This document shows, in pieces, positions 1 to 64,000 of a DNA stretch of 64,000 nt. This stretch comes from Halopseudomonas sabulinigri (GTDB lineage Bacteria; Pseudomonadota; Gammaproteobacteria; Pseudomonadales; Pseudomonadaceae). Each line of letters begins with the position of its first letter. Positions within the stretch are counted from its first letter, which is position 1. Where the stretch lies: assembly GCF_900105255.1 (NCBI RefSeq), contig NZ_LT629763.1, positions 1,550,001-1,614,000 on the forward strand, read 5' to 3'. The position numbers and the translations under genes are program-made. Under the pieces are notes generated by a model that had not been told where the DNA came from, searched no databases, and saw only the letters and a list, made by a program, of their open reading frames with translations.

Positions 1-599
1 TCATCAGCGGCTCGGCACTGCTGGTGTTACTGCAAGGCGTCGACCGGCTGTTGCATCCGCAGCCGCTTGATGCGGCCTGGTCCGGCATTGCGGTCATGCT
101 GTTCTCGATTATCGCTACCCTCGGGCTGCTGGCACTGCAACGCCACGTAATCAAGCGAACCGGCTCTACAGCGATCGGTGCCGATGCATTGCATTACCGT
201 TCTGACCTGCTGCTCAACCTGAGCATCATCGCCGCCCTTCTGTTGGCGCAGTTTGGCGTGCAGCGTGCCGACGCTCTGTTTGGTCTGGCCATTGCGCTGT
301 TCATCGCTTTTGGCGCGGTACAGATCGGGCGGCAGGCGGTGCAGATTCTGATGGACCGCGAATTACCTGACGGCGTGCGTGCCCACACCTTGCAACTGGC
401 CCGCTCGATTCCCGGCGTACTGGACATCCATGACCTGCGCACCCGCGAATCGGGGCAGCATTGGTTTATGCAACTGCACTTGGAGCTTCCGGCCGAGCTC
501 AGCCTGGCGCAAGCGCACGAAATCGGCGAGCAGGTGCGCCTGGCCATCATCACCCACTATCCCCAGGCCGAAGTACTGGTGCACAAGGACCCGGCCTGA
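1..599 (+). CDS. fieF: Cation diffusion facilitator (FieF-like), 3' part only
   Basis: The reading frame is open from the left edge, so the N-terminal membrane helices lie outside the window; about 198 residues are visible. CDF transporters exchange Fe2+/Zn2+ for protons across the inner membrane. The motif HYRSDLLLN matches the helix-5 metal site of E. coli YiiP/FieF (His and Asp ligands). It is followed by a last membrane helix and a cytoplasmic C-terminal domain with IHDLRTR and a final VHKDP, where the family places metal-binding His/Asp residues. A clear terminator follows. Family assignment is firm; the choice of iron or zinc is inference. Confidence 0.9.
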   Translation, partial: ISGSALLVLLQGVDRLLHPQPLDAAWSGIAVMLFSIIATLGLLALQRHVIKRTGSTAIGADALHYRSDLLLNLSIIAALLLAQFGVQRADALFGLAIALFIAFGAVQIGRQAVQILMDRELPDGVRAHTLQLARSIPGVLDIHDLRTRESGQHWFMQLHLELPAELSLAQAHEIGEQVRLAIITHYPQAEVLVHKDPA

Positions 600-628
600 G
601 CCTCGGCTTGCAGCAAACCGCGCACAAC

Positions 629-666
629 AAAAAGGCGAGCCACCCGTTGAGTAGCTCGCCTTTTTT
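629..666 (+). terminator. Rho-independent terminator after fieF
   Basis: The arms GGCGAGC (634-640) and GCTCGCC (654-660) form a hairpin flanked by an A-run on the left and six T on the right. It ends the fieF transcript and could work in both directions. Confidence 0.85.
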
Positions 667-844
667 ACGTCCGCTGGATTCCTTGTGGGATCTTGCCTTG
701 CTCCCGTGCCTTGTGGGCTGGGTAACCGGCTGGCAGCACACCTGTTAGATGCTCTTGCCCCGACTCGCCGGATAAGCGAGGCGGCTGGACGACCGGTTCT
801 GGCTGAAACTGTTGACTATAGTAGGCCGACCGGAGCGAAATAAC

Positions 845-920
845 TTACCTTATATTGCATAAAATATTGCCAAATCAGCAATTTTTATCTAAAAATCACA
901 AAACATGCGCAATAAGGTAA
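845..920. promoter_or_regulatory. AT-rich control region with nested inverted repeats before the Lrp-type gene
   Basis: An outer inverted repeat pairs TTACCTTATATTGC (845-858) with GCAATAAGGTAA (909-920). An inner one pairs ATTGC (866-870) with GCAAT (878-882). The stretch is far more AT-rich than its surroundings and ends 6 bases before the regulator's start codon. Lrp/AsnC proteins commonly bind AT-rich inverted repeats and control their own genes, so this is probably an autoregulatory operator and promoter. Binding is inferred from position and symmetry only. Confidence 0.5.
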
Positions 921-926
921 AAACCG

Positions 927-1415
927 ATGAATTCTCTCAACCTGGATCGCTACGACCTGAAGATTCTCGCTGCCCTGCAGCACGATGCACGCATCAGTAA
1001 TCAGGAGCTGGCAGAACGCATTGGCTTGTCGCCCTCGCCCTGCTCACGCCGCGTCAAGGCACTGGAAGACAGCGGGCTGATAAAGCGTCAGGTTGCACTG
1101 CTTGACCCCGGCATGCTTGGGCTCAAGCTTACCGCCTTCGTGATGATCGGCATGGACCGCCACACCCCGGAACGCTTTGCCGGATTTGAAGCGGTAATCC
1201 GCGAATGCCCCGAGGTACTCGACTGTTGTCTGGTCACTGGCATGGACGCCGACTATCACCTGCGCGTGGTGGTGCCTGATATGGAGCACTATCAGCAGCT
1301 GCTGCTGGGCACGCTGACGCGTATCGAAGGCGTCTCCAGTGTGCGCTCCAGCTTTGTACTGAGCCAGGTACTGGCCAGCACCGAGCTGCCGCTCAAGCAC
1401 CTGGGCCTGAACTGA
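927..1415 (+). CDS. Lrp/AsnC family transcriptional regulator
   Basis: The 162-residue protein has the Lrp layout: an N-terminal winged helix-turn-helix (residues about 8-50, with LDRYDLKILAAL and NQELAERIGLS) and a C-terminal RAM ligand-binding domain (about 70-150). Such proteins sense amino acids or related metabolites and regulate metabolic genes as oligomers. The C-terminal SSFVLSQV...TELPL is typical of the family. No catabolic gene sits beside it, so the effector and targets are unknown. The AT-rich inverted repeats just upstream suggest self-regulation. Confidence 0.9.
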   Translation: MNSLNLDRYDLKILAALQHDARISNQELAERIGLSPSPCSRRVKALEDSGLIKRQVALLDPGMLGLKLTAFVMIGMDRHTPERFAGFEAVIRECPEVLDCCLVTGMDADYHLRVVVPDMEHYQQLLLGTLTRIEGVSSVRSSFVLSQVLASTELPLKHLGLN

Positions 1416-1502
1416 AATAAGCGTGCTGACGCCTGCCACTGGCGCAAGCACGCTGCAGAGCCGTTATACTGGCGCCCCTTTTTCATCGTCTGGAGCCCGC
1501 CC

Positions 1503-1700
1503 ATGACCTACGACCAGTTTGAAGCTCTCGCCATGCCGCTAATGATCTTTGGCCTTGTGGCCTTCATGGGTTTCATCGTCTGGGATCTGGCCAAGCAATC
1601 CAAGGCTGGACGCTACGGCACGTTTGTACTCTTTGGTGTACTGGGTCTGGGTGTGATGGCCTTTGTTATCAAGGAAGTGGTGATCGGCATCATCAGCTGA
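1503..1700 (+). CDS. DUF2788 small inner-membrane protein
   Basis: This 65-residue protein has two predicted membrane helices (about 10-28 and 40-62) separated by a short basic loop, AKQSKAGRYG. It matches my recollection of the DUF2788 family of pseudomonads, which share the VAFMxFIVWDL...SKAGR core. Function is unknown. It stands alone, with a TATACT box at 1465-1470 as a possible -10 element. The strong family resemblance supports a real gene despite the small size. Confidence 0.85.
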   Translation: MTYDQFEALAMPLMIFGLVAFMGFIVWDLAKQSKAGRYGTFVLFGVLGLGVMAFVIKEVVIGIIS

Positions 1701-1771
1701 GCGCCACCTGCCAGTACAGCCGCGGCCAAAAAGCCGCCAAATCTGACCAATATCCCGCCTGCATCAAAGTC

Positions 1772-1813
1772 TGAATCATGATTCACTGCATTCAAACAAT
1801 GAATACGGATTCA
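1772..1813. promoter_or_regulatory. Tandem 14-bp palindromes: predicted TetR operator
   Basis: Two sites of the form TGAAT-N4-ATTCA lie at 1772-1785 (TGAATCATGATTCA, a perfect palindrome) and 1800-1813 (TGAATACGGATTCA), 28 bp apart start to start. That is close to three helical turns, so both face one side of the DNA. The second ends 4 bases before the tetR start codon. A third copy lies upstream of the acyl-CoA ligase at 5239. Position and symmetry fit an autoregulatory operator of the TetR protein encoded immediately downstream. Confidence 0.7.
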
Positions 1814-1817
1814 GATC

Positions 1818-2459
1818 ATGGCTTACCGCACCACCGCCACCCGCATCGAACGTGACCAGGTACTGCGTGAACACATTCTCGATTGCGCCCTGCAACAGGT
1901 TGCCGAACAGGGTTTCACGGCCCTGACCATGAGCGGCCTTGCCGGTGCCGCCGGGGTCGCCACTGGCAGCCTGTACCGGCACTTTCCGGGCAAGGGTGCG
2001 CTGGCCGCCGATGTGTTTGTCAAAGCCACGCGCATCGAACTGAACACCCTCAAGGAACAATTTCAGGCACCGGGTAAAGCCTCTGACCGCCTGCGCAACG
2101 GCCTCACGCAGTTCGCCGCGCGGGCTTGGCACAGCCGCCAACTGGCCTACGCGCTGATCGCCGAACCCGCTGAAGAAGAGGTTGAAACCCAGCGCCTGTT
2201 CTATCGTCAGGCTTACGCCACCATTTACGGCGAGCTGTTGGCCGATGGCGTGGCCGATGGCAGTTTTGTCGTGGAAAACATCCCGCTCACCTCAGCCTGC
2301 CTGGTTGGCGCCATTGCCGAATCACTGGTCGGCCCGCTCTCGCCGCAGGCTCGCGCCGACCGGGAAAGCGGCCTCCCCAGCGAAAGCCTGGAGGCGGTTA
2401 CCCGCACCATCACCCGTTTCTGTCTGCGCGCCCTGGGCGCCAAGGAGCCAACGCCATGA
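1818..2459 (+). CDS. TetR family transcriptional regulator of the acyl-CoA cluster
   Basis: The 213-residue protein has an N-terminal TetR DNA-binding domain; the helix-turn-helix falls near residues 38-57, with GVATGSLYRHFPGKG. An alpha-helical ligand-binding domain follows. It overlaps the next gene, an acyl-CoA dehydrogenase, by 4 bp (ATGA), which implies one operon and coupled translation. Family members in such settings usually respond to an acyl-CoA or fatty acid. The palindromes directly upstream, and the copy before the ligase gene, suggest it represses both units. The ligand is unknown. Confidence 0.9.
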   Translation: MAYRTTATRIERDQVLREHILDCALQQVAEQGFTALTMSGLAGAAGVATGSLYRHFPGKGALAADVFVKATRIELNTLKEQFQAPGKASDRLRNGLTQFAARAWHSRQLAYALIAEPAEEEVETQRLFYRQAYATIYGELLADGVADGSFVVENIPLTSACLVGAIAESLVGPLSPQARADRESGLPSESLEAVTRTITRFCLRALGAKEPTP

Positions 2460-4105
2460 ACCTGCACCAGTTCGCCGAAACCCATGAGGTATCCAATCAG
2501 GTCCCGCCGCTCAGCGGTATCAATCTGTACCGCGATGACCTGCCGCTGCAGGAATGGGTCAAGCGTTACCAGGGTGACTGGGCAGATGCGGCGCTGAACG
2601 CATACGGCCAACTCACCGGCAGCAGCCTGATGGAGGCCGGCTTTCTGGCCAATGAGAACAAACCGGTATTCCACAGCCATGATCGCTATGGGCATCGCAT
2701 TGACCTGATCGAGTTTCACCCGGCCTACCATGAACTGATGGCCGCCGGAATTGGCGCGGGCATCACCAGCGCGCCCTGGACCGACCCGCGGCCCGGTGCG
2801 CAGGTGGCACGTGCGGCGACCATGTATTTGCATAACCAGGCCGAGGCCGGCACCAGTTGCCCAATGACCATGACCTACGCCTGCGTGCCCGCCCTGCGCC
2901 TGCAGCCCGACCTGGCCGAACATTGGCTACCCAAAATCCTCTCGCGCCAATACGACCCGCGCAACCTGCCGATCGAGCAGAAAACCGGCGCCACCATCGG
3001 TATGGCGATGACCGAGAAACAGGGCGGCACCGACGTGCGCGCTAACACCACCCGCGCCTACCCCGTGGGCACGGGGGGCCCTGGCCAGGCCTATGAACTG
3101 GTCGGCCACAAGTGGTTCTGCTCGGCCCCGATGTGCGATGCCTTCCTGACCCTGGCGCAGACCGACAAGGGGCTGAGTTGCTTCCTGCTGCCGCGCCATC
3201 GCCCGGACGGCTCACGCAATCAGTTTTACGTTCAGCGCCTGAAGAACAAACTGGGCAACTGGGCCAACGCCTCCAGCGAAGTCGAGTTCCGCGGCGCGCT
3301 GGCCTGGATGGTCGGGGCCGAAGGCCGTGGCGTACCGACCATCATCGAGATGGTCTCCCTCACCCGTTTCGATTGCATGATTGGCTCCAGCTCCCTGATG
3401 CGTCAGGCCTTGACCCAGGCAGCGCATCACTGCGCGCACCGCAAGGTCGGCACCCGCGTGCTCAACGAGCAGCCGCTGATGCAGAACGTACTGGCTGACC
3501 TGGCGCTGGAAAGCGAAGCGGCGCTGGCGCTGACCATGCGCATGGGCAAGGCGCTGGACAACCAGCATGATGAGCAGGAAGACAAGTTCGCCAGGCTGGT
3601 CACCGCCATCGGCAAATACTGGATCTGCAAGCGCGCGCCGGGGATGATCAACGAAGCGCAGGAATGCCTGGGCGGTGCCGGCTACGTGGAAGAAACTATC
3701 CTGCCGCGCCTGTACCGCGAAGCGCCGGTCAACTCGATCTGGGAAGGCTCCGGCAACGTGCAGTGCCTGGATGTGCTGCGCGCGCTGTCCAAGGAGCCGG
3801 GCGTGCTCGATGCCCTGTTTGCCGAACTGGGCGACGGTCATGGCTCAGCTTTGCTAGGTCAGCGGATCGACCAGCTGAAGCAGCAATTCCGCGATACCGA
3901 CGACATCCAATACCGCGCCCGCCAACTGACCGAAGACGTCGCCGTGGCGCTGCAAGCCAAACTGTTGCTGGAAGCCGGCAACAGCAGCGTGTCGGACGCC
4001 TTCATCGCCAGCCGTCTGGGCCAGCACGGCCAGGCCTATGGCACACTGCCCAAGGGCCTGGATGTCGAAGCACTGGTGGCGCGCTCGACGCCTGCCGCAC
4101 TCTGA
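2456..4105 (+). CDS. Acyl-CoA dehydrogenase, AidB family
   Basis: The 549-residue flavoprotein resembles E. coli AidB along its length. Recognisable blocks are TSCPMTMTYA, the FAD-region block GMAMTEKQGG, GHKWFCSAP, LTRFDCMIGS and EAPVNSIWEGSG; the last contains the Glu at the place of the acyl-CoA dehydrogenase base. AidB is an adaptive-response protein with weak isovaleryl-CoA dehydrogenase activity that also binds DNA. Here the gene sits between a TetR regulator and a thioesterase, with an acyl-CoA ligase nearby, which favours acyl-CoA oxidation over DNA protection. Substrate is unknown. Confidence 0.9.
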   Translation: MNLHQFAETHEVSNQVPPLSGINLYRDDLPLQEWVKRYQGDWADAALNAYGQLTGSSLMEAGFLANENKPVFHSHDRYGHRIDLIEFHPAYHELMAAGIGAGITSAPWTDPRPGAQVARAATMYLHNQAEAGTSCPMTMTYACVPALRLQPDLAEHWLPKILSRQYDPRNLPIEQKTGATIGMAMTEKQGGTDVRANTTRAYPVGTGGPGQAYELVGHKWFCSAPMCDAFLTLAQTDKGLSCFLLPRHRPDGSRNQFYVQRLKNKLGNWANASSEVEFRGALAWMVGAEGRGVPTIIEMVSLTRFDCMIGSSSLMRQALTQAAHHCAHRKVGTRVLNEQPLMQNVLADLALESEAALALTMRMGKALDNQHDEQEDKFARLVTAIGKYWICKRAPGMINEAQECLGGAGYVEETILPRLYREAPVNSIWEGSGNVQCLDVLRALSKEPGVLDALFAELGDGHGSALLGQRIDQLKQQFRDTDDIQYRARQLTEDVAVALQAKLLLEAGNSSVSDAFIASRLGQHGQAYGTLPKGLDVEALVARSTPAAL

Positions 4106-4114
4106 GGAATACGC

Positions 4115-4561
4115 GTGACAATCGAACAGAGCACCATAGAGGCGCGGGTGGAGGCCGGATTCAGCCGCGCCAACTTCATCGCTGACCTGGGCATACGCCC
4201 CACGGCCTGCGGTGCGGGCTGGGTAGAAGCCGAGCTGAGTATTCTGCCCCGGCATTTTCAACAGGGCGGCTTTGTACACGCCGGCGTACAGACCACCCTG
4301 GCGGATCACTGTGCCGGCGCGGCGGCGGCAACGACCCTGGCTGAAGGATTTAGCGTCCTCAGCGTCGAGTTCAAGCTCAATCTGTTGCGCCCTGCGCTGT
4401 GTGAAACCCTGCTGTGCCGTGCCGAGGTATTGAAATCAGGCAAACAGATTTGCGTAGCGGAGTCGGAGGTTTTTGCGTTGAAAAATGGCGAAAAGCGGCT
4501 GTTCAGCAAAGCGACGGTAACCCTTGCGGTGCTGCCCGTTGCCGCTACACTGCCGCGCTGA
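4115..4561 (+). CDS. PaaI-family hotdog-fold thioesterase
   Basis: The 148-residue protein has the hotdog signature FQQGGFVHAGVQTTLADHCAG followed by SVEFKLNLLRPA, typical of PaaI-type acyl-CoA thioesterases that hydrolyse CoA thioesters in the cytoplasm. The start is GTG at 4115, with GAGGAA upstream, 9 bp after the dehydrogenase stop. It is almost certainly co-transcribed with that gene. Its likely role is to release CoA from products or dead-end intermediates of the dehydrogenase. Exact substrate is unknown. Confidence 0.88.
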   Translation: MTIEQSTIEARVEAGFSRANFIADLGIRPTACGAGWVEAELSILPRHFQQGGFVHAGVQTTLADHCAGAAAATTLAEGFSVLSVEFKLNLLRPALCETLLCRAEVLKSGKQICVAESEVFALKNGEKRLFSKATVTLAVLPVAATLPR

Positions 4562-4582
4562 ACCGCCGCTGGATAGCCGCCT

Positions 4583-5200
4583 ATGAAACAACGCCTACGC
4601 TCAGCCCAACGCCCTGGCCCCGCCGGCAAACCGCGCCGGCAGGCCGCTGCGCCGCCCGCCAATCCACAACTGATTGCGCTGAACAAGCCGTTCGACGTAC
4701 TTACCCAGTTTACCGATGGCCAGGGTCGCGCCACCCTCAAGGACTTCATCACACTAAGCGGCGTCTACCCTGCCGGTCGACTGGATCGTGACAGTGAAGG
4801 TCTCTTGCTGCTGACCAACGATGGTCGGTTACAGGCGCGCATCACCGACCCCAAGCACAAGCTGGCCAAGACCTACTGGGTTCAGGTAGAGGGCGAACCC
4901 AGTGCCGAACAGCTCGACCAGCTGCGCGCCGGCCCGCAGCTGAACGACGGCCCCACCCGTCCGGCGGAGGTAGAGCAGATAACCGAGCCCGACCTCTGGC
5001 CGCGCAATCCGCCGGTGCGCTTTCGCAAGAGCGTGCCCACCAGTTGGCTGGCGATCACCATCCGCGAAGGCCGCAACCGCCAGGTACGCCGTATGACCGC
5101 CGCCGTCGGCCTGCCCACCCTGCGTCTGGTGCGCGTGCGTATTGGCGACTGGCAGCTCGGTGACCTGGGCCCTGGCCAATGGCGTAACCAACCTATTTAG
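4583..5200 (+). CDS. rluE: 23S rRNA pseudouridine(2457) synthase RluE
   Basis: The 205-residue protein carries the RsuA/RluB/E/F motif [16 protein letters not shown] with the catalytic Asp in GRLD (about residue 68), and the later [17 protein letters not shown] basic, disordered N-terminus (residues 1-25) precedes ALNKPFDVL. RluE makes pseudouridine at position 2457 of 23S rRNA. It follows the thioesterase by 21 bp and may share the tetR operon transcript, although its function is unrelated. There is no N-terminal S4 domain, which fits RluE rather than RsuA or RluB. Confidence 0.9.
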
Positions 5201-5238
5201 CAGCGTGCCACGGAATCTGCACTGGCGTGGACAAAAAA

Positions 5239-5252
5239 TGAACCAAGATTCA
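5239..5252. promoter_or_regulatory. Third TetR-type palindrome, before the acyl-CoA ligase
   Basis: TGAACCAAGATTCA differs by one arm base from the TGAAT-N4-ATTCA sites before tetR. Read on the other strand, all three sites share TGAATC-N4-TTCA. It lies 54 bp upstream of the ligase start. This suggests the ligase belongs to the same regulon although it is a separate transcription unit. Confidence 0.6.
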
Positions 5253-5305
5253 GATCTTCTCGATTCCGTAGCACTGATTCCCAACAACAAGAACAGGACA
5301 GCAGC

Positions 5306-6784
5306 ATGAACATCCCCGATCTACTGGCGCTCAATGCGCGCAAATTTCCCGACCAGGAGGCCCTCATCACCCCAGAGTGTCGTCTCGACTGGGCCAGCCT
5401 GCATGAGCAGAGCCTGCTGCTCGCCGCACACCTGCGCACCGCATATGGTATTAGTCCGCAGGACCGCGTCGCTCTTTTCATGCCCAACGGCTATGCCTGG
5501 GTGCTGGGTTACTTTGCCGTGCTCAATCTGGGCGCTGTGGTGGTGCCCATCAACGCGCGTCTGGCGCCGGCCGAGCTCGACTACATATTGCGAGACTGCG
5601 GCGCCAGCCTGGTACTTGGCTGTGCCGAGCAATACCTGACCCTGGCTCCGCTGCTGAGCGAAAGCCGCCCCGGCCTGAACCTGGACGACCTGACCAAGCT
5701 GCTGCCCCACTGGACGCGCAAACACACGCTGGAAGCCATCGAACCCAGCGCGCCCTGTACGCTGCTGTACACCTCGGGCACCACCGGCAAGCCCAAGGGC
5801 GTATTGTTCAACCATATCAATCTGCTCACCGTTGCCAACACCACTGCGGTAGAAATGGACGTGCGCCCGGACAGCCGCCTGCTGCACATGATGCCGCTAA
5901 CCCATTCCGCGCCCTTGCACGTATTCTTGCTTGGCGGCACCTACGTTGGCGCAGCGCATATCGTCTTGCCGGAATTCACCCCGACCCTGCTGCTCGACAC
6001 GGTGGAGCGCGAGCGCACCACGCACTTCTTCGGCGCCCCCGTCGCCTATCTGCTCACCGCGCAGCAACCGGATATTGCCCAGCGCGATCTCAGCTCCATG
6101 ACCTGCTGGGTCTACGGTGGCGGCCCCTTATCGGCTGAACAGGTCGAATTGATCCGCCAGCGTATGGGCACCGAGCAGTTGTTCTGTGTGTATGGGCTGA
6201 CCGAAGCCGGCCCCAGTGGCAGCCTGATGAAACCCGCCGAGCACAAAATCAAAGCCGGCTCCATCGGCTGCCGCGGCGCGCTGCACACCGAACTGCGGCT
6301 GATCGACGATGCCGGCCACCCCATCGCCGGCGAAGGCACCGGACAAATCCAGATTCGCACCGCCGCGACCATGCTGGGCTACTGGAACAAGCCCGAGGCG
6401 ACCGCCGAATGCCTGCACGCCGACGGCTGGCTGGACTCCGGAGACGTTGCCCGGCGCGATGCCGACGGCTATTACTGGGTCCTGGCACGCAAGAAGGAGC
6501 TGATCATCAGCGGCGGCGTGAATATCTACCCGCGCGAAATCGAATCAGCGCTGGAGCAGCACCCTGCCATCGCCGAGGTAGCGGTAATCGGTGTGCCGCA
6601 CGCCGAGTGGGGTGAAACCGTCAAAGCCTGCGTGGTGCTGCGCGAGCCACTGGACGACTGCGCCCAAATCCTGCGCACCTACCTGCAACCGCTACTGGCC
6701 GACTACAAGATTCCGCGCCTGTTCAGCCAGCACAGCGCCCTGCCGCGCAACGCCAACGGCAAGGTGATGAAGCACCAGCTTTAA
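5306..6784 (+). CDS. AMP-forming acyl-CoA synthetase (long/medium-chain type)
   Basis: The 492-residue adenylate-forming enzyme activates a carboxylic acid with ATP and CoA. It has the P-loop YTSGTTGKPKG (residues 145-155), VYGLTEAGPSG, the hinge region around RRDADGYYWVLARKKELIISGG, and PRNANGK near the C-terminus with the catalytic Lys (about 486). The start ATG follows AGGACAGCAGC. With the dehydrogenase and thioesterase upstream and a shared palindrome, it probably activates the acid that the cluster processes. A terminator follows. Chain-length specificity cannot be read from the sequence. Confidence 0.9.
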   Translation: MNIPDLLALNARKFPDQEALITPECRLDWASLHEQSLLLAAHLRTAYGISPQDRVALFMPNGYAWVLGYFAVLNLGAVVVPINARLAPAELDYILRDCGASLVLGCAEQYLTLAPLLSESRPGLNLDDLTKLLPHWTRKHTLEAIEPSAPCTLLYTSGTTGKPKGVLFNHINLLTVANTTAVEMDVRPDSRLLHMMPLTHSAPLHVFLLGGTYVGAAHIVLPEFTPTLLLDTVERERTTHFFGAPVAYLLTAQQPDIAQRDLSSMTCWVYGGGPLSAEQVELIRQRMGTEQLFCVYGLTEAGPSGSLMKPAEHKIKAGSIGCRGALHTELRLIDDAGHPIAGEGTGQIQIRTAATMLGYWNKPEATAECLHADGWLDSGDVARRDADGYYWVLARKKELIISGGVNIYPREIESALEQHPAIAEVAVIGVPHAEWGETVKACVVLREPLDDCAQILRTYLQPLLADYKIPRLFSQHSALPRNANGKVMKHQL

Positions 6785-6787
6785 CAA

Positions 6788-6815
6788 AAAAGGGGCCTCG
6801 GCAGAGACCCCTTTC
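6788..6815. terminator. Bidirectional terminator between convergent genes
   Basis: AAGGGGCCTC (6789-6798) pairs with GAGACCCCTT (about 6804-6813) with one mismatch, flanked by A-runs on the left and T on the right. It separates the acyl-CoA ligase from the leftward DUF962 gene and could serve both. Confidence 0.75.
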
Positions 6816-6860
6816 TACTTGGTGCACGGCCTGTGCCGCAGGACAGGCTGCAGGCCAACG

Positions 6861-7283
6861 TCAGTAGCGCAGCCCAAACAGGCGAAACAGAAAACCCAGC
6901 AGCCAGATGGGGCCGATCAGCAAAAATTGCAGGTCTTTGAAGAACGACGGTTTCTTGCCCTCAAGATGGTGGCCGATGAACTGGCCCACCCAAGCCAGCA
7001 CAAAAATGGCTACGCAGGGCCAGAACACATAGGTCATCAGGCTGAGGATCAGCAGCATGAGTAACGACAGCACCAGCATCACCGCAGCGATGCGCCACGA
7101 GAGTGTGACGTAGAACGCCAATGCCGCCGCCACGGCGAGCATCGACACCCAGGGGTGTATCGCCCAGAGAATTCCCAGCACGCTGAAGGTAATCAGCGGC
7201 ACGCAAATCCAGTGCAGCAGTTTGTTCATCGGATTGCGATGGCTTTCACCATACTCGTCGAACCATTGGTCAATCGCTTTCAT
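6861..7283 (-). CDS. DUF962 / Mpo1-like membrane protein
   Basis: The 140-residue protein begins with HRNPMNKLLHWICVP (residues about 15-29), has three or four hydrophobic segments, then GQFIGHHLEGKKPSF. These are the conserved His-bearing motifs of the DUF962 family. The yeast member Mpo1 is an Fe2+-dependent dioxygenase that alpha-oxidises 2-hydroxy fatty acids in the ER. The bacterial role is not established, but a lipid-related oxygenase is plausible. It is transcribed toward the ligase gene, and its promoter should lie in 7284-7400. Confidence 0.85.
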   Translation of the reverse strand: MKAIDQWFDEYGESHRNPMNKLLHWICVPLITFSVLGILWAIHPWVSMLAVAAALAFYVTLSWRIAAVMLVLSLLMLLILSLMTYVFWPCVAIFVLAWVGQFIGHHLEGKKPSFFKDLQFLLIGPIWLLGFLFRLFGLRY

Positions 7284-7534
7284 AAACCACCTTGTTGTAG
7301 GTCTGATGTGGTGTTTTTACTGTCTCACAGTGTAGACAAAGCGCTCACCGTAACCAGTGTCGCAAGGCGCCATACCCAGTGTCATTGACAACCTGCGGCC
7401 CAGCGGCGATGCTCTGACTCACGCCGACTGGCGTCCCCGTTCGCGGAAAGGGCTGCGCCCGCTGTACCCACCTTCGATCTTGTCCATACGACACCCAGCC
7501 TGCCAGGCGGACACAGGCCCGATAAGGGGATCGT

Positions 7535-8803
7535 ATGTCCACATCCAAAACATCCAGAAGCCCGGTCAGCCACGGCCGATTGAATCTTGAGCAGCAGCGC
7601 AAGCGCGCCAAGGAACTACTCAAGGCACTCAACGCCGGCAACCCGAGCGCGCTGCAACGCGTCAGCCTGCATTTGCCTGCGCGCAGCCAGGCATTGCGTC
7701 TGGCCGACGCGCAGTTGGTCATTGCCCGCGAGGCCGGCTTTGCCAGCTGGCCGCGACTGAAGAGCCATATCGACAGCCTGGAGCACGCCGGCCGCCGCAT
7801 GTTGCGTGACGGCGACCAGGACCTGCGCACCCTGCACATTCGCTGCGGAAGCGACATTCAACACAACTTGAAAACCGCTGGTTTCAGCGGCGACTTTCTC
7901 GAATTTTCAGATCCTTTTTGCATCGGCCCGCTCAGCGCCAGCGAACCCGAAACGCTGCTGCGCCAGCGCGCCGTATTTCTTGCCGAAACCTTCGACCTGA
8001 CCCTGGCCGATGCGCTCGCCCGTCAGCAGCAAAGCTACCGCCGCCTGCAACAGCTGGATGACTACCAGCGCTTTGTGCTCTGGTTTGAGCACGACAGTTA
8101 CGACCAACTGATTCTCGCCTACCTGTTACAGCGTTTGCAGCAGCTGCGCCCCAGCGCGCAGATCGAACTGATAGCGGTAGACCAGATTCCCGGCGTGCAG
8201 CGCTTTATCGGCATAGGCCAGCTCGCTCCCGACGTGCTCAGTTGGCTGTGGCCCCGCCGCCAGCCGGTCAGCGAAGCATTGCTCGAGCTAGGCTCCCAAG
8301 CCTGGCAGGCGCTGACCGAGCAAAGCCCGGAAGCCTTGTTGCAATTGATCAAAAACGGCACGCCAGCGCTGCCAATGCTCGGCAAGGCGCTACACCGTCA
8401 CCTGCAGCAACTACCCGATGAGCAGCACGGTCTGGGATTGACCGAATACCTGAGCTTGCAGATCTTGCAACAACAGGGCCCGCTGACCGCAGGTCAGGTT
8501 TTTCGTGAACTCATGCTGCACCAAGAACCCCTGCCCTACCTCGGCGACCTGATGTTCTGGTGGCTACTGCAGCCGCTACTAAGCGGCGCGACACCGCTAC
8601 TGCAAATAGACGACCCGGCGCCCGCGTGGCCGCAACGTCTGATACGACTGACGGCGCAGGGCGAAGCCGTGCTGGCCGCCAAGGCCGATGGCTTTGCCGC
8701 GCGCGGGACGCCCTACTGGGTCGGCGGTGTGCAACTCATTCCGGGAGCAGCGCACTGGCGCTATGATGCCGAGCGGCAACAGCTGCACTACCATAGCGCC
8801 TGA
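7535..8803 (+). CDS. DUF1835 domain protein with ankyrin-associated N-terminal segment
   Basis: The 422-residue protein has two parts. Residues about 18-88 (LEQQRKRAKELLKAL, then LADAQLVIAREAGFASWPRL) match the short helical segment often seen at the N-terminus of bacterial ankyrin-repeat proteins, but no ankyrin repeats follow. Residues about 97-220 are a DUF1835 domain (LHIRCGSDIQ, FLEFSDPFCIGPL, LWFEHDSYDQL). The C-terminal third is a helical region. DUF1835 function is unknown. It is monocistronic with a GGGGATCGT element before the ATG. Domain calls are from memory. Confidence 0.75.
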   Translation: MSTSKTSRSPVSHGRLNLEQQRKRAKELLKALNAGNPSALQRVSLHLPARSQALRLADAQLVIAREAGFASWPRLKSHIDSLEHAGRRMLRDGDQDLRTLHIRCGSDIQHNLKTAGFSGDFLEFSDPFCIGPLSASEPETLLRQRAVFLAETFDLTLADALARQQQSYRRLQQLDDYQRFVLWFEHDSYDQLILAYLLQRLQQLRPSAQIELIAVDQIPGVQRFIGIGQLAPDVLSWLWPRRQPVSEALLELGSQAWQALTEQSPEALLQLIKNGTPALPMLGKALHRHLQQLPDEQHGLGLTEYLSLQILQQQGPLTAGQVFRELMLHQEPLPYLGDLMFWWLLQPLLSGATPLLQIDDPAPAWPQRLIRLTAQGEAVLAAKADGFAARGTPYWVGGVQLIPGAAHWRYDAERQQLHYHSA

Positions 8804-8808
8804 AACAC

Positions 8809-8833
8809 CGCGCCGCTGCCCGTCGGCGGCGCG
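8809..8833. terminator. GC-rich hairpin after the DUF1835 gene
   Basis: CGCGCCGC (8809-8816) and GCGGCGCG (8826-8833) form a perfect 8-bp stem six bases after the stop codon. No T-tract follows, so it may be a transcript-end stabiliser or a weak terminator. Confidence 0.4.
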
Positions 8834-8928
8834 AGATGTTAAGCTAGCGCACTTATTTCGCAGGGCTTGCGCCGCCTCCCGCGCCAACGCCCCGCCCATC
8901 GCACAGCCAAAAGCCGGAATCTATATCC

Positions 8929-9729
8929 ATGCCACAACCCAACCCCTTCAAGCCTGTCGTTCTCTGCCTCTCCGGCCATGATCCGAGTGGCGGCGCCGGC
9001 TTGCAGGCGGATATCGAAGCGCTAATGGCCCAGGGCTGCCATGCCGCCCCGGCGGTCACCGCGCTGACCGTGCAGAACACCGTCGATGTGACCGACTTCC
9101 GCGTGCTGGACCGCGACTGGGTGCTGGCCCAGGCCAACGCTGTACTCGGCGACATGCCGGTATCGGCAGTCAAACTCGGTATGCTCGGCAGTGTCGAAAT
9201 GGTCGACACCGTAATCGAGCTGATGCAGGCCAACCCTGCGCTGCCGCTGGTCTGTGACCCGGTGCTGCGCGCCGGCGGCGGCGGCTCATTGGGCAAGGAA
9301 GATGTCGGCTTTGCCCTGCGCGAACGCCTGCTGCCGCTGGCGCTGATCGCCACGCCCAACCTGCCGGAAGCGCGCATCCTCGCCGAATTGCCAGAAGGTA
9401 GCGCGGACGAATGCGCCGCCAAACTGCTGCCCTACTGCCAGAACCTGCTGATTACCGGCGGCCACGGCGACGAGGCCGATATTCACAACCGCCTGTACTG
9501 CAAGGACGGCAGCCAGCACGACTTCACCTGTGCGCGCCTGCCCGGCAGCTACCACGGCTCCGGCTGCACCCTGGCCAGCGCACTGAGCGGCCGCCTGGCG
9601 CTGGGCGAAGAACTGGTCAGCGCGGTGCGTTCCGCGCTCGACTACACCTGGCGCACGCTGCGCGACGCCGAGCAGCCAGGTCATGGCCAATACGTGCCAC
9701 GCCGCCTGCCACTGGATTTCTGCTCGTGA
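8929..9729 (+). CDS. thiD: Hydroxymethylpyrimidine/phosphomethylpyrimidine kinase ThiD
   Basis: The 266-residue kinase phosphorylates HMP and then HMP-P to HMP-PP for thiamine synthesis. It has the ribokinase-fold motif [15 protein letters not shown] near the N-terminus, [18 protein letters not shown], and the C-terminal anion-hole motif [13 protein letters not shown] with the catalytic Cys/Gly region. It overlaps thiE by 4 bp (GTGA), so the two pyrimidine-side genes are translationally coupled. I see no TPP riboswitch in the 125 bp upstream. Confidence 0.95.
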
Positions 9730-10355
9730 GCCAGCGCGGCCTATACGCCATTACCGACAGCACGCTGCTGGCCGATGGCAAGCTGCTGCCCTACGTGACG
9801 GCCGCACTGCGCGGCGGTGCGCGCTGGCTGCAATACCGCGACAAAAGTGGCGACGCCAGCCGCCGTCTGGATGAGGCCAGCCAACTGGCGCAGCTGTGCA
9901 AAAGCCATGACTGCCAGCTGATCATCAACGACGACCTGTCACTGGCCAGCCGCCTCGGCGTCGGTTTGCACCTGGGCCAGGAAGACGGCTCGCTACGCGA
10001 AGCACGCCAGCAACTCGGTTCGCAGGCGCTGATCGGCGCCACCTGCCACGCCAGCCTGGAACTCGCTGCGCAAGCCGTCAGCGAGGGTGCCAGCTACATT
10101 GCCTTTGGTCGCTTCTTCCAGTCGGTAACCAAACCCGGTGCACCCGCAGCCACACCGGTTCTGCTGCAGCAGGCGCGTCAACGCTTCAGCCTGCCGATCA
10201 TTGCCATTGGCGGAATTACCCTGCACAACGCGCCGCAATTGCTCGGCGCCGGCGCCGATTATCTGGCCGTGATCAACGGTCTGTTCGGCGCCCCGGATGC
10301 TGAAACTGTGCAACTTCGCGCCTGCACCTTCAGTCAACTTATTAACGCCTGTTGA
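9726..10355 (+). CDS. thiE: Thiamine-phosphate synthase ThiE
   Basis: The 209-residue TIM-barrel enzyme joins HMP-PP and thiazole phosphate into thiamine phosphate. Motifs are GLYAITD at the start, LQYRDKS (pyrophosphate-binding Arg/Lys), [19 protein letters not shown] and PIIAIGGI. I chose the GTG at 9726 because it begins directly before [10 protein letters not shown] and overlaps the thiD stop; a longer upstream reading frame lies inside thiD and has no homology. It is followed at once by hemL. Confidence 0.93.
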
Positions 10356-10366
10356 GAGACTTCGTC

Positions 10367-11659
10367 ATGTCCCGTACCGAAACCCGTTCCGAATCCCTGT
10401 TTGCCAGCGCCCAGAAACACATCCCCGGTGGCGTCAACTCGCCGGTGCGTGCGTTCAAGAGCGTGGGCGGCACGCCGCTGTTCTTCAAGCACGCCGAAGG
10501 CGCCTACGTGACCGATGAAGACGACAAGCGCTACGTGGATTATGTCGGCTCCTGGGGCCCGATGATCCTCGGCCACAGCCACCCCGATGTGCTGGACGCG
10601 GTACGCAACCAGCTGCAACACGGCCTTTCCTACGGGGCGCCGACGGCCATGGAAACCGAGATGGCCGATCTGGTCTGCCAACTGGTGCCGTCGATGGACA
10701 TGGTCCGCATGGTCAGCTCCGGCACCGAGGCCACCATGAGCGCCATCCGCCTGGCGCGCGGCTATACCGGCCGTGACAGCATTATCAAGTTCGAGGGCTG
10801 TTACCACGGCCACTCCGACAGCCTGCTGGTCAAGGCCGGCTCCGGCGCGCTTACCCAAGGCGTACCGAACTCCGCCGGCGTACCCGCCGCCTTCGCCAAA
10901 CACACCCTGACCCTGCCGTTCAACGACATTCAGGCGGTGCGCGAGACGCTGGCCAAGGTCGGCCAGGAGGTTGCCTGCATCATCGTCGAGCCGGTAGCCG
11001 GCAACATGAACTGCGTGCCACCCGCACCGGGTTTCCTGCAGGGTCTGCGCGAGGCCTGCGACGAACATGGCGTGGTGCTGATCTTTGATGAGGTGATGAC
11101 CGGCTTCCGCGTCGCCCTCGGCGGCGCCCAGGCGCTGTATGGCGTAAAGCCCGACCTCACCACCTTCGGCAAGATTATCGGCGGCGGCATGCCGGTCGGC
11201 TGCTTCGGCGGCAAGCGTGCAGTAATGGAGCAGATCGCCCCGCTCGGGCCGGTATACCAGGCGGGCACGCTGTCGGGTAATCCGCTGGCCATGGCCGCCG
11301 GCCTGACCACTCTGAAATTGATCAGCCGCGAGGGCTTTCACGCCGAGCTGACCGATTACACCAGCCGCCTGCTGGCCGGTCTGCAGCAACGCGCCGACGC
11401 CGCTGGCGTACCCTTCGTCACTACGCAAGCTGGCGGCATGTTCGGTTTGTACTTCTCCGGCGCTGACGACATCGTCACCTTCGACGACGTTATGGCCAGC
11501 GACGCCGAGCGCTTCAAACGCTTCTTCCACCTGATGCTGGACGGCGGTGTCTATCTCGCCCCCAGTGCCTTCGAAGCCGGTTTTACCTCGATTGCGCACG
11601 GCGATGCCGAGCTGCAGCTGACCCTGGATGCGGCCGAAAAGGCCTTTGCCGCCCTATGA
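10367..11659 (+). CDS. hemL: Glutamate-1-semialdehyde 2,1-aminomutase HemL
   Basis: The 430-residue PLP enzyme converts glutamate-1-semialdehyde to 5-aminolevulinate in C5-pathway tetrapyrrole synthesis. [40 protein letters not shown] and the PLP-lysine motif [14 protein letters not shown] are all present, and the protein is nearly collinear with the P. aeruginosa sequence I recall. The ATG at 10367 (GAGAG upstream, then MSRTETRSE) is preferred over a TTG at 10352 that overlaps the thiE stop. The next gene overlaps by 4 bp. Confidence 0.96.
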
Positions 11660-12315
11660 TCAGCCTTGCCTACGGGTTGCTCTGTGCCAGCCTGCTCGCA
11701 TTGGGGTACTGGCTCTGGCAAAGACGCAGCGGTTTGAGCGAAAACGCGCGCGGCGCCCTCACTGCCACGCTGCTGGCCCTGCTGCTGCCGGCCATCAGCA
11801 GCCTGCTGCTGGCGCTGCAAAGCTTGGAACTCGGCGATGTTGTTACCCACACCCAACGGATCTTCGGCCTTGCGGCGCAAAGTATCAGCCTGCCACTGCT
11901 TGGCCTGGCCGCGCTGTACCTGGCCTTTGGCCTGCGTTGGCAGCCCGGCAACTGGGGACGCATCTTGCTTGGCTTGATGGCCGCGTTTGAACTGACCCGG
12001 CGCATGCAGCTGCAGCATGGCTACCAGTGGAGTATCAGCCTAGTGGGCCTACTGCTGTTGATATTGAGCTGCATGCTGATTCTGCGCCGCGACCTGCGGC
12101 CCATGCTGACCGGCGCCGCCTGCTGCCTGGGAGCCCTGGCGCCGCTGTTCAGTGCCGGCGCGCCGGCACTGGCCGGCCTGCTCGACAGCTCGGCGCTGGT
12201 GCTCTGGCTGTTCCCCGCCTTACTCGGTGCGGGCCTGACAGTTGGCCTGCTCAGCGAACAGGCGCACAATAGATCCAGCGACGCCCCTTCGGCGCCTGCC
12301 ACCGAGAGGACCTGA
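11656..12315 (+). CDS. Conserved hypothetical integral membrane protein
   Basis: The 219-residue, leucine-rich protein has about six or seven predicted membrane helices and a short polar tail ([15 protein letters not shown]). I do not recognise a functional domain. It overlaps hemL by 4 bp (ATGA) and precedes the Sel1-repeat gene by 7 bp, so it is probably co-transcribed from hemL. Pseudomonads carry a hypothetical gene at the same place, which supports it being real. Confidence 0.75.
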
Positions 12316-12322
12316 CCACGCC

Positions 12323-12925
12323 ATGCTCCGCCAGCTGCCACGGCTTATTCTGCTCAGTCTGCTGCTACCCGCAACCCAGACGTTTGCTGAGACTGACAAC
12401 ACCCTGCTGATCAGTGCCGAAGATCGCTGTGCCTTCGAGCGCGTGGACGAAGAAAGCCTGCAACTGGCGATCGACACCTGCGTCAGCGCCGCCGAAAGTG
12501 GCGACATGAAAGCCCAGTACGAGCTGGGCCAGCTGTACTACAGCGGCGAGCGGGTGACGCAGGACTACAGCATGGCGCTGCAATGGCTTGAACAAGCTTC
12601 CATTCAAGGCGAACCCCGCGCGCAGTATCGTCTGGGTATGATGCACTTTCAGGGTGAAGGCGTGCAGCGCAACTTGGCGCAGGCCTACATCATCCTGAAA
12701 ATGGCCTCCATCAATGGTCATGACGCCGCGATGGACAGCGCTGACCTGGTGGCATTGCAGATGAACCAGCAGGAAATGAACGCCGCCACCCACGTGCTGG
12801 GAACCTTGTTTCGCGATTATCTGGCGCAGATTCGGGAAGAGCAGTTGAATGGAACGCTGAAGATGGAGGAGCCTGAGTTGCAGCCTGATTCGAATGCGCA
12901 GGAGATTGAGAAGCTGTTGGAGTAG
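12323..12925 (+). CDS. Secreted Sel1/TPR-like repeat protein
   Basis: The 200-residue product has a signal peptide (MLRQLPRLILLSLLLPATQTFA), then a Cys-containing linker and at least two Sel1-like repeats (about 65-135), with AQYELGQLYYSGE and AQYRLGMMHFQGE as the repeat cores. Sel1 repeats mediate protein-protein contacts; a periplasmic scaffold role is inferred. The ATG at 12323 has GAGAGGA upstream and opens directly into the signal peptide, so I chose it over a longer frame. Confidence 0.85.
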   Translation: MLRQLPRLILLSLLLPATQTFAETDNTLLISAEDRCAFERVDEESLQLAIDTCVSAAESGDMKAQYELGQLYYSGERVTQDYSMALQWLEQASIQGEPRAQYRLGMMHFQGEGVQRNLAQAYIILKMASINGHDAAMDSADLVALQMNQQEMNAATHVLGTLFRDYLAQIREEQLNGTLKMEEPELQPDSNAQEIEKLLE

Positions 12926-13027
12926 TCACTCGATTACCCCTTTGACCGAATAACCCGTAACGCAATGTCGTTAGTTGTTTGAACTTAGATACTCGGTTCA
13001 TTACCGCTTTTCGCCTCTAGGCGAGTC

Positions 13028-13055
13028 AGGGGGAGATGCTTGCCCATCTCCCCCT
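13028..13055. repeat. Perfect 11-bp hairpin AGGGGGAGATG/CATCTCCCCCT
   Basis: The arms at 13028-13038 and 13045-13055 are exact reverse complements around a 6-base loop. A small palindrome CGCCT-CT-AGGCG lies just before (13012-13023). There is no T-tract, so this looks like part of the repeat element rather than a standard terminator, although it could end the hemL-operon transcript. Confidence 0.55.
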
Positions 13056-13087
13056 AACAACCCCCTCGGGCACCCAGCTGCGCGGCC

Positions 13088-13425
13088 CTTCGGGTTCGCT
13101 GCGTTGCTCGATCTGCCGGGGCCCTGCGGAACTCGTCGCTGCGCTCCTCAAACAGTCCTCGGGCTTATTCCCGGCAGCTCTGCGCTACTCGCCCACTCAG
13201 ATGGGACTTTTTAGGCCATGCAGCGGCGGGTTTTTTAGTCCAAAGTTGGACCACACACCCCAAACCTGAAAACCACGCCGTGGTCGACCAGGGATTCCCC
13301 GTTCCGAGCTGCCGAGTAACGCAGGGGGTTGAGCGATTGAGCCGAGGACTGTCTGAGGTGCGGAGCTCGCGTAGCGCCGAGTTCCGCAGGCGCGCTCAAC
13401 ACCGAGTAACGCAGGGAAGCCGAAG
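13088..13425. repeat. Long imperfect inverted repeat (about 75-bp arms)
   Basis: The left arm (13088-13161) and right arm (13342-13425, read in reverse) share extended similarity. The outer 23 bases match at 20 positions (13088-13110 against 13403-13425). An inner block around CCTGCGGAACTCG and CAGTCCTCGG also matches. The spacer is about 180 bp. This resembles a non-coding, pseudomonad-type intergenic repeat, and its spurious translations recur in family genomes (from memory). No transposase is present. Confidence 0.6.
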
Positions 13426-13455
13426 GCCAGCTTGGTGGGGTGGCCTTTCATTTGG

Positions 13456-13487
13456 TTACTTTTCTTTGGCCAAGCAAAGAAAAGTGA
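13456..13487. repeat. Hairpin TTACTTTTCTTTG / CAAAGAAAAGTGA
   Basis: The 13-base arms at 13456-13468 and 13475-13487 pair with one mismatch around GCCAAG. This AT-rich palindrome inside GC-rich DNA, followed by CTCGCC, is a motif I recall from many pseudomonad intergenic regions. It probably marks one end of the repeat element covering 13.0-13.5 kb. Confidence 0.6.
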
Positions 13488-13672
13488 CTCGCCGGAAAAG
13501 GCGAAAGGCAAGATTGAAACCGCGCAAAGAAACAACTGAACTCGGATGCCGATCCAAGCCTTGTAAAGAGATAAAACAACGAGCCAATCAGCAGAGCGAG
13601 AAGCAGACCAATTTGCGGTTTGCGAGCCACACGCCCCACAAGAACCACATCAGGCAGTAGCGCCCAGCCTGA

Positions 13673-14008
13673 TCAACTATCCGACCGCGGCGGCATCGGA
13701 AAATGCATCACATTACTGCCGCCATCCCCCTTGGCCTCACTGATCTTCGCCGTGCCCACCCGCTCAACCTCATCAATCCGAATGATCGAGTGCACCGGAA
13801 TAAAGCTGCGCTTGACGCCATCAAACTGATTTTTCAGTTTTTCTTCGCCCGGATCGACCACCAGTTGGGAGCGCTCACCGAAGATCAGCTCCTCGATTTC
13901 CATAAAGCCCCACAGCTCGCTCTGGAAAATCTGCTGTGCGTAGAGTTCGAACACCTGTCCCTGGTTGTTGAAGATAACCCGGAAAACCGGCTGACTTTCT
14001 TTACTCAT
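13673..14008 (-). CDS. DUF1820 family protein
   Basis: The 111-residue cytoplasmic protein matches the DUF1820 family: VFRVIFNNQGQVFELYA, QSELWGFMEIEE, FGERSQLVVDP and HSIIRIDEVERVG are its conserved blocks. Function is unknown. It is transcribed away from miaB, with which it shares a 150-bp divergent upstream region. In P. aeruginosa I recall a homologue beside lnt, a few genes away. Confidence 0.88.
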   Translation of the reverse strand: MSKESQPVFRVIFNNQGQVFELYAQQIFQSELWGFMEIEELIFGERSQLVVDPGEEKLKNQFDGVKRSFIPVHSIIRIDEVERVGTAKISEAKGDGGSNVMHFPMPPRSDS

Positions 14009-14093
14009 AGCGGGATGACCAACACCTTGAAAAACGCGTGAACGCCGCGGCGGCTGCCGTTCGGCGGGCGCGCATCATAGCACAGCGCGGGAC

Positions 14094-14123
14094 ATAACAA
14101 AGGCCCCTGCTTGTGTGTATAAT
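14094..14123 (+). promoter_or_regulatory. Putative sigma-70 promoter of miaB
   Basis: A perfect TATAAT (14118-14123) is preceded at 18 bp by ATAACA (14094-14099), a 4-of-6 match to the -35 consensus. The predicted start site is about 30 bases before the miaB ATG. Confidence 0.5.
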
Positions 14124-14159
14124 CGCCCCTTTTCTCAAGCGATGCCCAGCAAAGATCCC

Positions 14160-15500
14160 ATGGCCAAGAAACTCTTTATCCAGACCCACGGTTGCCAGAT
14201 GAACGAGTACGACAGTTCACGCATGGCCGACCTGCTCGGTGAGCACCAGGCAATGGAGCTGACCGACAATGCAGACGAAGCAGACGTGATTCTGCTCAAC
14301 ACCTGCTCGATCCGGGAAAAGGCCCAGGAAAAGGTATTTTCCCAGCTGGGCCGCTGGCGGCCGCTGAAAGAGAAAAACCCCGATCTGATCATTGGCGTGG
14401 GCGGCTGCGTGGCCAGCCAGGAAGGTGATGCGATCCGCAGCCGTGCATCCTACGTGGATGTGGTCTTCGGCCCGCAGACCCTGCACCGCCTGCCCGAGAC
14501 GATCGACGCGGCGCGCACCACGCACAAGCCGCAGGTGGATGTCAGCTTTCCGGAAATCGAGAAGTTCGACCGCCTGCCCGAACCCCGCGTGGATGGCCCC
14601 ACCGCCTTTGTGTCGGTGATGGAAGGCTGCAGTAAATACTGCAGTTTCTGCGTGGTGCCCTACACCCGTGGTGAAGAGGTCAGCCGACCCTTTGATGACG
14701 TGTTGGCCGAAGTGATCCACCTGGCTGAAAATGGCGTGCGTGAAGTGACGCTGTTGGGTCAGAACGTGAATGGCTACCGCGGCGTGACCCACGACGGCAG
14801 CGTCGCCGATCTGGCCGACCTGATCCGCGTGGTCGCCGCCGTGGACGGCATCGATCGCATTCGCTACACCACATCGCATCCGCTGGAGTTCTCCGACAGT
14901 CTGATTCAGGCCCACGCCGAGGTGCCGGAGTTGGTGAAGTACCTGCACCTGCCGGTGCAGTCGGGCTCCGACCGCGTACTGGCGGGTATGAAGCGCAATC
15001 ACACCGCGCTGGAATACAAGTCACGCGTGCGCAAGCTGAAGGCAGCCGTACCCGGCATTATCCTCAGCTCCGATTTCATCATCGGTTTTCCCGGTGAGAC
15101 CGACCGCGATTTCGAGCAGACCATGAAACTGGTGGAGGATGTGGGTTTCGACTTCTCCTACTCCTTTATCTACAGCGCGCGCCCCGGCACGCCCGCCTCG
15201 GACCTGCCCGACGACACGCCCGACGAGGTCAAGAAGCAGCGTTTGCAGATTCTGCAGAACCGGTTGAACCAGCAGGGCTTCGAGAACAGCCGCCGCATGG
15301 CCGGTACCACCCAGCGTATTCTGGTGACCGATTACTCGAAGAAGGACCCAGGCATGCTGCAGGGCCGCACCGAGCACAATCGCATCGTCAACTTCCGCAG
15401 CAACAACCCGCAGCTGATTGGCCAGTTTGTCGACGTACTGATCGACGAAGCACTGCCACATTCGCTGCGCGGCACGCTTATCAGCGAAACGCTGCATTAA
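14160..15500 (+). CDS. miaB: tRNA-2-methylthio-N6-dimethylallyladenosine synthase MiaB
   Basis: The 446-residue radical-SAM methylthiotransferase modifies i6A37 to ms2i6A37 in tRNAs reading UNN codons. The N-terminal UPF0004 domain has Cys residues in [15 protein letters not shown] and GGCVASQ for the auxiliary cluster. The radical-SAM cluster motif is CSKYCSFC, and a TRAM domain (QRILVTD...) closes the protein. The ATG at 14160 gives [13 protein letters not shown], matching family N-termini; an earlier ATG at 14142 is less likely. It heads a rightward run with ybeZ and ybeY. Confidence 0.96.
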
Positions 15501-15576
15501 CGCCATGCGCCCTGCCCCATCCCGCGCACTGCCAATTCCCGCTGTCCGCCTTGCGACCAGCGGAAAATGGCATTGC

Positions 15577-15605
15577 TTTGCAGAGCCATATTTGCGCGCT
15601 ATTCT
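15577..15605 (+). promoter_or_regulatory. Possible sigma-70 promoter of ybeZ
   Basis: TTTGCA (15577-15582) and TATTCT (15600-15605), separated by 17 bp, are imperfect -35 and -10 elements in the 145-bp gap after miaB. The gap would allow ybeZ-ybeY-corC to have its own promoter. Confidence 0.35.
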
Positions 15606-15645
15606 GTCGTTTCATCCATGCCATCTGGCGACCTAACGGACTATT

Positions 15646-16689
15646 TTGAACGCACCTCTACATATTCATCGTTTCAGCATCGAACCCGTCGACTCTCGAC
15701 GCTTTGCCGCTCTCTGCGGCCAGTTCGACGAAAATCTCCACCTGATCGAGCAACGCCTCGGAATCGAAGTGCGCAACCGCGGCAACCATTTCGAGCTGAT
15801 TGGCGAAGAGGCCATCACCCGCTCCGCTGAAGCCGTGCTGCGTCAGCTGTACCGCGAAACCCGCGACAGCAAGGACTTGAGTCCCGATACCGTACACCTG
15901 TTCCTGCAGGAATCCGGCCTCGAAAGCCTGAGCGAAACCCTGAATCAGACCGGCGACAATCGCCCGGTGATTCTGCGCACGCGGCGCATGACCATTCAGC
16001 CACGCGGGCCGAACCAGCAAAGCTATGTGCGCTCGATTCAGGAACACGACATCAACTTCGGTATTGGCCCGGCCGGCACTGGCAAAACCTATCTGGCCGT
16101 GGCCTGCGCAGTAGATGCGCTGGAGCGCGAGCAGATCAGCCGCATTCTGCTGGTGCGCCCGGCGGTCGAGGCGGGCGAAAAACTGGGCTTCCTGCCTGGT
16201 GACCTGGCACAGAAGATCGACCCCTATTTGCGCCCCCTGTACGACGCACTCTACGAGATGCTCGGTTTTGAACAGGTGACCAAGCTGATCGAGCGCCAGG
16301 TGATCGAAGTCGCGCCACTGGCCTACATGCGCGGCCGCACCCTGAACAACAGCTTCATCATTTTGGATGAAAGCCAGAACACCACGCTGGAACAGATGAA
16401 AATGTTCCTCACGCGCATCGGTTTTGGCTCGACCGCGGTGATCACCGGCGACATTACCCAGGTCGATCTGCCGCGTGGCACCAAGTCTGGCCTCGGCCAC
16501 GTGATCCAGGTGCTCAAGGATGTGCCCGGCATCGGCTTCACCCACTTCCTGTCCAAGGACGTGGTGCGCCATCCGCTGGTGCAGCGCATCGTAGAAGCCT
16601 ATGACCTGTTTGAGCAACTGCAGGAAGCCGAGCGCGAAGAGCGCAAGCTTGAGCAGCGCCGGCAGCAGCAGGATAGCGATGAGCATTGA
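15646..16689 (+). CDS. ybeZ: PhoH-like ATPase YbeZ
   Basis: The 347-residue P-loop ATPase has Walker A GPAGTGKT (141-148) and Walker B FIILDE (237-242) within a PhoH domain. YbeZ is thought to act with the rRNA-maturation endonuclease YbeY, encoded next. The start is a TTG at 15646 preceded by ACGGA at suitable spacing, giving [10 protein letters not shown], which matches the pseudomonad N-terminus I recall; no upstream ATG fits. It overlaps ybeY by 11 bp. Confidence 0.92.
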
Positions 16690-17137
16690 GCTCGACATCC
16701 AGCGCGCCTCGGATGCGCCGGACCAGCCTGACGACGACAGCTTTTTACGCTGGGTCGGGCTGGCATTGGGCTCCGGCACCGACCGCGAACTGACCATACG
16801 ACTGGTAGACGTTGATGAGGGCCGTGATCTCAATCACACCTGGCGCGGCAAGGATTACGCGACCAACGTACTTTCCTTTCCGGCCGACCTCCCCCCTGAA
16901 CTTGACCTGCCACTGCTGGGTGATCTGGTGGTGTGCGTACCCGTGGTGGCGCGCGAGGCCCAGGAACAGGGCAAGCCGCTGAACGCCCACTGGGCACATA
17001 TGGTCATACACGGCTGCTTGCATTTACTCGGCTATGACCATATTGATGACGCCGAAGCAGACGAAATGGAAGCCCTGGAACGCGACTTGCTTGCGCAACT
17101 GGGCATTGCCGACCCCTATCTAGATGATGATGAGTAA
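16679..17137 (+). CDS. ybeY: Endoribonuclease YbeY
   Basis: The 152-residue zinc metalloprotein acts in 16S rRNA 3'-end maturation and ribosome quality control. The zinc and catalytic motif [11 protein letters not shown] is at 111-121, and [10 protein letters not shown] is conserved. The ATG at 16679 lies inside the end of ybeZ; a longer reading frame starting further upstream would run through ybeZ coding sequence and has no homology. corC begins 6 bp downstream. Confidence 0.95.
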
Positions 17138-17143
17138 GGATCA

Positions 17144-17983
17144 ATGAGCGAAGATCGATCGACCAATGGGCATAAGTCCTGGCTGGACAAACTGGTCCAG
17201 GCTTTTGTCCATGAACCCAAGAACCGCCAGGAACTGCTGGAACTGCTGCGCGAGGCGCACGCCAACGAAGTCCTGGATATCGAGGCCCTGTCGATCATCG
17301 AAGGCGCCCTGCAGGTCAGCGACATGCAGGTGCGGGACATCATGGTCCCGCGCTCACAGATGACTACCATCAAAGCCAGTCAGTCGCCGCGCGAGTTTCT
17401 ACCCGAAGTGATTGAGGCCGCGCATTCACGCTTTCCGGTCATCGGCGACGGCATCGACGACGTGCTTGGCGTACTGCTGGCCAAGGATCTGCTGCCCCTG
17501 TTGCTCGAAGACAACATGGAGCGCTTCAACATCAAGGACATTCTGCGCCCGGCCACCTTTGTACCGGAGTCCAAGCGCCTGAATGTGCTGCTCAAGGAGT
17601 TCCGAGCCACACGCAATCACATGGCGGTAGTGATTGATGAGTACGGTGGAGTCTCCGGCCTGGTAACCATTGAAGATGTACTTGAGCAGATCGTCGGCGA
17701 CATCGAAGACGAGCACGACGTCGACGAGGACAGCCAGATCAAGCCGCTGCCCAGTGGCGATTATCTGGTCAAGGGGCTGACACCGATCGAGGAGTTCAAC
17801 GAGCACTTCGAAACCGAATTCCCCGATGAAGAGTTCGACACTGTTGGCGGCCTGGTAATGAACGCCTTTGGCCACCTGCCCAAACGCAACGAGGTGGTCG
17901 AACTGGATGGCTTCCGCGTGCGCGTGCTGAACGCCGACAGCCGCCGCGTGCACCTGCTGCGGGTTACCCTGGTCAATACTTAA
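17144..17983 (+). CDS. corC: CorC/HlyC-family CBS-domain protein
   Basis: The 279-residue cytoplasmic protein has two CBS domains (about 65-125 and 130-190; MVPRSQM, VIDEYGGVSGLVTIEDVLEQIVG) and a C-terminal CorC_HlyC transporter-associated domain (about 205-278). There are no membrane helices. E. coli CorC (YbeX) was linked to Mg2+/Co2+ efflux and more recently to ribosome metabolism, which fits its place between ybeY and lnt. AAGGA precedes the ATG. Confidence 0.93.
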   Translation: MSEDRSTNGHKSWLDKLVQAFVHEPKNRQELLELLREAHANEVLDIEALSIIEGALQVSDMQVRDIMVPRSQMTTIKASQSPREFLPEVIEAAHSRFPVIGDGIDDVLGVLLAKDLLPLLLEDNMERFNIKDILRPATFVPESKRLNVLLKEFRATRNHMAVVIDEYGGVSGLVTIEDVLEQIVGDIEDEHDVDEDSQIKPLPSGDYLVKGLTPIEEFNEHFETEFPDEEFDTVGGLVMNAFGHLPKRNEVVELDGFRVRVLNADSRRVHLLRVTLVNT

Positions 17984-18001
17984 GCGTCTCTAAGGAACGG
18001 C

Positions 18002-19537
18002 ATGTCTCTGCCTACTGCTCTGCTGGCCCGCCTGCGTGGCCCCGGCCTGGTTGGCCATCTGCTCGCGCTGGTGGCCGGCGCACTCAGCACCCTGTCGTTC
18101 GCACCCTACAACCTCTGGCCACTGGGGCTAGTATCCATTGCCCTGTTGTATCAGGGTCTGAAGCAGGTGAGCAGCAAACAGGCGGCCGTTCGCGGTGGCG
18201 CCTGGGGGCTTGGCCTGTTTGCTTCCGGCGTGTCCTGGATCTACATCAGCATCCACCTGCACGGCAATGCCTCACCGCTGCTGGCCGGTTTTTTGACCGG
18301 CGGCCTCGAGCTGGGGCTGTCACTGTTCATCGCGCTCTGGGCCTGGGCCTGGGCCCGGTTTTTCCGCAGCAACAGCCCCTGGCTGGGCAGCCTTGGCTTT
18401 GCCGCCGTCTGGGTAGCACAGGAAGTGTTCCGCAGCTGGTTCCTTACCGGCTTCCCTTGGCTTTATCACGGCTACGCACACACTCATACCTGGTTGAATG
18501 GCTATGCGCCCCTTGGCGGTGTCTGGCTGCTGGGCGGGATTTCGGTGTTTATGGCCTGCCTGCTGAGCGAGTGGCGGCTGGTGCGCCAGCCGCTCCAGTG
18601 CGGCCTCGCGCTGCTGGCGGTGGGCGCGCTCTGGCTCGGTGGTTACGGCCTGCAACAGGTCGTCTGGACGACCACCAAGGGCCAGCCGCTCAGCGTCAAC
18701 CTGGTGCAAGCCAACATCGAGCAATCACGCAAGTGGGACCCGGATTACATCACCCACACGCTCTCGCTCTACCGCGACCTGACCTACGCCCAACTCGCCA
18801 CCGACCTGGTGGTCTGGCCGGAAACCGCCGTGCCGGTGTTACAGAGCCAGGGGCAGTACTTTGTCGACGGCATTGCTGCCAATCTGGCAGAGCGCGGCAG
18901 CACCCTGATCACCGGCATACCGGTTGATGAGATGGACCCCAACGGCCTGCGTATCTATAACGGCATCATGGTGGGCGGTAGCGAGCCGCAAAGCGAATAC
19001 CTGAAGCAGAAGCTGGTGCCCTTTGGCGAGTACGTGCCGCTGGAAGAGCTGCTGCGCGGGCTGATCGATTTTTTCAACTTACCGATGTCCAGCTTCAGCC
19101 GCGGGCCGGCTGATCAGCAACCGCTGCTGGCGGCTGGCTATCGACTCGCGCCGCTGATCTGCTACGAAGCGGTTTACCCCGACTTTGCCGCCAAACAAGC
19201 TGCCCAGAGCGACCTGCTAATCACCATCAGCAACGACAGCTGGTTCGGCAGCTCCATAGGCCCGCTGCAACACCTACAGATGGCGCAGATGCGTGCAATA
19301 GAGGCGCAGCGCTGGATGATTAGGGCGACCAACAACGGCGTTACCGCGCTGATAGACCAGCACGGCGAGATACGCACACGTATTCCACAATTTCAGCAGG
19401 AAGTCTTGCTCGGTGAGGTACAACCCATGACAGGACTGACGCCCTACCTGCGCTGGCGCAGCGTGCCCTTGGGGTTAGTGGTGGTCTCGGTGCTGCTGAT
19501 GGCCGGCTTGTGCCGGCGGCGGCAAAACGCCAGGTAA
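18002..19537 (+). CDS. lnt: Apolipoprotein N-acyltransferase Lnt
   Basis: The 511-residue inner-membrane enzyme adds the third acyl chain to the N-terminal Cys of lipoproteins. About six N-terminal helices lead into a periplasmic nitrilase domain. Catalytic residues are Glu274 in WPETAVP, Lys in KQKLVPFGEY (about 335-337) and Cys387 in LICYEAVYP, which correspond to the E. coli triad. A C-terminal helix ends the protein. Its last 63 bases overlap a predicted leftward gene. Confidence 0.95.
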   Translation: MSLPTALLARLRGPGLVGHLLALVAGALSTLSFAPYNLWPLGLVSIALLYQGLKQVSSKQAAVRGGAWGLGLFASGVSWIYISIHLHGNASPLLAGFLTGGLELGLSLFIALWAWAWARFFRSNSPWLGSLGFAAVWVAQEVFRSWFLTGFPWLYHGYAHTHTWLNGYAPLGGVWLLGGISVFMACLLSEWRLVRQPLQCGLALLAVGALWLGGYGLQQVVWTTTKGQPLSVNLVQANIEQSRKWDPDYITHTLSLYRDLTYAQLATDLVVWPETAVPVLQSQGQYFVDGIAANLAERGSTLITGIPVDEMDPNGLRIYNGIMVGGSEPQSEYLKQKLVPFGEYVPLEELLRGLIDFFNLPMSSFSRGPADQQPLLAAGYRLAPLICYEAVYPDFAAKQAAQSDLLITISNDSWFGSSIGPLQHLQMAQMRAIEAQRWMIRATNNGVTALIDQHGEIRTRIPQFQQEVLLGEVQPMTGLTPYLRWRSVPLGLVVVSVLLMAGLCRRRQNAR

Positions 19538-19759
19538 CGGGCAACGGCTGTCCAGGGTTTCGAGGATCTGCCAGAGTACCGCCAGGTCCTCCTTGCTCAA
19601 GCCCTGCAGTTCCAGCTCTGCCACCCCGCCTGCCTGGTAACCGGTGAGCCATTGCCGGGTGTGTGCCATGTCCAACGCCTGATCAAGGTGTCGCAGAATT
19701 CGCCCGTAGGACGAGTCTTTCTGTCGATGGAGCAATGTCTCCGGCGTTCTCCAGCTCAT
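19475..19759 (-). CDS. Hypothetical protein, antisense overlap with the lnt 3' end
   Basis: This 94-residue reading frame starts at an ATG with a strong GGAGG ribosome-binding site 6 bases upstream. The product is mainly helical and polar (HLDQALDMAHTRQWL, LELQGLSKEDLAVLWQIL), with natural-looking composition up to about residue 80. I do not recognise the family. The stop lies inside lnt on the other strand, giving a 63-bp convergent overlap. The good start context and the otherwise empty lnt-leuS gap support it, but it could be chance. Confidence 0.5.
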   Translation of the reverse strand: MSWRTPETLLHRQKDSSYGRILRHLDQALDMAHTRQWLTGYQAGGVAELELQGLSKEDLAVLWQILETLDSRCPLPGVLPPPAQAGHQQHRDHH

Positions 19760-19836
19760 GCAGTACCTCCATCGGGTGATTGTCGGTTCGGCTCCCTCCC
19801 AGGGTCGCGCAGCCCGGTGTCTCACTCTGAGGATAG

Positions 19837-22575
<2,739 letters not shown>

Positions 22576-22596
22576 TTTATGCAACGGAGAGCCAAG

Positions 22597-23145
22597 ATGT
22601 CCCTGACCACCCCTCGTCTGCTGCTGGGCTGCGCTGTTTTGGGCGCTACACTGCTCGCCTCCGGCTGCGGCTTTCAGCTGCGCGGCACCGGTGTCGACAA
22701 CGTCGACCTGAACGAGCTGGACGTTACCGCCCGCAACCGCTACGGACAGACCTACCAGCAGGTATTGGAAGCGCTGGAAATCGACGGCGTTAACGTCACT
22801 CCGTCCGCTCCCTACCAACTGCAACTGCTCAACGAGTCGCAGGGCCGCCGCGCCGTCAGCTACACCAGCCGCGCGACGCCAGCCGAGTATGAGCTGACCA
22901 GCAACCTGACCTTTCAGATTGCCGACCGTCAGGGTCGCCCGTTGATTGGCCCGGAAACGCTGAACACCCGTCGCACCTACGTCAACGACAAGGACAACAT
23001 CATCGGTACCACCGAAGAAGAAGCCCTGCTGCGTAACGAGATGCGTGGAGACCTGACGCGCCAATTGCTGTTCCGCCTGTCGAGCCTGACCGAAAGCGAG
23101 TTGTCGGCACGCGAACAGACGCTCGATCAAGAGCAGATGCCCTGA
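22597..23145 (+). CDS. lptE: LPS assembly lipoprotein LptE
   Basis: The 182-residue outer-membrane lipoprotein plugs the LptD barrel and helps insert LPS. A signal peptide ends in the lipobox LASGC with Cys24, followed by GFQLRGTG, the family hallmark. The ATG at 22597 has GGAG 9 bases upstream and gives a compact signal peptide; an ATG 18 bases earlier is possible. It lies between leuS and holA, the conserved order in gammaproteobacteria. Confidence 0.93.
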   Translation: MSLTTPRLLLGCAVLGATLLASGCGFQLRGTGVDNVDLNELDVTARNRYGQTYQQVLEALEIDGVNVTPSAPYQLQLLNESQGRRAVSYTSRATPAEYELTSNLTFQIADRQGRPLIGPETLNTRRTYVNDKDNIIGTTEEEALLRNEMRGDLTRQLLFRLSSLTESELSAREQTLDQEQMP

Positions 23146-23152
23146 GCGCGCC

Positions 23153-24181
23153 ATGAAGCTGAATGCGGCACAGCTGCCACGCCAGCTCAAGGATGGCCTG
23201 GCCGCGGTCTACGTAGTCAGCGGTGACGACCCGCTGTTGTGCAGCGAGGCCGAGGACCTTATCCGCAAGGCATGCCGCGCCGCGGGCAGCGAAGAGCGTC
23301 AGGTGTTTCATGCCGAGCGCAATTTCGACTGGTCGCAGCTGTACGAGGCCAGCCACAGCCTGTCACTGTTTGCCCAGCAACGCCTGCTCGAACTGCGCCT
23401 GCCCTCCGGCAAGCCTGGTGACCAGGGCGCCAAGGCGCTGCTTGGCTACCTTGAGCAACCACCCGCCGACACTACCCTGCTGATCAGCCTGCCCAAGCTG
23501 GACGGCACGGCCATGCGCAGCAAGTGGGCCAAGGCACTGGTTGATCACGCTGACAGTCGCTTTGTGCAGATCTGGTCCATTGAGGCCCATCAATTACCCA
23601 ACTGGATGCGCGAACGCCTGGCGGCCGCTGGTATCCAGGCTAGCCCCGATGCGCTGGAGCTACTCTCGGCCCGAGTGGAGGGCAACTTGCTGGCGGCTGC
23701 GCAGGAAATAGAAAAGCTCAAACTCTTCTGCAGTGAAGGCAAGCTGGATCTCGATACCGTGCAGCAGGTGGTAGCCGACAGCGCCCGTTTCGACGTATTC
23801 AACCTGACCGACGCCATGCTGCTGGGGCAACCGCAACAGGCCCTGCGCATACTGCAGGGCTTGCGCGGCGAAGGGGTCGAAGCCCCGGTAGTGCTCTGGG
23901 CGCTGACCCGCGAGCTGCGGACCCTGGCCAGTATTGCGCAGGACAGCGCCCGCGGCATTCCGCTGGACAAGGTGTTCGCCAGCCAGCGCCCACCGATTTG
24001 GGACAAACGCAAACCTGTGATCAAGACCGCACTGGAACGCCACCCCGCCAGCGTCTGGGAAGACTGGCTGGGCGCAGCGCAAACGGTGGACGAGCAAATC
24101 AAGGGACAGGCCGCAGGCTCGCCCTGGGATGGGCTTGCCCGCATTCTGGTTGAGGCGGCCGGGATCAGACTGGCGCTGTAA
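23153..24181 (+). CDS. holA: DNA polymerase III delta subunit HolA
   Basis: The 342-residue clamp-loader subunit opens the beta clamp. Its three-domain layout is visible: an N-terminal AAA-like domain beginning AVYVVSGDDPLL and ending near GIQASPDALELL, then the helical lid (RVEGNLLAAAQEIEKLKL) and a C-terminal collar region. The P-loop is degenerate, as usual for delta. It follows lptE by 7 bp and ends 15 bp before the convergent Usp gene. Confidence 0.94.
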   Translation: MKLNAAQLPRQLKDGLAAVYVVSGDDPLLCSEAEDLIRKACRAAGSEERQVFHAERNFDWSQLYEASHSLSLFAQQRLLELRLPSGKPGDQGAKALLGYLEQPPADTTLLISLPKLDGTAMRSKWAKALVDHADSRFVQIWSIEAHQLPNWMRERLAAAGIQASPDALELLSARVEGNLLAAAQEIEKLKLFCSEGKLDLDTVQQVVADSARFDVFNLTDAMLLGQPQQALRILQGLRGEGVEAPVVLWALTRELRTLASIAQDSARGIPLDKVFASQRPPIWDKRKPVIKTALERHPASVWEDWLGAAQTVDEQIKGQAAGSPWDGLARILVEAAGIRLAL

Positions 24182-24196
24182 AGTCAGTATTCCCGC

Positions 24197-25060
24197 TCAG
24201 CGCAGCAGCAACAGCGGGCATTCGGTATTGCGCAGCATTCCCGTGGTGGTGCTACCGACCAGAAACTGCCTGATGCGCGAATGCCCGTAAGCCCCCATCA
24301 CAATCAGATCGATCTGCTCTTCGCGCTGGTACGCCAGCAAAGTGGCCTCGACCTCGCCGCTGCGCTGCGCGGTAACAACCTCAAAGCCGGCCTGCTGCAG
24401 GCGCTGGCGGGCATCTTCAAGCCCGCGGGCAATGTCATCAGAGGCGCTGCCCACAGTCAGCAGGTGAATAGGCAATCCGGCAAACAAGGGGCTTTGCGCC
24501 AGCATGTCGAGGCCCTTGCGAGTGCTGGGGCTGTTATCAAAGGCCAGCATCAGCCTGCGCGGCGCGTGAAACTCCCCGGTGGTGACCAATATAGGGCGAT
24601 GCAGCGTACGAATGACGCTCTCCAGATGGCTGCCGACGTGGCGCGCCAGCGAGTCACTGACCTCACCATTGCGGCCCATTACCAGCAAACGTATGTCGCC
24701 CTCCAGCTCGCGCAGGGTATCGACCAGTTCACCATGACGTTGGCGCGTCAGCGGCGTCTCGACGCCGTCGGCGCGTGCGCGCTGCGCAGCCGCTTCGAGC
24801 ATCACCTTGCCCTGCTCACGCAGCAGCCGACCGCGCTGCTCATCCAGCTCGGCCAGCTCCACCAACAGATGCTCGCGACTGCCAAGGCCGATACTGCCAG
24901 ACAGGTCAGCGTGCGCCGGCGTCTGACTGTGATCCAGCACATGCAGCAGTTCCAGCGGTGCCTGCAGGCGTTGGCTGGCCCAGGCGGCGTAGTCGCATAC
25001 CGCGACCGCCGCACCGGAGCCATCGATACAGGCTACGACCTTGGCTTGGCTCTCGCTCAT
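24197..25060 (-). CDS. Tandem-domain universal stress protein
   Basis: The 287-residue protein has two UspA domains (about 5-150 and 160-287). The second ends in VMGAYGHSRIRQFLVGSTT, with the G-x2-G-x9-G(S/T) nucleotide-binding pattern; the first has the weaker VMGRNGEVSD. It lies 31 bp downstream of a SulP transporter gene on the same strand and is probably co-transcribed. A regulatory or stress-linked role for the transporter is inferred from this pairing. Confidence 0.9.
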   Translation of the reverse strand: MSESQAKVVACIDGSGAAVAVCDYAAWASQRLQAPLELLHVLDHSQTPAHADLSGSIGLGSREHLLVELAELDEQRGRLLREQGKVMLEAAAQRARADGVETPLTRQRHGELVDTLRELEGDIRLLVMGRNGEVSDSLARHVGSHLESVIRTLHRPILVTTGEFHAPRRLMLAFDNSPSTRKGLDMLAQSPLFAGLPIHLLTVGSASDDIARGLEDARQRLQQAGFEVVTAQRSGEVEATLLAYQREEQIDLIVMGAYGHSRIRQFLVGSTTTGMLRNTECPLLLLR

Positions 25061-25091
25061 CTGCTTCTCCTTGTTGTTGTAGCGGCGGCGC

Positions 25092-26585
25092 TCAATGCCC
25101 GATCAGTTGATCAGCGGCATCGGGCTTGTCGTGCACACCAAAGCGGTCAACGATGGTCGCGCTGGCCTGGTTAAGGCCAATTACCGCGACTTCGGTACCT
25201 TCGCGGCGGAACTTGAGCACCACCTTGTCCAGCGCACCCACGGCAGTGATATCCCAGAAGTGCGCGCGACTGAGGTCGATTGTCACCTTATCAAGCACCT
25301 CCTTGAAATCAAAGCTGGCGCTGAACTTGTCGGCGGAGCTGAAAAACACCTGGCCCACCACCTGATAGCGACGCTCGTTGCCGCTGGCATCCAGCTCGCT
25401 GGAAATGTACAGAAAGTGGCCAATCTTGTTGGCAAAGAACAGCGACGCCAGTAACACGCCAGCCAGTACGCCATAAGCCAGGTTATGGGTCGCCACCACG
25501 ACAGCTACCGTAGTCACCATGACGATATTGGTCGATAGCGGGTGCTTGCGCAGGTTGCGCAACGAATCCCAGCTGAAGGTGCCGATGGAGACCATGATCA
25601 TCACCGCGACCAACGCGGCCATCGGAATCTGACCTACCCAATCGCTGGCAAACACCACCAGCAGCAACAACACGACACCTGCGACAAAGCACGACAGCCG
25701 CGTACGGCCGCCCGACTTCACGTTGATCACCGATTGGCCGATCATCGCGCAGCCCGCCATACCGCCCAGCAGGCCCGAGCCTATGTTGGCGATACCCTGG
25801 CCCTTGCACTCGCGATTCTTGTCGCTACTGGTGTCGGTCAGATCGTCCACGATGGTCGCGGTCATCATCGACTCCAGCAGACCTACCACCGCCATGGCGG
25901 CCGAATAGGGCAGGATGATCAGCAGGGTATCCAGATTCAGCGGCACATCCGGCCAGAGGAACACCGGCAGGGTATCCGGCAGTTCGCCCATGTCCGCCAC
26001 CGTGCGGATATCCAGACCAAAGTACATGGCGACCGCCGTCATCGACAGAATGCACACCAATGGCGAGGGGATGACCTTGCCGATCTTCGGCAGGTAAGGG
26101 AACAGGTAGATGATACCCAGCCCCGCTGCCGTCATGGCGTACACGTGCCAGGTAACGTTGGTCAGCTCCGGCAACTGCGCCATGAAAATCAGAATCGCCA
26201 GTGCATTGACGAAGCCCGTCACCACCGAGCGTGACACGAAGCGCATCAGCGAACCGAGACGCAGGTACCCGGCCGCTATCTGCAATACCCCACAGAGTAC
26301 CGAGGCCGCGAGCAGATACTCCAGGCCATGGTCGCGCACCAAGGTTACCATCAGCAACGCCATCGCGCCGGTAGCAGCAGAGATCATGCCGGGGCGGCCA
26401 CCGGTGAAGGAGATCACCACGGCGATGCAGAAAGACGCGTAGAGACCGACCTTGGGATCAACGCCGGCGATGATGGAAAACGCGATGGCCTCGGGAATCA
26501 GCGCCAAAGCCACCACCAGACCGGACAGCAGGTCGCCGCGCACATTGGAGAACCATTGCTGGCGAAGGGTTTCGATCAGAGTCAT
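25092..26585 (-). CDS. SulP family anion transporter with STAS domain
   Basis: The 497-residue protein has about 10-12 membrane helices starting with [19 protein letters not shown], the SulP signature region. A cytoplasmic STAS domain (about 395-490, with [20 protein letters not shown]) follows. Family members move sulfate, bicarbonate or C4-dicarboxylates. The substrate cannot be decided here; no sulfate or carbonic-anhydrase gene is adjacent. A universal stress protein gene follows in the likely operon. Confidence 0.9.
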
Positions 26586-26959
26586 AAGCAGGGTCTACCA
26601 GTTTGCAGTTACTTGATTGACTGCCCGTCAGGGGCATTGCCGCGCCAGCTTGCACACCGATAAGAGCTGGGGCCGCACGACGGCAAGAGGTGCACGCCGC
26701 CATTGTCACAGCAGCGCGAGTCCGGTAAATGAACCCTAAGGTGGCGTAACGCCGCGGTGGCAGATCATCACTTGTCCGTCAGTCAATCCGGGAAGAGGCC
26801 GCGGACTCTAGCACAAAGCGGGTGTACGGGCCACACAGCCCCGCTGGCCGGCGCTTTCGCGCGAGGCTGGCAGGAACCTTCGCGCACCAGTATCCTCCAA
26901 GGCAGAGAACAAGAACTTGCCACCGCTTTCGGTGCCAGACCGCTTTCAGGAAACCACGC
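26586..26959. other. 374-bp divergent intergenic region
   Basis: The gap separates the leftward SulP gene from the rightward transglycosylase gene and must hold both promoters. I see a short palindrome GGCGT-A-ACGCC near 26743, but no clear -10/-35 pair, operator or RNA gene. Confidence 0.4.
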
Positions 26960-28267
26960 ATGTCCCATCCGTTCCACCGCCGCAGCGGCATCCATCTGCT
27001 GGCCTCCGCCAGTCTGTTTTGCCTTACGGCTTGCGCCGATACCCAGGCCATTGCCGAGGCTGAGCCCAGCCAGGTCGCCAAGCCGGCAACCCTGCAACCC
27101 GCCACAGCGCCAGTGATGGTCGAGCCGGTGATAGTCGCGCGCAGCTTTGCCGACTGGCGCGCCGATTTTCGCGCCGAAGCGCTGGCCAAGGGAATCGATC
27201 CAGCGTTGTTTGACCAGGCGTTCGACGGCGTGACGCCTGACCCTGATGTGATCAAGGCCGACCGCAGCCAGCCGGAGTTTTCCCGGCCGGTCTGGACCTA
27301 CCTGGACGGCGCACTTTCCAGCCAGCGGGTTGCCAGCGGCCAGCGCAAGCTCGAAGAACAGCGCAGTAATTTTGACGGTATTGAGCAACGCTATGGGGTT
27401 GACCGGCATATACTCGCGGCGATCTGGGGCCTGGAGAGTAACTTCGGCCAGAATATGGGGAGCCGCTCGGTGATTCGCTCGCTGGCCACCCTCGCCCACG
27501 AGGGACGACGCCCGGTATTCGCCCACGACCAACTGCTGGGCGCTTTGGACATCCTGCAGCACCGTGACATCCAACCCGAGCGCATGCTGGGCTCCTGGGC
27601 GGGCGCCATGGGCCAGACCCAGTTCATCCCCACCACCTACAACCAATACGCGGTCGACTTCGATCAAGACGGTCGCCGCGACATCTGGTACAGCGCCGCC
27701 GACGCACTGGCCTCTGCCGCCCACTACCTGCAGCAATCAGGCTGGCAGACCGGTCAACCCTGGGGGCAGGAGGTACAGCTGCCCAGCGACTTCGACTATG
27801 CCCTGGCCGATACCAGCATCCGCAAGTCGTTCAGCGAGTGGAGTTCACTCGGGGTACGCAGCGCCACGGGCAACGCCTTACCAACCAACCTTGGCGCACA
27901 GCCCGCTACTCTGCTGCTGCCAGCTGGCCATCGCGGTCCGGCTTTTCTGGTGCTGAACAACTTCCGCGCGATCATGCGCTACAACAACTCCACCAGCTAT
28001 GCCCTGGCCATCGGTCTGCTGTCGCAACGCTTTCAGGGCGGCGGCAAGGTGGTCGCCAGCTGGCCCACCGAAGACCGCCCGTTGTCGCGCAGCGAACGCA
28101 TCGAACTGCAAACCCTGCTGACCGCGCAGGGCTTTGAGCCCGGCGGCATCGACGGCATCATCGGCGCCAATACGCGTAACGCCATTCGCCGCGTTCAGCA
28201 GCAGCTGAGTTCGCCTGCCGACGGCTACCCCACCCCGGAACTGCTGGAGCAGCTGCGCCGCCGGTAA
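26960..28267 (+). CDS. Lytic murein transglycosylase lipoprotein with peptidoglycan-binding domain
   Basis: The 435-residue protein is a predicted lipoprotein (lipobox LTAC, Cys25) of the MltB/SltB family. The catalytic Glu is about 159 in [14 protein letters not shown], and [24 protein letters not shown] is the second family block. A PG_binding_1 domain closes it (about 375-433, [20 protein letters not shown]). It cleaves glycan strands to 1,6-anhydro ends at the outer membrane. It probably corresponds to pseudomonad SltB3. The ATG at 26960 opens directly into the signal peptide. Confidence 0.9.
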
Positions 28268-28415
28268 GACCCGGCGCGACCGCACTCACGCCGCCTGCAG
28301 CCCGCCAAGGCCGGTGCAGGTGGCGCTTTCTGTGATAAACTCCGCCGAGGCCACAAGCCGTCCCGTGCCCAGCACATTCCCCGTGGAGCCGCTACCCGCA
28401 GGAGCCCTGATTTCG

Positions 28416-29465
28416 ATGTCCGATAGCCCGCAGAAAACCGTTTCCAGTGGCGAGAAATTCCGCAACGCCCAAGGCATCCCAGCCATCAAGGATGGCCAGA
28501 AACGCCGTACCTCAAACGAGCCCCAGGTCTTCACCCCCAAGCCCAAGTGGCTGCGCGTCAAGGCACCCAGCGGCGATCGTTTCGAGGCAGTGAAGCGCAA
28601 TGTGGGCGAACATCGCCTGAGCACGGTCTGCCAGGAGTCGCATTGCCCCAACATGGGCGAGTGCTGGTCCAATGGCACCGCGACCATCATGGTCATGGGC
28701 TCGGTGTGTACCCGGGCTTGCCGCTTTTGCGCGGTCGATACCGGCAACCCCAACGGCTGGCTGGATCATGAAGAACCCGAGAACACCGCCAAATCGGTCG
28801 AACTCATGGCGTTGCGCTATATCGTACTCACCTCGGTTGACCGCGATGACCTCGACGATGGCGGCGCAGCGCATTATGCCGCCTGTGTCAGCGCCATCAA
28901 GGCACGCACACCGGACGTGGTAGTAGAGGCGCTGACCCCGGACTTTGACGGCGACCTTGCCGCCATCGAGCGGGTTGTCGACTCGGGCTTGCAGGTGTTC
29001 GCCCAGAACGTCGAGACGGTAAAACGCCTGACTCACGTGGTACGCGATCCGCGCGCCGGCTATGAAAAGACCCTGAGAGTGCTTGAGCACGCCAAACGCC
29101 ACCGCCCAGATGTGCTGACCAAGACCAGTCTGATGCTGGGCTTGGGTGAAACCGACGAAGAAGTACTGCAGACATTCGATGACCTGCGCGCCATCGGCGT
29201 AGACATCGTCACCCTGGGCCAGTATCTGCAACCCACGCGCAACCATTTGCAGGTGCAACGCTGGGTCAGCCCAGACGAGTTCAATCACTTCCGCGAGTTA
29301 GGTCTGGCCAAGGGTTTCATGGAGGTGGCGGCAGGCCCGCTGGTGCGCTCCAGCTACCGTGCTGATCGGGTGTTCGAGAAAAACAACCTGGGCCTGGCAG
29401 CGCCGGTGGCCGTGCCCGGGCAGGAGATAGACAACAGCCTGATACCGGCTCTGAACCTCAGCTAA
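28416..29465 (+). CDS. lipA: Lipoyl synthase LipA, atypical type for a pseudomonad
   Basis: The 349-residue radical-SAM enzyme inserts two sulfurs into protein-bound octanoyl groups. The auxiliary-cluster Cys residues are 72, 77 and 83 ([13 protein letters not shown]), the SAM cluster is CTRACRFC (98-105), and RSSYRAD gives the conserved C-terminal Ser. Sequence around these sites (for example FCAVDTGNP rather than FCDVGHGRP) differs from the E. coli and P. aeruginosa LipA I recall. It faces lipB with 3 bp between stops instead of following it. The ATG at 28416 is the best start; AGGAG lies 12 bases upstream. Confidence 0.92.
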
Positions 29466-29468
29466 ACC

Positions 29469-30107
29469 TCAGCTCGGCACATACCCCAGGCGCTGCCGCA
29501 GCGCCTGACTCAGCTGTTGCTGTACCCGGGGCAAGGAAACCGACTCCTCTACCAGTTCGCTCAGCTGCACCATACGCAGCCCTGAATAACCGCAGGGATT
29601 GATGCGCTGGAACGGCTCCATGTCCATATCCACGTTCAGCGCCAGGCCATGAAAGGAGCAGCCGCGCCGCACGCGAAGGCCCAATGAGGCAATCTTGGCT
29701 CCCTGCACATAAACGCCAGGGGCGTCAGGCTTGGGCGCAGCGTCCAGCCCGTAGCCCTGCAGCACATCGACCAGTGCCTGCTCCATGGCCGTCACCAGAT
29801 CGCGCACCCCCAGGCCCAGACGGCGCAGATCCAGCAACAGATAACCCACTAGCTGACCTGGCCCATGGTAGGTAACCTGGCCGCCCCGCTCCGCCTGAAT
29901 TACCGGGATATCGCCCGCCGCGAGCACATGCTCGGCCTTGCCGGCCTGCCCCTGGGTGAACACGCGAGGATGCTGCAACAGCCAGATTTCATCCGGCGTG
30001 TCGGCATCGCGCTCATCGGTAAATCGGCGCATCGCCTCCAAGGTGGGCTGGTAATCCACCAGCCCCAGCTCTCGGATCAGCAGCTCAGGTACGGCAGCTG
30101 CCATCAC
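29469..30107 (-). CDS. lipB: Octanoyl-[ACP]:protein N-octanoyltransferase LipB
   Basis: The 212-residue enzyme transfers octanoate from ACP to lipoyl domains. [12 protein letters not shown] and [17 protein letters not shown] are family signatures; catalytic Lys138 (GAKIASLG) and Cys172 (INPCGY) are present. It overlaps the ybeD gene by 4 bp, so the two are translated together. It lies at the downstream end of the leftward cell-wall cluster and directly faces lipA. Confidence 0.95.
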
Positions 30108-30382
30108 AGCACCATGTGCACACGACCGGTTGCCTTGAGGTCTTTGTGCAGCGCATCGAGCTGCTCCGGTCCCGTTGCAGTGATAATCACCCGCAGCGAG
30201 AGAAAGCGCCCGTTCTTGCTGTCCTTGATCTCCACCGTGGTGGTATCGACACCGGGCGCGTGCTTCTCGACGACCCGGCAGATGACTTCGGCGAAGTCGT
30301 CCCCGGCGGCCCCGATCACCTTGATCGGGTACTGACAGGGAAACTCGATCTTGGGTGCCTGCGGCTCAGTGCGATCGTCCAT
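30104..30382 (-). CDS. ybeD: DUF493 (YbeD) family protein
   Basis: The 92-residue protein has the ferredoxin-like YbeD fold: [21 protein letters not shown], a beta-alpha pattern and [25 protein letters not shown]-like folds suggest a small-molecule or protein-binding regulatory role, but function is not established. It lies between dacA and lipB, the order found in E. coli (dacA-ybeD-lipB). Confidence 0.93.
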
Positions 30383-30400
30383 TGCGCTACCCTCCCCGAC

Positions 30401-31603
30401 TCAGTTGAACAGACCGTAGAAGAACAAACGGATGCTGTCCCACAGACGACCGAAGATGCCCGCCTGCTCAACATCGGACAGCGCGACCAGCGGTGCGGAG
30501 TGAACGACCTCCTCGCCCAGTTTGACCTCAACCTGACCCAGCACATCACCCGCCTTGATCGGCGCCTGAATCGGCGTCTGCAAGGTGATACCAGCTTCCA
30601 GCTTGTCGAGCTGGCCCTTTGGCAGAGTCATTTGCAGGCCGTTTTGCAGGCCGAGGTCGACCTTGTCCTGCGCGCCTTTCCAGACCCGCGCAGTGGAGAT
30701 CACCTGGCCAGGCTGGTAGAAGCTTTTGGTTTCAAAGAAGCGGAAGCCCCAGGTCAGCAGCTTCTGAGTTTCGGCAGCGCGCGCCTGCTCGCTGCTGGTG
30801 CCCATCACAACGGAGATCAGACGCATGTCTTCACGCTTGGCTGAGGCTACCAGGCAGTAGCCGGCCTCTTCGGTGTGGCCGGTTTTCAGGCCATCTACCG
30901 TGCTGTCGCGCCAGAGCATCAGGTTGCGATTGGGTTGGCGGATTTCATTCCAGACAAACTCTTTCTCGCCGTAGATCTTGTAGTGCTCTTCCGGATCGTC
31001 ATCGATGATGGCACGGGCCAAGATCGCCAGGTCGCGAGCAGAGGAATAATGCCCTTCGGCCGGCCAGCCGGTGGCGTTGACGAAGTGGCTATTGGTCATG
31101 CCCAGACGCTTGGCCTGGCCGTTCATCATGTCGGCGAATGCATCTTCGCTGCCGGCAATATGCTCGGCCAGCGCGATGCTGGCGTCGTTGCCGGACTGGA
31201 TGATGATGCCGCGCAGCAGATCAATGACCGATACCTGGTTGCCCACCTTGATGAACATCTTGGAACCACCCATGCGCCAGGCCTTCTCGCTGACCAACAC
31301 CAGATCGTCCTCACCAATCTGGCCTCGCTTGATTTCCTGGCTGGCAATATAGCTGGTCATCATCTTGGTCAGACTGGCCGGCGGCAGCGCCTCATCGGCG
31401 TTGTGCTCTACCAGCACAGCCCCTGAACTGGCATCGATCAGCAGGTAACTGCTGGCGGCCAGCTCGGGGGCGGCCGGAACTATGGGCGCCGCCGACTGGG
31501 CATCCGGCACAGGCACATTGGGCGTCGGGGTTTGCGCCAGCGCGGTCACAGACAGCAGGGTGGCGCCAGAGAGAAGCACTGTGGAGATCAGATTTTTCAG
31601 CAT
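30401..31603 (-). CDS. dacA: D-alanyl-D-alanine carboxypeptidase (PBP5/6 type)
   Basis: The 400-residue penicillin-binding protein trims terminal D-Ala from peptidoglycan stem peptides. The signal peptide ends near ALAQ (24), followed by a Pro/Ala-rich linker. Active-site motifs are SLTK (77-80), SGN (137-139) and KTG (240-242). The C-terminal helix (GRLWDSIRLFFYGLFN) is the amphipathic membrane anchor. The ATG at 31603 is preferred to a TTG 15 bases earlier. Confidence 0.94.
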   Translation of the reverse strand: MLKNLISTVLLSGATLLSVTALAQTPTPNVPVPDAQSAAPIVPAAPELAASSYLLIDASSGAVLVEHNADEALPPASLTKMMTSYIASQEIKRGQIGEDDLVLVSEKAWRMGGSKMFIKVGNQVSVIDLLRGIIIQSGNDASIALAEHIAGSEDAFADMMNGQAKRLGMTNSHFVNATGWPAEGHYSSARDLAILARAIIDDDPEEHYKIYGEKEFVWNEIRQPNRNLMLWRDSTVDGLKTGHTEEAGYCLVASAKREDMRLISVVMGTSSEQARAAETQKLLTWGFRFFETKSFYQPGQVISTARVWKGAQDKVDLGLQNGLQMTLPKGQLDKLEAGITLQTPIQAPIKAGDVLGQVEVKLGEEVVHSAPLVALSDVEQAGIFGRLWDSIRLFFYGLFN

Positions 31604-31649
31604 GTTACTCACAATCAATGGTGGAGTGCGTTTGTTCTAAATCGGTGAA

Positions 31650-32573
31650 TCAGTTGACCGTTACCAACGTTGGCGTGCCCATGTTGGCCAGCCGCAGGGT
31701 TTCCATCAGGCGGCGCGCTTCGTCCTGACTGGACACCGGCCCCAGGCGAACCCGGTGCAGAGTTCGCGCATCCTGCTGGAACTCGCTGACAAATACATTG
31801 GCCGAGACCACGCTGCGCAGGCGCTGCCGCAACTGTTCGGCGGACTGTGCATTGGAAAACGCACCAACCTGCAGGTAATAACCGGTATGGCCGGTTTCAA
31901 TCGGCTCCGGCGGTATGATTTCGGCACGCTGCGGGGCGGCTACCGGCTGAGCCTGAACCAGATAACTCGGGTTGTTCTGCTGTTGCCAGGCGACCGGGTC
32001 AATGCCCTCTACCAGCACGTGTGCCGTACCCTGGTCGGCGTAACCCAGCTTCTTCGCAGCGGCGTAGGAAAGGTCGATGATGCGGTCAGAATAAAATGGA
32101 CCACGATCATTGACGCGCACGATAATCTTTCGGTTATTCGCCAGGTTGGTGACCTGTACATAGGTCGGCAGGGGCAGCGTCTTGTGCGCGGCGGTCATGC
32201 CGTAGAGGTCATACAGCTCGCCATTGGCGGTATTCTGGCCGTGGAACTTGGTGCCGTACCAGGACGCCGTGCCCTCCTCCCGGTAATCGCGACCATCCTG
32301 CATCGGGTTGTAATCACGGCCGAGCACATTGTAGGGCGACGCCTTGTAACGCCCGGTGTGCGGCACCGGCACGGCATCCGGAATCTGCGAGACATCCTGC
32401 ATGTAACTCGGCGGGCCATCGTGTACCGTGCGCACCGGGCCCGGCGCGCCTGCCGGTGGCGCACTGCTGGCGGCGCTGCTATTGGAAGTCGGGCTTGACG
32501 AGCAAGCCGCCAGCGCCAGCAGCGCGGCACAACCGAGGGATAGACGCAGTACAGAGATGGATGCTGGCATCAT
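31650..32573 (-). CDS. rlpA: Septal ring lytic transglycosylase RlpA
   Basis: The 307-residue lipoprotein (lipobox LAAC) has the double-psi beta-barrel domain with GTASWYGTKFHGQNTANGE and RVNDRGPF...IIDLSYAAAKKLG. A C-terminal SPOR domain (about 225-305) binds denuded glycans. In P. aeruginosa RlpA cleaves naked glycan strands at the septum. It overlaps the end of mltB by 4 bp, placing it in the elongation operon. Confidence 0.94.
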   Translation of the reverse strand: MMPASISVLRLSLGCAALLALAACSSSPTSNSSAASSAPPAGAPGPVRTVHDGPPSYMQDVSQIPDAVPVPHTGRYKASPYNVLGRDYNPMQDGRDYREEGTASWYGTKFHGQNTANGELYDLYGMTAAHKTLPLPTYVQVTNLANNRKIIVRVNDRGPFYSDRIIDLSYAAAKKLGYADQGTAHVLVEGIDPVAWQQQNNPSYLVQAQPVAAPQRAEIIPPEPIETGHTGYYLQVGAFSNAQSAEQLRQRLRSVVSANVFVSEFQQDARTLHRVRLGPVSSQDEARRLMETLRLANMGTPTLVTVN

Positions 32574-33592
32574 TGCTGCCGTGCCTCGCGTAACAAATCG
32601 GCTAGTTGGTGCACCACCATGGCATACATCACGCTGCGGTTGTAGCGGGTGATCACATACAGGTTGTTCAGACCCAACCAGTACTGCATTCGTTCCCCGG
32701 CATCAAACTCGAACGCCATCACCTCGGCGTCCTGCTCCAGCTCGCTGCGCGGCGTCCAGCCCAGGCTCTTCAGTTCGGCTACGGTCTTGCGCGCTTCGAG
32801 CCCCTGCTCGAGGGTTACACCCTCAGCAAACCTGTCCCCTGTTACATCGGCGGGGATGGCCACGGCGGCGCCATGCTGCCATTTGTGTTGATGGAAATAA
32901 TTGGCGACGCTACCGATGGCGTCGACCGGATTGTTCCAGATATCGACCACGCCGTCGTGGTCAAAATCCACGGCAAAGGCCTGGTAGCTGCTGGGAATGA
33001 ACTGACCATAACCCATCGCCCCAGCATAGGACCCCTTCAGCACCAAGGGGTCCATCTGCTGTTCGCGGGTCAATACCAGGTAGCTCTCCAACTGACGACG
33101 GAAAAACTCTGCCCGTGGTGGGTAGTCAAAGCCCAGGGTGGTCAGCGCATCAATGACGCGGTAGGAGCCCATATTTCCGCCATAGGAGGTTTCTACACCC
33201 ATGATCGCCAGAATGATTTCCGGCTCGACGCCATACTCTTTCTCGGCGCGTTCAAGGGTCTCTGCGTGCTTATCCCAAAAAGCCACACCATCGTTGATGC
33301 GCTTGTCGGTAATAAAAATGGCGCGGTACTCGTGCCAGGGCTTTACCCGCTCAGCCGGACGCGCAATCGCCTTGAGAATGGCTTCCTGACGCACCGCCTG
33401 ATCCAGCAGGCTCTGCACGTGTTGCGGGCTGAAGCCATACTCGGTCTGCATTTTCTCGACAAAGGCCGGCACGTCGGCGTGCTCTGACCCATAATCCTGC
33501 GCCGGGACGCCAGCGCTCAGCAGGCCACCGAACACCATTGCAGCCAACCGGGCCTTCCAACGGCCATCAATAGCCGTATTGTTTTTGTACAT
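32570..33592 (-). CDS. mltB: Membrane-bound lytic transglycosylase B (MltB family)
   Basis: The roughly 340-residue protein has a hydrophobic N-terminal export signal, the catalytic Glu in AIMGVETSYGGNMGS, and the YAGAMGYGQFIPSSYQAFAVDFDHDG block. No lipobox Cys is visible, so it may be a soluble periplasmic form like pseudomonad SltB1. The ATG at 33592 is used; a TTG at 33604 with a GGGG-rich upstream is an alternative. It sits between rodA and rlpA. Confidence 0.9.
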   Translation of the reverse strand: MYKNNTAIDGRWKARLAAMVFGGLLSAGVPAQDYGSEHADVPAFVEKMQTEYGFSPQHVQSLLDQAVRQEAILKAIARPAERVKPWHEYRAIFITDKRINDGVAFWDKHAETLERAEKEYGVEPEIILAIMGVETSYGGNMGSYRVIDALTTLGFDYPPRAEFFRRQLESYLVLTREQQMDPLVLKGSYAGAMGYGQFIPSSYQAFAVDFDHDGVVDIWNNPVDAIGSVANYFHQHKWQHGAAVAIPADVTGDRFAEGVTLEQGLEARKTVAELKSLGWTPRSELEQDAEVMAFEFDAGERMQYWLGLNNLYVITRYNRSVMYAMVVHQLADLLREARQQ

Positions 33593-33617
33593 GTTTTGTT
33601 TCAATCCAAGCCCCAGA

Positions 33618-34760
33618 TCATGAACTTTTTGCCATCCATTTGCGGTGTGTATGGATGGACATGAGAATACCGAACCCCGACAACAGGGTAATCAGCGAGG
33701 TACCACCGTAACTGATAAAGGGCAGCGGCACGCCAACCACCGGCAGCAGGCCGCTGACCATGCCGATGTTGACGAAAACATAAACAAAGAACGTCAGGGT
33801 GATACTGCCAGCAAGCAGTTTGCAGAATGCGTCCTGCGCTTGCAACGTGATCACCATACCGCGACTGATCAACAGCATGTAGACGCAGAGCAGCAGGCAG
33901 ACGCCGACCATGCCGAACTCTTCCGCCAGCACCGCGATGATGAAATCGGTATGCCCCTCGGGCAGAAAATCCAGGTGTGACTGGGTGCCCTGCAACCAGC
34001 CCTTACCAAACACGCCGCCGGAACCAATCGCCGCCTTGGACTGGATAATGTTCCAGCCGGACCCCAGCGGATCGCTCTCGGGATTGAGGAAGGTCAGTAC
34101 GCGCTGCTTCTGATAACCGTGCATCACGAAATACCACATGCCGGCCGCCGCTGGCGCCAGCAGCAGCAACGCACCAATGATATAGCGCCACAGCAGCCCG
34201 GCCAGCAGCAGGGCAAATATCCCGGAGGCAGCGATCAGCAGCGAGGTACCCAGGTCAGGCTGTTTGAGGATCAGCACTACCGGCACAAAAATGATCGCCA
34301 TGGCGATGACCACATGCTTGAACCGCGGTGGCAAGGTGCGCGCGCCCAGATACCAGGCGACGCTCATCGGCATTACCAACTTGAGGATTTCCGAGGGCTG
34401 GAAGCGCATCAGGCCGGGAATGGTCAGCCAGCGTTGCGCTCCCTTGGCCTCGGTGCCGAACAGCAGCACCGCGACCAGCAGCACGGTACCCCCGACATAG
34501 GCCACCGGCACCCAGCGCTGCATGAAGCGCGGCTGGAACTGGGCGATAACCACCATCACCGCGATACCGACCGCGAAGTAGGCCATCTGCCGGTAAACCA
34601 TGCCCAGGCTCTTGCCACTGGCGGAGTACAGGACAAAGGCATCAACCGCCGCCAGCCCGAGAATCAGCAGCAGCAGCCAGGGGTCGATATGAATGCGCAT
34701 CCAGACGGATTCGCGGCTGCGCAAGCCAGCGGCAGCCGGCATCGGCGTTGGGCGCTTCAT
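33618..34760 (-). CDS. rodA: Rod-shape SEDS glycosyltransferase RodA
   Basis: The 380-residue integral membrane protein has about ten helices and SEDS-family blocks such as GMVYRQMAYFAVG, PSEILKLVMPM, KQPDLGTSLLIAASG and LPVVGVPLPFISYGGTSL. RodA polymerises glycan during elongation together with PBP2. Its start overlaps the end of mrdA by 4 bp (ATGA), so the partners are translationally coupled. Confidence 0.95.
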   Translation of the reverse strand: MKRPTPMPAAAGLRSRESVWMRIHIDPWLLLLILGLAAVDAFVLYSASGKSLGMVYRQMAYFAVGIAVMVVIAQFQPRFMQRWVPVAYVGGTVLLVAVLLFGTEAKGAQRWLTIPGLMRFQPSEILKLVMPMSVAWYLGARTLPPRFKHVVIAMAIIFVPVVLILKQPDLGTSLLIAASGIFALLLAGLLWRYIIGALLLLAPAAAGMWYFVMHGYQKQRVLTFLNPESDPLGSGWNIIQSKAAIGSGGVFGKGWLQGTQSHLDFLPEGHTDFIIAVLAEEFGMVGVCLLLCVYMLLISRGMVITLQAQDAFCKLLAGSITLTFFVYVFVNIGMVSGLLPVVGVPLPFISYGGTSLITLLSGFGILMSIHTHRKWMAKSS

Positions 34761-36664
34761 TGCGCGGCCTCCTGTGGCGGGCTGCCAGCGTCTGGTTCGG
34801 CTTCAACCTCAGCCTCAGCATCGGGTTTGGGCAAGCGCGGCAAAATCCAGGCATCAAACACGGCACGCACTACCGGCCCGGCGACCCGGCCACCGGATTC
34901 GCCGTTCTCCACCAGCGCGGCCACCGCGATCAGCGGTTTTTCCGTCGGTGCAAAGCCGACAAACAGCGCGTGGTCACGGTGCCGTTCGCGCAGACTTTTG
35001 GAGTCATAACGCTCACCCTGGGCGATGGCCACCACCTGCGCGGTGCCGCTCTTGCCCGCCATGTTGTACTGCGCGCCCTGCGCGGCGGCACGTGCAGTAC
35101 CGTGCGGGGACTGCATCACATCCTGCATGGCCTGCGTGATAAAGTCCCAGTCCGAGGGGTTGCGCAGCTCGATATTCGCCGGGGTATCGGTCTCATCCGG
35201 CGTCACCCCTTCCGCATCCATCAGCAGGCGCGGACGGTGCCATCTGCCGTGATTGGCAATCAGCGCCATGGTCTGCGCCAGCTGCAACGGCGTCGACAGC
35301 ATATAGCCCTGCCCGATACCGGCAATCAGCGTCTCGCCCGGATACCATGGCTGCTTGTACTTGGTGCGCTTCCAGTCGCTGGACGGCATCAAGCCCGCCG
35401 CCTCTTCATACATGTCGATGGACACCCGCTGGCCGATGCCAAAGCGGGTCATGAAGTCGTGCATCCGATCGATGCCCATCTTGTTCGCCAGATCGTAGAA
35501 GTAGGTATCGTTGGAGCGCGCGATAGCGTACGACATGTTCACCCAGCCATCGCCACTGCGGTTCCAGTTGCGGTACTTGTGGCTGAAGTTCGGCAACTGA
35601 AAGAAGCCCGGATCATAGACCCTGGCGTTGCGTGTGGTGGCACCGGTTTCCAGACCGGCCAGAGCAACTACTGGCTTGATGGTAGAACCAGGCGGGTACT
35701 GACCCCGCAGCACCCGGTTGAACAGCGGCTGGTCCAGTGAATCACGCAGCGCACCGTAGTCTGCGTAGCTGATGCCGGTGACAAACAGATTGGGATCAAA
35801 GCCCGGCTTGCTGACAAATGCCAGCACGCCGCCGGTCGCAGGATCAATCGCGACCACCGCGCCGCGCCGATCGCCCAGCGCTTCTTCGGCAACCCGCTGC
35901 AGATTGGCATCCAGGTGCAGGGTCACGTCCTTGCCGGCCACCGGCTCGGTGCGCGACAACACCCGCAGTACGCGGCCACGGGCGTTGGTTTCGACTTCTT
36001 CATAGCCCACAGTGCCGTGCAGCAGCTCTTCGTAGTAACGCTCGATACCGGTCTTGCCGATGTAATGCGTGCCCGCGTAGGCCACGGTATCGATAGTTTT
36101 CAACTCGCGTTCGTTGATCCGACCGACATAGCCCAGCGCATGGGCAAAGTGGTCGGCAAAGGGGTAGTAACGGACGAAGCTCGCCTGCACTTCCACACCG
36201 GGCAGGCGAAACTGATTGATCGCGATGCGCGCAATCTGCTCCTGGGTCAGCTCCAGCATCACCGGCACCGACTCGAACGGCCGCCGGGCCTGCATCAGCC
36301 GCCGCTCAGCCTGGGTCACGTCCTCGTCGGTCAGCGACAACAACGACTTCAGCAGCTCAAAGGTCGCCGGCAGATCTTCTACCCGATCACGCGTAATGGT
36401 CAGGCTGTAGCTCGGACGGTTCTCCGCCAACACCTTACCGTTACGGTCATAGATGCGGCCACGGGTCGGCGGTATCGGCTGCACGTGCACGCGGTTATTT
36501 TCCGACAGCGTGGAGTGATGCTCATACTGGATGACCTGCAGGTAGTACATGCGGGCGATCAGCGCGCCCACCAGCGCAAGCACAAAGATACCGGCCAACA
36601 GCAAACGGCGATGGACGATACCGGCGTCTTTACTGTGGTCTTTCAGATGGATGGGCTTGGCCAT
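34757..36664 (-). CDS. mrdA: Penicillin-binding protein 2 (MrdA)
   Basis: The 635-residue class B PBP is the elongasome transpeptidase. A single N-terminal helix (about 20-42) precedes the pedestal domain (VHVQPIPPTRGRIYDRNG). The active site shows STIK (Ser327, Lys330), SND and KSGT (about 538). The acidic, Pro/Glu-rich C-terminal tail is likely disordered. It is followed by rodA and preceded by rlmH with 3 bp between, so the group reads as one operon. Confidence 0.95.
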   Translation of the reverse strand: MAKPIHLKDHSKDAGIVHRRLLLAGIFVLALVGALIARMYYLQVIQYEHHSTLSENNRVHVQPIPPTRGRIYDRNGKVLAENRPSYSLTITRDRVEDLPATFELLKSLLSLTDEDVTQAERRLMQARRPFESVPVMLELTQEQIARIAINQFRLPGVEVQASFVRYYPFADHFAHALGYVGRINERELKTIDTVAYAGTHYIGKTGIERYYEELLHGTVGYEEVETNARGRVLRVLSRTEPVAGKDVTLHLDANLQRVAEEALGDRRGAVVAIDPATGGVLAFVSKPGFDPNLFVTGISYADYGALRDSLDQPLFNRVLRGQYPPGSTIKPVVALAGLETGATTRNARVYDPGFFQLPNFSHKYRNWNRSGDGWVNMSYAIARSNDTYFYDLANKMGIDRMHDFMTRFGIGQRVSIDMYEEAAGLMPSSDWKRTKYKQPWYPGETLIAGIGQGYMLSTPLQLAQTMALIANHGRWHRPRLLMDAEGVTPDETDTPANIELRNPSDWDFITQAMQDVMQSPHGTARAAAQGAQYNMAGKSGTAQVVAIAQGERYDSKSLRERHRDHALFVGFAPTEKPLIAVAALVENGESGGRVAGPVVRAVFDAWILPRLPKPDAEAEVEAEPDAGSPPQEAAQ

Positions 36665-36667
36665 GAA

Positions 36668-37135
36668 TCACTTGTGGTAGGGATGACGATTGAGAATGGT
36701 CCAGGCCCGATAAAGTTGCTCCGCCAACAGGATACGCACCAATGGATGCGGCAGCGTCAGCGGCGACAGTGACCAACGCTGATCACTGCGCACGCTGACG
36801 TCCTCGGCCAGCCCTTCGGGCCCACCCACCATCAGATTGACGTTGCGCGCGTCCAGCCGCCACAGTTCCAGTTGCTCTGCGAGCGTCTCGGTAGACCAGG
36901 CACGCCCTGTGACCTCCAGGGTAACAATGCGTTCCCCTGGCTGCACAGCGGCCAGCATCTGCTCGCCTTCGCGGCGCATCAACCGGCTGACGTCGGCATT
37001 CTTGCCGCGGGTAGCCAGCGGGATCTCCACCAGCTCCAACGGCAAGTCCGGCGGCAACCGCTTGGCATACTCCTGGTAGCCCTGCTCAACCCAGCGCGGC
37101 ATGCGTGATGCCACGCTGATCAGGCGAATACGCAA
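36668..37135 (-). CDS. rlmH: 23S rRNA pseudouridine(1915) N3-methyltransferase RlmH
   Basis: The 155-residue SPOUT methyltransferase has [10 protein letters not shown] and the C-terminal [23 protein letters not shown], forming the trefoil-knot SAM site. The start is TTG at 37135, with GGAG nine bases upstream; [13 protein letters not shown] matches the family N-terminus. It lies between rsfS and mrdA, the order in E. coli and Pseudomonas. Confidence 0.95.
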
Positions 37136-37141
37136 GGGGGC

Positions 37142-37501
37142 TTACTCCGCTGGGCGCTGCTGCTGTTCCCGGCGTGATTCGGCACTCTGCCACAGACGCT
37201 CAAGATCATAGAACTCGCGGGTGGCCGGCTGCATGACGTGGACGACCACGTCGCCAAGGTCAACCAGCACCCACTCGCCGGACCCCTTGCCCTCGACACC
37301 CAGCGGCTTGCGCCCGGATTCCTTGGCTTTCTCGACCACATTATCGCTGAGCGCGTTGACGTGGCGGTTGGAGGTGCCGCTGGCGATGATCATGAAATCA
37401 GTCACGCTGGTGTGCTCACGCACGTCAATGCGCACCACATCCTTGGCCTTGAGTTCGTCCAGCGCGTTTTCTACCAGTTGCGCAAGCTCTTCAATCTGCA
37501 T
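37142..37501 (-). CDS. rsfS: Ribosomal silencing factor RsfS
   Basis: The 119-residue protein binds uL14 and blocks subunit joining under starvation. [34 protein letters not shown] and [14 protein letters not shown] are family blocks. A Gln/Arg-rich tail ends it. It lies between nadD and rlmH, its usual place. Confidence 0.95.
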
Positions 37502-37522
37502 AAGGCGTTTAAATCCTCAATA

Positions 37523-38164
37523 TCAGGGCCGATACAGCCCTTCGGTTTCAATATAGTCAAGCACGGCATCAGGCAACAGAAAGCGCGGTGAGGCGCCGCT
37601 GGCTATCAGACCGCGGATATGCGTCGCAGAAATCGCCAGCGGCGTCTGCGACAGGCAAAGAATGTAGCCATGACTGGCCTGCGCCAGCCGTGCCGGATCG
37701 TCTACGCTGCGCGCAGCCAGCAGATCCTTGAGTACTTCGGGCACATCCAGATCATAGTCCGGCCGCTGCAATACCACGATGTGCGCCAGCCGCAGCAATT
37801 CATCCCAACGATGCCAGTTGGGCAGGCCGCAGAAGGCATCCCAGCCAAGCACCATGAACAACGCCGCATCACTGCCGAGTTCAGCGCGTAGCGACTCCAG
37901 GGTATCTACCGTGTAGGAAGGCCGTTCGCGGCGCAGCTCACAGTCGTCCACCTGTAGGCCGCTACCCTCACCCGCTGCCAGCTGAACCATGGCCAGCCGC
38001 TGACTGGCACTGGCACCCGGCAGCTCGCGGTGCGGCGGCCGGGCGCTGGGAATCAAGCGCAACTCGTCGAGCTGCAATTGTTCGCGTACCTCGACCGCAC
38101 TACGCAGGTGACCAAAATGCACCGGGTCGAAGGTGCCGCCCAGCAAGCCGATTCGCTGCCTCAT
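37523..38164 (-). CDS. nadD: Nicotinate-nucleotide adenylyltransferase NadD
   Basis: The 213-residue enzyme makes deamido-NAD from NaMN and [15 protein letters not shown] near the N-terminus is the nucleotidyltransferase (H/T)xGH motif, and [10 protein letters not shown] at the C-terminus is the second ATP-binding signature. It begins 7 bp after the proA stop codon, so the two are probably co-transcribed. Confidence 0.95.
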
Positions 38165-38171
38165 CCGCGCA

Positions 38172-39437
38172 TCACTGGCGAATATGGCCGTCGCCGAAGA
38201 CCACGTATTTCTCGCTGGTCAGCCCATCCAGACCAACCGGGCCGCGGGCGTGAATCTTGTCAGTAGAAATACCGATCTCGGCACCCAACCCGTACTCGAA
38301 GCCATCGGCAAAGCGGGTCGAGGCGTTGATCATCACCGAACTGGAATCCACCTCGGCAAGGAAGCGCCGGGCGCGGGTGAAGTCCTCCGAGACCATGGCA
38401 TCGGTGTGCTGCGAACTGTAATGATTTATGTGCTCGATGGCAGCGTCCATGTCGGCCACCATCTTGACCGACAGGATCGGCGCCAGGTACTCGGTAGACC
38501 AGTCCTCTTCAGTAGCGGCGACCGCTTGGGGCAGCAGCGCGCAGGTACGCTCGCAGCCGCGCAGTTCAACGCCCTTTTCCGCGTAAACGGCGGCAACCCG
38601 TGGCAGAAACTCGGCGGCGACGGTCTCGTGCACCAGCAGCGTCTCCATCGCGTTGCATACGCCATAACGATGGGTCTTGGCGTTGATGGCAATCGCCTCG
38701 GCCTTGGCCAGGTCGGCGCGGTCGTCTACATACACGTGGCAAATGCCGTCCAGGTGCTTGATCACCGGTACCCGCGCGTCCTTGCTGATGCGCTCGATCA
38801 GACCCTTGCCACCGCGTGGCACGATAACGTCCACGTAGTCGGGCATGGTAATCAGCGCGCCAACAGCGGCGCGGTCGGTGGTTTCCACGACCTGCACCAC
38901 CTCGTTCGGCAAGCCCGCTGCCGCCAGACCTTCACGCAGACAGGAAGCAATGGCGCGGTTGGAATGAATCGACTCCGACCCGCCGCGCAGAATGCAGGCG
39001 TTACCGGATTTCAGGCACAAACTGGCCGCTTCGACGGTCACATTGGGGCGGGATTCGTAAATGATGCCAATCACGCCCAGCGGCACGCGCATCTTGCCGA
39101 CCTGAATACCTGAAGGGAGGAATTTCATATCGCGGATGGCACCCACCGGATCAGGCAGCGAGGCCACCTGACGCAGACCTTCGACCATGGCGTGCAAGCG
39201 CGCCGGCGTCAGCGCCAGTCGGTCCAGCATGGCCGCATCCAGACCGCTGTCGCGGCCGGCCTGCAAGTCCAGTTCATTGGCAGCCACCAGCGCGTCGCTG
39301 GCGGCTTCGATGGCCTCGGCCGTGGCCAGCAGGGCCTTATTCTTGACGGCTGTCGTCGCGCGGGCAATGACCCGCGATGCGCGCCGGGCGTTTTGCCCCA
39401 GCTCGGTCATGTAAACGACCACCTGTTCCGCACTCAT
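38172..39437 (-). CDS. proA: Gamma-glutamyl phosphate reductase ProA
   Basis: The 421-residue NADPH enzyme of proline synthesis reduces glutamyl-5-phosphate. [33 protein letters not shown] and the catalytic-Cys region [17 protein letters not shown] are present. The ATG at 39437 starts [14 protein letters not shown]; a longer frame upstream has no homology and runs into the divergent glycosylase promoter. proA heads the leftward operon that continues through nadD to lipB. Confidence 0.95.
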
Positions 39438-39572
39438 GCTGTTACCTGTTACCTGTCTGCGCAAATGCGGCATTATAGCCGGGTCACCGGGCACTTGACA
39501 GGGCCGCCCCCTCGAATCCTGCAGCCTCACGCCAATTCAATCTGCAATACCTATGCTGATAGGATGAGTTCC

Positions 39573-40310
39573 ATGTCAAACGCCCAGCCAACCGCTATTG
39601 CCAACTCCGCCCTGCCCGCCAGCTTCTTCCAGCAGGACGCCCGCACCCTGGCCGTCGCGCTGCTCGGCAAGGTTATCCGTCGCCGGCTTGATGGGCTGTG
39701 GTTATCGGCACGCATTATCGAAACAGAAGCCTATCTGCTGGAGGAAAAGGGCAGCCACGCCTCGCTTGGCTTTACCGAGGCCAGGCGCGCACTTTTCATG
39801 GAGGGTGGCATCATTTACATGTACTACGCCCGTGGCGGCGACTCGATGAATTGCAGCGCCGCCGGGGCCGGTAACGGCGTGCTGCTGAAGTCTGCCTATC
39901 CGCTGACCGACCACCTGAGCGGCGCGACCAGCCTGCAGCACATGCAACGGCTGAACCCCAATCGCGACGGCAGCCCACGCAGCGAGCAACGGCTATGCGC
40001 CGGCCAGACTCTGCTTTGCCGCGCGCTCGGCATCAAGGTGCCCGACTGGAACGCGCGGGCGTTCTGCCCCGACAATCTCTACATCGAAGACGACGGGTAC
40101 CGACCCCAGCAGGTTATTCAGGCCGCGCGCCTGGGCATTCCCGCGGGCCGCGATGAAGCCCTGCCTTATCGCTTTGTGGACGCGGCCTATGCAGCTCACT
40201 GCACGCGCAACCCACTCGGCCGTAGCCGCGCAGCGGGGCGCGACTATCGCCTGCTGACGCTCCCGCAAGCCGAACAAACTGCCGCAAGTGGAGGCCCCCT
40301 TGCTGGTTGA
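39573..40310 (+). CDS. DNA-3-methyladenine glycosylase (AAG/Mpg family)
   Basis: The 245-residue base-excision glycosylase removes alkylated purines. Family blocks are ALLGKVIRRR, ARIIETEAYL with the catalytic Glu, GGIIYMYYARGGDSMNCSA and the C-terminal RNPLGRSRAAGRDYRLL. The ATG at 39573 has AGGA eight bases upstream; an in-frame ATG 9 bases earlier is less well spaced. It is divergent from proA and overlaps the next gene by about 11 bp. Confidence 0.9.
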   Translation: MSNAQPTAIANSALPASFFQQDARTLAVALLGKVIRRRLDGLWLSARIIETEAYLLEEKGSHASLGFTEARRALFMEGGIIYMYYARGGDSMNCSAAGAGNGVLLKSAYPLTDHLSGATSLQHMQRLNPNRDGSPRSEQRLCAGQTLLCRALGIKVPDWNARAFCPDNLYIEDDGYRPQQVIQAARLGIPAGRDEALPYRFVDAAYAAHCTRNPLGRSRAAGRDYRLLTLPQAEQTAASGGPLAG

Positions 40311-41502
40311 GCTGACGCAATGGCTGGCCGAACATCAGCAATGGCTGGGCTTGGCGATCTTTCTGATTTCTTTCAGCGAGTCACTGGCTGTTGCCGGTTT
40401 GGTGGTACCCGGGGTGTTTTTGCTGTTTGCCGTATCAGCACTGGCCGCGGGCGGCGGCATGCCACTTACAGTCGCGGTGATCTGGGCCTTCAGCGGCGCA
40501 GTCCTGGGCGACTTGATCAGTTTCTTTCTGGGGCGCTACTTCCATCAGAACATTCGCAATTTTGGGCCTTTCAAGCGCAACCCGAAGTGGATCGATGGCG
40601 GCGAACGTTTTTTCCGCCGCTACGGTTGGCTGAGCGTAGTACTGGGCCGCTTTATCGGCCCGATACGGCCCATCATTCCTATGGTGGCGGGTATGTTCGA
40701 CATGCCCGCGTGGCGTTTTCTGGCGATTAATCTGGTGTCTGCATTGGCCTGGGCGCCGGCCTACCTGATTCCCGGTTACACCACCGGGCGCGCAGCGCAG
40801 TGGACGGTACCACCGTTTTTCTGGAACCAGGCCCTGAGCCTGCTGATCGGGGCGATCATCCTGGTCGGCTGCTGCCTGTACGTACTCAAACTGCAGAAGC
40901 GCTGGAGCTGCCTGGTTGCAGCGGCAGGTTGCCTGCTGTCATTGCTGGCCCTGAGCATGAACCAGACCGCCCTGGCGATTTTTGACAGCACGCTGATCGA
41001 CAGTGCCGCCCACTTACGCCTCCCCGGTGCCAGCGACATACTGATTCTAACGCCGCAGGTACTTCTGGTCGCCGCGCCGATCATTGCCGCACTGCTGCTT
41101 GCCCGGCGCTGGAATCATGCAGTAATGCAGGTCAGCGCGCTGGCGCTGGCGCTACTGATGAGTTGGTCGATCGGCTTGACCGGCGGAGCCAGCATCAACG
41201 CCCTGCTGACCGCGATCCTTTGTGCCCTGGTGGTCAATTGCAGCCGCAGCCAGCATTTCTGGGTGCGTAGCGCCTGGCTGCTCTACTTGCTGCCCTTGCT
41301 GTTGCTGATCGCCAGCAACGTACTTGAGCATCGCGTACTACCGCCGCTGGAGATGCTGCGCAGCCTGCTGGTGGGTGTCAGCGCCAGCCTGTTGGCCTGC
41401 TGGCTGGTGGAGCGCGTGAGCCCGATGACGCCACTGGCCAAACCTCTGCGCTGGGTTATCGCCAGTTGGCCCTTTATCGCCGCGGCCTGGTTACTCTGGT
41501 AG
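40300..41502 (+). CDS. DedA/SNARE-associated family membrane protein with extra C-terminal helices
   Basis: The N-terminal 200 residues form a DedA domain (GDLISFFLGRYF, FFRRYGWLSVVLGRFIGPIRP, GYTTG). DedA proteins are linked to polyprenyl- or phospholipid transport and membrane homeostasis. The remaining 200 residues add about six helices, longer than the usual 200-220-residue DedA. The TTG at 40300 is preferred because GGAGG lies five bases before it; a GTG at 40288 is possible. It overlaps the glycosylase gene by 11 bp. Confidence 0.82.
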   Translation: MLVELTQWLAEHQQWLGLAIFLISFSESLAVAGLVVPGVFLLFAVSALAAGGGMPLTVAVIWAFSGAVLGDLISFFLGRYFHQNIRNFGPFKRNPKWIDGGERFFRRYGWLSVVLGRFIGPIRPIIPMVAGMFDMPAWRFLAINLVSALAWAPAYLIPGYTTGRAAQWTVPPFFWNQALSLLIGAIILVGCCLYVLKLQKRWSCLVAAAGCLLSLLALSMNQTALAIFDSTLIDSAAHLRLPGASDILILTPQVLLVAAPIIAALLLARRWNHAVMQVSALALALLMSWSIGLTGGASINALLTAILCALVVNCSRSQHFWVRSAWLLYLLPLLLLIASNVLEHRVLPPLEMLRSLLVGVSASLLACWLVERVSPMTPLAKPLRWVIASWPFIAAAWLLW

Positions 41503-41521
41503 CGGCAGGATGCACCGCGCC

Positions 41522-42106
41522 TCAGGCCTGTAGTACCTCCAGCCATTCAGTGATCTGCTGCAAGCGCTCGGCCGGATGATCCAACGCCAGCAGGTGGGTT
41601 TTCTGATCCAAACTGAACGGCAGCAAGTAGGCGAGCTGATAAGCCAGCGCCTGCTGGCTGCGGCCGATCGGCGGCAAGCCCAGACCGGACGCCAGCGGGT
41701 GCTCCAGCAAGGCAGCGTGCAGGGTTTCCAGCTCGTCATGTGCCACCACCAGGTTGTCGTCTTCCGCCTCGGCGCGCCATTGCACCTGTGCCAGCACCAG
41801 ACCGTCGGCAGCCACCTCCACGTCGCTTACCTGCGCGCGGCGACCGCCCAGCACCCGGATGCCCAGCAACCCGTTATCGCGCTGCTGAAAATCGACTATT
41901 TGCGCCTCACAGCCCAAGGCACTGAACCGCAGGTCGCCGGTACCGGACTCTGGGCCCTTTTCCAGCGCCACGACCACAAAGCCCTCGCCTGCCTTGAAGC
42001 AGCGGCTGACCATATCCAGGTAGCGCGCCTCAAACAGCTGCAGATCCAGCGTACAGCCCGGCAGCAATACTGTTTTAAGCGGAAATAATGCGGTTTTTTC
42101 GCTCAT
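41522..42106 (-). CDS. Lon N-terminal (LON substrate-binding) domain protein
   Basis: The 194-residue protein consists of a Lon-N domain alone: LFPLKTVLLPGCTLDLQLFE, RYLDMVSRC, GLLGIRVLGGRRAQV, with a helical C-terminus (FSLDQKTHLLALD). There is no ATPase or protease part. Such stand-alone proteins are common in proteobacteria, with unproven roles, perhaps in substrate recognition. It is convergent with the DedA-type gene. Confidence 0.9.
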   Translation of the reverse strand: MSEKTALFPLKTVLLPGCTLDLQLFEARYLDMVSRCFKAGEGFVVVALEKGPESGTGDLRFSALGCEAQIVDFQQRDNGLLGIRVLGGRRAQVSDVEVAADGLVLAQVQWRAEAEDDNLVVAHDELETLHAALLEHPLASGLGLPPIGRSQQALAYQLAYLLPFSLDQKTHLLALDHPAERLQQITEWLEVLQA

Positions 42107-42315
42107 TCGATCCTCTTGTCATCCATCGCCGTCAGGCATAGCCTTCAGCAGGAAGGTCGAATCATTCAGCAAACCAATATAAGGCCGCGACTGATTGACC
42201 CCCTCGCCGGCGCTTGCAACCATTCACCCGGAAACGCTTGTGCCGGCAGGTTAGCATTGCAGCGGGCAGGTATGCACACCCCCAGCGGGCCACAATAAGA
42301 GTCACGGAGAACGCC

Positions 42316-42771
42316 ATGACAGCTATACCAGTTAGCGAACTTACCTCATTGATCGGCAAGGATATGGGCCACTCGGAATGGCTGCAGATCGATCAGGAGC
42401 GGGTCAACCAGTTTGCCGAGTGCACCGGCGATCACCAGTTCATCCACATCGATGAAGAAAAAGCCAAACAGACGCCCTTCGGCGGCACCATCGCCCACGG
42501 CTTCCTGTCGCTGTCGTTGCTGCCAGCGCTCTCTGCCGGCCTGATGCCGCGCCCTGAAGGCCTGAAAATGGCTGTCAACTACGGCATGGATAGCCTGCGC
42601 TTCATCCAGCCGGTACGTGTCGGCTCACGCGTGCGCCTGCACACCACCATTCTGGATGTCACCGAGAAGAATCCGGGGCAATGGCTGATGAAGGCACGCA
42701 ACACCCTGGAAATCGAAGGCGTCGACAAGCCAGCGTTCATTTCCGAAGGTCTGTCGCTGTACTTCGTGTGA
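42316..42771 (+). CDS. MaoC-like (R)-hydratase family protein
   Basis: The 151-residue hotdog protein has the hydratase-2 motif FAECTGDHQFIHIDEEKAK with the catalytic Asp and His, then FGGTIAHGFLSLSLLPAL. Members hydrate trans-2-enoyl-CoA to (R)-3-hydroxyacyl-CoA or act as related dehydratases. The ATG at 42316 follows GGAGA; the frame upstream of it lacks homology. No PHA-synthesis gene is nearby, so the pathway is open. Confidence 0.9.
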   Translation: MTAIPVSELTSLIGKDMGHSEWLQIDQERVNQFAECTGDHQFIHIDEEKAKQTPFGGTIAHGFLSLSLLPALSAGLMPRPEGLKMAVNYGMDSLRFIQPVRVGSRVRLHTTILDVTEKNPGQWLMKARNTLEIEGVDKPAFISEGLSLYFV

Positions 42772-42791
42772 AGTAACACCGGTAGTCGCTG

Positions 42792-42814
42792 CGGGCAGGC
42801 CACGCACCTGCCCG
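42792..42814. terminator. Hairpin between convergent maoC-like gene and ubiX
   Basis: CGGGCAGG (42792-42799) and CCTGCCCG (42807-42814) form a perfect 8-bp stem around seven bases. The symmetric site between two convergent stops suggests a bidirectional terminator, but there is no T-tract. Confidence 0.45.
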
Positions 42815-42840
42815 TGCATCCTCCCCGCGCGCGCCGCTCA

Positions 42841-43467
42841 TTACTCCCCTTGCGGGCCAGCCTCGCCCCACCGCGGCAGCAGCTGCTGCTCGATTCCCAG
42901 CTGATTTAGAATCCGCGCCACAACAAAGTCGATCAGATCGGCAACCGACTCGGGATGCTGATAAAAACCCGGACTGGCCGGCAGAATAACCGCGCCCATC
43001 TGGCTCAGCTTGAGCATGTTTTCCAGGTGGATAGTCGAAAACGGCGCTTCGCGAGGCACCAGAATCAGCTTGCGGCGCTCTTTCAGGGCCACGTCCGCCG
43101 CCCGCTCGATAAGGTTATTGCTGGCCCCTGTGGCAATCGCCGAGAGCGACCCGGTGGAACAGGGGCAAACCACCATGGCGGCTGGTGCACCGCTGCCGGA
43201 GGCGACGGGCGCCATCCAGTCCTGCTTGCCATATACCCTGATCTGCCCCGGCCTGGCAGCAAACTGGTCGGTCAGATACAGTTCCAGCGCCTGCGGCTTG
43301 GCCGGCAATTGCCACCGCGTCTCGGTCGCCACGACCAACTGGGCTGCCTGCGAAATCAGGAACGAGACCTCTACACCGGCCTGTACCAGGCATTCCAGCA
43401 GACGCATGGCATATTGCGCCCCCGAAGCACCGGTAACCGCCAGGGTTACCCGCTGCAGTTCAGCCAT
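42841..43467 (-). CDS. ubiX: Flavin prenyltransferase UbiX
   Basis: The 208-residue enzyme makes prenylated FMN for the UbiD decarboxylase of ubiquinone synthesis. [17 protein letters not shown] is the FMN-binding start, and [26 protein letters not shown] and [19 protein letters not shown] are family blocks. The ATG at 43467 is chosen because the upstream extension is unrelated and lies within mpl; the genes overlap by 8 bp. Confidence 0.94.
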
Positions 43468-44821
43468 GACGAGCCTCCAGCGCCTGAACCAGCTTCTGAT
43501 GAATACCGCCAAAGCCGCCGTTGCTCATGATCACTACCCGGGTACCGGGCGTGGCTTTATCAACGACCTGCTGCACGATGGCGTCCAGACTGGTGACTAC
43601 CTGAGCCGGTACAGGACTGCCCTGCACCACCGGAGCCAGCGACCAGTCCAGGCCCGGCGGCTGATACCAGATCACCTCACTGGCATCACAGACGCTGGCA
43701 GGTAGCGCCTGCATGTGGCTGCCCAAACGCATGGTATTGGAGCGTGGCTCGATAATGGCGATCAAGCGGTCATCGTCAATCTGCGCGCGTAGCCCCGCCA
43801 GGGTTGTGGCGATGGCCGTGGGGTGATGGGCAAAGTCATCGTAGACGGTAATGCGGTTGATCTCGGCCAGCTTTTCCATCCGCCGCTTGGCGTTGCGAAA
43901 GCCGCCCAATGCGGCGATTCCCTGGGCCGGCGTCACGCCCACATGGCGCGCTGCAGCCAGTGCCGAGAGCGCGTTGGCAACGCTGTGCATGCCGGTTTGC
44001 TGCCAATCCGCAACACCCTGCAGCTCACCGTTGAGCCAGACTTCAAACTGCGAACCGTCGGCTTTGAGCAACCTTGCCTGCCAGTCCCCGTCTTCGCCGG
44101 TGGTTTGGCATGGCGTCCAGCAGCCCATCTCGATCACCCGATCCAGTGCTGCCACGCCCTGCGGGCGAATGATCAGGCCAGCGGCCGGAACGGTGCGCAC
44201 CAGATGATGGAACTGCCGCTCAATGGCGGCCAGATCAGGAAAGATGTCCGCGTGATCAAACTCCAGATTATTCAGAATCGCGGTACGCGGGCGGTAGTGT
44301 ACGAACTTGGAGCGCTTGTCGAAGAAGGCACTGTCGTACTCATCGGCCTCGACCACAAAGAACGGCGTATCGCCCAGCCTGGCCGAGATGCCGAAATTCT
44401 GCGGTACCCCGCCAATCAGAAAGCCGGGAGCCATACCGGCATCTTCCAACAGCCAGGCCAGCAGACTGGAGGTCGATGTCTTGCCATGGGTGCCGGCAAC
44501 CGCCAGCACCCAGCGCTCCTGCAACACATAGCGCGCCAGCCATTCCGGGCCGGAGGCGTAGGGCATCCCCTGGTCCAGCATGTATTCGACCGCCGGATTG
44601 CCGCGACTCATGGCATTACCGACGATCACCAGATCCGGCGCCGGCTGCAGATGCGCGGGGTCATAACCTTCCTGCAGGGCAATGCCCTGGGCCTCAAGCT
44701 GCGTGCTCATCGGCGGATAGACATTGGCGTCCGACCCGCTGACCTCGTGCCCCAGCTCGCGCGCCAGCAGCGCCAACGACCCCATGAACGTACCGCAGAT
44801 ACCCAGAATGTGCAGATGCAT
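43460..44821 (-). CDS. mpl: UDP-N-acetylmuramate:L-alanyl-gamma-D-glutamyl-meso-diaminopimelate ligase Mpl
   Basis: The 453-residue Mur-ligase paralogue re-attaches recycled tripeptide to UDP-MurNAc. The N-terminal Rossmann domain begins [17 protein letters not shown]; the ATP site is GTHGKTST (110-117); the central domain has [16 protein letters not shown], and [10 protein letters not shown] is in the C-terminal domain. It is co-transcribed with ubiX and divergent from pfp, with 287 bp between. Confidence 0.95.
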
Positions 44822-45108
44822 TGATTAGCCTTGTAGCCGTCGTTGAACTCTCTATAACCCGCAACACTGACCCGAATCGGCAGACAAAAGTTGCCGACGG
44901 GCGGGCCATTTGCACGCTAGGAGGATACTAGCACGACGCGCCTGAGGTCAGGGTCTGCGGCCTGATTGTCATGCAACTGACGCGGCTTTGGGCTATCATT
45001 CGCGCATCTGTCCGCTCCACCTGCGCACTTGCCCCGCGCGCCCTGTCGCTCGACGGCAGCAATGGATCTGCGGCTAACGCCTTTAAAGTCTCAACACATG
45101 GAGTCCAC

Positions 45109-46368
45109 ATGACCGTCAAGAACGCTTTCTATGCCCAGTCGGGCGGGGTAACTGCCGTTATCAACGCCTCTGCTGCCGGCGTGATCGAAACTGCTCGCCA
45201 GCATCCCGATAAGATCGGCACGGTCTACGCCGGACGCAACGGCATTATCGGCGCCCTGACCGAAGAGCTTATCGACACCAGCCTGGAATCCATCGACGAT
45301 ATCGCCGCGCTGCGCCACACGCCGTCCGGCGCCTTCGGCTCCTGCCGCTACAAGCTGAAAAGCCTGGAAGCCAACCGCGCCGAATACGAACGTCTGATCG
45401 AAGTTTTCAAAGCGCACAACATCGGTTACTTCTTCTATAACGGCGGTGGCGACTCGGCCGACACCTGCCTCAAGGTCTCGCAACTGGCCGAAACCCTCGG
45501 CTATCCGATCCAGGCCATCCACGTACCCAAGACGGTCGACAACGACCTGCCGATCACCGACTGCTGCCCGGGCTTTGGCTCCGTGGCCAAGTACGTCGCC
45601 ACCTCGATCCGCGAAGCCGGGTTCGACGTTGCCTCCATGGCCGCCACCTCCACCAAGGTGTTCATCCTTGAGGTGATGGGCCGCCACGCTGGCTGGATTA
45701 CCGCCGCCTGTGGTCTGGCCAATGAAGGCGAAGGTCAGCCGCCGCACATTCTGCTGTTCCCCGAAATCGAGTTCGACCAGGCCGCCTTCCTGGCCCGTGT
45801 CGACGAGTGCGTAAAAACCCACGGTTACTGCGTGATCGGCGTTTCCGAGGGCATCAAGAACAGCGATGGCAAGTTTCTCTCCGAGTCCGGCCTGACCGAC
45901 GCCTTTGGTCACGCGCAATTGGGCGGCGTGGCGCCGACCATCGCCAAACTGGTAAAGGAAGAGCTGGGCTATAAATACCACTGGGCCGTTGCCGATTACC
46001 TGCAGCGCGCTGCCCGTCACATCGCTGCCAAGGTGGATGTGGATCAGGCCTACGCGCTGGGCCAAGCCGCAGTGAAAATCGCCCTGGAAGGCAAGAACTC
46101 GATCATGCCGGCGATTCGCCGCCTGAACGATGCGCCTTACGAGTGGGACATCATCGAAGCGCCGCTGAAGGATGTGGCCAACGTCGAGAAGTTCATGCCG
46201 CGCGATTTCATCACCGATGATGGCTTTCACATTACCGACGCCTGCCGCCGCTACCTGTCGCCGCTGATCCAGGGCGAAGACTTCCCGCCGTTCAAGAATG
46301 GCATGCCGCACTACGTCACCCTGAAGCGCCAGACCGTAGCCAAAAAGCTGCCGCCATTCGCAGTCTAG
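45109..46368 (+). CDS. pfp: 6-phosphofructokinase, pyrophosphate-dependent type
   Basis: The 419-residue enzyme interconverts fructose-6-phosphate and fructose-1,6-bisphosphate. GGGDS (112-116) and PKTVDND (140-146) occupy the positions that in ATP enzymes read GGDGS and PGTIDND; the Lys in PKTVDND is typical of PPi-users. MGRHAGW (190-196) is conserved. The protein resembles the methylotroph PPi-PFK I recall. The ATG at 45109 follows GGAG. It is monocistronic, and a terminator follows. Phosphoryl-donor specificity is inferred from these motifs. Confidence 0.88.
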   Translation: MTVKNAFYAQSGGVTAVINASAAGVIETARQHPDKIGTVYAGRNGIIGALTEELIDTSLESIDDIAALRHTPSGAFGSCRYKLKSLEANRAEYERLIEVFKAHNIGYFFYNGGGDSADTCLKVSQLAETLGYPIQAIHVPKTVDNDLPITDCCPGFGSVAKYVATSIREAGFDVASMAATSTKVFILEVMGRHAGWITAACGLANEGEGQPPHILLFPEIEFDQAAFLARVDECVKTHGYCVIGVSEGIKNSDGKFLSESGLTDAFGHAQLGGVAPTIAKLVKEELGYKYHWAVADYLQRAARHIAAKVDVDQAYALGQAAVKIALEGKNSIMPAIRRLNDAPYEWDIIEAPLKDVANVEKFMPRDFITDDGFHITDACRRYLSPLIQGEDFPPFKNGMPHYVTLKRQTVAKKLPPFAV

Positions 46369-46385
46369 ACGCCTCGAGTTGACAC

Positions 46386-46418
46386 AACCGCCGTATCCTC
46401 TGGAGCGGCGGTTTTTTT
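46386..46418 (+). terminator. Rho-independent terminator after pfp
   Basis: AACCGCCG (46386-46393) pairs with CGGCGGTT (46406-46413), followed by a continuous T-run. It closes the pfp transcript. Confidence 0.9.
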
Positions 46419-46516
46419 GTGGCCGCCGATTGCAGATTGCCTCATGCTGATGCAGGATGAAGCGAATGACTGATAAAAACCTCCCAGCCACTTAATGACC
46501 AAAAATGGGTAATCGT

Positions 46517-46966
46517 ATGCGCATAGTTCAGGCAGATGTGGATCGCCTTGATGAAGTAACGCCCCTGTTCATCAAGTACCGCGAGTATTACGGGCAGTTG
46601 CCCAAGCCGGAAGCCTCACGCCGCTTTTTGGAGGCGCGCCTGGTGCACGAGCAAGCCATCATCCTGATCGCCGAAGACGATGACTCTGGCAAGGCCTTGG
46701 GCTTTTGCCAGTTCATTCCGAGCTTCTCGGCGCTGACGCTGTCTGCCGCCTGGGTACTCAAAGGCATCTACGTTACCGAAGAGGCGCGCCGGCAATTGGT
46801 TGCCGACAAGCTGATCAACCACGCCAAGGACCTGGCGCGCGCTGCGGGTGTTGAACGCATGACGGTAATGACCGGCGAAGATAACGTGGCGGCGCAAAGC
46901 CTCTACCGCTCACTGGGTTTCAGCAACGATCACGACTTCATGTACTTCGCGCTGAAGCTGAACTAA
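46517..46966 (+). CDS. GNAT family N-acetyltransferase
   Basis: The 149-residue protein has the GNAT fold: an N-terminal RIVQADVDRLDEV strand-helix, the acetyl-CoA region LKGIYVTEEARRQLVADKLINHA (motif A, degenerate Q/R-x-x-G), and the C-terminal NVAAQSLYRSLGF. The substrate is unknown. I prefer the ATG at 46517; one at 46505 adds four residues, and neither has a strong ribosome-binding site. Confidence 0.85.
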   Translation: MRIVQADVDRLDEVTPLFIKYREYYGQLPKPEASRRFLEARLVHEQAIILIAEDDDSGKALGFCQFIPSFSALTLSAAWVLKGIYVTEEARRQLVADKLINHAKDLARAAGVERMTVMTGEDNVAAQSLYRSLGFSNDHDFMYFALKLN

Positions 46967-47108
46967 CCCGCCCTCGCCCCCTTCGCACACACTACCTACG
47001 GTGAGCGGCCACGCCGCTCCTGTTCCCCATTAAAGCGTCCAGCAAACTGCCTGCCAGCATGCACCGCCACAACGCCCGCTTGCGCGCGTCTGGCCCCCAC
47101 CATAGAAT

Positions 47109-47127
47109 GCGACTGATTATCATTAGC
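47109..47127. promoter_or_regulatory. Fur-box-like site before the FecI sigma gene
   Basis: The 19 bases ending TGATTATCATTAGC match the Fur consensus GATAATGATAATCATTATC at 14 positions, and the 14-base right part matches at 12. It lies about 50 bp before the sigma factor start, where iron repression of FecI-type genes is normally exerted. Confidence 0.6.
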
Positions 47128-47176
47128 TGAACCCGAGTCAACCGGGCCTCCCAGCTGACTGGCACAGGGCCCGGCG

Positions 47177-47665
47177 ATGGACATGCACACACTTTACCGC
47201 GACCACCACGGCTGGCTCGAACGCTGGTTGATCAGCAAACTCGGCTGCTCGCACCGCGCGGCCGACCTGGCGCAGGACACCTTCATGCGCTTACTGGCCA
47301 AGGACGACCTGCCCGGACTGCATGAACCCAGGGCCTTTCTCACCACAGTGGCCAAACGGGTCATGTCCAACCAATGGCGCCGCAAACAGCTCGAGCAGGC
47401 CTACCTTGAAGCCTTGGCACACCAACCCGAACGCTTCGCCCTGTCGCCGGAAGAGCAGGCACTGGTGATGGAGACCTTGCTGCAGGTCGACCGCCTGCTC
47501 GACGGCCTCCCCGGTGTGGTGCGCCGTGTTTTTCTGCACGTACAGCTCGACGGCATGAGTCATGCCGACGTGGCCCGGGCGCTGAATATTTCCATCAGCA
47601 CAGTCAAGCGCCACCTGCGCCGCGCCGCCCTGCGCTGCTACTTCGGCCTGGAACTGGAGCAATGA
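47177..47665 (+). CDS. FecI-type ECF sigma factor
   Basis: The 162-residue iron-starvation sigma factor has region 2 (LGCSHRAADLAQDTFMRLLA, then FLTTVAKRVMSNQWRR) and region 4 with the helix-turn-helix SHADVARALNISISTVKRHL. It overlaps the fecR-like gene by 4 bp. With FecR and the TonB-dependent receptor next door it should form a cell-surface signalling system that switches on receptor expression. The Fur-box-like site upstream predicts iron control. Confidence 0.9.
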   Translation: MDMHTLYRDHHGWLERWLISKLGCSHRAADLAQDTFMRLLAKDDLPGLHEPRAFLTTVAKRVMSNQWRRKQLEQAYLEALAHQPERFALSPEEQALVMETLLQVDRLLDGLPGVVRRVFLHVQLDGMSHADVARALNISISTVKRHLRRAALRCYFGLELEQ

Positions 47666-48603
47666 CCTCCCTTGGCGATATTCCTCAGGACGTCGCGCTG
47701 GCGGCGGTAGACCGGCATATCGCACAGCTGGCCGGCGAGCTGGACCCAACAGAGCTTTGCGACTGGCTGGCAGCCGATGAACGCCATCAGCGTGCCTGGC
47801 AGCACATCCAATCCACCAACCAGCAGTTCGGCGCGGCCCTCAACCCCGCCGCCCGCGCAGCACTGTTGGCCCCCAGCGGGGCGCAGCGCCGCCGGGCAGT
47901 CAAAGCCCTTGGCCTGCTGTTGTTTAGCGGCAGCCTTGCGACTGTGGGCTATCAACTACCCTGGCGCGAGAGACTGGCCGATATTCGCACCGACACCGGA
48001 GAACATCGCAGTCTTACCTTGCCAGGTGGGGCGCAGCTGGAGGTCAACACCGCGAGCGCAATAAACCTCGAGTACACTGCCTCGGGCCTGCAACTGCGAC
48101 TGCTGCAAGGCGAGCTGCTGCTGAATACCTCCGCGACCAACATCAGTGTTGTCACCGCACAGGGCGTGCTGCGGCCGCAGGCCACGCGTTTCGCGGTGTT
48201 ACAGCGGGACGGCAGGTCGCAGGTTGATGTATTGAGCGGCGCGGTGGCGATTTACCCCGCACAGGCCTCGGGGCTGGCAGGCGTGCTGCAAGCAGGCCAG
48301 AGCGCCCACTTCGATGAGCGCCAGCTGTCGGCGGTACAACCCACTGACGCACAGCGCTTCGCCTGGACCCAGGGCATGCTGGTGGCCTCCAGCATGCCGC
48401 TCGGGCAATTTGTGCAGACGCTTGCGCGTTACCGCCCAGGCTATCTGGGCTGCGACCCCACCATCGCGCAGCTGCGGATCTCCGGCTCCTACCCCCTGGC
48501 CTCAACTGACCGCATTCTCACCAGTCTGACGCAAAGCCTGCCGGTGCGCTTGCAAAGCCTGAGCCGTTATTGGGTGCGCCTGGTACCTGCCAGCGCCGCC
48601 TGA
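47662..48603 (+). CDS. FecR-type anti-sigma / signal-transducing protein
   Basis: The 313-residue protein has an N-terminal cytoplasmic DUF4880 region (CDWLAADERHQRAWQHI), one membrane helix (about 80-96) and a periplasmic FecR domain (DTGEHRSLTLPGGAQLEVNTASAI). A C-terminal secretin/STN-like segment (LGQFVQTLARYRPGYLGCD) is also visible. It should hold or activate the sigma factor in response to the receptor. The stop is 94 bp before the receptor gene. Confidence 0.9.
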   Translation: MTSLGDIPQDVALAAVDRHIAQLAGELDPTELCDWLAADERHQRAWQHIQSTNQQFGAALNPAARAALLAPSGAQRRRAVKALGLLLFSGSLATVGYQLPWRERLADIRTDTGEHRSLTLPGGAQLEVNTASAINLEYTASGLQLRLLQGELLLNTSATNISVVTAQGVLRPQATRFAVLQRDGRSQVDVLSGAVAIYPAQASGLAGVLQAGQSAHFDERQLSAVQPTDAQRFAWTQGMLVASSMPLGQFVQTLARYRPGYLGCDPTIAQLRISGSYPLASTDRILTSLTQSLPVRLQSLSRYWVRLVPASAA

Positions 48604-48697
48604 GCATTTCGCCGAATATAAAATAAATGAGCTGATTTTGATTCTCGCGTGACAGGGAAGGTAACCACTCGCCAACACCATTAAAAAAGGAATCAGC

Positions 48698-51160
48698 ATG
48701 AGCTTCCCTCCCTTCCAGCGTCACCGACTGGCGGTCTGCTCCGCTACGCTGCTGCTGACCAGCGCGCTGGGTCTCGCGGCAGGCCCGGCGACCGCAGCCG
48801 ATAGTCCCCAGGTAAAGCACTACCAGATCGCCAGTAGCGCACTGGAAGACGCACTCAACCAATTCGGCCGCGAGGCCGGCATCCTCTTGTAGTACGACCC
48901 CAGCCTGGTTGCAGGGCGGCGAGCGCCGGCACTGCGTGGCGATTTTAGCGTTGCCGAAGGCTTGCAGCACTTGTTGCGCGGCAGCGGCCTGACCTTGGTG
49001 CACCAGGGTGACAACAACTACACCCTGAGCAAAGCGCAAGCGACTGGCGATGCCGACGGTACGGCTATCTTGCCCGCGATGGTCGTATCCGGCGCCGCCG
49101 TCAGCAGCACCACCGAGGGCAGCAACTCCTACACTACCGAGGTTACGAGCTCATCCACCGGACTTGACCTGTCGATACGCGACACACCGCAATCGGTCAC
49201 CGTGGTGACCCGTCAGCGCATGGACGACCAGAACCTGACCTCCATCTCCCAGGTGCTGGATCAGGTTGTCGGTATCGAGGCGAACAGCACCAGCGCGCTG
49301 GGCAGCGACGGCATCAGCTACATGTCACGCGGCTTCTCGGTGGAAAATTATCTGGTCGACGGTGTGCCGCGGCCCACCGGCATCTATGGCTTTACCGAAG
49401 AAACCGCCGACATGATCGCCTACGACCGCATCGAGGTGGTACGCGGCGCCTCCGGCCTGATGTCCGGCATGGGCTCCCCCGCCGCTAGCGTAAACCTGGT
49501 GCGCAAGCGCGCTACCGCCATGCCGCAGGTACAGATCAACCTGCAGGGTGGCGCCTGGGACATGTACCGTGGCGAAGTAGACGTCAGCGGGCCGCTGCTC
49601 GATTCCGGCCGATTGCGCGGCCGGCTGGCAGCGGCCTATCAGGAGAACGACAGCTTCGTCGACCGCGAGCACCATGAGCAGCAGGCGCTTTTTGGTGTGC
49701 TCGAGGCCGATCTGAGCGACAGCACGCTGTTGTCAGCAGGCTTCGAGTATCAGGATTTCAACAACCAGGGCGCCTCGCGCGACGGCCTGCCGCTGTTCTA
49801 TAGCGACGGCAGCTATACCGATCTGTCGCGCTCAACCAACTCCGGCACCGACTGGTCCGACTTTACCCGCGACAGCTTGAACCTCTTTGCCCGCCTGGAG
49901 CATCAGTTGGGCGACCGCTGGCAACTGAGAGTTCAGGCCGAAAACAAGAGCGGCGGCTACGACGAAAGCCTGGGCTACAACTACGCCCGCTGGATCGACA
50001 AGCAAACCGGCGCCGGTGGCACGCTGTATATGACCCGCTGGGCCGCCGACCAGGAGATAACCGCTTTCAACGCCAGCCTGCAAGGTAGCTTCGACTGGCT
50101 GGGCCAGGAGCACCAGCTGTTATTCTCGGCCTTCCACGCCGACTATGCCAATGAGGGCGACAATTACCCAGGCTGGTACAACGGCACCATGCCGGTGTCG
50201 CTGCCCAATTCCTTTGAGTTCTATGAAACCGGCTACTGGCCCAAGCCCGACCTGAGTGCAACGGGCGGCACCTTCGGCTCAGATGTCAAAACCACCGCCT
50301 ACGCCGCGGCCATGCGCCTGAATCCAACCGATCGGGTACACCTGCTGCTCGGCGCCCGCGTCAGTGACTGGCAGCAGGACGACTGGACTAAAACCGCCGC
50401 CGGTGCCAAGACCACCACACCGGTCACCAACGAAAACGGCGTGGTCACCCCCTATGCCGGCCTGGTGCTCGATTTGACCGAGCAGTGGTCCACCTACGCC
50501 AGCTACACCGCCATCTTTGAGCCGCAGAACGAACAGGACATCAGTGGCAAGACGCTCGACCCGCTGGAGGGCAACAACTACGAGCTGGGCCTCAAGGGTG
50601 AGCTGATGGACGGCCGCCTGAATGCCACTCTCTCGGTGTTTCAGCTGCAGCAGGAGAATCTCGCGGTATCACTCGGCCCGGGCTTCGTTACGCCTAACGG
50701 CGCTCAGGCTTACCGCGCCGAGGCTGGTGCCGAGTCCGAAGGCTTCGAGCTGGAGCTTGCCGGTGAGCTGGCTGAGGGCTGGCAGGTGGCTGGCGGCTTT
50801 GCGCGCACCACCACCGAGAACAGCACCGGCGATCACATCAACCGCTACATCCCGGACAATACCTTCAAGCTGTTCACCACCTACGAGTGGGATCAACTGC
50901 TGCAAGGCCTGACAGTTGGCGGCAACCTGCGCTGGCAAGACGAGGCCGTTGCCGAAGACGCCGGCCCCAATGGCGAGGATTTCGTGCAGGACAGCCTGTT
51001 TCTGGTCGACCTGCTGGCCAAATATCGGGTCAACGAGCAGTTGAGTCTGGCGCTCAACCTGAACAACGCCTTCGACAAGACCTACTACAGCGGCATGCAG
51101 TATATCGGCCGCTACGGCGAGCCCCGCAACCTGGTCGCGTCGGCACGCTGGCAGTTCTGA
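48698..51160 (+). pseudogene. TonB-dependent siderophore receptor (FpvA/FecA-like) interrupted by an in-frame TAG
   Basis: One continuous frame would encode 820 residues: a signal peptide (1-34), an N-terminal STN signalling domain, a plug beginning near RDTPQSVTVVTRQRM, and a 22-strand barrel ending in the aromatic ARWQF. Codon 65 (48890-48892) is TAG within GILL-stop-YDPSLVAG, where homologues usually have Ser or Gln. No frameshift is involved, and homology continues directly after it. As written, only a 64-residue peptide is made from the signal-bearing start; the downstream part has no export signal. It is either a recent pseudogene or a sequencing error. Confidence 0.85.
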
Positions 51161-51169
51161 GCCCACGTA

Positions 51170-51200
51170 GGCATTCGCCGCGAGCCTCGCGGCGAATGCC
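51170..51200 (+). terminator. Perfect 14-bp hairpin after the receptor gene
   Basis: GGCATTCGCCGCGA (51170-51183) and TCGCGGCGAATGCC (51187-51200) are exact reverse complements with a 3-base loop, ten bases after the stop. It should be a very stable transcript end, although only short T-runs follow. Confidence 0.65.
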
Positions 51201-51248
51201 TGTTAATACGGGGCATATCAACTACGACCAAGGTACACCGGGTTTTAC

Positions 51249-51277
51249 TTGGTATCCCTGCGCGATACGCCTATAAT
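51249..51277 (+). promoter_or_regulatory. Sigma-70 promoter of ppa
   Basis: TTGGTA (51249-51254), a 17-bp spacer and a perfect TATAAT (51272-51277) place the transcription start near 51284, about 32 bases before the ppa ATG. Confidence 0.65.
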
Positions 51278-51315
51278 GCCGCCCAGTTTTCAACTATGGC
51301 CGATTCAGGTACCCC

Positions 51316-51843
51316 ATGAGCTACGACCAGATCCCCGCAGGCAAAGACGTTCCCAACGACATTTATGTCGCCATTGAAATTCCAGCCAACCACGCGCCGA
51401 TCAAGTACGAGATCGACAAAGACAGCAGCGCGCTGTTCGTTGACCGCTTCATGGCTACCCCCATGTTCTACCCGGCCAACTATGGCTACATTCCCAACAC
51501 CCTGGCCGACGACGGTGACCCGCTCGACGTGCTGGTTGTGACGCCGCATCCGGTCGCCCCTGGCGCCGTGATCCGTGCTCGTCCGGTTGGCGTACTGCAC
51601 ATGACTGATGATGGTGGCGGAGATGCCAAGCTGATCGCCGTACCCCACGACAAACTGAGCGTGCTGTACCACGACATCAAGGAATACACCGACCTGCCTG
51701 AGCTGCTGATCCAGCAGATCCAGCACTTCTTCGAGAACTACAAGGATCTGGAAGCCGGCAAGTGGGTCAAGATCGACCGTTGGGGCAACGCTGACGAAGC
51801 CCGCGCGGAAATTGTTAAGGCTGTAAACGCTTACCAAAAATAA
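51316..51843 (+). CDS. ppa: Inorganic pyrophosphatase (family I)
   Basis: The 175-residue enzyme hydrolyses PPi and drives biosynthetic reactions. It has [35 protein letters not shown] with the metal-binding Asp residues, and [15 protein letters not shown]. It is monocistronic, with its own promoter and terminator. It coexists in this genome with a predicted PPi-consuming phosphofructokinase, so both enzymes would draw on the same PPi pool. Confidence 0.97.
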
Positions 51844-51859
51844 GCGTTTCGCCCCGTTG

Positions 51860-51887
51860 AAAAGCCGGCCACAAGCTGGCTTTTTTT
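51860..51887 (+). terminator. Rho-independent terminator after ppa
   Basis: AAAGCCGGC pairs with GCTGGCTTT (one G-U in RNA) around CACAA and runs into seven T. Confidence 0.88.
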
Positions 51888-51935
51888 ATGTCTGTCGGTC
51901 AGCCTGAGGCTAGCCACCCGCCACCGGAAACTCGT

Positions 51936-52724
51936 ATGACCGACCGCTACTTTGACCACCTGGGCGCACGCTTTGCCCAGCGTATCTACGACAGCCCCAA
52001 GGGTGCCATCCGTCTGGCGGTGCTGCAGCGCGACCTGCAGCAGTGGCTGCCGGCGCTAAGCGCATCAGCCACGCCACTGCGCATTCTGGACATAGGCGCC
52101 GGGCTGGGTCAGATCAGCACCTGGCTGGCCGGACTCGGCCACCAGCTAACCGTAGCCGAACCCGCCGAGGCCATGCTGGATATCGCCCGCCAGCGCATCG
52201 AGGAAAGCGCTCCGGCGCTGCCGGTGCACTTCCTGCAGGCGCCACTGCAGGAACTCGCCGCCCGTGGCGAGCAATATGACCTGGTGGTCTGCCATGCCGT
52301 CCTTGAGTGGCTGGCCGACCCGGCCACGGCCCTGCAGCAACTGGCGTCACTGGTACAGCCCGGCGGCGCGCTGTCACTGGCGTTCTACAACCGCGACGCG
52401 CTGATCTACAAGAATCTGGTCAAGGGGCAGTTCAAAAAGCTGCGCAAAAAGCCGCTATCCGGGCAAGGCAAGAGCGGTCTGACACCGCAACAGCCGCTGG
52501 ACCCGCAAGAGGTACTACAGTGGAGCATCGCCGCCGGACTGGACTGCCGCGCCACCAGCGGTGTGCGCGTGTTCTACGATTACATGCCCGAACCCTTCTG
52601 CAGCAACAGCAGCCTGGATGACCTGATCGAGTATGAACTGCGCTACAGCCAGCACCCGGCCTATCAGCATCTGGGGCGGTATCTGCATTGGTGGCTGACG
52701 CCAGCGATGAGTGGGCAACTCTGA
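51936..52724 (+). CDS. cmoM: tRNA 5-carboxymethoxyuridine methyltransferase CmoM
   Basis: The 262-residue SAM-dependent enzyme methylates cmo5U34 to mcmo5U34. DRYFDHLGARFAQRIYDSPKG at the N-terminus, the SAM motif ILDIGAGLGQIS, CHAVLEWLADP, LSLAFYNRDAL and GVRVFYDYM align with E. coli CmoM from memory. The ATG at 51936 gives MTDRYFDHLG; an upstream start would run back into the ppa terminator. It is convergent with the MATE gene, with 1 bp between. Confidence 0.9.
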   Translation: MTDRYFDHLGARFAQRIYDSPKGAIRLAVLQRDLQQWLPALSASATPLRILDIGAGLGQISTWLAGLGHQLTVAEPAEAMLDIARQRIEESAPALPVHFLQAPLQELAARGEQYDLVVCHAVLEWLADPATALQQLASLVQPGGALSLAFYNRDALIYKNLVKGQFKKLRKKPLSGQGKSGLTPQQPLDPQEVLQWSIAAGLDCRATSGVRVFYDYMPEPFCSNSSLDDLIEYELRYSQHPAYQHLGRYLHWWLTPAMSGQL

Positions 52725-52725
52725 A

Positions 52726-54078
52726 TCAGCGGCGCGCCATCCAGCGGTCGGCACGCCATAGATGCACAAACCAGCCGCCCAGCAGTAGCGAGCGCAGCAG
52801 CATGAAGCACAGAAACCCCAACCACACACCCTGATTGCCCAAGCCCTGCAGGCTCCAGGCCAGCGGCAGGTATAACAGCAGCGCGGCCAGCATGGCATTA
52901 CGCATCGCGCGGGCGCGGGAGGCGCCGATGAATAGGCCGTCAAGCAGATAGCTCCAGACTGCAGCCAGCGGCATCACTGCCATCCAGGGCAGATAGGTGC
53001 CGGCCTGCTGGCGCACTTGGGGCAGATCGGTCAGCAGGGCAATAATCGTGTTGCCGCCCAGCAGAAATACCAGTACGAAACCGCAACTCAGCAGTAGTGA
53101 CCACAGCGTGGATACCACCAGCACCTTGCGCAGGGCCGGTTTGTCCTGCCGCCCCAGTGCATGCCCACCCAGCGCCTCAAGCGCATGCGCCAAGCCATCC
53201 AGCCCGTGCGAGGTAAGCAACAGGAAGTTGAGCAGTACCGCATTGGCCGCCACCACCTCGTCACCCAGACGCGCGCCCTGCACGACCAGCAGGTAAAACA
53301 CCGACTCCAGCGCCAGGGTGCGAATCAGAATATCGCGATTCACCCGAATTAACGGCGCCGCGCCGCGCAGCAACAGGGCGCGCAGCCAGTCGGTCTGCCC
53401 CGTGTAACGGCGCAATATCGGCTGCAACAGCGCCAACCCCAGCAGCAGGCCCAGATAATCGCTGATCACCGTGGCCCAAGCTGCGCCCGCCACGCCCCAT
53501 TCCAACGCCACTACCAGCAGCAGATCCAAAGCCACATTACAAAGATTGACCGCCAGCAGCAGCACGAAAGGCGCACGGCTGTTCTGCGCACCGATAAACC
53601 AGCCAATCAACACGAAATTGGCCAAGGCCGCAGGCAGACTGTAGAGGCGAATACCAACGTACAGACGCGCCTGATCCAGCAGCGCCTGGCTGCTGTCCAG
53701 CAGATGCAGGCCCAGATTCAACAAAGGGGTTTGGAATAACCAGACCAGCAACGAGATCAGCAGCGCCAGCCATAGCGGCTGCAGCAGTACTCGGCGCAGC
53801 GCAGCGCCGTCTTCGGCACCGCAGGCCTGAGCGGCAAAGCCGGTCGTGCCCATGCGCAGGAAACCGGCTGCCCAGAGAATGAAAGTGAAGAGCGTACTGC
53901 CCACCGCCACGCCACCGAGAAAGTGAGCGCCATCCAGATGACCGATCACCGCCGTATCGACCAGCCCCACCAGCGGCACGCTGATGTTGGACAGAATCAT
54001 CGGCAGTGCGATCGCCCACACCCGCTTGTGGGTCGGCGGGTCGCGCCACAGCTGCAGCAGTTCACTGCCCGCAGCCAC
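52726..54078 (-). CDS. MATE family exporter (DinF-like)
   Basis: The 450-residue protein has 12 predicted helices. The N-terminal LPMILSNISVPLVGLVDTAVIGHLDG and FLRMGTTGFAAQACGA are characteristic of the DinF branch of MATE Na+/H+-coupled drug exporters. The GTG start at 54078 lies three bases after the yciH stop, so it probably belongs to the leftward DUF2333-Nudix-yciH operon. Substrates are not predictable. Confidence 0.9.
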   Translation of the reverse strand: MAAGSELLQLWRDPPTHKRVWAIALPMILSNISVPLVGLVDTAVIGHLDGAHFLGGVAVGSTLFTFILWAAGFLRMGTTGFAAQACGAEDGAALRRVLLQPLWLALLISLLVWLFQTPLLNLGLHLLDSSQALLDQARLYVGIRLYSLPAALANFVLIGWFIGAQNSRAPFVLLLAVNLCNVALDLLLVVALEWGVAGAAWATVISDYLGLLLGLALLQPILRRYTGQTDWLRALLLRGAAPLIRVNRDILIRTLALESVFYLLVVQGARLGDEVVAANAVLLNFLLLTSHGLDGLAHALEALGGHALGRQDKPALRKVLVVSTLWSLLLSCGFVLVFLLGGNTIIALLTDLPQVRQQAGTYLPWMAVMPLAAVWSYLLDGLFIGASRARAMRNAMLAALLLYLPLAWSLQGLGNQGVWLGFLCFMLLRSLLLGGWFVHLWRADRWMARR

Positions 54079-54081
54079 CGC

Positions 54082-54450
54082 CTAGCCGCCGGAACGCTTG
54101 GTCTTGTAACCCTCGGCGGTCAGCAACTCGCAGAGCAACTCGGCCTTGTCGCCCTGGATCTCGATAACGCCATCCTTGACCGAGCCGCCGCAACCACAGC
54201 GGTTCTTCAAGCGCTTGGCCAAGGCTTTCAGTTCCTCGGCGCCCAGCAGCACGCCGCTCACACTGGTAACAGTCTTGCCGCCACGCCCTTTGATTTCACG
54301 GCGTACCCGCACAATGCCGTCGCCTTCGGGCAGCGCCTGCTCAGCGCAGCGACACTGCGCCACCGGCTGGCTGCAATCGGGGCACATACGCCCACTGTCG
54401 GTTGAATAAACCAGGCCACCCAGGGCCTCGAGACCGTTTTTCTTTGCCAT
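54082..54450 (-). CDS. SUI1/eIF1-like translation factor YciH
   Basis: The 122-residue protein has an N-terminal zinc-ribbon-like CxxCxxxxxxCxC pattern (CPDCSQPVAQCRC) and a SUI1 domain (REIKGRGGKTVTSVSGV, KRLKNRCGCGGSVKDGVIEIQGD). E. coli YciH affects initiation fidelity and stress-time translation. It lies between the Nudix gene and the MATE gene with gaps of 3 bp on each side. Confidence 0.93.
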   Translation of the reverse strand: MAKKNGLEALGGLVYSTDSGRMCPDCSQPVAQCRCAEQALPEGDGIVRVRREIKGRGGKTVTSVSGVLLGAEELKALAKRLKNRCGCGGSVKDGVIEIQGDKAELLCELLTAEGYKTKRSGG

Positions 54451-54453
54451 GCC

Positions 54454-54990
54454 CTATTCCACATCCAGCTGTTGCAACAGGCGCTGCAGAGCGTCCTGCG
54501 AATCCGGGGCGTACTGCTCGCCCGGGCGCTGCCAGTCACTGCGTGGATCGACCCAGCGCACTGCCTGCACCTCCTCGGGCTGCAGTTGCAGCGGACCGTC
54601 CCAGCAGCAGCTGAATACCGCTGCCCAGAGACGACTCTCTTCGGATTCAAAGTAGAAGCGCAGATGCTCGGTGAGCGTCACGCCTGCGACCCCCAGCTCT
54701 TCCGCCAGCTCGCGTTCCGCGCCCTGCTGATAGCTTTCGCCCGCTGCCACCACCCCACCGGCAGCCGCATCCCAGAATCCGGGGTAAAGGCGCTTGTGGT
54801 CGGTACGCTGATGCAGGCACAGCTCGCCACGGGAGTTGAAAACAAAGATGAAGGTGCAGCGGGTAATCAACCCGTCTACCTGCGCCTGGCCGCGCGGCAC
54901 TATGCCAAGCGGCTGGTCCTGTTCATCCACATGAATGACCTGTTCAGCTGCAGACGCTGCCAGGTATGCCTCGATTGCCGTTTTATCCAC
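54454..54990 (-). CDS. Nudix hydrolase (YfcD-like)
   Basis: The 178-residue protein has a complete Nudix box from GGVVAAGESYQQGAEREL through AEELGV (Gx5Ex7REUxEExGU), preceded by FVFNSRGELCLHQRT and LYPGFWDAAAGG. The IPP-isomerase-like context resembles E. coli YfcD. The substrate is unknown. It is tightly packed between DUF2333 and yciH. Confidence 0.92.
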   Translation of the reverse strand: MDKTAIEAYLAASAAEQVIHVDEQDQPLGIVPRGQAQVDGLITRCTFIFVFNSRGELCLHQRTDHKRLYPGFWDAAAGGVVAAGESYQQGAERELAEELGVAGVTLTEHLRFYFESEESRLWAAVFSCCWDGPLQLQPEEVQAVRWVDPRSDWQRPGEQYAPDSQDALQRLLQQLDVE

Positions 54991-54993
54991 TGC

Positions 54994-55959
54994 CTAGCCC
55001 TGTTCAAGCAACCGACGCAGGTCGATCATCGCCGCATTGGCACGAGACAGGTAGTTGGCCATCACCAGCGAGTGGTTGGCGAGCATGCCGAAGCCACTGC
55101 CATTGAGCACCATAGGGCTCCACAGGGTTTCCTGGGTCGCCTCCAGATCCCGGATGATCTGCTGCAGGCTGACCAGGGCATTTTTCTTCACCAGTACATC
55201 GTGGAAGTCATGCTCGATCGCACGCAGCAGATGCACCAGTGCCCAGGAGGTGCCCCGCGCTTCATAGAAGATGTCGTCGATTTCCAGCCAGGGCGTAGTG
55301 GTGCCCAGCTTGCCGCCTTCGATCAAGGGCGCGCGGCCCACACTGGCGGAGAGTCGCTGCGACAGCGAACCCAGCCGCGTGCTCACATCGCCCACCCAGC
55401 TGGCCAGATTGTCGGCGCGGGCATAGAAGTAGGCATCGCCGCGCTGCAGCCGAGTGATGTACTGGTCGAGCTGCTGCATACCGTGCTGGTACTCGCTTTC
55501 ACTCGAGGGGAACATCCAGCGGTTGTTATTGGTACTGAACAGCGGCTCGGCCTTGGCCAGGTTGGCATCTTCCTTCGACTGCGACTGCGAGCGCGCCATG
55601 TCACGGCGCAGCGCTCGACTCATGTCGCGCACCTGCACCAGGGCACCAAATTCCCAGTTGGGCATATTGTCGAGCCACAAACCGGGCGGCGCCACGTCGT
55701 TACTCAGGTAGCCACCCGGCTTGCTGAGCAATTCGCCCATCAACGAGTGCAGCGTACGCGCGGTGTATTCGCCGGACACCATCGGCCTGTCGTCGGCGCG
55801 CACCACCAGCGGCGAGAGATCAGGCTCACGACTCCAGTACCAACCCACCACCAGACAAATCAGCAGGTATACCAGCACCACACCCAAGGCGATTCTGCCC
55901 ACCGTGGAGCCATCCAGGCTGCTGTCGCCAGCCGCATCTGTGCGCTTTCCGAATCTCAT
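54994..55959 (-). CDS. DUF2333 family membrane-anchored protein
   Basis: The 321-residue protein has one N-terminal helix (about 21-42) and a large periplasmic domain. [32 protein letters not shown] and [19 protein letters not shown] are DUF2333 signatures. Function is unknown. It heads a leftward operon (DUF2333, Nudix, yciH, MATE) and is divergent from the chemoreceptor gene. Confidence 0.9.
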
Positions 55960-56135
55960 CTCTGCACTCCCGTTTCAGTTCGTTGCTCAGCATATCACGG
56001 GGCACCCCGCTCCACGCCAACCCGAGCCCACGCCAGACAAGGCACATGGCCATCTTTCATCAAGCTGTAACACAACTGACATTATGCTGGCGCCATCGTT
56101 CTAACACTCCCACCTCCAGCTCCAGCGGGTTTGCA

Positions 56136-58103
56136 ATGCGCCTGAAAACACTTACCCTGTTCAATACCAGCCTGCTGGTCGCGGTCGGCATCGCGCTCGG
56201 CGCCAGCCTGTGGTGGTCACAACATGCATTAAAGACGCCTTATGCGTTGATGGACACCTACCTGAATATAGTTGCTCAGGTACAAAGCCTGCAGCGCGAC
56301 ACTGAAGCCTACCGTTTGAGTGGCGACGCCCTGCGCCATCAGCAGGCGCAGAACACCGCCGCCGAACTGGCCGATAACCTGCAGCGCCTGCCCGCCGACA
56401 TTCGCCAGCCACTTGAACAACCTCTCGCGGATTTCACCGAGTTCGTCAGCGGTGATCTGCTGGCCATCGGCAAGCTGGCCGGCGACCCGCAGGCCCTGCT
56501 GGTACAGGCCGAGCGCGAACTGATGGCCGAACTGCACAACCTGACCGAGTACGCCAATGCCAGCGCCGAGCAAGGCAACCGCAGCGCACTGCAATACATA
56601 GTGCGGCTCGACAGCCTGCAGCAGGACTTGCTGCGCATCAGCCTGGCGCGCGCGCGGCTCTTCAATCAGAACGACCCGGCGTTGATGGACAATCTAAAGC
56701 GCCTAATCAGCACCGCCCAGCAGGACGCCGAGACCTTGCAGCAACTCCCCTTGCTTGGTGTGGTAAGCGAAACCGACAGCAGCGAAGACCCTTTCGCCGC
56801 GCTATTAGGCGTGGGAGGTAGCGAGGAAACCACCGAGTCCGATCCGGGCGAAGATTACAAGCGCGCCCTGCAATCACTGCTGTCGCGCTACCCGGCGGAG
56901 CTGCAGCGCACTGGCGAGCTGATTGCCGAGCGCGCCCGCTTGCAAGGTATTACCGTAGAGCGTACCAACGACCTGCAGCAAGGAGCCGATCTGATTCGGC
57001 CGGCTCTGACCGCGGAGCGTGACAACATTACCCACCAGGTGCGCAACGTGCAGCTGGCGATCATTGCCCTGATCATTCTGATCGCTCTGCTGATCGACCG
57101 CATTCAGCGCTCGATTGCCAACGCCATCAGCCATTTCGCCCCCACGCTCAGCACCTACGCCAGCGGCGACTTCCGTAGCGCGGTACGCACTCACAGCAAC
57201 ACCCGCGAGCTGGTGCAACTGGAACAGTCGGCCAATCAGCTACGCAACTACCTGATCGAGCTGGTCGCCACCATCAACCAGCAGGCCGAGGCACTCAGCG
57301 GTACCAGTCAGCAGCTGGAGCAGCTCTCGGCAGATACCCACGACCGCGCCGCGCAGCAGCAACGTGATACCCAGGCAATCAATCAGGACATTGGCGGCAT
57401 GGAGGAAGCGGTGCGTCTGGTAGCCACCAGCGCCGGCGAGAGCGCTGAACTGGCGCGCTCGGCCAACCGCGAAGTGCGCGACGGTCAGCAGGTCATCGGC
57501 GGCACCATAGCGCAGATGCAACAGTTGGTTAGCGAGGTTGAGACCACCGCGCGCACCATCGATCGCATGGTCAGTGAGTCCGACACCATCGGTGGCGTGC
57601 TGCAGGTCATCCAGGGCATCGCCGAACAAACCAACCTGCTGGCCCTGAATGCCGCCATTGAAGCAGCGCGCGCCGGCGAGGCTGGACGCGGCTTTGCCGT
57701 GGTGGCCGACGAGGTAAGACAACTGGCACAGCGCACCGCTGGCTCGACGCAGGAAATCCGGCGCCTGATCGAGAGCCTGCAACAGGTTGCGCGGCAATCG
57801 GCCGAGCAAATGAACGAACAAGTTCAGCACGCACAGCACACTGCCGAACAGGGCCAGCGCGCGGACGCTGCCTTGAGCGGCATTGTCAGCGCCATCGTGC
57901 GTATCACCGAGCTGGCAGAACATATCGCCAGCCACACCGATACCCAGTCTGGCCAGGTACGCACCATTCGCGAGAACAGCCAGCAGATTCATCAGCTGAC
58001 CGAGGAGAACCTGGGTATGGTTGCGCAAACCCGGGCGCACACGCAGCAGATCAGCCAGCGCAGCGGCGACCTGCTCTCGGCCGTCTCTGCCTTCAAGGTC
58101 TGA
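56136..58103 (+). CDS. Methyl-accepting chemotaxis protein, CtpL-like
   Basis: The 655-residue chemoreceptor has an N-terminal helix (7-29), a long helical periplasmic domain (about 30-305) and a second helix (about 307-327). The cytoplasmic signalling domain has its hairpin tip [19 protein letters not shown]. Position next to dsbD and the MRLKTLTL start suggest the P. aeruginosa phosphate chemoreceptor CtpL. The periplasmic domain carries an acidic, low-complexity insert (about residues 208-240). No C-terminal methylation-enzyme tether is visible. The ligand is inferred only from synteny. Confidence 0.88.
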
Positions 58104-58124
58104 ATCTCCAACCGGCCAGTGGAA

Positions 58125-58137
58125 GGATTCAGCAACG
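58125..58137. repeat. 13-bp repeat GGATTCAGCAACG, copy 1
   Basis: The same 13 bases occur at 60138-60150 before aroQ. Here it lies between the chemoreceptor stop and dsbD. Role unknown. Confidence 0.4.
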
Positions 58138-58141
58138 ATTG

Positions 58142-58160
58142 CCGGGGCGCTGCGCCCCGG
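58142..58160 (+). terminator. GC-rich hairpin between the chemoreceptor gene and dsbD
   Basis: CCGGGGCG (58142-58149) and CGCCCCGG (58153-58160) form a perfect stem with a 3-base loop; CTCTTT follows shortly. It is a likely partial terminator of the chemoreceptor transcript. Confidence 0.5.
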
Positions 58161-58224
58161 ACGGCTCTTTCGCCCAACCCGACCAGCCTTTATGATGGCT
58201 ATCCCTCAACTGGCCGGGTGTGCA

Positions 58225-60036
58225 ATGCGACTGTTCCGTTTTTTCATCTTGCTGAGCCTGCTGCTCACGGCCAGCGCGCAGGCCGCCTTCCCCAGCAGCA
58301 CCAGCGCATCCGGCTCCTCGCTCACCGGGCTGCTACAAGGCAGTAGCAATCAGGCCGATTTTCTACCCGTCCACGAGGCCTTTCGCCCCGGCCTGCTGGA
58401 GGCCAACGATCAGCAGATCAGCGTCATTTTCGATATTGCCCCCGGCTACTATCTCTACCGCCATCGTCTGCACTTCACACTGCAGGGTGAGCACGATCTG
58501 CCGCTGACTGCGCAGCTACCCGAGGGCAAGCACAAAACCGATGAGTATTTCGGCGACGTCGAGGTGTACTACAACCAATTGCAGGTAACCCTCGATGTCA
58601 GCGACCTGCCCGCCGCTGCCAGCAACCTTGCCGTGGGCTTTCAGGGTTGCGCTGACGCCGGCCTTTGCTATCCGCCGGAAGTCGTCAACCTGACGCTGAC
58701 TGAGGCTAGCGCCCCTGCCAAGCCAGCTGACACCAGCGATGCGCCCAGTGGGTTTTCGCTTAGCAGCGAAACGGGCGGCCTTGCCCTGCTGCTGTTTTTT
58801 GTCGCAGGTCTGGGCCTGACCTTCACGCCTTGCGTCTTGCCGATGCTGCCGATTCTGTCCAGCCTGGTGCTGGGCCGCAGCGCCATCGGGCGGGGCCGCG
58901 CACTGGCGTTGGCGCTTGCCTATGTGCTGGGGATGGCCGTCACCCTGGCCATTGTCGGCGCCCTCATCGGCAGTTTTGGCGCGGCGCTGAACATTCAGGC
59001 GCGCCTGCAATCACCGTGGATTCTGGGCTCGTTCGCACTCTTCTTTGCGCTCTTTGCACTGGCCATGTTCGGCCACTTCGACCTCAGCTTGCCGCGCTTT
59101 CTGCGCGACCCGCTGGAGCGTATTCATCAACGCACCGAAGGCGGCTCACTGGCCGGCGCCGCCAGTATGGGCGCGCTGTCTACCCTGGTGGTTTCACCCT
59201 GCATTTCAGCTCCGCTGGCGGGCGCACTGGTCTACATCAGCACCACCGGGGACGCCTTGGGCGGCGGCTTGAAGCTCTTCGCCCTGGGCCTGGGCATGGG
59301 TGTGCCTTTGCTGCTGGTGGCGCTGTTTGGCAGCGCTCTTTTACCGCGCTCCGGTCCGTGGCTGAACACCGTCAAACACCTGTTCGGCTTTGGCCTGCTG
59401 GCAGTGGCTATCTGGCTGCTTGAGCGCCTGCTTCCGGGCTCGCTGAGCCTGGCTCTCTGGGCCGCGCTGGCCGCCGGCCTGGCGGTGCGCATTGGTCTGT
59501 TCAGCGCCGATCACGGCAACTACCTGCGTCGCACCCTGGCACTGCTGATCGCGCTGTACGCCAGTGCCGCCTTGTTCGGCGCTCTCGCCGGCGCTGAAGA
59601 TCCCCTGCGGCCATTACAGCCGTTCAGTACGACGCGTGACAGCGCTGCGCAGCAGAGCGGCGAGTTCACCACCCTGACCGACCCGGCACAGCTGAACCTG
59701 GCACTGCAGAGCGCCGCGCGCCAGCAGCAACCGGCGATCGTCGACGTCTACGCCGATTGGTGCATCAGCTGCAAAGTCATGGAGCGGGAAATTCTCAGCC
59801 AGCCGGCGGTACGTGAGGCGCTGGCGGGTTATGCGCGGATCAAGCTCGATTTGACCGACAATACTCCGGCGCAACGCGCCTGGCTTACTCAACATCAACT
59901 GTTCGGCCCACCCGCCTACCTGTTCTACCGCGGCGATGGCGAGGAGCAGCGTAAGCTGCGCATTCAAGGCGAAGTAGACAAGGCCCACTTCCTGCGCCTC
60001 TTGCAACAGGCGGCCGATGGCAATTTAACGCCTTAA
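58225..60036 (+). CDS. dsbD: Thiol:disulfide interchange protein DsbD
   Basis: The 603-residue protein carries electrons from cytoplasmic thioredoxin to periplasmic DsbC/DsbG and cytochrome-c maturation. A signal peptide precedes the alpha domain (Cys142, Cys148 in GCADAGLCYPP). The eight-helix beta domain has Cys203 (TPCVLPM) and Cys326 (SPCISAP), and the gamma thioredoxin domain has WCISCK (513/516). All six redox cysteines are present. The ATG at 58225 opens into the signal peptide; an ATG about 30 bases earlier is possible. Confidence 0.94.
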   Translation: MRLFRFFILLSLLLTASAQAAFPSSTSASGSSLTGLLQGSSNQADFLPVHEAFRPGLLEANDQQISVIFDIAPGYYLYRHRLHFTLQGEHDLPLTAQLPEGKHKTDEYFGDVEVYYNQLQVTLDVSDLPAAASNLAVGFQGCADAGLCYPPEVVNLTLTEASAPAKPADTSDAPSGFSLSSETGGLALLLFFVAGLGLTFTPCVLPMLPILSSLVLGRSAIGRGRALALALAYVLGMAVTLAIVGALIGSFGAALNIQARLQSPWILGSFALFFALFALAMFGHFDLSLPRFLRDPLERIHQRTEGGSLAGAASMGALSTLVVSPCISAPLAGALVYISTTGDALGGGLKLFALGLGMGVPLLLVALFGSALLPRSGPWLNTVKHLFGFGLLAVAIWLLERLLPGSLSLALWAALAAGLAVRIGLFSADHGNYLRRTLALLIALYASAALFGALAGAEDPLRPLQPFSTTRDSAAQQSGEFTTLTDPAQLNLALQSAARQQQPAIVDVYADWCISCKVMEREILSQPAVREALAGYARIKLDLTDNTPAQRAWLTQHQLFGPPAYLFYRGDGEEQRKLRIQGEVDKAHFLRLLQQAADGNLTP

Positions 60037-60137
60037 TGCAGGCATCATGTCGGCATTTGGTGCTAACCTTCGGGTTGTGGACAGTCCAATCCGAATCCGG
60101 CAAACTGCCGGGTAAAGCACTGACCGCTTGGTCACAC

Positions 60138-60150
60138 GGATTCAGCAACG
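60138..60150. repeat. 13-bp repeat GGATTCAGCAACG, copy 2
   Basis: Identical to 58125-58137. It ends 13 bases before the aroQ start codon. Confidence 0.4.
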
Positions 60151-60163
60151 GAATATAAGTAAA

Positions 60164-60607
60164 ATGGCCAGCATACTGGTCCTGCATGGACCCAATCTAA
60201 ACCGTCTTGGCAGCCGCGAGCCCGGCGTCTACGGCGCGACCACCCTCGAGCAGATCAATCAACACCTGCGCGAGCTTGCCAGCCAGCACGGTCATCATCT
60301 GCTCAGCCTGCAGAGCAACGCCGAACATGAATTGATCGAGCGTATTCACGCGGCTGGCGATGAGGCCATCGACTTTATCCTGATCAATCCTGCCGCTTTT
60401 ACTCACACCAGCGTCGCAATACGTGACGCGTTGCTCGCGGTGAGCATCCCATTCATCGAAGTTCACTTATCCAACGTGTATAAACGCGAACCTTTCCGCC
60501 ATCATTCCTACTTTTCGGACGTTGCCGAAGGCGTGATTTGCGGGTTGGGCGCCCAGGGCTATGAACTGGCCCTGCAGGCGGCAATACACAAAATAGAACA
60601 ATCCTGA
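60164..60607 (+). CDS. aroQ: Type II 3-dehydroquinate dehydratase AroQ
   Basis: The 147-residue shikimate-pathway enzyme forms dodecamers and removes water from 3-dehydroquinate. [21 protein letters not shown] carries the active Tyr23 and Arg, [19 protein letters not shown] is conserved, and [17 protein letters not shown] holds the catalytic His. The ATG at 60164 matches the family N-terminus; an earlier in-frame start lacks homology. It precedes accB, the usual order in pseudomonads. Confidence 0.96.
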
Positions 60608-60641
60608 ATACGATTAACCCTGCTCTGGAGTGCACGCATCA

Positions 60642-61100
60642 ATGGATATTCGCAAAGTCAAAAAACTAATCGAGCTTCTGGAAGAGTCCGGCATCGACGA
60701 GCTGGAGATTCACGAGGGTGAAGAGTCCGTGCGCATCAGCCGGCACAGCCAGCAGCCCGCTGCACCGCAATACTACGCGCCTCAGCCAGCACCTGCCGCC
60801 CCTGCTCCAGCAGCGGCCGCCGCGCCCGCAGCACCGGTCGCTGAAGCAGCACCGGCCGAGCCGTCCGGTCACCTGGTTCGCTCGCCCATGGTTGGCACCT
60901 TCTACCGCTCACCGTCACCGACTGCCGCGTCCTTTGTCGAAGTAGGTCACACGGTTAAAGCCGGCGATGTGCTGTGCATCGTTGAAGCCATGAAGATGAT
61001 GAACCACATCGAAGCCGACAAGAGCGGCGTGGTGCAGGCCATCCTGGTGGATAACGGCCAGCCGGTGGAATTCGATCAACCCCTGTTCAGCATCGCCTGA
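60642..61100 (+). CDS. accB: Biotin carboxyl carrier protein AccB
   Basis: The 152-residue acetyl-CoA carboxylase subunit carries biotin on Lys118 in EAMKM (115-119). An N-terminal dimerisation helix ([16 protein letters not shown]) is joined by an Ala/Pro-rich flexible linker (about 38-75) to the biotinyl domain with the thumb region [13 protein letters not shown]. The ATG at 60642 is chosen over an upstream frame that adds MHAS. accC follows 19 bp later. Confidence 0.96.
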
Positions 61101-61119
61101 GCCCGGCCCGGAGGCTGCG

Positions 61120-62463
61120 ATGCATAAAGTACTGATAGCCAACCGTGGTGAAATTGCGCTGCGCGTCATTCGCGCGTGCAAGGAGCTGGGGTTGAAGACC
61201 GTAGCGGTGCACTCCACCGCAGACCGTGAGCTGATGCACCTGGCCATGGCAGACGAGACCGTCTGCATTGGGCCGCCAAGTGCCACTGACTCCTACCTGA
61301 ACATCCCTGCCATCATCAGCGCCGCCGAAGTCACCGGTGCGGATGGCATCCACCCCGGCTACGGCTTCCTAGCGGAAAATGCCGACTTTGCCGAGCAGAT
61401 CGAAAACTCCGGCTTCACCTTCATTGGTCCCAGTGCCGAAGTGATTCGCCTGATGGGCGACAAGGTTTCCGCGATTGCTGCAATGAAGGCAACCGGCGTG
61501 CCGACCGTGCCCGGCTCTGACGGACCACTGCCGGAAAACGACGACGCAGAGTGCCTGCGCATCGGTCAACGCGTTGGTTACCCGGTGATTATCAAGGCGG
61601 CTGGCGGCGGCGGCGGTCGCGGCATGCGCGTGGTGCACGATGAGGCAGACCTGATCAAGTCGATCAAGCTGACCCGTACCGAAGCGGGCGCGGCTTTTGG
61701 CAACCCGATGGTCTACCTGGAAAAATTCCTCACCAACCCACGTCACGTGGAAGTACAGGTGATGTCGGACGGCCAGGGACACGCCATTCACCTGGGCGAT
61801 CGCGACTGCTCACTGCAGCGTCGCCATCAGAAAATCATTGAAGAAGCGCCTGCTCCCGGCATTGACGAGAAAGCCCGCGCTGAAGTGCAGGCCCGCTGCG
61901 TACAGGCCTGTATCGATCTGGGCTACCGCGGCGCCGGCACCTTCGAGTTTCTGTACGAAAACGGCGAGTTCTATTTCATCGAGATGAACACCCGCGTACA
62001 GGTCGAACACCCGGTATCGGAGATGGTCACCGGCATCGACATCGTCAAGGAACAGATTCTGGTCGCCTCCGGCCAGCCGCTGAGCTTTACCCAGGACGAT
62101 GTGGTGATTCGTGGCCACGCCATAGAATGCCGCATCAATGCCGAAGACCCGAAAACCTTCATGCCCAGCCCCGGCACAGTGAGCTTCTACCACGCTCCGG
62201 GCGGCAATGGCGTTCGCGTCGACTCGCACCTGTATAGCGGCTACAAGGTACCGCCCTACTACGACTCCCTGGTCGGCAAGTTGATTACCTATGGTGCCAC
62301 CCGTGAGGAAGCGCTGGCGCGCATGCGCAACGCTATCGACGAGCTGGTAGTAGACGGCATCAAGACGAACACGCCGCTACACCGTGAGCTGGTGCGTGAT
62401 CCTGGCTTCTGCAAGGGTGGTGTAAATATCCACTATCTGGAGCACAAGCTGGGTTTGAAATAA
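61120..62463 (+). CDS. accC: Biotin carboxylase AccC
   Basis: The 447-residue ATP-grasp enzyme carboxylates biotin on AccB. The N-terminal domain begins [21 protein letters not shown]; the glycine-rich ATP loop is [33 protein letters not shown] and [20 protein letters not shown] are catalytic blocks. It forms the accBC operon. A strong terminator follows about 60 bp downstream. Confidence 0.97.
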
Positions 62464-62525
62464 CACCAGCTCAAGGCTGGAGGCCAGAAGCTGCAAGATG
62501 CAGTCCTCTTGAAGCCTGAAGTACC

Positions 62526-62552
62526 AAAGCCCGGGCCTACCCGGGCTTTTTT
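62526..62552 (+). terminator. Rho-independent terminator after accBC
   Basis: AAAGCCCGGG (62526-62535) pairs with CCCGGGCTTT (62540-62549) around a 4-base loop, followed by T. It ends the accBC transcript before the next gene. Confidence 0.9.
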
Positions 62553-62622
62553 CTACCGGGCCACGACGTTAACCTGCGACACCAATTCAGCTCTGGCCAG
62601 GCACCATAACAAGGAGTGGTAT

Positions 62623-63096
62623 ATGAAAAAGGGATTATTGCTGTCACTGCTAGCACTGGCTTTATCCGCCCAGGCCCAGCCTGAGGAAGAAAAGGTCTAC
62701 CTGCTGGCCGCGGTCAACGTCACCGATACCAGCGTGGCGCAAAGCATCTTTCTGCATGAGCCGGACATTACCGATCTGTCCGGTTGTCGCGAAGCAGTGC
62801 AGCAAGGCAAGCGCAACCGCGACTGGATGAGTTATCACCACATTCAACGCAAGGACAGAGCCCAAGGGTTTACCTTTCAGTTCCAGTATCACTGCGTCAC
62901 CAGCGCGCAGACAATTGAGCCTTGGTATGACAGGGCGCGCTACGATCATGTTTATCTGCTCCGCGTCGACGAAGAGTCCAAACTTACCGTGAAAGCCATG
63001 AGCAGCATGGCCAATTGCTACGCAGCACACCGAGCGCTGTCGGGCGAGGAACAAGCTCTCAGCCATTGCGCAAAAAGCAATCAGCAAGTGCGCTGA
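62623..63096 (+). CDS. Small secreted hypothetical protein with four cysteines
   Basis: The 157-residue product has a clear signal peptide (MKKGLLLSLLALALSAQA). The mature part has four Cys (in SGCRE, YHCVT, NCYAA and HCAKS), enough for two disulfides, and conserved-looking aromatic and charged segments. AAGGAG lies six bases before the ATG. I do not recognise the family. It is inserted between accBC and prmA, which are adjacent in P. aeruginosa from memory. Being downstream of a terminator, it needs its own promoter. Confidence 0.7.
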   Translation: MKKGLLLSLLALALSAQAQPEEEKVYLLAAVNVTDTSVAQSIFLHEPDITDLSGCREAVQQGKRNRDWMSYHHIQRKDRAQGFTFQFQYHCVTSAQTIEPWYDRARYDHVYLLRVDEESKLTVKAMSSMANCYAAHRALSGEEQALSHCAKSNQQVR

Positions 63097-63311
63097 CCAC
63101 ATGGGTTTTGGTTGTACCAAAGCGGGGAAAAACGGATAGCTCCCCCGCCCCCGCCAAGCGGCCGGGGCGGCACCTCTCCGCGGCAGCGGCGGTAGCTTCG
63201 CCGAATATTGCACACAGCGACTCTTTTTCTCCGTAGCGGGCACAGCCATAATAGGGCCTGCTACAGCACCAGACGCAAGAGCGTCTTTTGCACACCTTAT
63301 TGGAAACCCTT

Positions 63312-64000
63312 ATGTCCTGGCTGCAACTCCGACTCGCCATCACCCCCGAACAGGCCGAAAGCCTCGAAGATAAACTACTGGAACTCGGTGCAGTGTCCGT
63401 CACCTTCATGGATGCAGAAGATCAGCCTATCTTCGAGCCAGACCTGGGCACCACCCCGCTCTGGTCCAACACCCATCTGCTTGCCCTGTTTGAGGCAGAT
63501 ACCGATGGGCCAGCGCTGCTGCAACACCTGCAACTGCTATGGCAAGGTGAGCTGCCGCAACACGAGCTGGAGCAGATCGAGGACCAGGACTGGGAACGCA
63601 GCTGGATGGACAACTTTCACCCCATGCGTTTTGGCGAGCGTCTGTGGATAGTGCCCAGCTGGCACGCAGCCCCGGAGCCCGAGGCGGTCAACCTGCTGCT
63701 CGACCCCGGCCTGGCCTTCGGTACCGGCACCCATCCCACAACCGCTTTGTGCCTGCAATGGCTGGATGGCCAGCAACTTAACGGCAAACAGGTGATCGAT
63801 TTCGGCTGCGGTTCCGGCATTCTGGCCATCGCAGCCCTACTGCTGGGTGCAAAGCATGCGGTCGGCACCGATATTGATGTACAGGCTCTAGAGGCCTCGC
63901 GCGACAACGCGCAGCGCAACCACATCGAGGACCAGCGCTTCGATCTCTACCTGCCAGAGAACATGCCACAGCAACCGGCCGAAGTCGTAGTCGCCAATAT
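63312..64000 (+). CDS. prmA: Ribosomal protein L11 methyltransferase PrmA, 5' part
   Basis: The frame is open to the right edge; about 229 residues are visible of the usual 290 or so. PrmA trimethylates ribosomal protein L11. The N-terminal substrate-recognition domain begins [10 protein letters not shown] and includes [14 protein letters not shown]. The SAM domain shows [35 protein letters not shown] and the start of VVVANI, which would be followed by the family's final catalytic-region block. It lies downstream of accC, as in pseudomonads. Confidence 0.95.

Follow-up and report, generated by a model that had tools for sequence, protein, structure and literature searches.

An amber codon in the signalling domain of a TonB-dependent siderophore receptor of Halopseudomonas sabulinigri, and a differently placed amber in the orthologue of a sister lineage

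The receptor gene and its sigma/anti-sigma neighbours

The stretch of DNA analysed here (the window, 64,000 nucleotides) is part of a single 4.03-Mb contig and carries on its forward strand the frame of a TonB-dependent siderophore receptor with a signalling (STN) domain, 821 codons long from an ATG at 48698 to a terminal TGA at 51158-51160 (48698-51160). The only other stop in this frame is a TAG at codon 65 (48890-48892). Apart from this TAG, no lesion was found among the 819 sense codons, and no second stop or frameshift was found in the window copy. The TAG divides the gene into a 5' fragment (48698..48892, forward strand), which comprises the start codon, a start that looks by eye like a signal peptide, the first part of the STN domain and the TAG itself, and a remainder of 755 codons free of further stops (48893..51160, forward strand), which comprises the rest of the STN domain, the Plug (about 49175-49486) and the beta-barrel (about 49709-51067).

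The piece that follows the TAG matches the Pfam families for STN, Plug and beta-barrel, in that order, and passes the NCBIfam cut-off for TIGR01783 but neither of the two equivalog cut-offs, for FauA and for FhuE. Its closest solved structures are FpvA (PDB 2iah/5odw), with a match of E 2e-142 that covers residues 1-755 of the piece, and then FhuE and FauA. The window receptor shares the STN-Plug-barrel architecture of these three proteins and, unlike them, is interrupted by a TAG. Its STN domain has the highest score of the five in its own genome, but the TAG separates the domain from the start codon, such that no single open frame runs through it behind the signal peptide. No signal peptide was seen by eye in the frame 3' of the TAG, and a DNA search found no second copy of the 5' part of the receptor elsewhere in the genome.

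Upstream on the same strand lie an intact fecI-type ECF sigma factor gene (47177..47665, 162 amino acids), whose product contains sigma-70 regions 2 and 4 and scores above the cut-off of NF009180, and an intact fecR-type anti-sigma gene (47662..48603, 313 amino acids), whose product contains a FecR domain (PF04773) above cut-off. The two genes overlap by 4 bases. This adjoining pair, with both members intact, is what a FecI/FecR-type signalling system has. The pair is not the ferric-citrate FecI/FecR itself, because its products fall below both NCBIfam equivalog cut-offs (175.6 bits against 260 for FecI and 211.4 bits against 385 for FecR). Across the window and the two relatives discussed below, the best conserved stretch of the gap between fecR and the receptor is 48628..48654 (forward strand), which from its position may be an ECF-sigma promoter; a pattern scan for promoters and terminators gave nothing useful for the receptor. 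The order sigma, anti-sigma and STN receptor is that of known FecI/FecR operons such as Fec and Fox, with which the window also shares the overlap of fecI and fecR and a conserved block ahead of the receptor. It differs from the Fec and Fox systems in that the transducer is cut inside its own signalling domain. The sequence-only reading had described a TonB-dependent receptor readable in one frame except at codon 65, with neither a frame shift nor further damage downstream and with intact cognate FecI/FecR genes, and all of this is borne out by the open frames and family matches given above.

Orthologues in the nearest relatives

The nearest named relatives at the receptor locus are the metagenome-assembled genome UBA836 and Halopseudomonas oceani DSM 100277; the source genome is grouped in the same genus as the latter. 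H. oceani has the same gene order as the window (GNAT, fecI, the end of fecR, receptor, ppa), and its receptor orthologue is whole, in one open frame. The window gene thus has a premature stop in a gene that is whole in H. oceani, as a nonsense pseudogene does. The closest orthologue, that of UBA836, lies whole within one contig (locus L026 in G023:C191), is accompanied by open fecI and fecR genes, and also has one in-frame TAG, at codon 58 in the STN domain (L026:4812-4814). The sequence-only reading had pointed to a comparison of codon 65 with homologous receptors, and in this comparison the H. oceani orthologue is whole and UBA836 has a sense codon at this position. The window in turn has a sense codon where UBA836 has its TAG. 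Because the stops occupy different codons (65 and 58) and neither lineage has a stop where the other has its TAG, they are independent, and the receptor locus has, to judge from these alignments, been broken at least twice.

UBA836 also carries an insert of about 270 bp (L026:4332-4603) between the conserved block and the start of its receptor, bounded by 36-nt terminal inverted repeats that are 86% complementary. Relatives of this insert are found in 13 of 37 genomes of the genus, and a single genome has as many as 30 match rows when partial and self-inverted ones are counted; the window's own genome has four such rows, one nearly full and three partial. On account of the terminal inverted repeats and of the related copies across the genus, we call the insert MITE-like.

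Identity between the window and UBA836, taken per 100 bases, is 76-82% in the GNAT gene and 48-77% (mean about 62%) from fecI to the STN domain, as against 91-100% (mean about 95%) from about 49200 to 51100; 3' of the receptor the gap is 64-71% identical, with indels, and ppa is 84-97% identical. Synonymous divergence between the two is 0.77 for PPi-PFK, 1.5 for GNAT, 1.28 for fecI, 1.22 for fecR and 0.45 for ppa, as against a dS of 0.177, with a dN of 0.0118 and a dN/dS of 0.067, for the tract that the window and UBA836 have in common (49200..51150, forward strand, limits approximate). The step in identity and dS at the edges of this tract therefore supports homologous recombination of the plug and barrel.

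Its dN/dS places the tract under purifying selection. When changes were polarised by H. oceani, 22 synonymous and 6 non-synonymous codons fell on the window branch and 31 and 8, respectively, on the UBA836 branch; 21 unpolarised codons (18 synonymous, 3 non-synonymous) were excluded from these counts. Under a Poisson model, the 95% upper limit on the neutral share of the branch is 5.6-14.0% for the window and 3.1-11.7% for UBA836, where the range depends on the background dN/dS that is assumed. Given the low dN/dS of a tract under purifying selection, the window stop is probably young; the dating is weaker than these numbers suggest, because the branch lengths may partly belong to a functional donor. 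Little further decay is seen: the window copy has no second lesion, its STN domain still scores well and its barrel lies within the tract of low dN/dS, which is in keeping with the recent loss that had been put forward from the sequence.

Frequency of broken receptors and alternatives to loss

To place the two stops against a background, we draw on a TIGR01783 survey of 37 genomes of the genus, the window's own included, in which the rates rest on the 150 matches listed and were counted by hand. Among these 150, two have a stop within the TIGR01783 span, each a TAG: a TonB siderophore receptor of another member of the genus (L106; G006:C15:106889-108742, reverse strand) and a second TonB siderophore receptor of UBA836 (L112; G023:C68:14468-16516, reverse strand), whose frame is interrupted once, by a TAG that lies 73 codons from its 3' end. 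With the window and UBA836 orthologues, whose stops precede the span, at least 4 of the 150 matches listed are broken, where stops ahead of the span were looked for in these four rows. A family-level search of 298 genomes gave 2 of 150 among the matches listed with a stop, and these are the same window and UBA836 orthologues. One of the 96 STN matches in the genus is flagged for a stop; that of UBA836 sits just before its own match. Against the background of 4 in 150 listed receptors, two broken copies among three orthologues, both with the stop in the STN domain, are more than expected, and a post-hoc estimate from this background puts at roughly 4% the chance that one of two sister orthologues is also broken. 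A flag of one TAA in a further genome (G008) lies 5' of the start of the gene concerned and is no interruption. We also considered a preference for TAG as a signal and rejected it. All four stops are TAG; if the codons of the other receptors resemble those of this one, such an outcome has a probability of about 0.14-0.16, and the preference is unremarkable because 61-63% of the one-step nonsense paths of the receptor lead to TAG.

One alternative is that the assembly has one wrong base at the TAG and that the receptor is functional. With the identity threshold set at 55%, 58 window genes align to H. oceani and together span 55.7 of the 64 kb (coverage of the H. oceani frames 0.68-1.00), and the TAG is the sole mid-gene interruption among them, as a lone error would be; the absence of any other interruption in 55.7 kb, however, speaks for a clean assembly. 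Each of the 58 alignments is unbroken and shows no frameshift; of the four stop flags raised among them, three fall 5' of the genes, where the query start had been extended too far. The fecR gene fell below the 55% filter and was checked through its own open frame. The independent stop in the same domain of the sister lineage makes real loss more plausible here, and we consider a base error unlikely.

Another possibility is low-level readthrough of the TAG by a near-cognate tRNA, a mechanism proposed for many in-frame stops of bacteria, so that a little functional receptor is made and the stop acts as a damper on expression. This would fit the low dN/dS 3' of the stops in two stop-bearing lineages, and also the account, in the part of PMC7918605 on which we draw, of in-frame stops as widespread in bacterial genes with a dN/dS below 1. 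Against this, none of the 44 tRNA genes above cut-off in the window's own genome has a CUA anticodon, in a list that is incomplete because it lacks tRNA-Ile and tRNA-Ala(TGC), and none is found in UBA836 (83% complete) at the 27 loci named by ARAGORN out of 29 matches, the two unnamed matches being at or near contig ends. A 45th, sub-threshold match in the own genome is no tRNA according to ARAGORN. Loss of RF1 was rejected, since the prfA match is stop-free and above cut-off in all four genomes, and RNA structure around the stop does not exceed that of shuffled sequences (z 0.60). Moreover, the two stops lie at different codons with different neighbours, and the UBA836 leader also holds the insert. 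We therefore regard readthrough as quite unlikely. The overall interpretation offered from the sequence is supported as regards recent loss and not as regards a suppressible or phase-like amber, although the TAG of the sister lineage does reveal repeated loss.

A general tolerance of TAG is likewise not supported, as no other in-gene stop was recognised in 464 kb of the own genome by a scan of partial sensitivity. This codon-usage scan, which included the window, returned 12 candidates (4 TAA, 5 TAG and 3 TGA), which on inspection by eye were put down to gene junctions or shadow frames. The most doubtful one was examined more closely and proved to be a MazG-like gene with a Schlafen group 3 helicase gene directly behind it in the same frame, the helicase having an end that resembles an S24 peptidase (L135:9684-12500, reverse strand, in the own genome, G000); we take the two to be a possible defence pair. 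Elsewhere the scan gave seven candidates in 266 kb of UBA836 (4 TAG, 1 TGA and 2 TAA), a sample that is biased because it was drawn mostly from receptor-bearing contigs, two in 78 kb of H. oceani and none in 5 kb of G006. Two candidates, both TonB receptors of UBA836, are real in-gene stops by eye, and most candidates were judged by eye alone. The sensitivity is partial because the scan missed two of the four known stops, namely those of the window and of G006.

A more speculative proposal, to which we give little credence, is that in this Halopseudomonas clade the STN segment repeatedly acquires short-lived amber "off" alleles that can be cleared by selection or recombination, with low readthrough keeping some receptor and with the plug and barrel swapped between species. 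Least probable of all is that selection favours stops in the STN domain because they leave an exported N-terminal fragment able to hold the FecR-like anti-sigma factor: both stops fall in codons 39-113, at a distance of 7 codons from each other, in a segment that offers only about 8% of the one-step nonsense opportunity of the gene, and whole signalling domains, when overproduced, block cell-surface signalling (PMC11637429, in excerpt), but the fragments hold about half of the domain and probably would not fold, and recombination could overwrite stops in the barrel tract, leaving those in the STN domain as survivors.

Probable receptor loss and a possibly orphaned signalling pair

The best reading of the locus, at a probability of about three in four, is that a dispensable xenosiderophore receptor was lost recently and that such losses recur in the clade. 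With the nonsense codon at position 65, the ribosome would make the signal peptide and roughly half of the STN domain before it stops, and no outer-membrane receptor would be expected because the plug and barrel lie 3' of the TAG without an exportable start. The receptor presumably serves the uptake of a siderophore made by others. A siderophore gene cluster was found in only one Halopseudomonas strain of the set described in the relevant part of PMC10165715, which suggests that receptors of this kind probably take foreign siderophores and are dispensable. The second, differently placed stop shows that the sister lineage UBA836 lost the same receptor in an event of its own, and the low-dS tract shows that the plug and barrel have been exchanged between the lineages by homologous recombination. 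Independent loss together with barrel exchange would be expected if the receptor is of benefit under some conditions and a burden under others, and the cost may arise, for example, if the receptor is an entry site for bacteriocins or phages. In Pseudomonas aeruginosa, the types of the pyoverdine receptor gene fpvA vary between clones, possibly owing to bacteriocin pressure (PMC2777410, in the portion cited), and by analogy a similar pressure may act on the Halopseudomonas receptor. The fpvA variation lies within one species, whereas here the plug and barrel are shared between lineages, both of which have a stop.

Recent receptor loss would also leave the FecI/FecR pair without its transducer. 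According to the passages of PMC11637429 that concern FoxA, the signalling domain of this receptor shields the anti-sigma factor FoxR from proteolysis. By analogy with FoxA and FoxR, loss of the transducer may destabilise the FecR-like protein and not simply silence the pair.

The kind of change seen here is already known, because in-frame stops are reported to be widespread in bacteria in the sections of PMC7918605 consulted. As in the cases described there, the window receptor has one TAG, a frame that is kept and purifying selection downstream; in the example of Figure 1 of that report the same stop site occurs in several species, whereas here the sites differ between lineages. A single stop codon is by itself otherwise ordinary, and the added interest lies in the second independent stop and in the barrel exchange. 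The locus offers a clean and roughly datable receptor loss in which two sister lineages have different stops and a recently exchanged plug and barrel. It could be used to test whether in-frame ambers in bacteria are dead alleles or dampers, and it could show what an orphaned FecI/FecR pair does.
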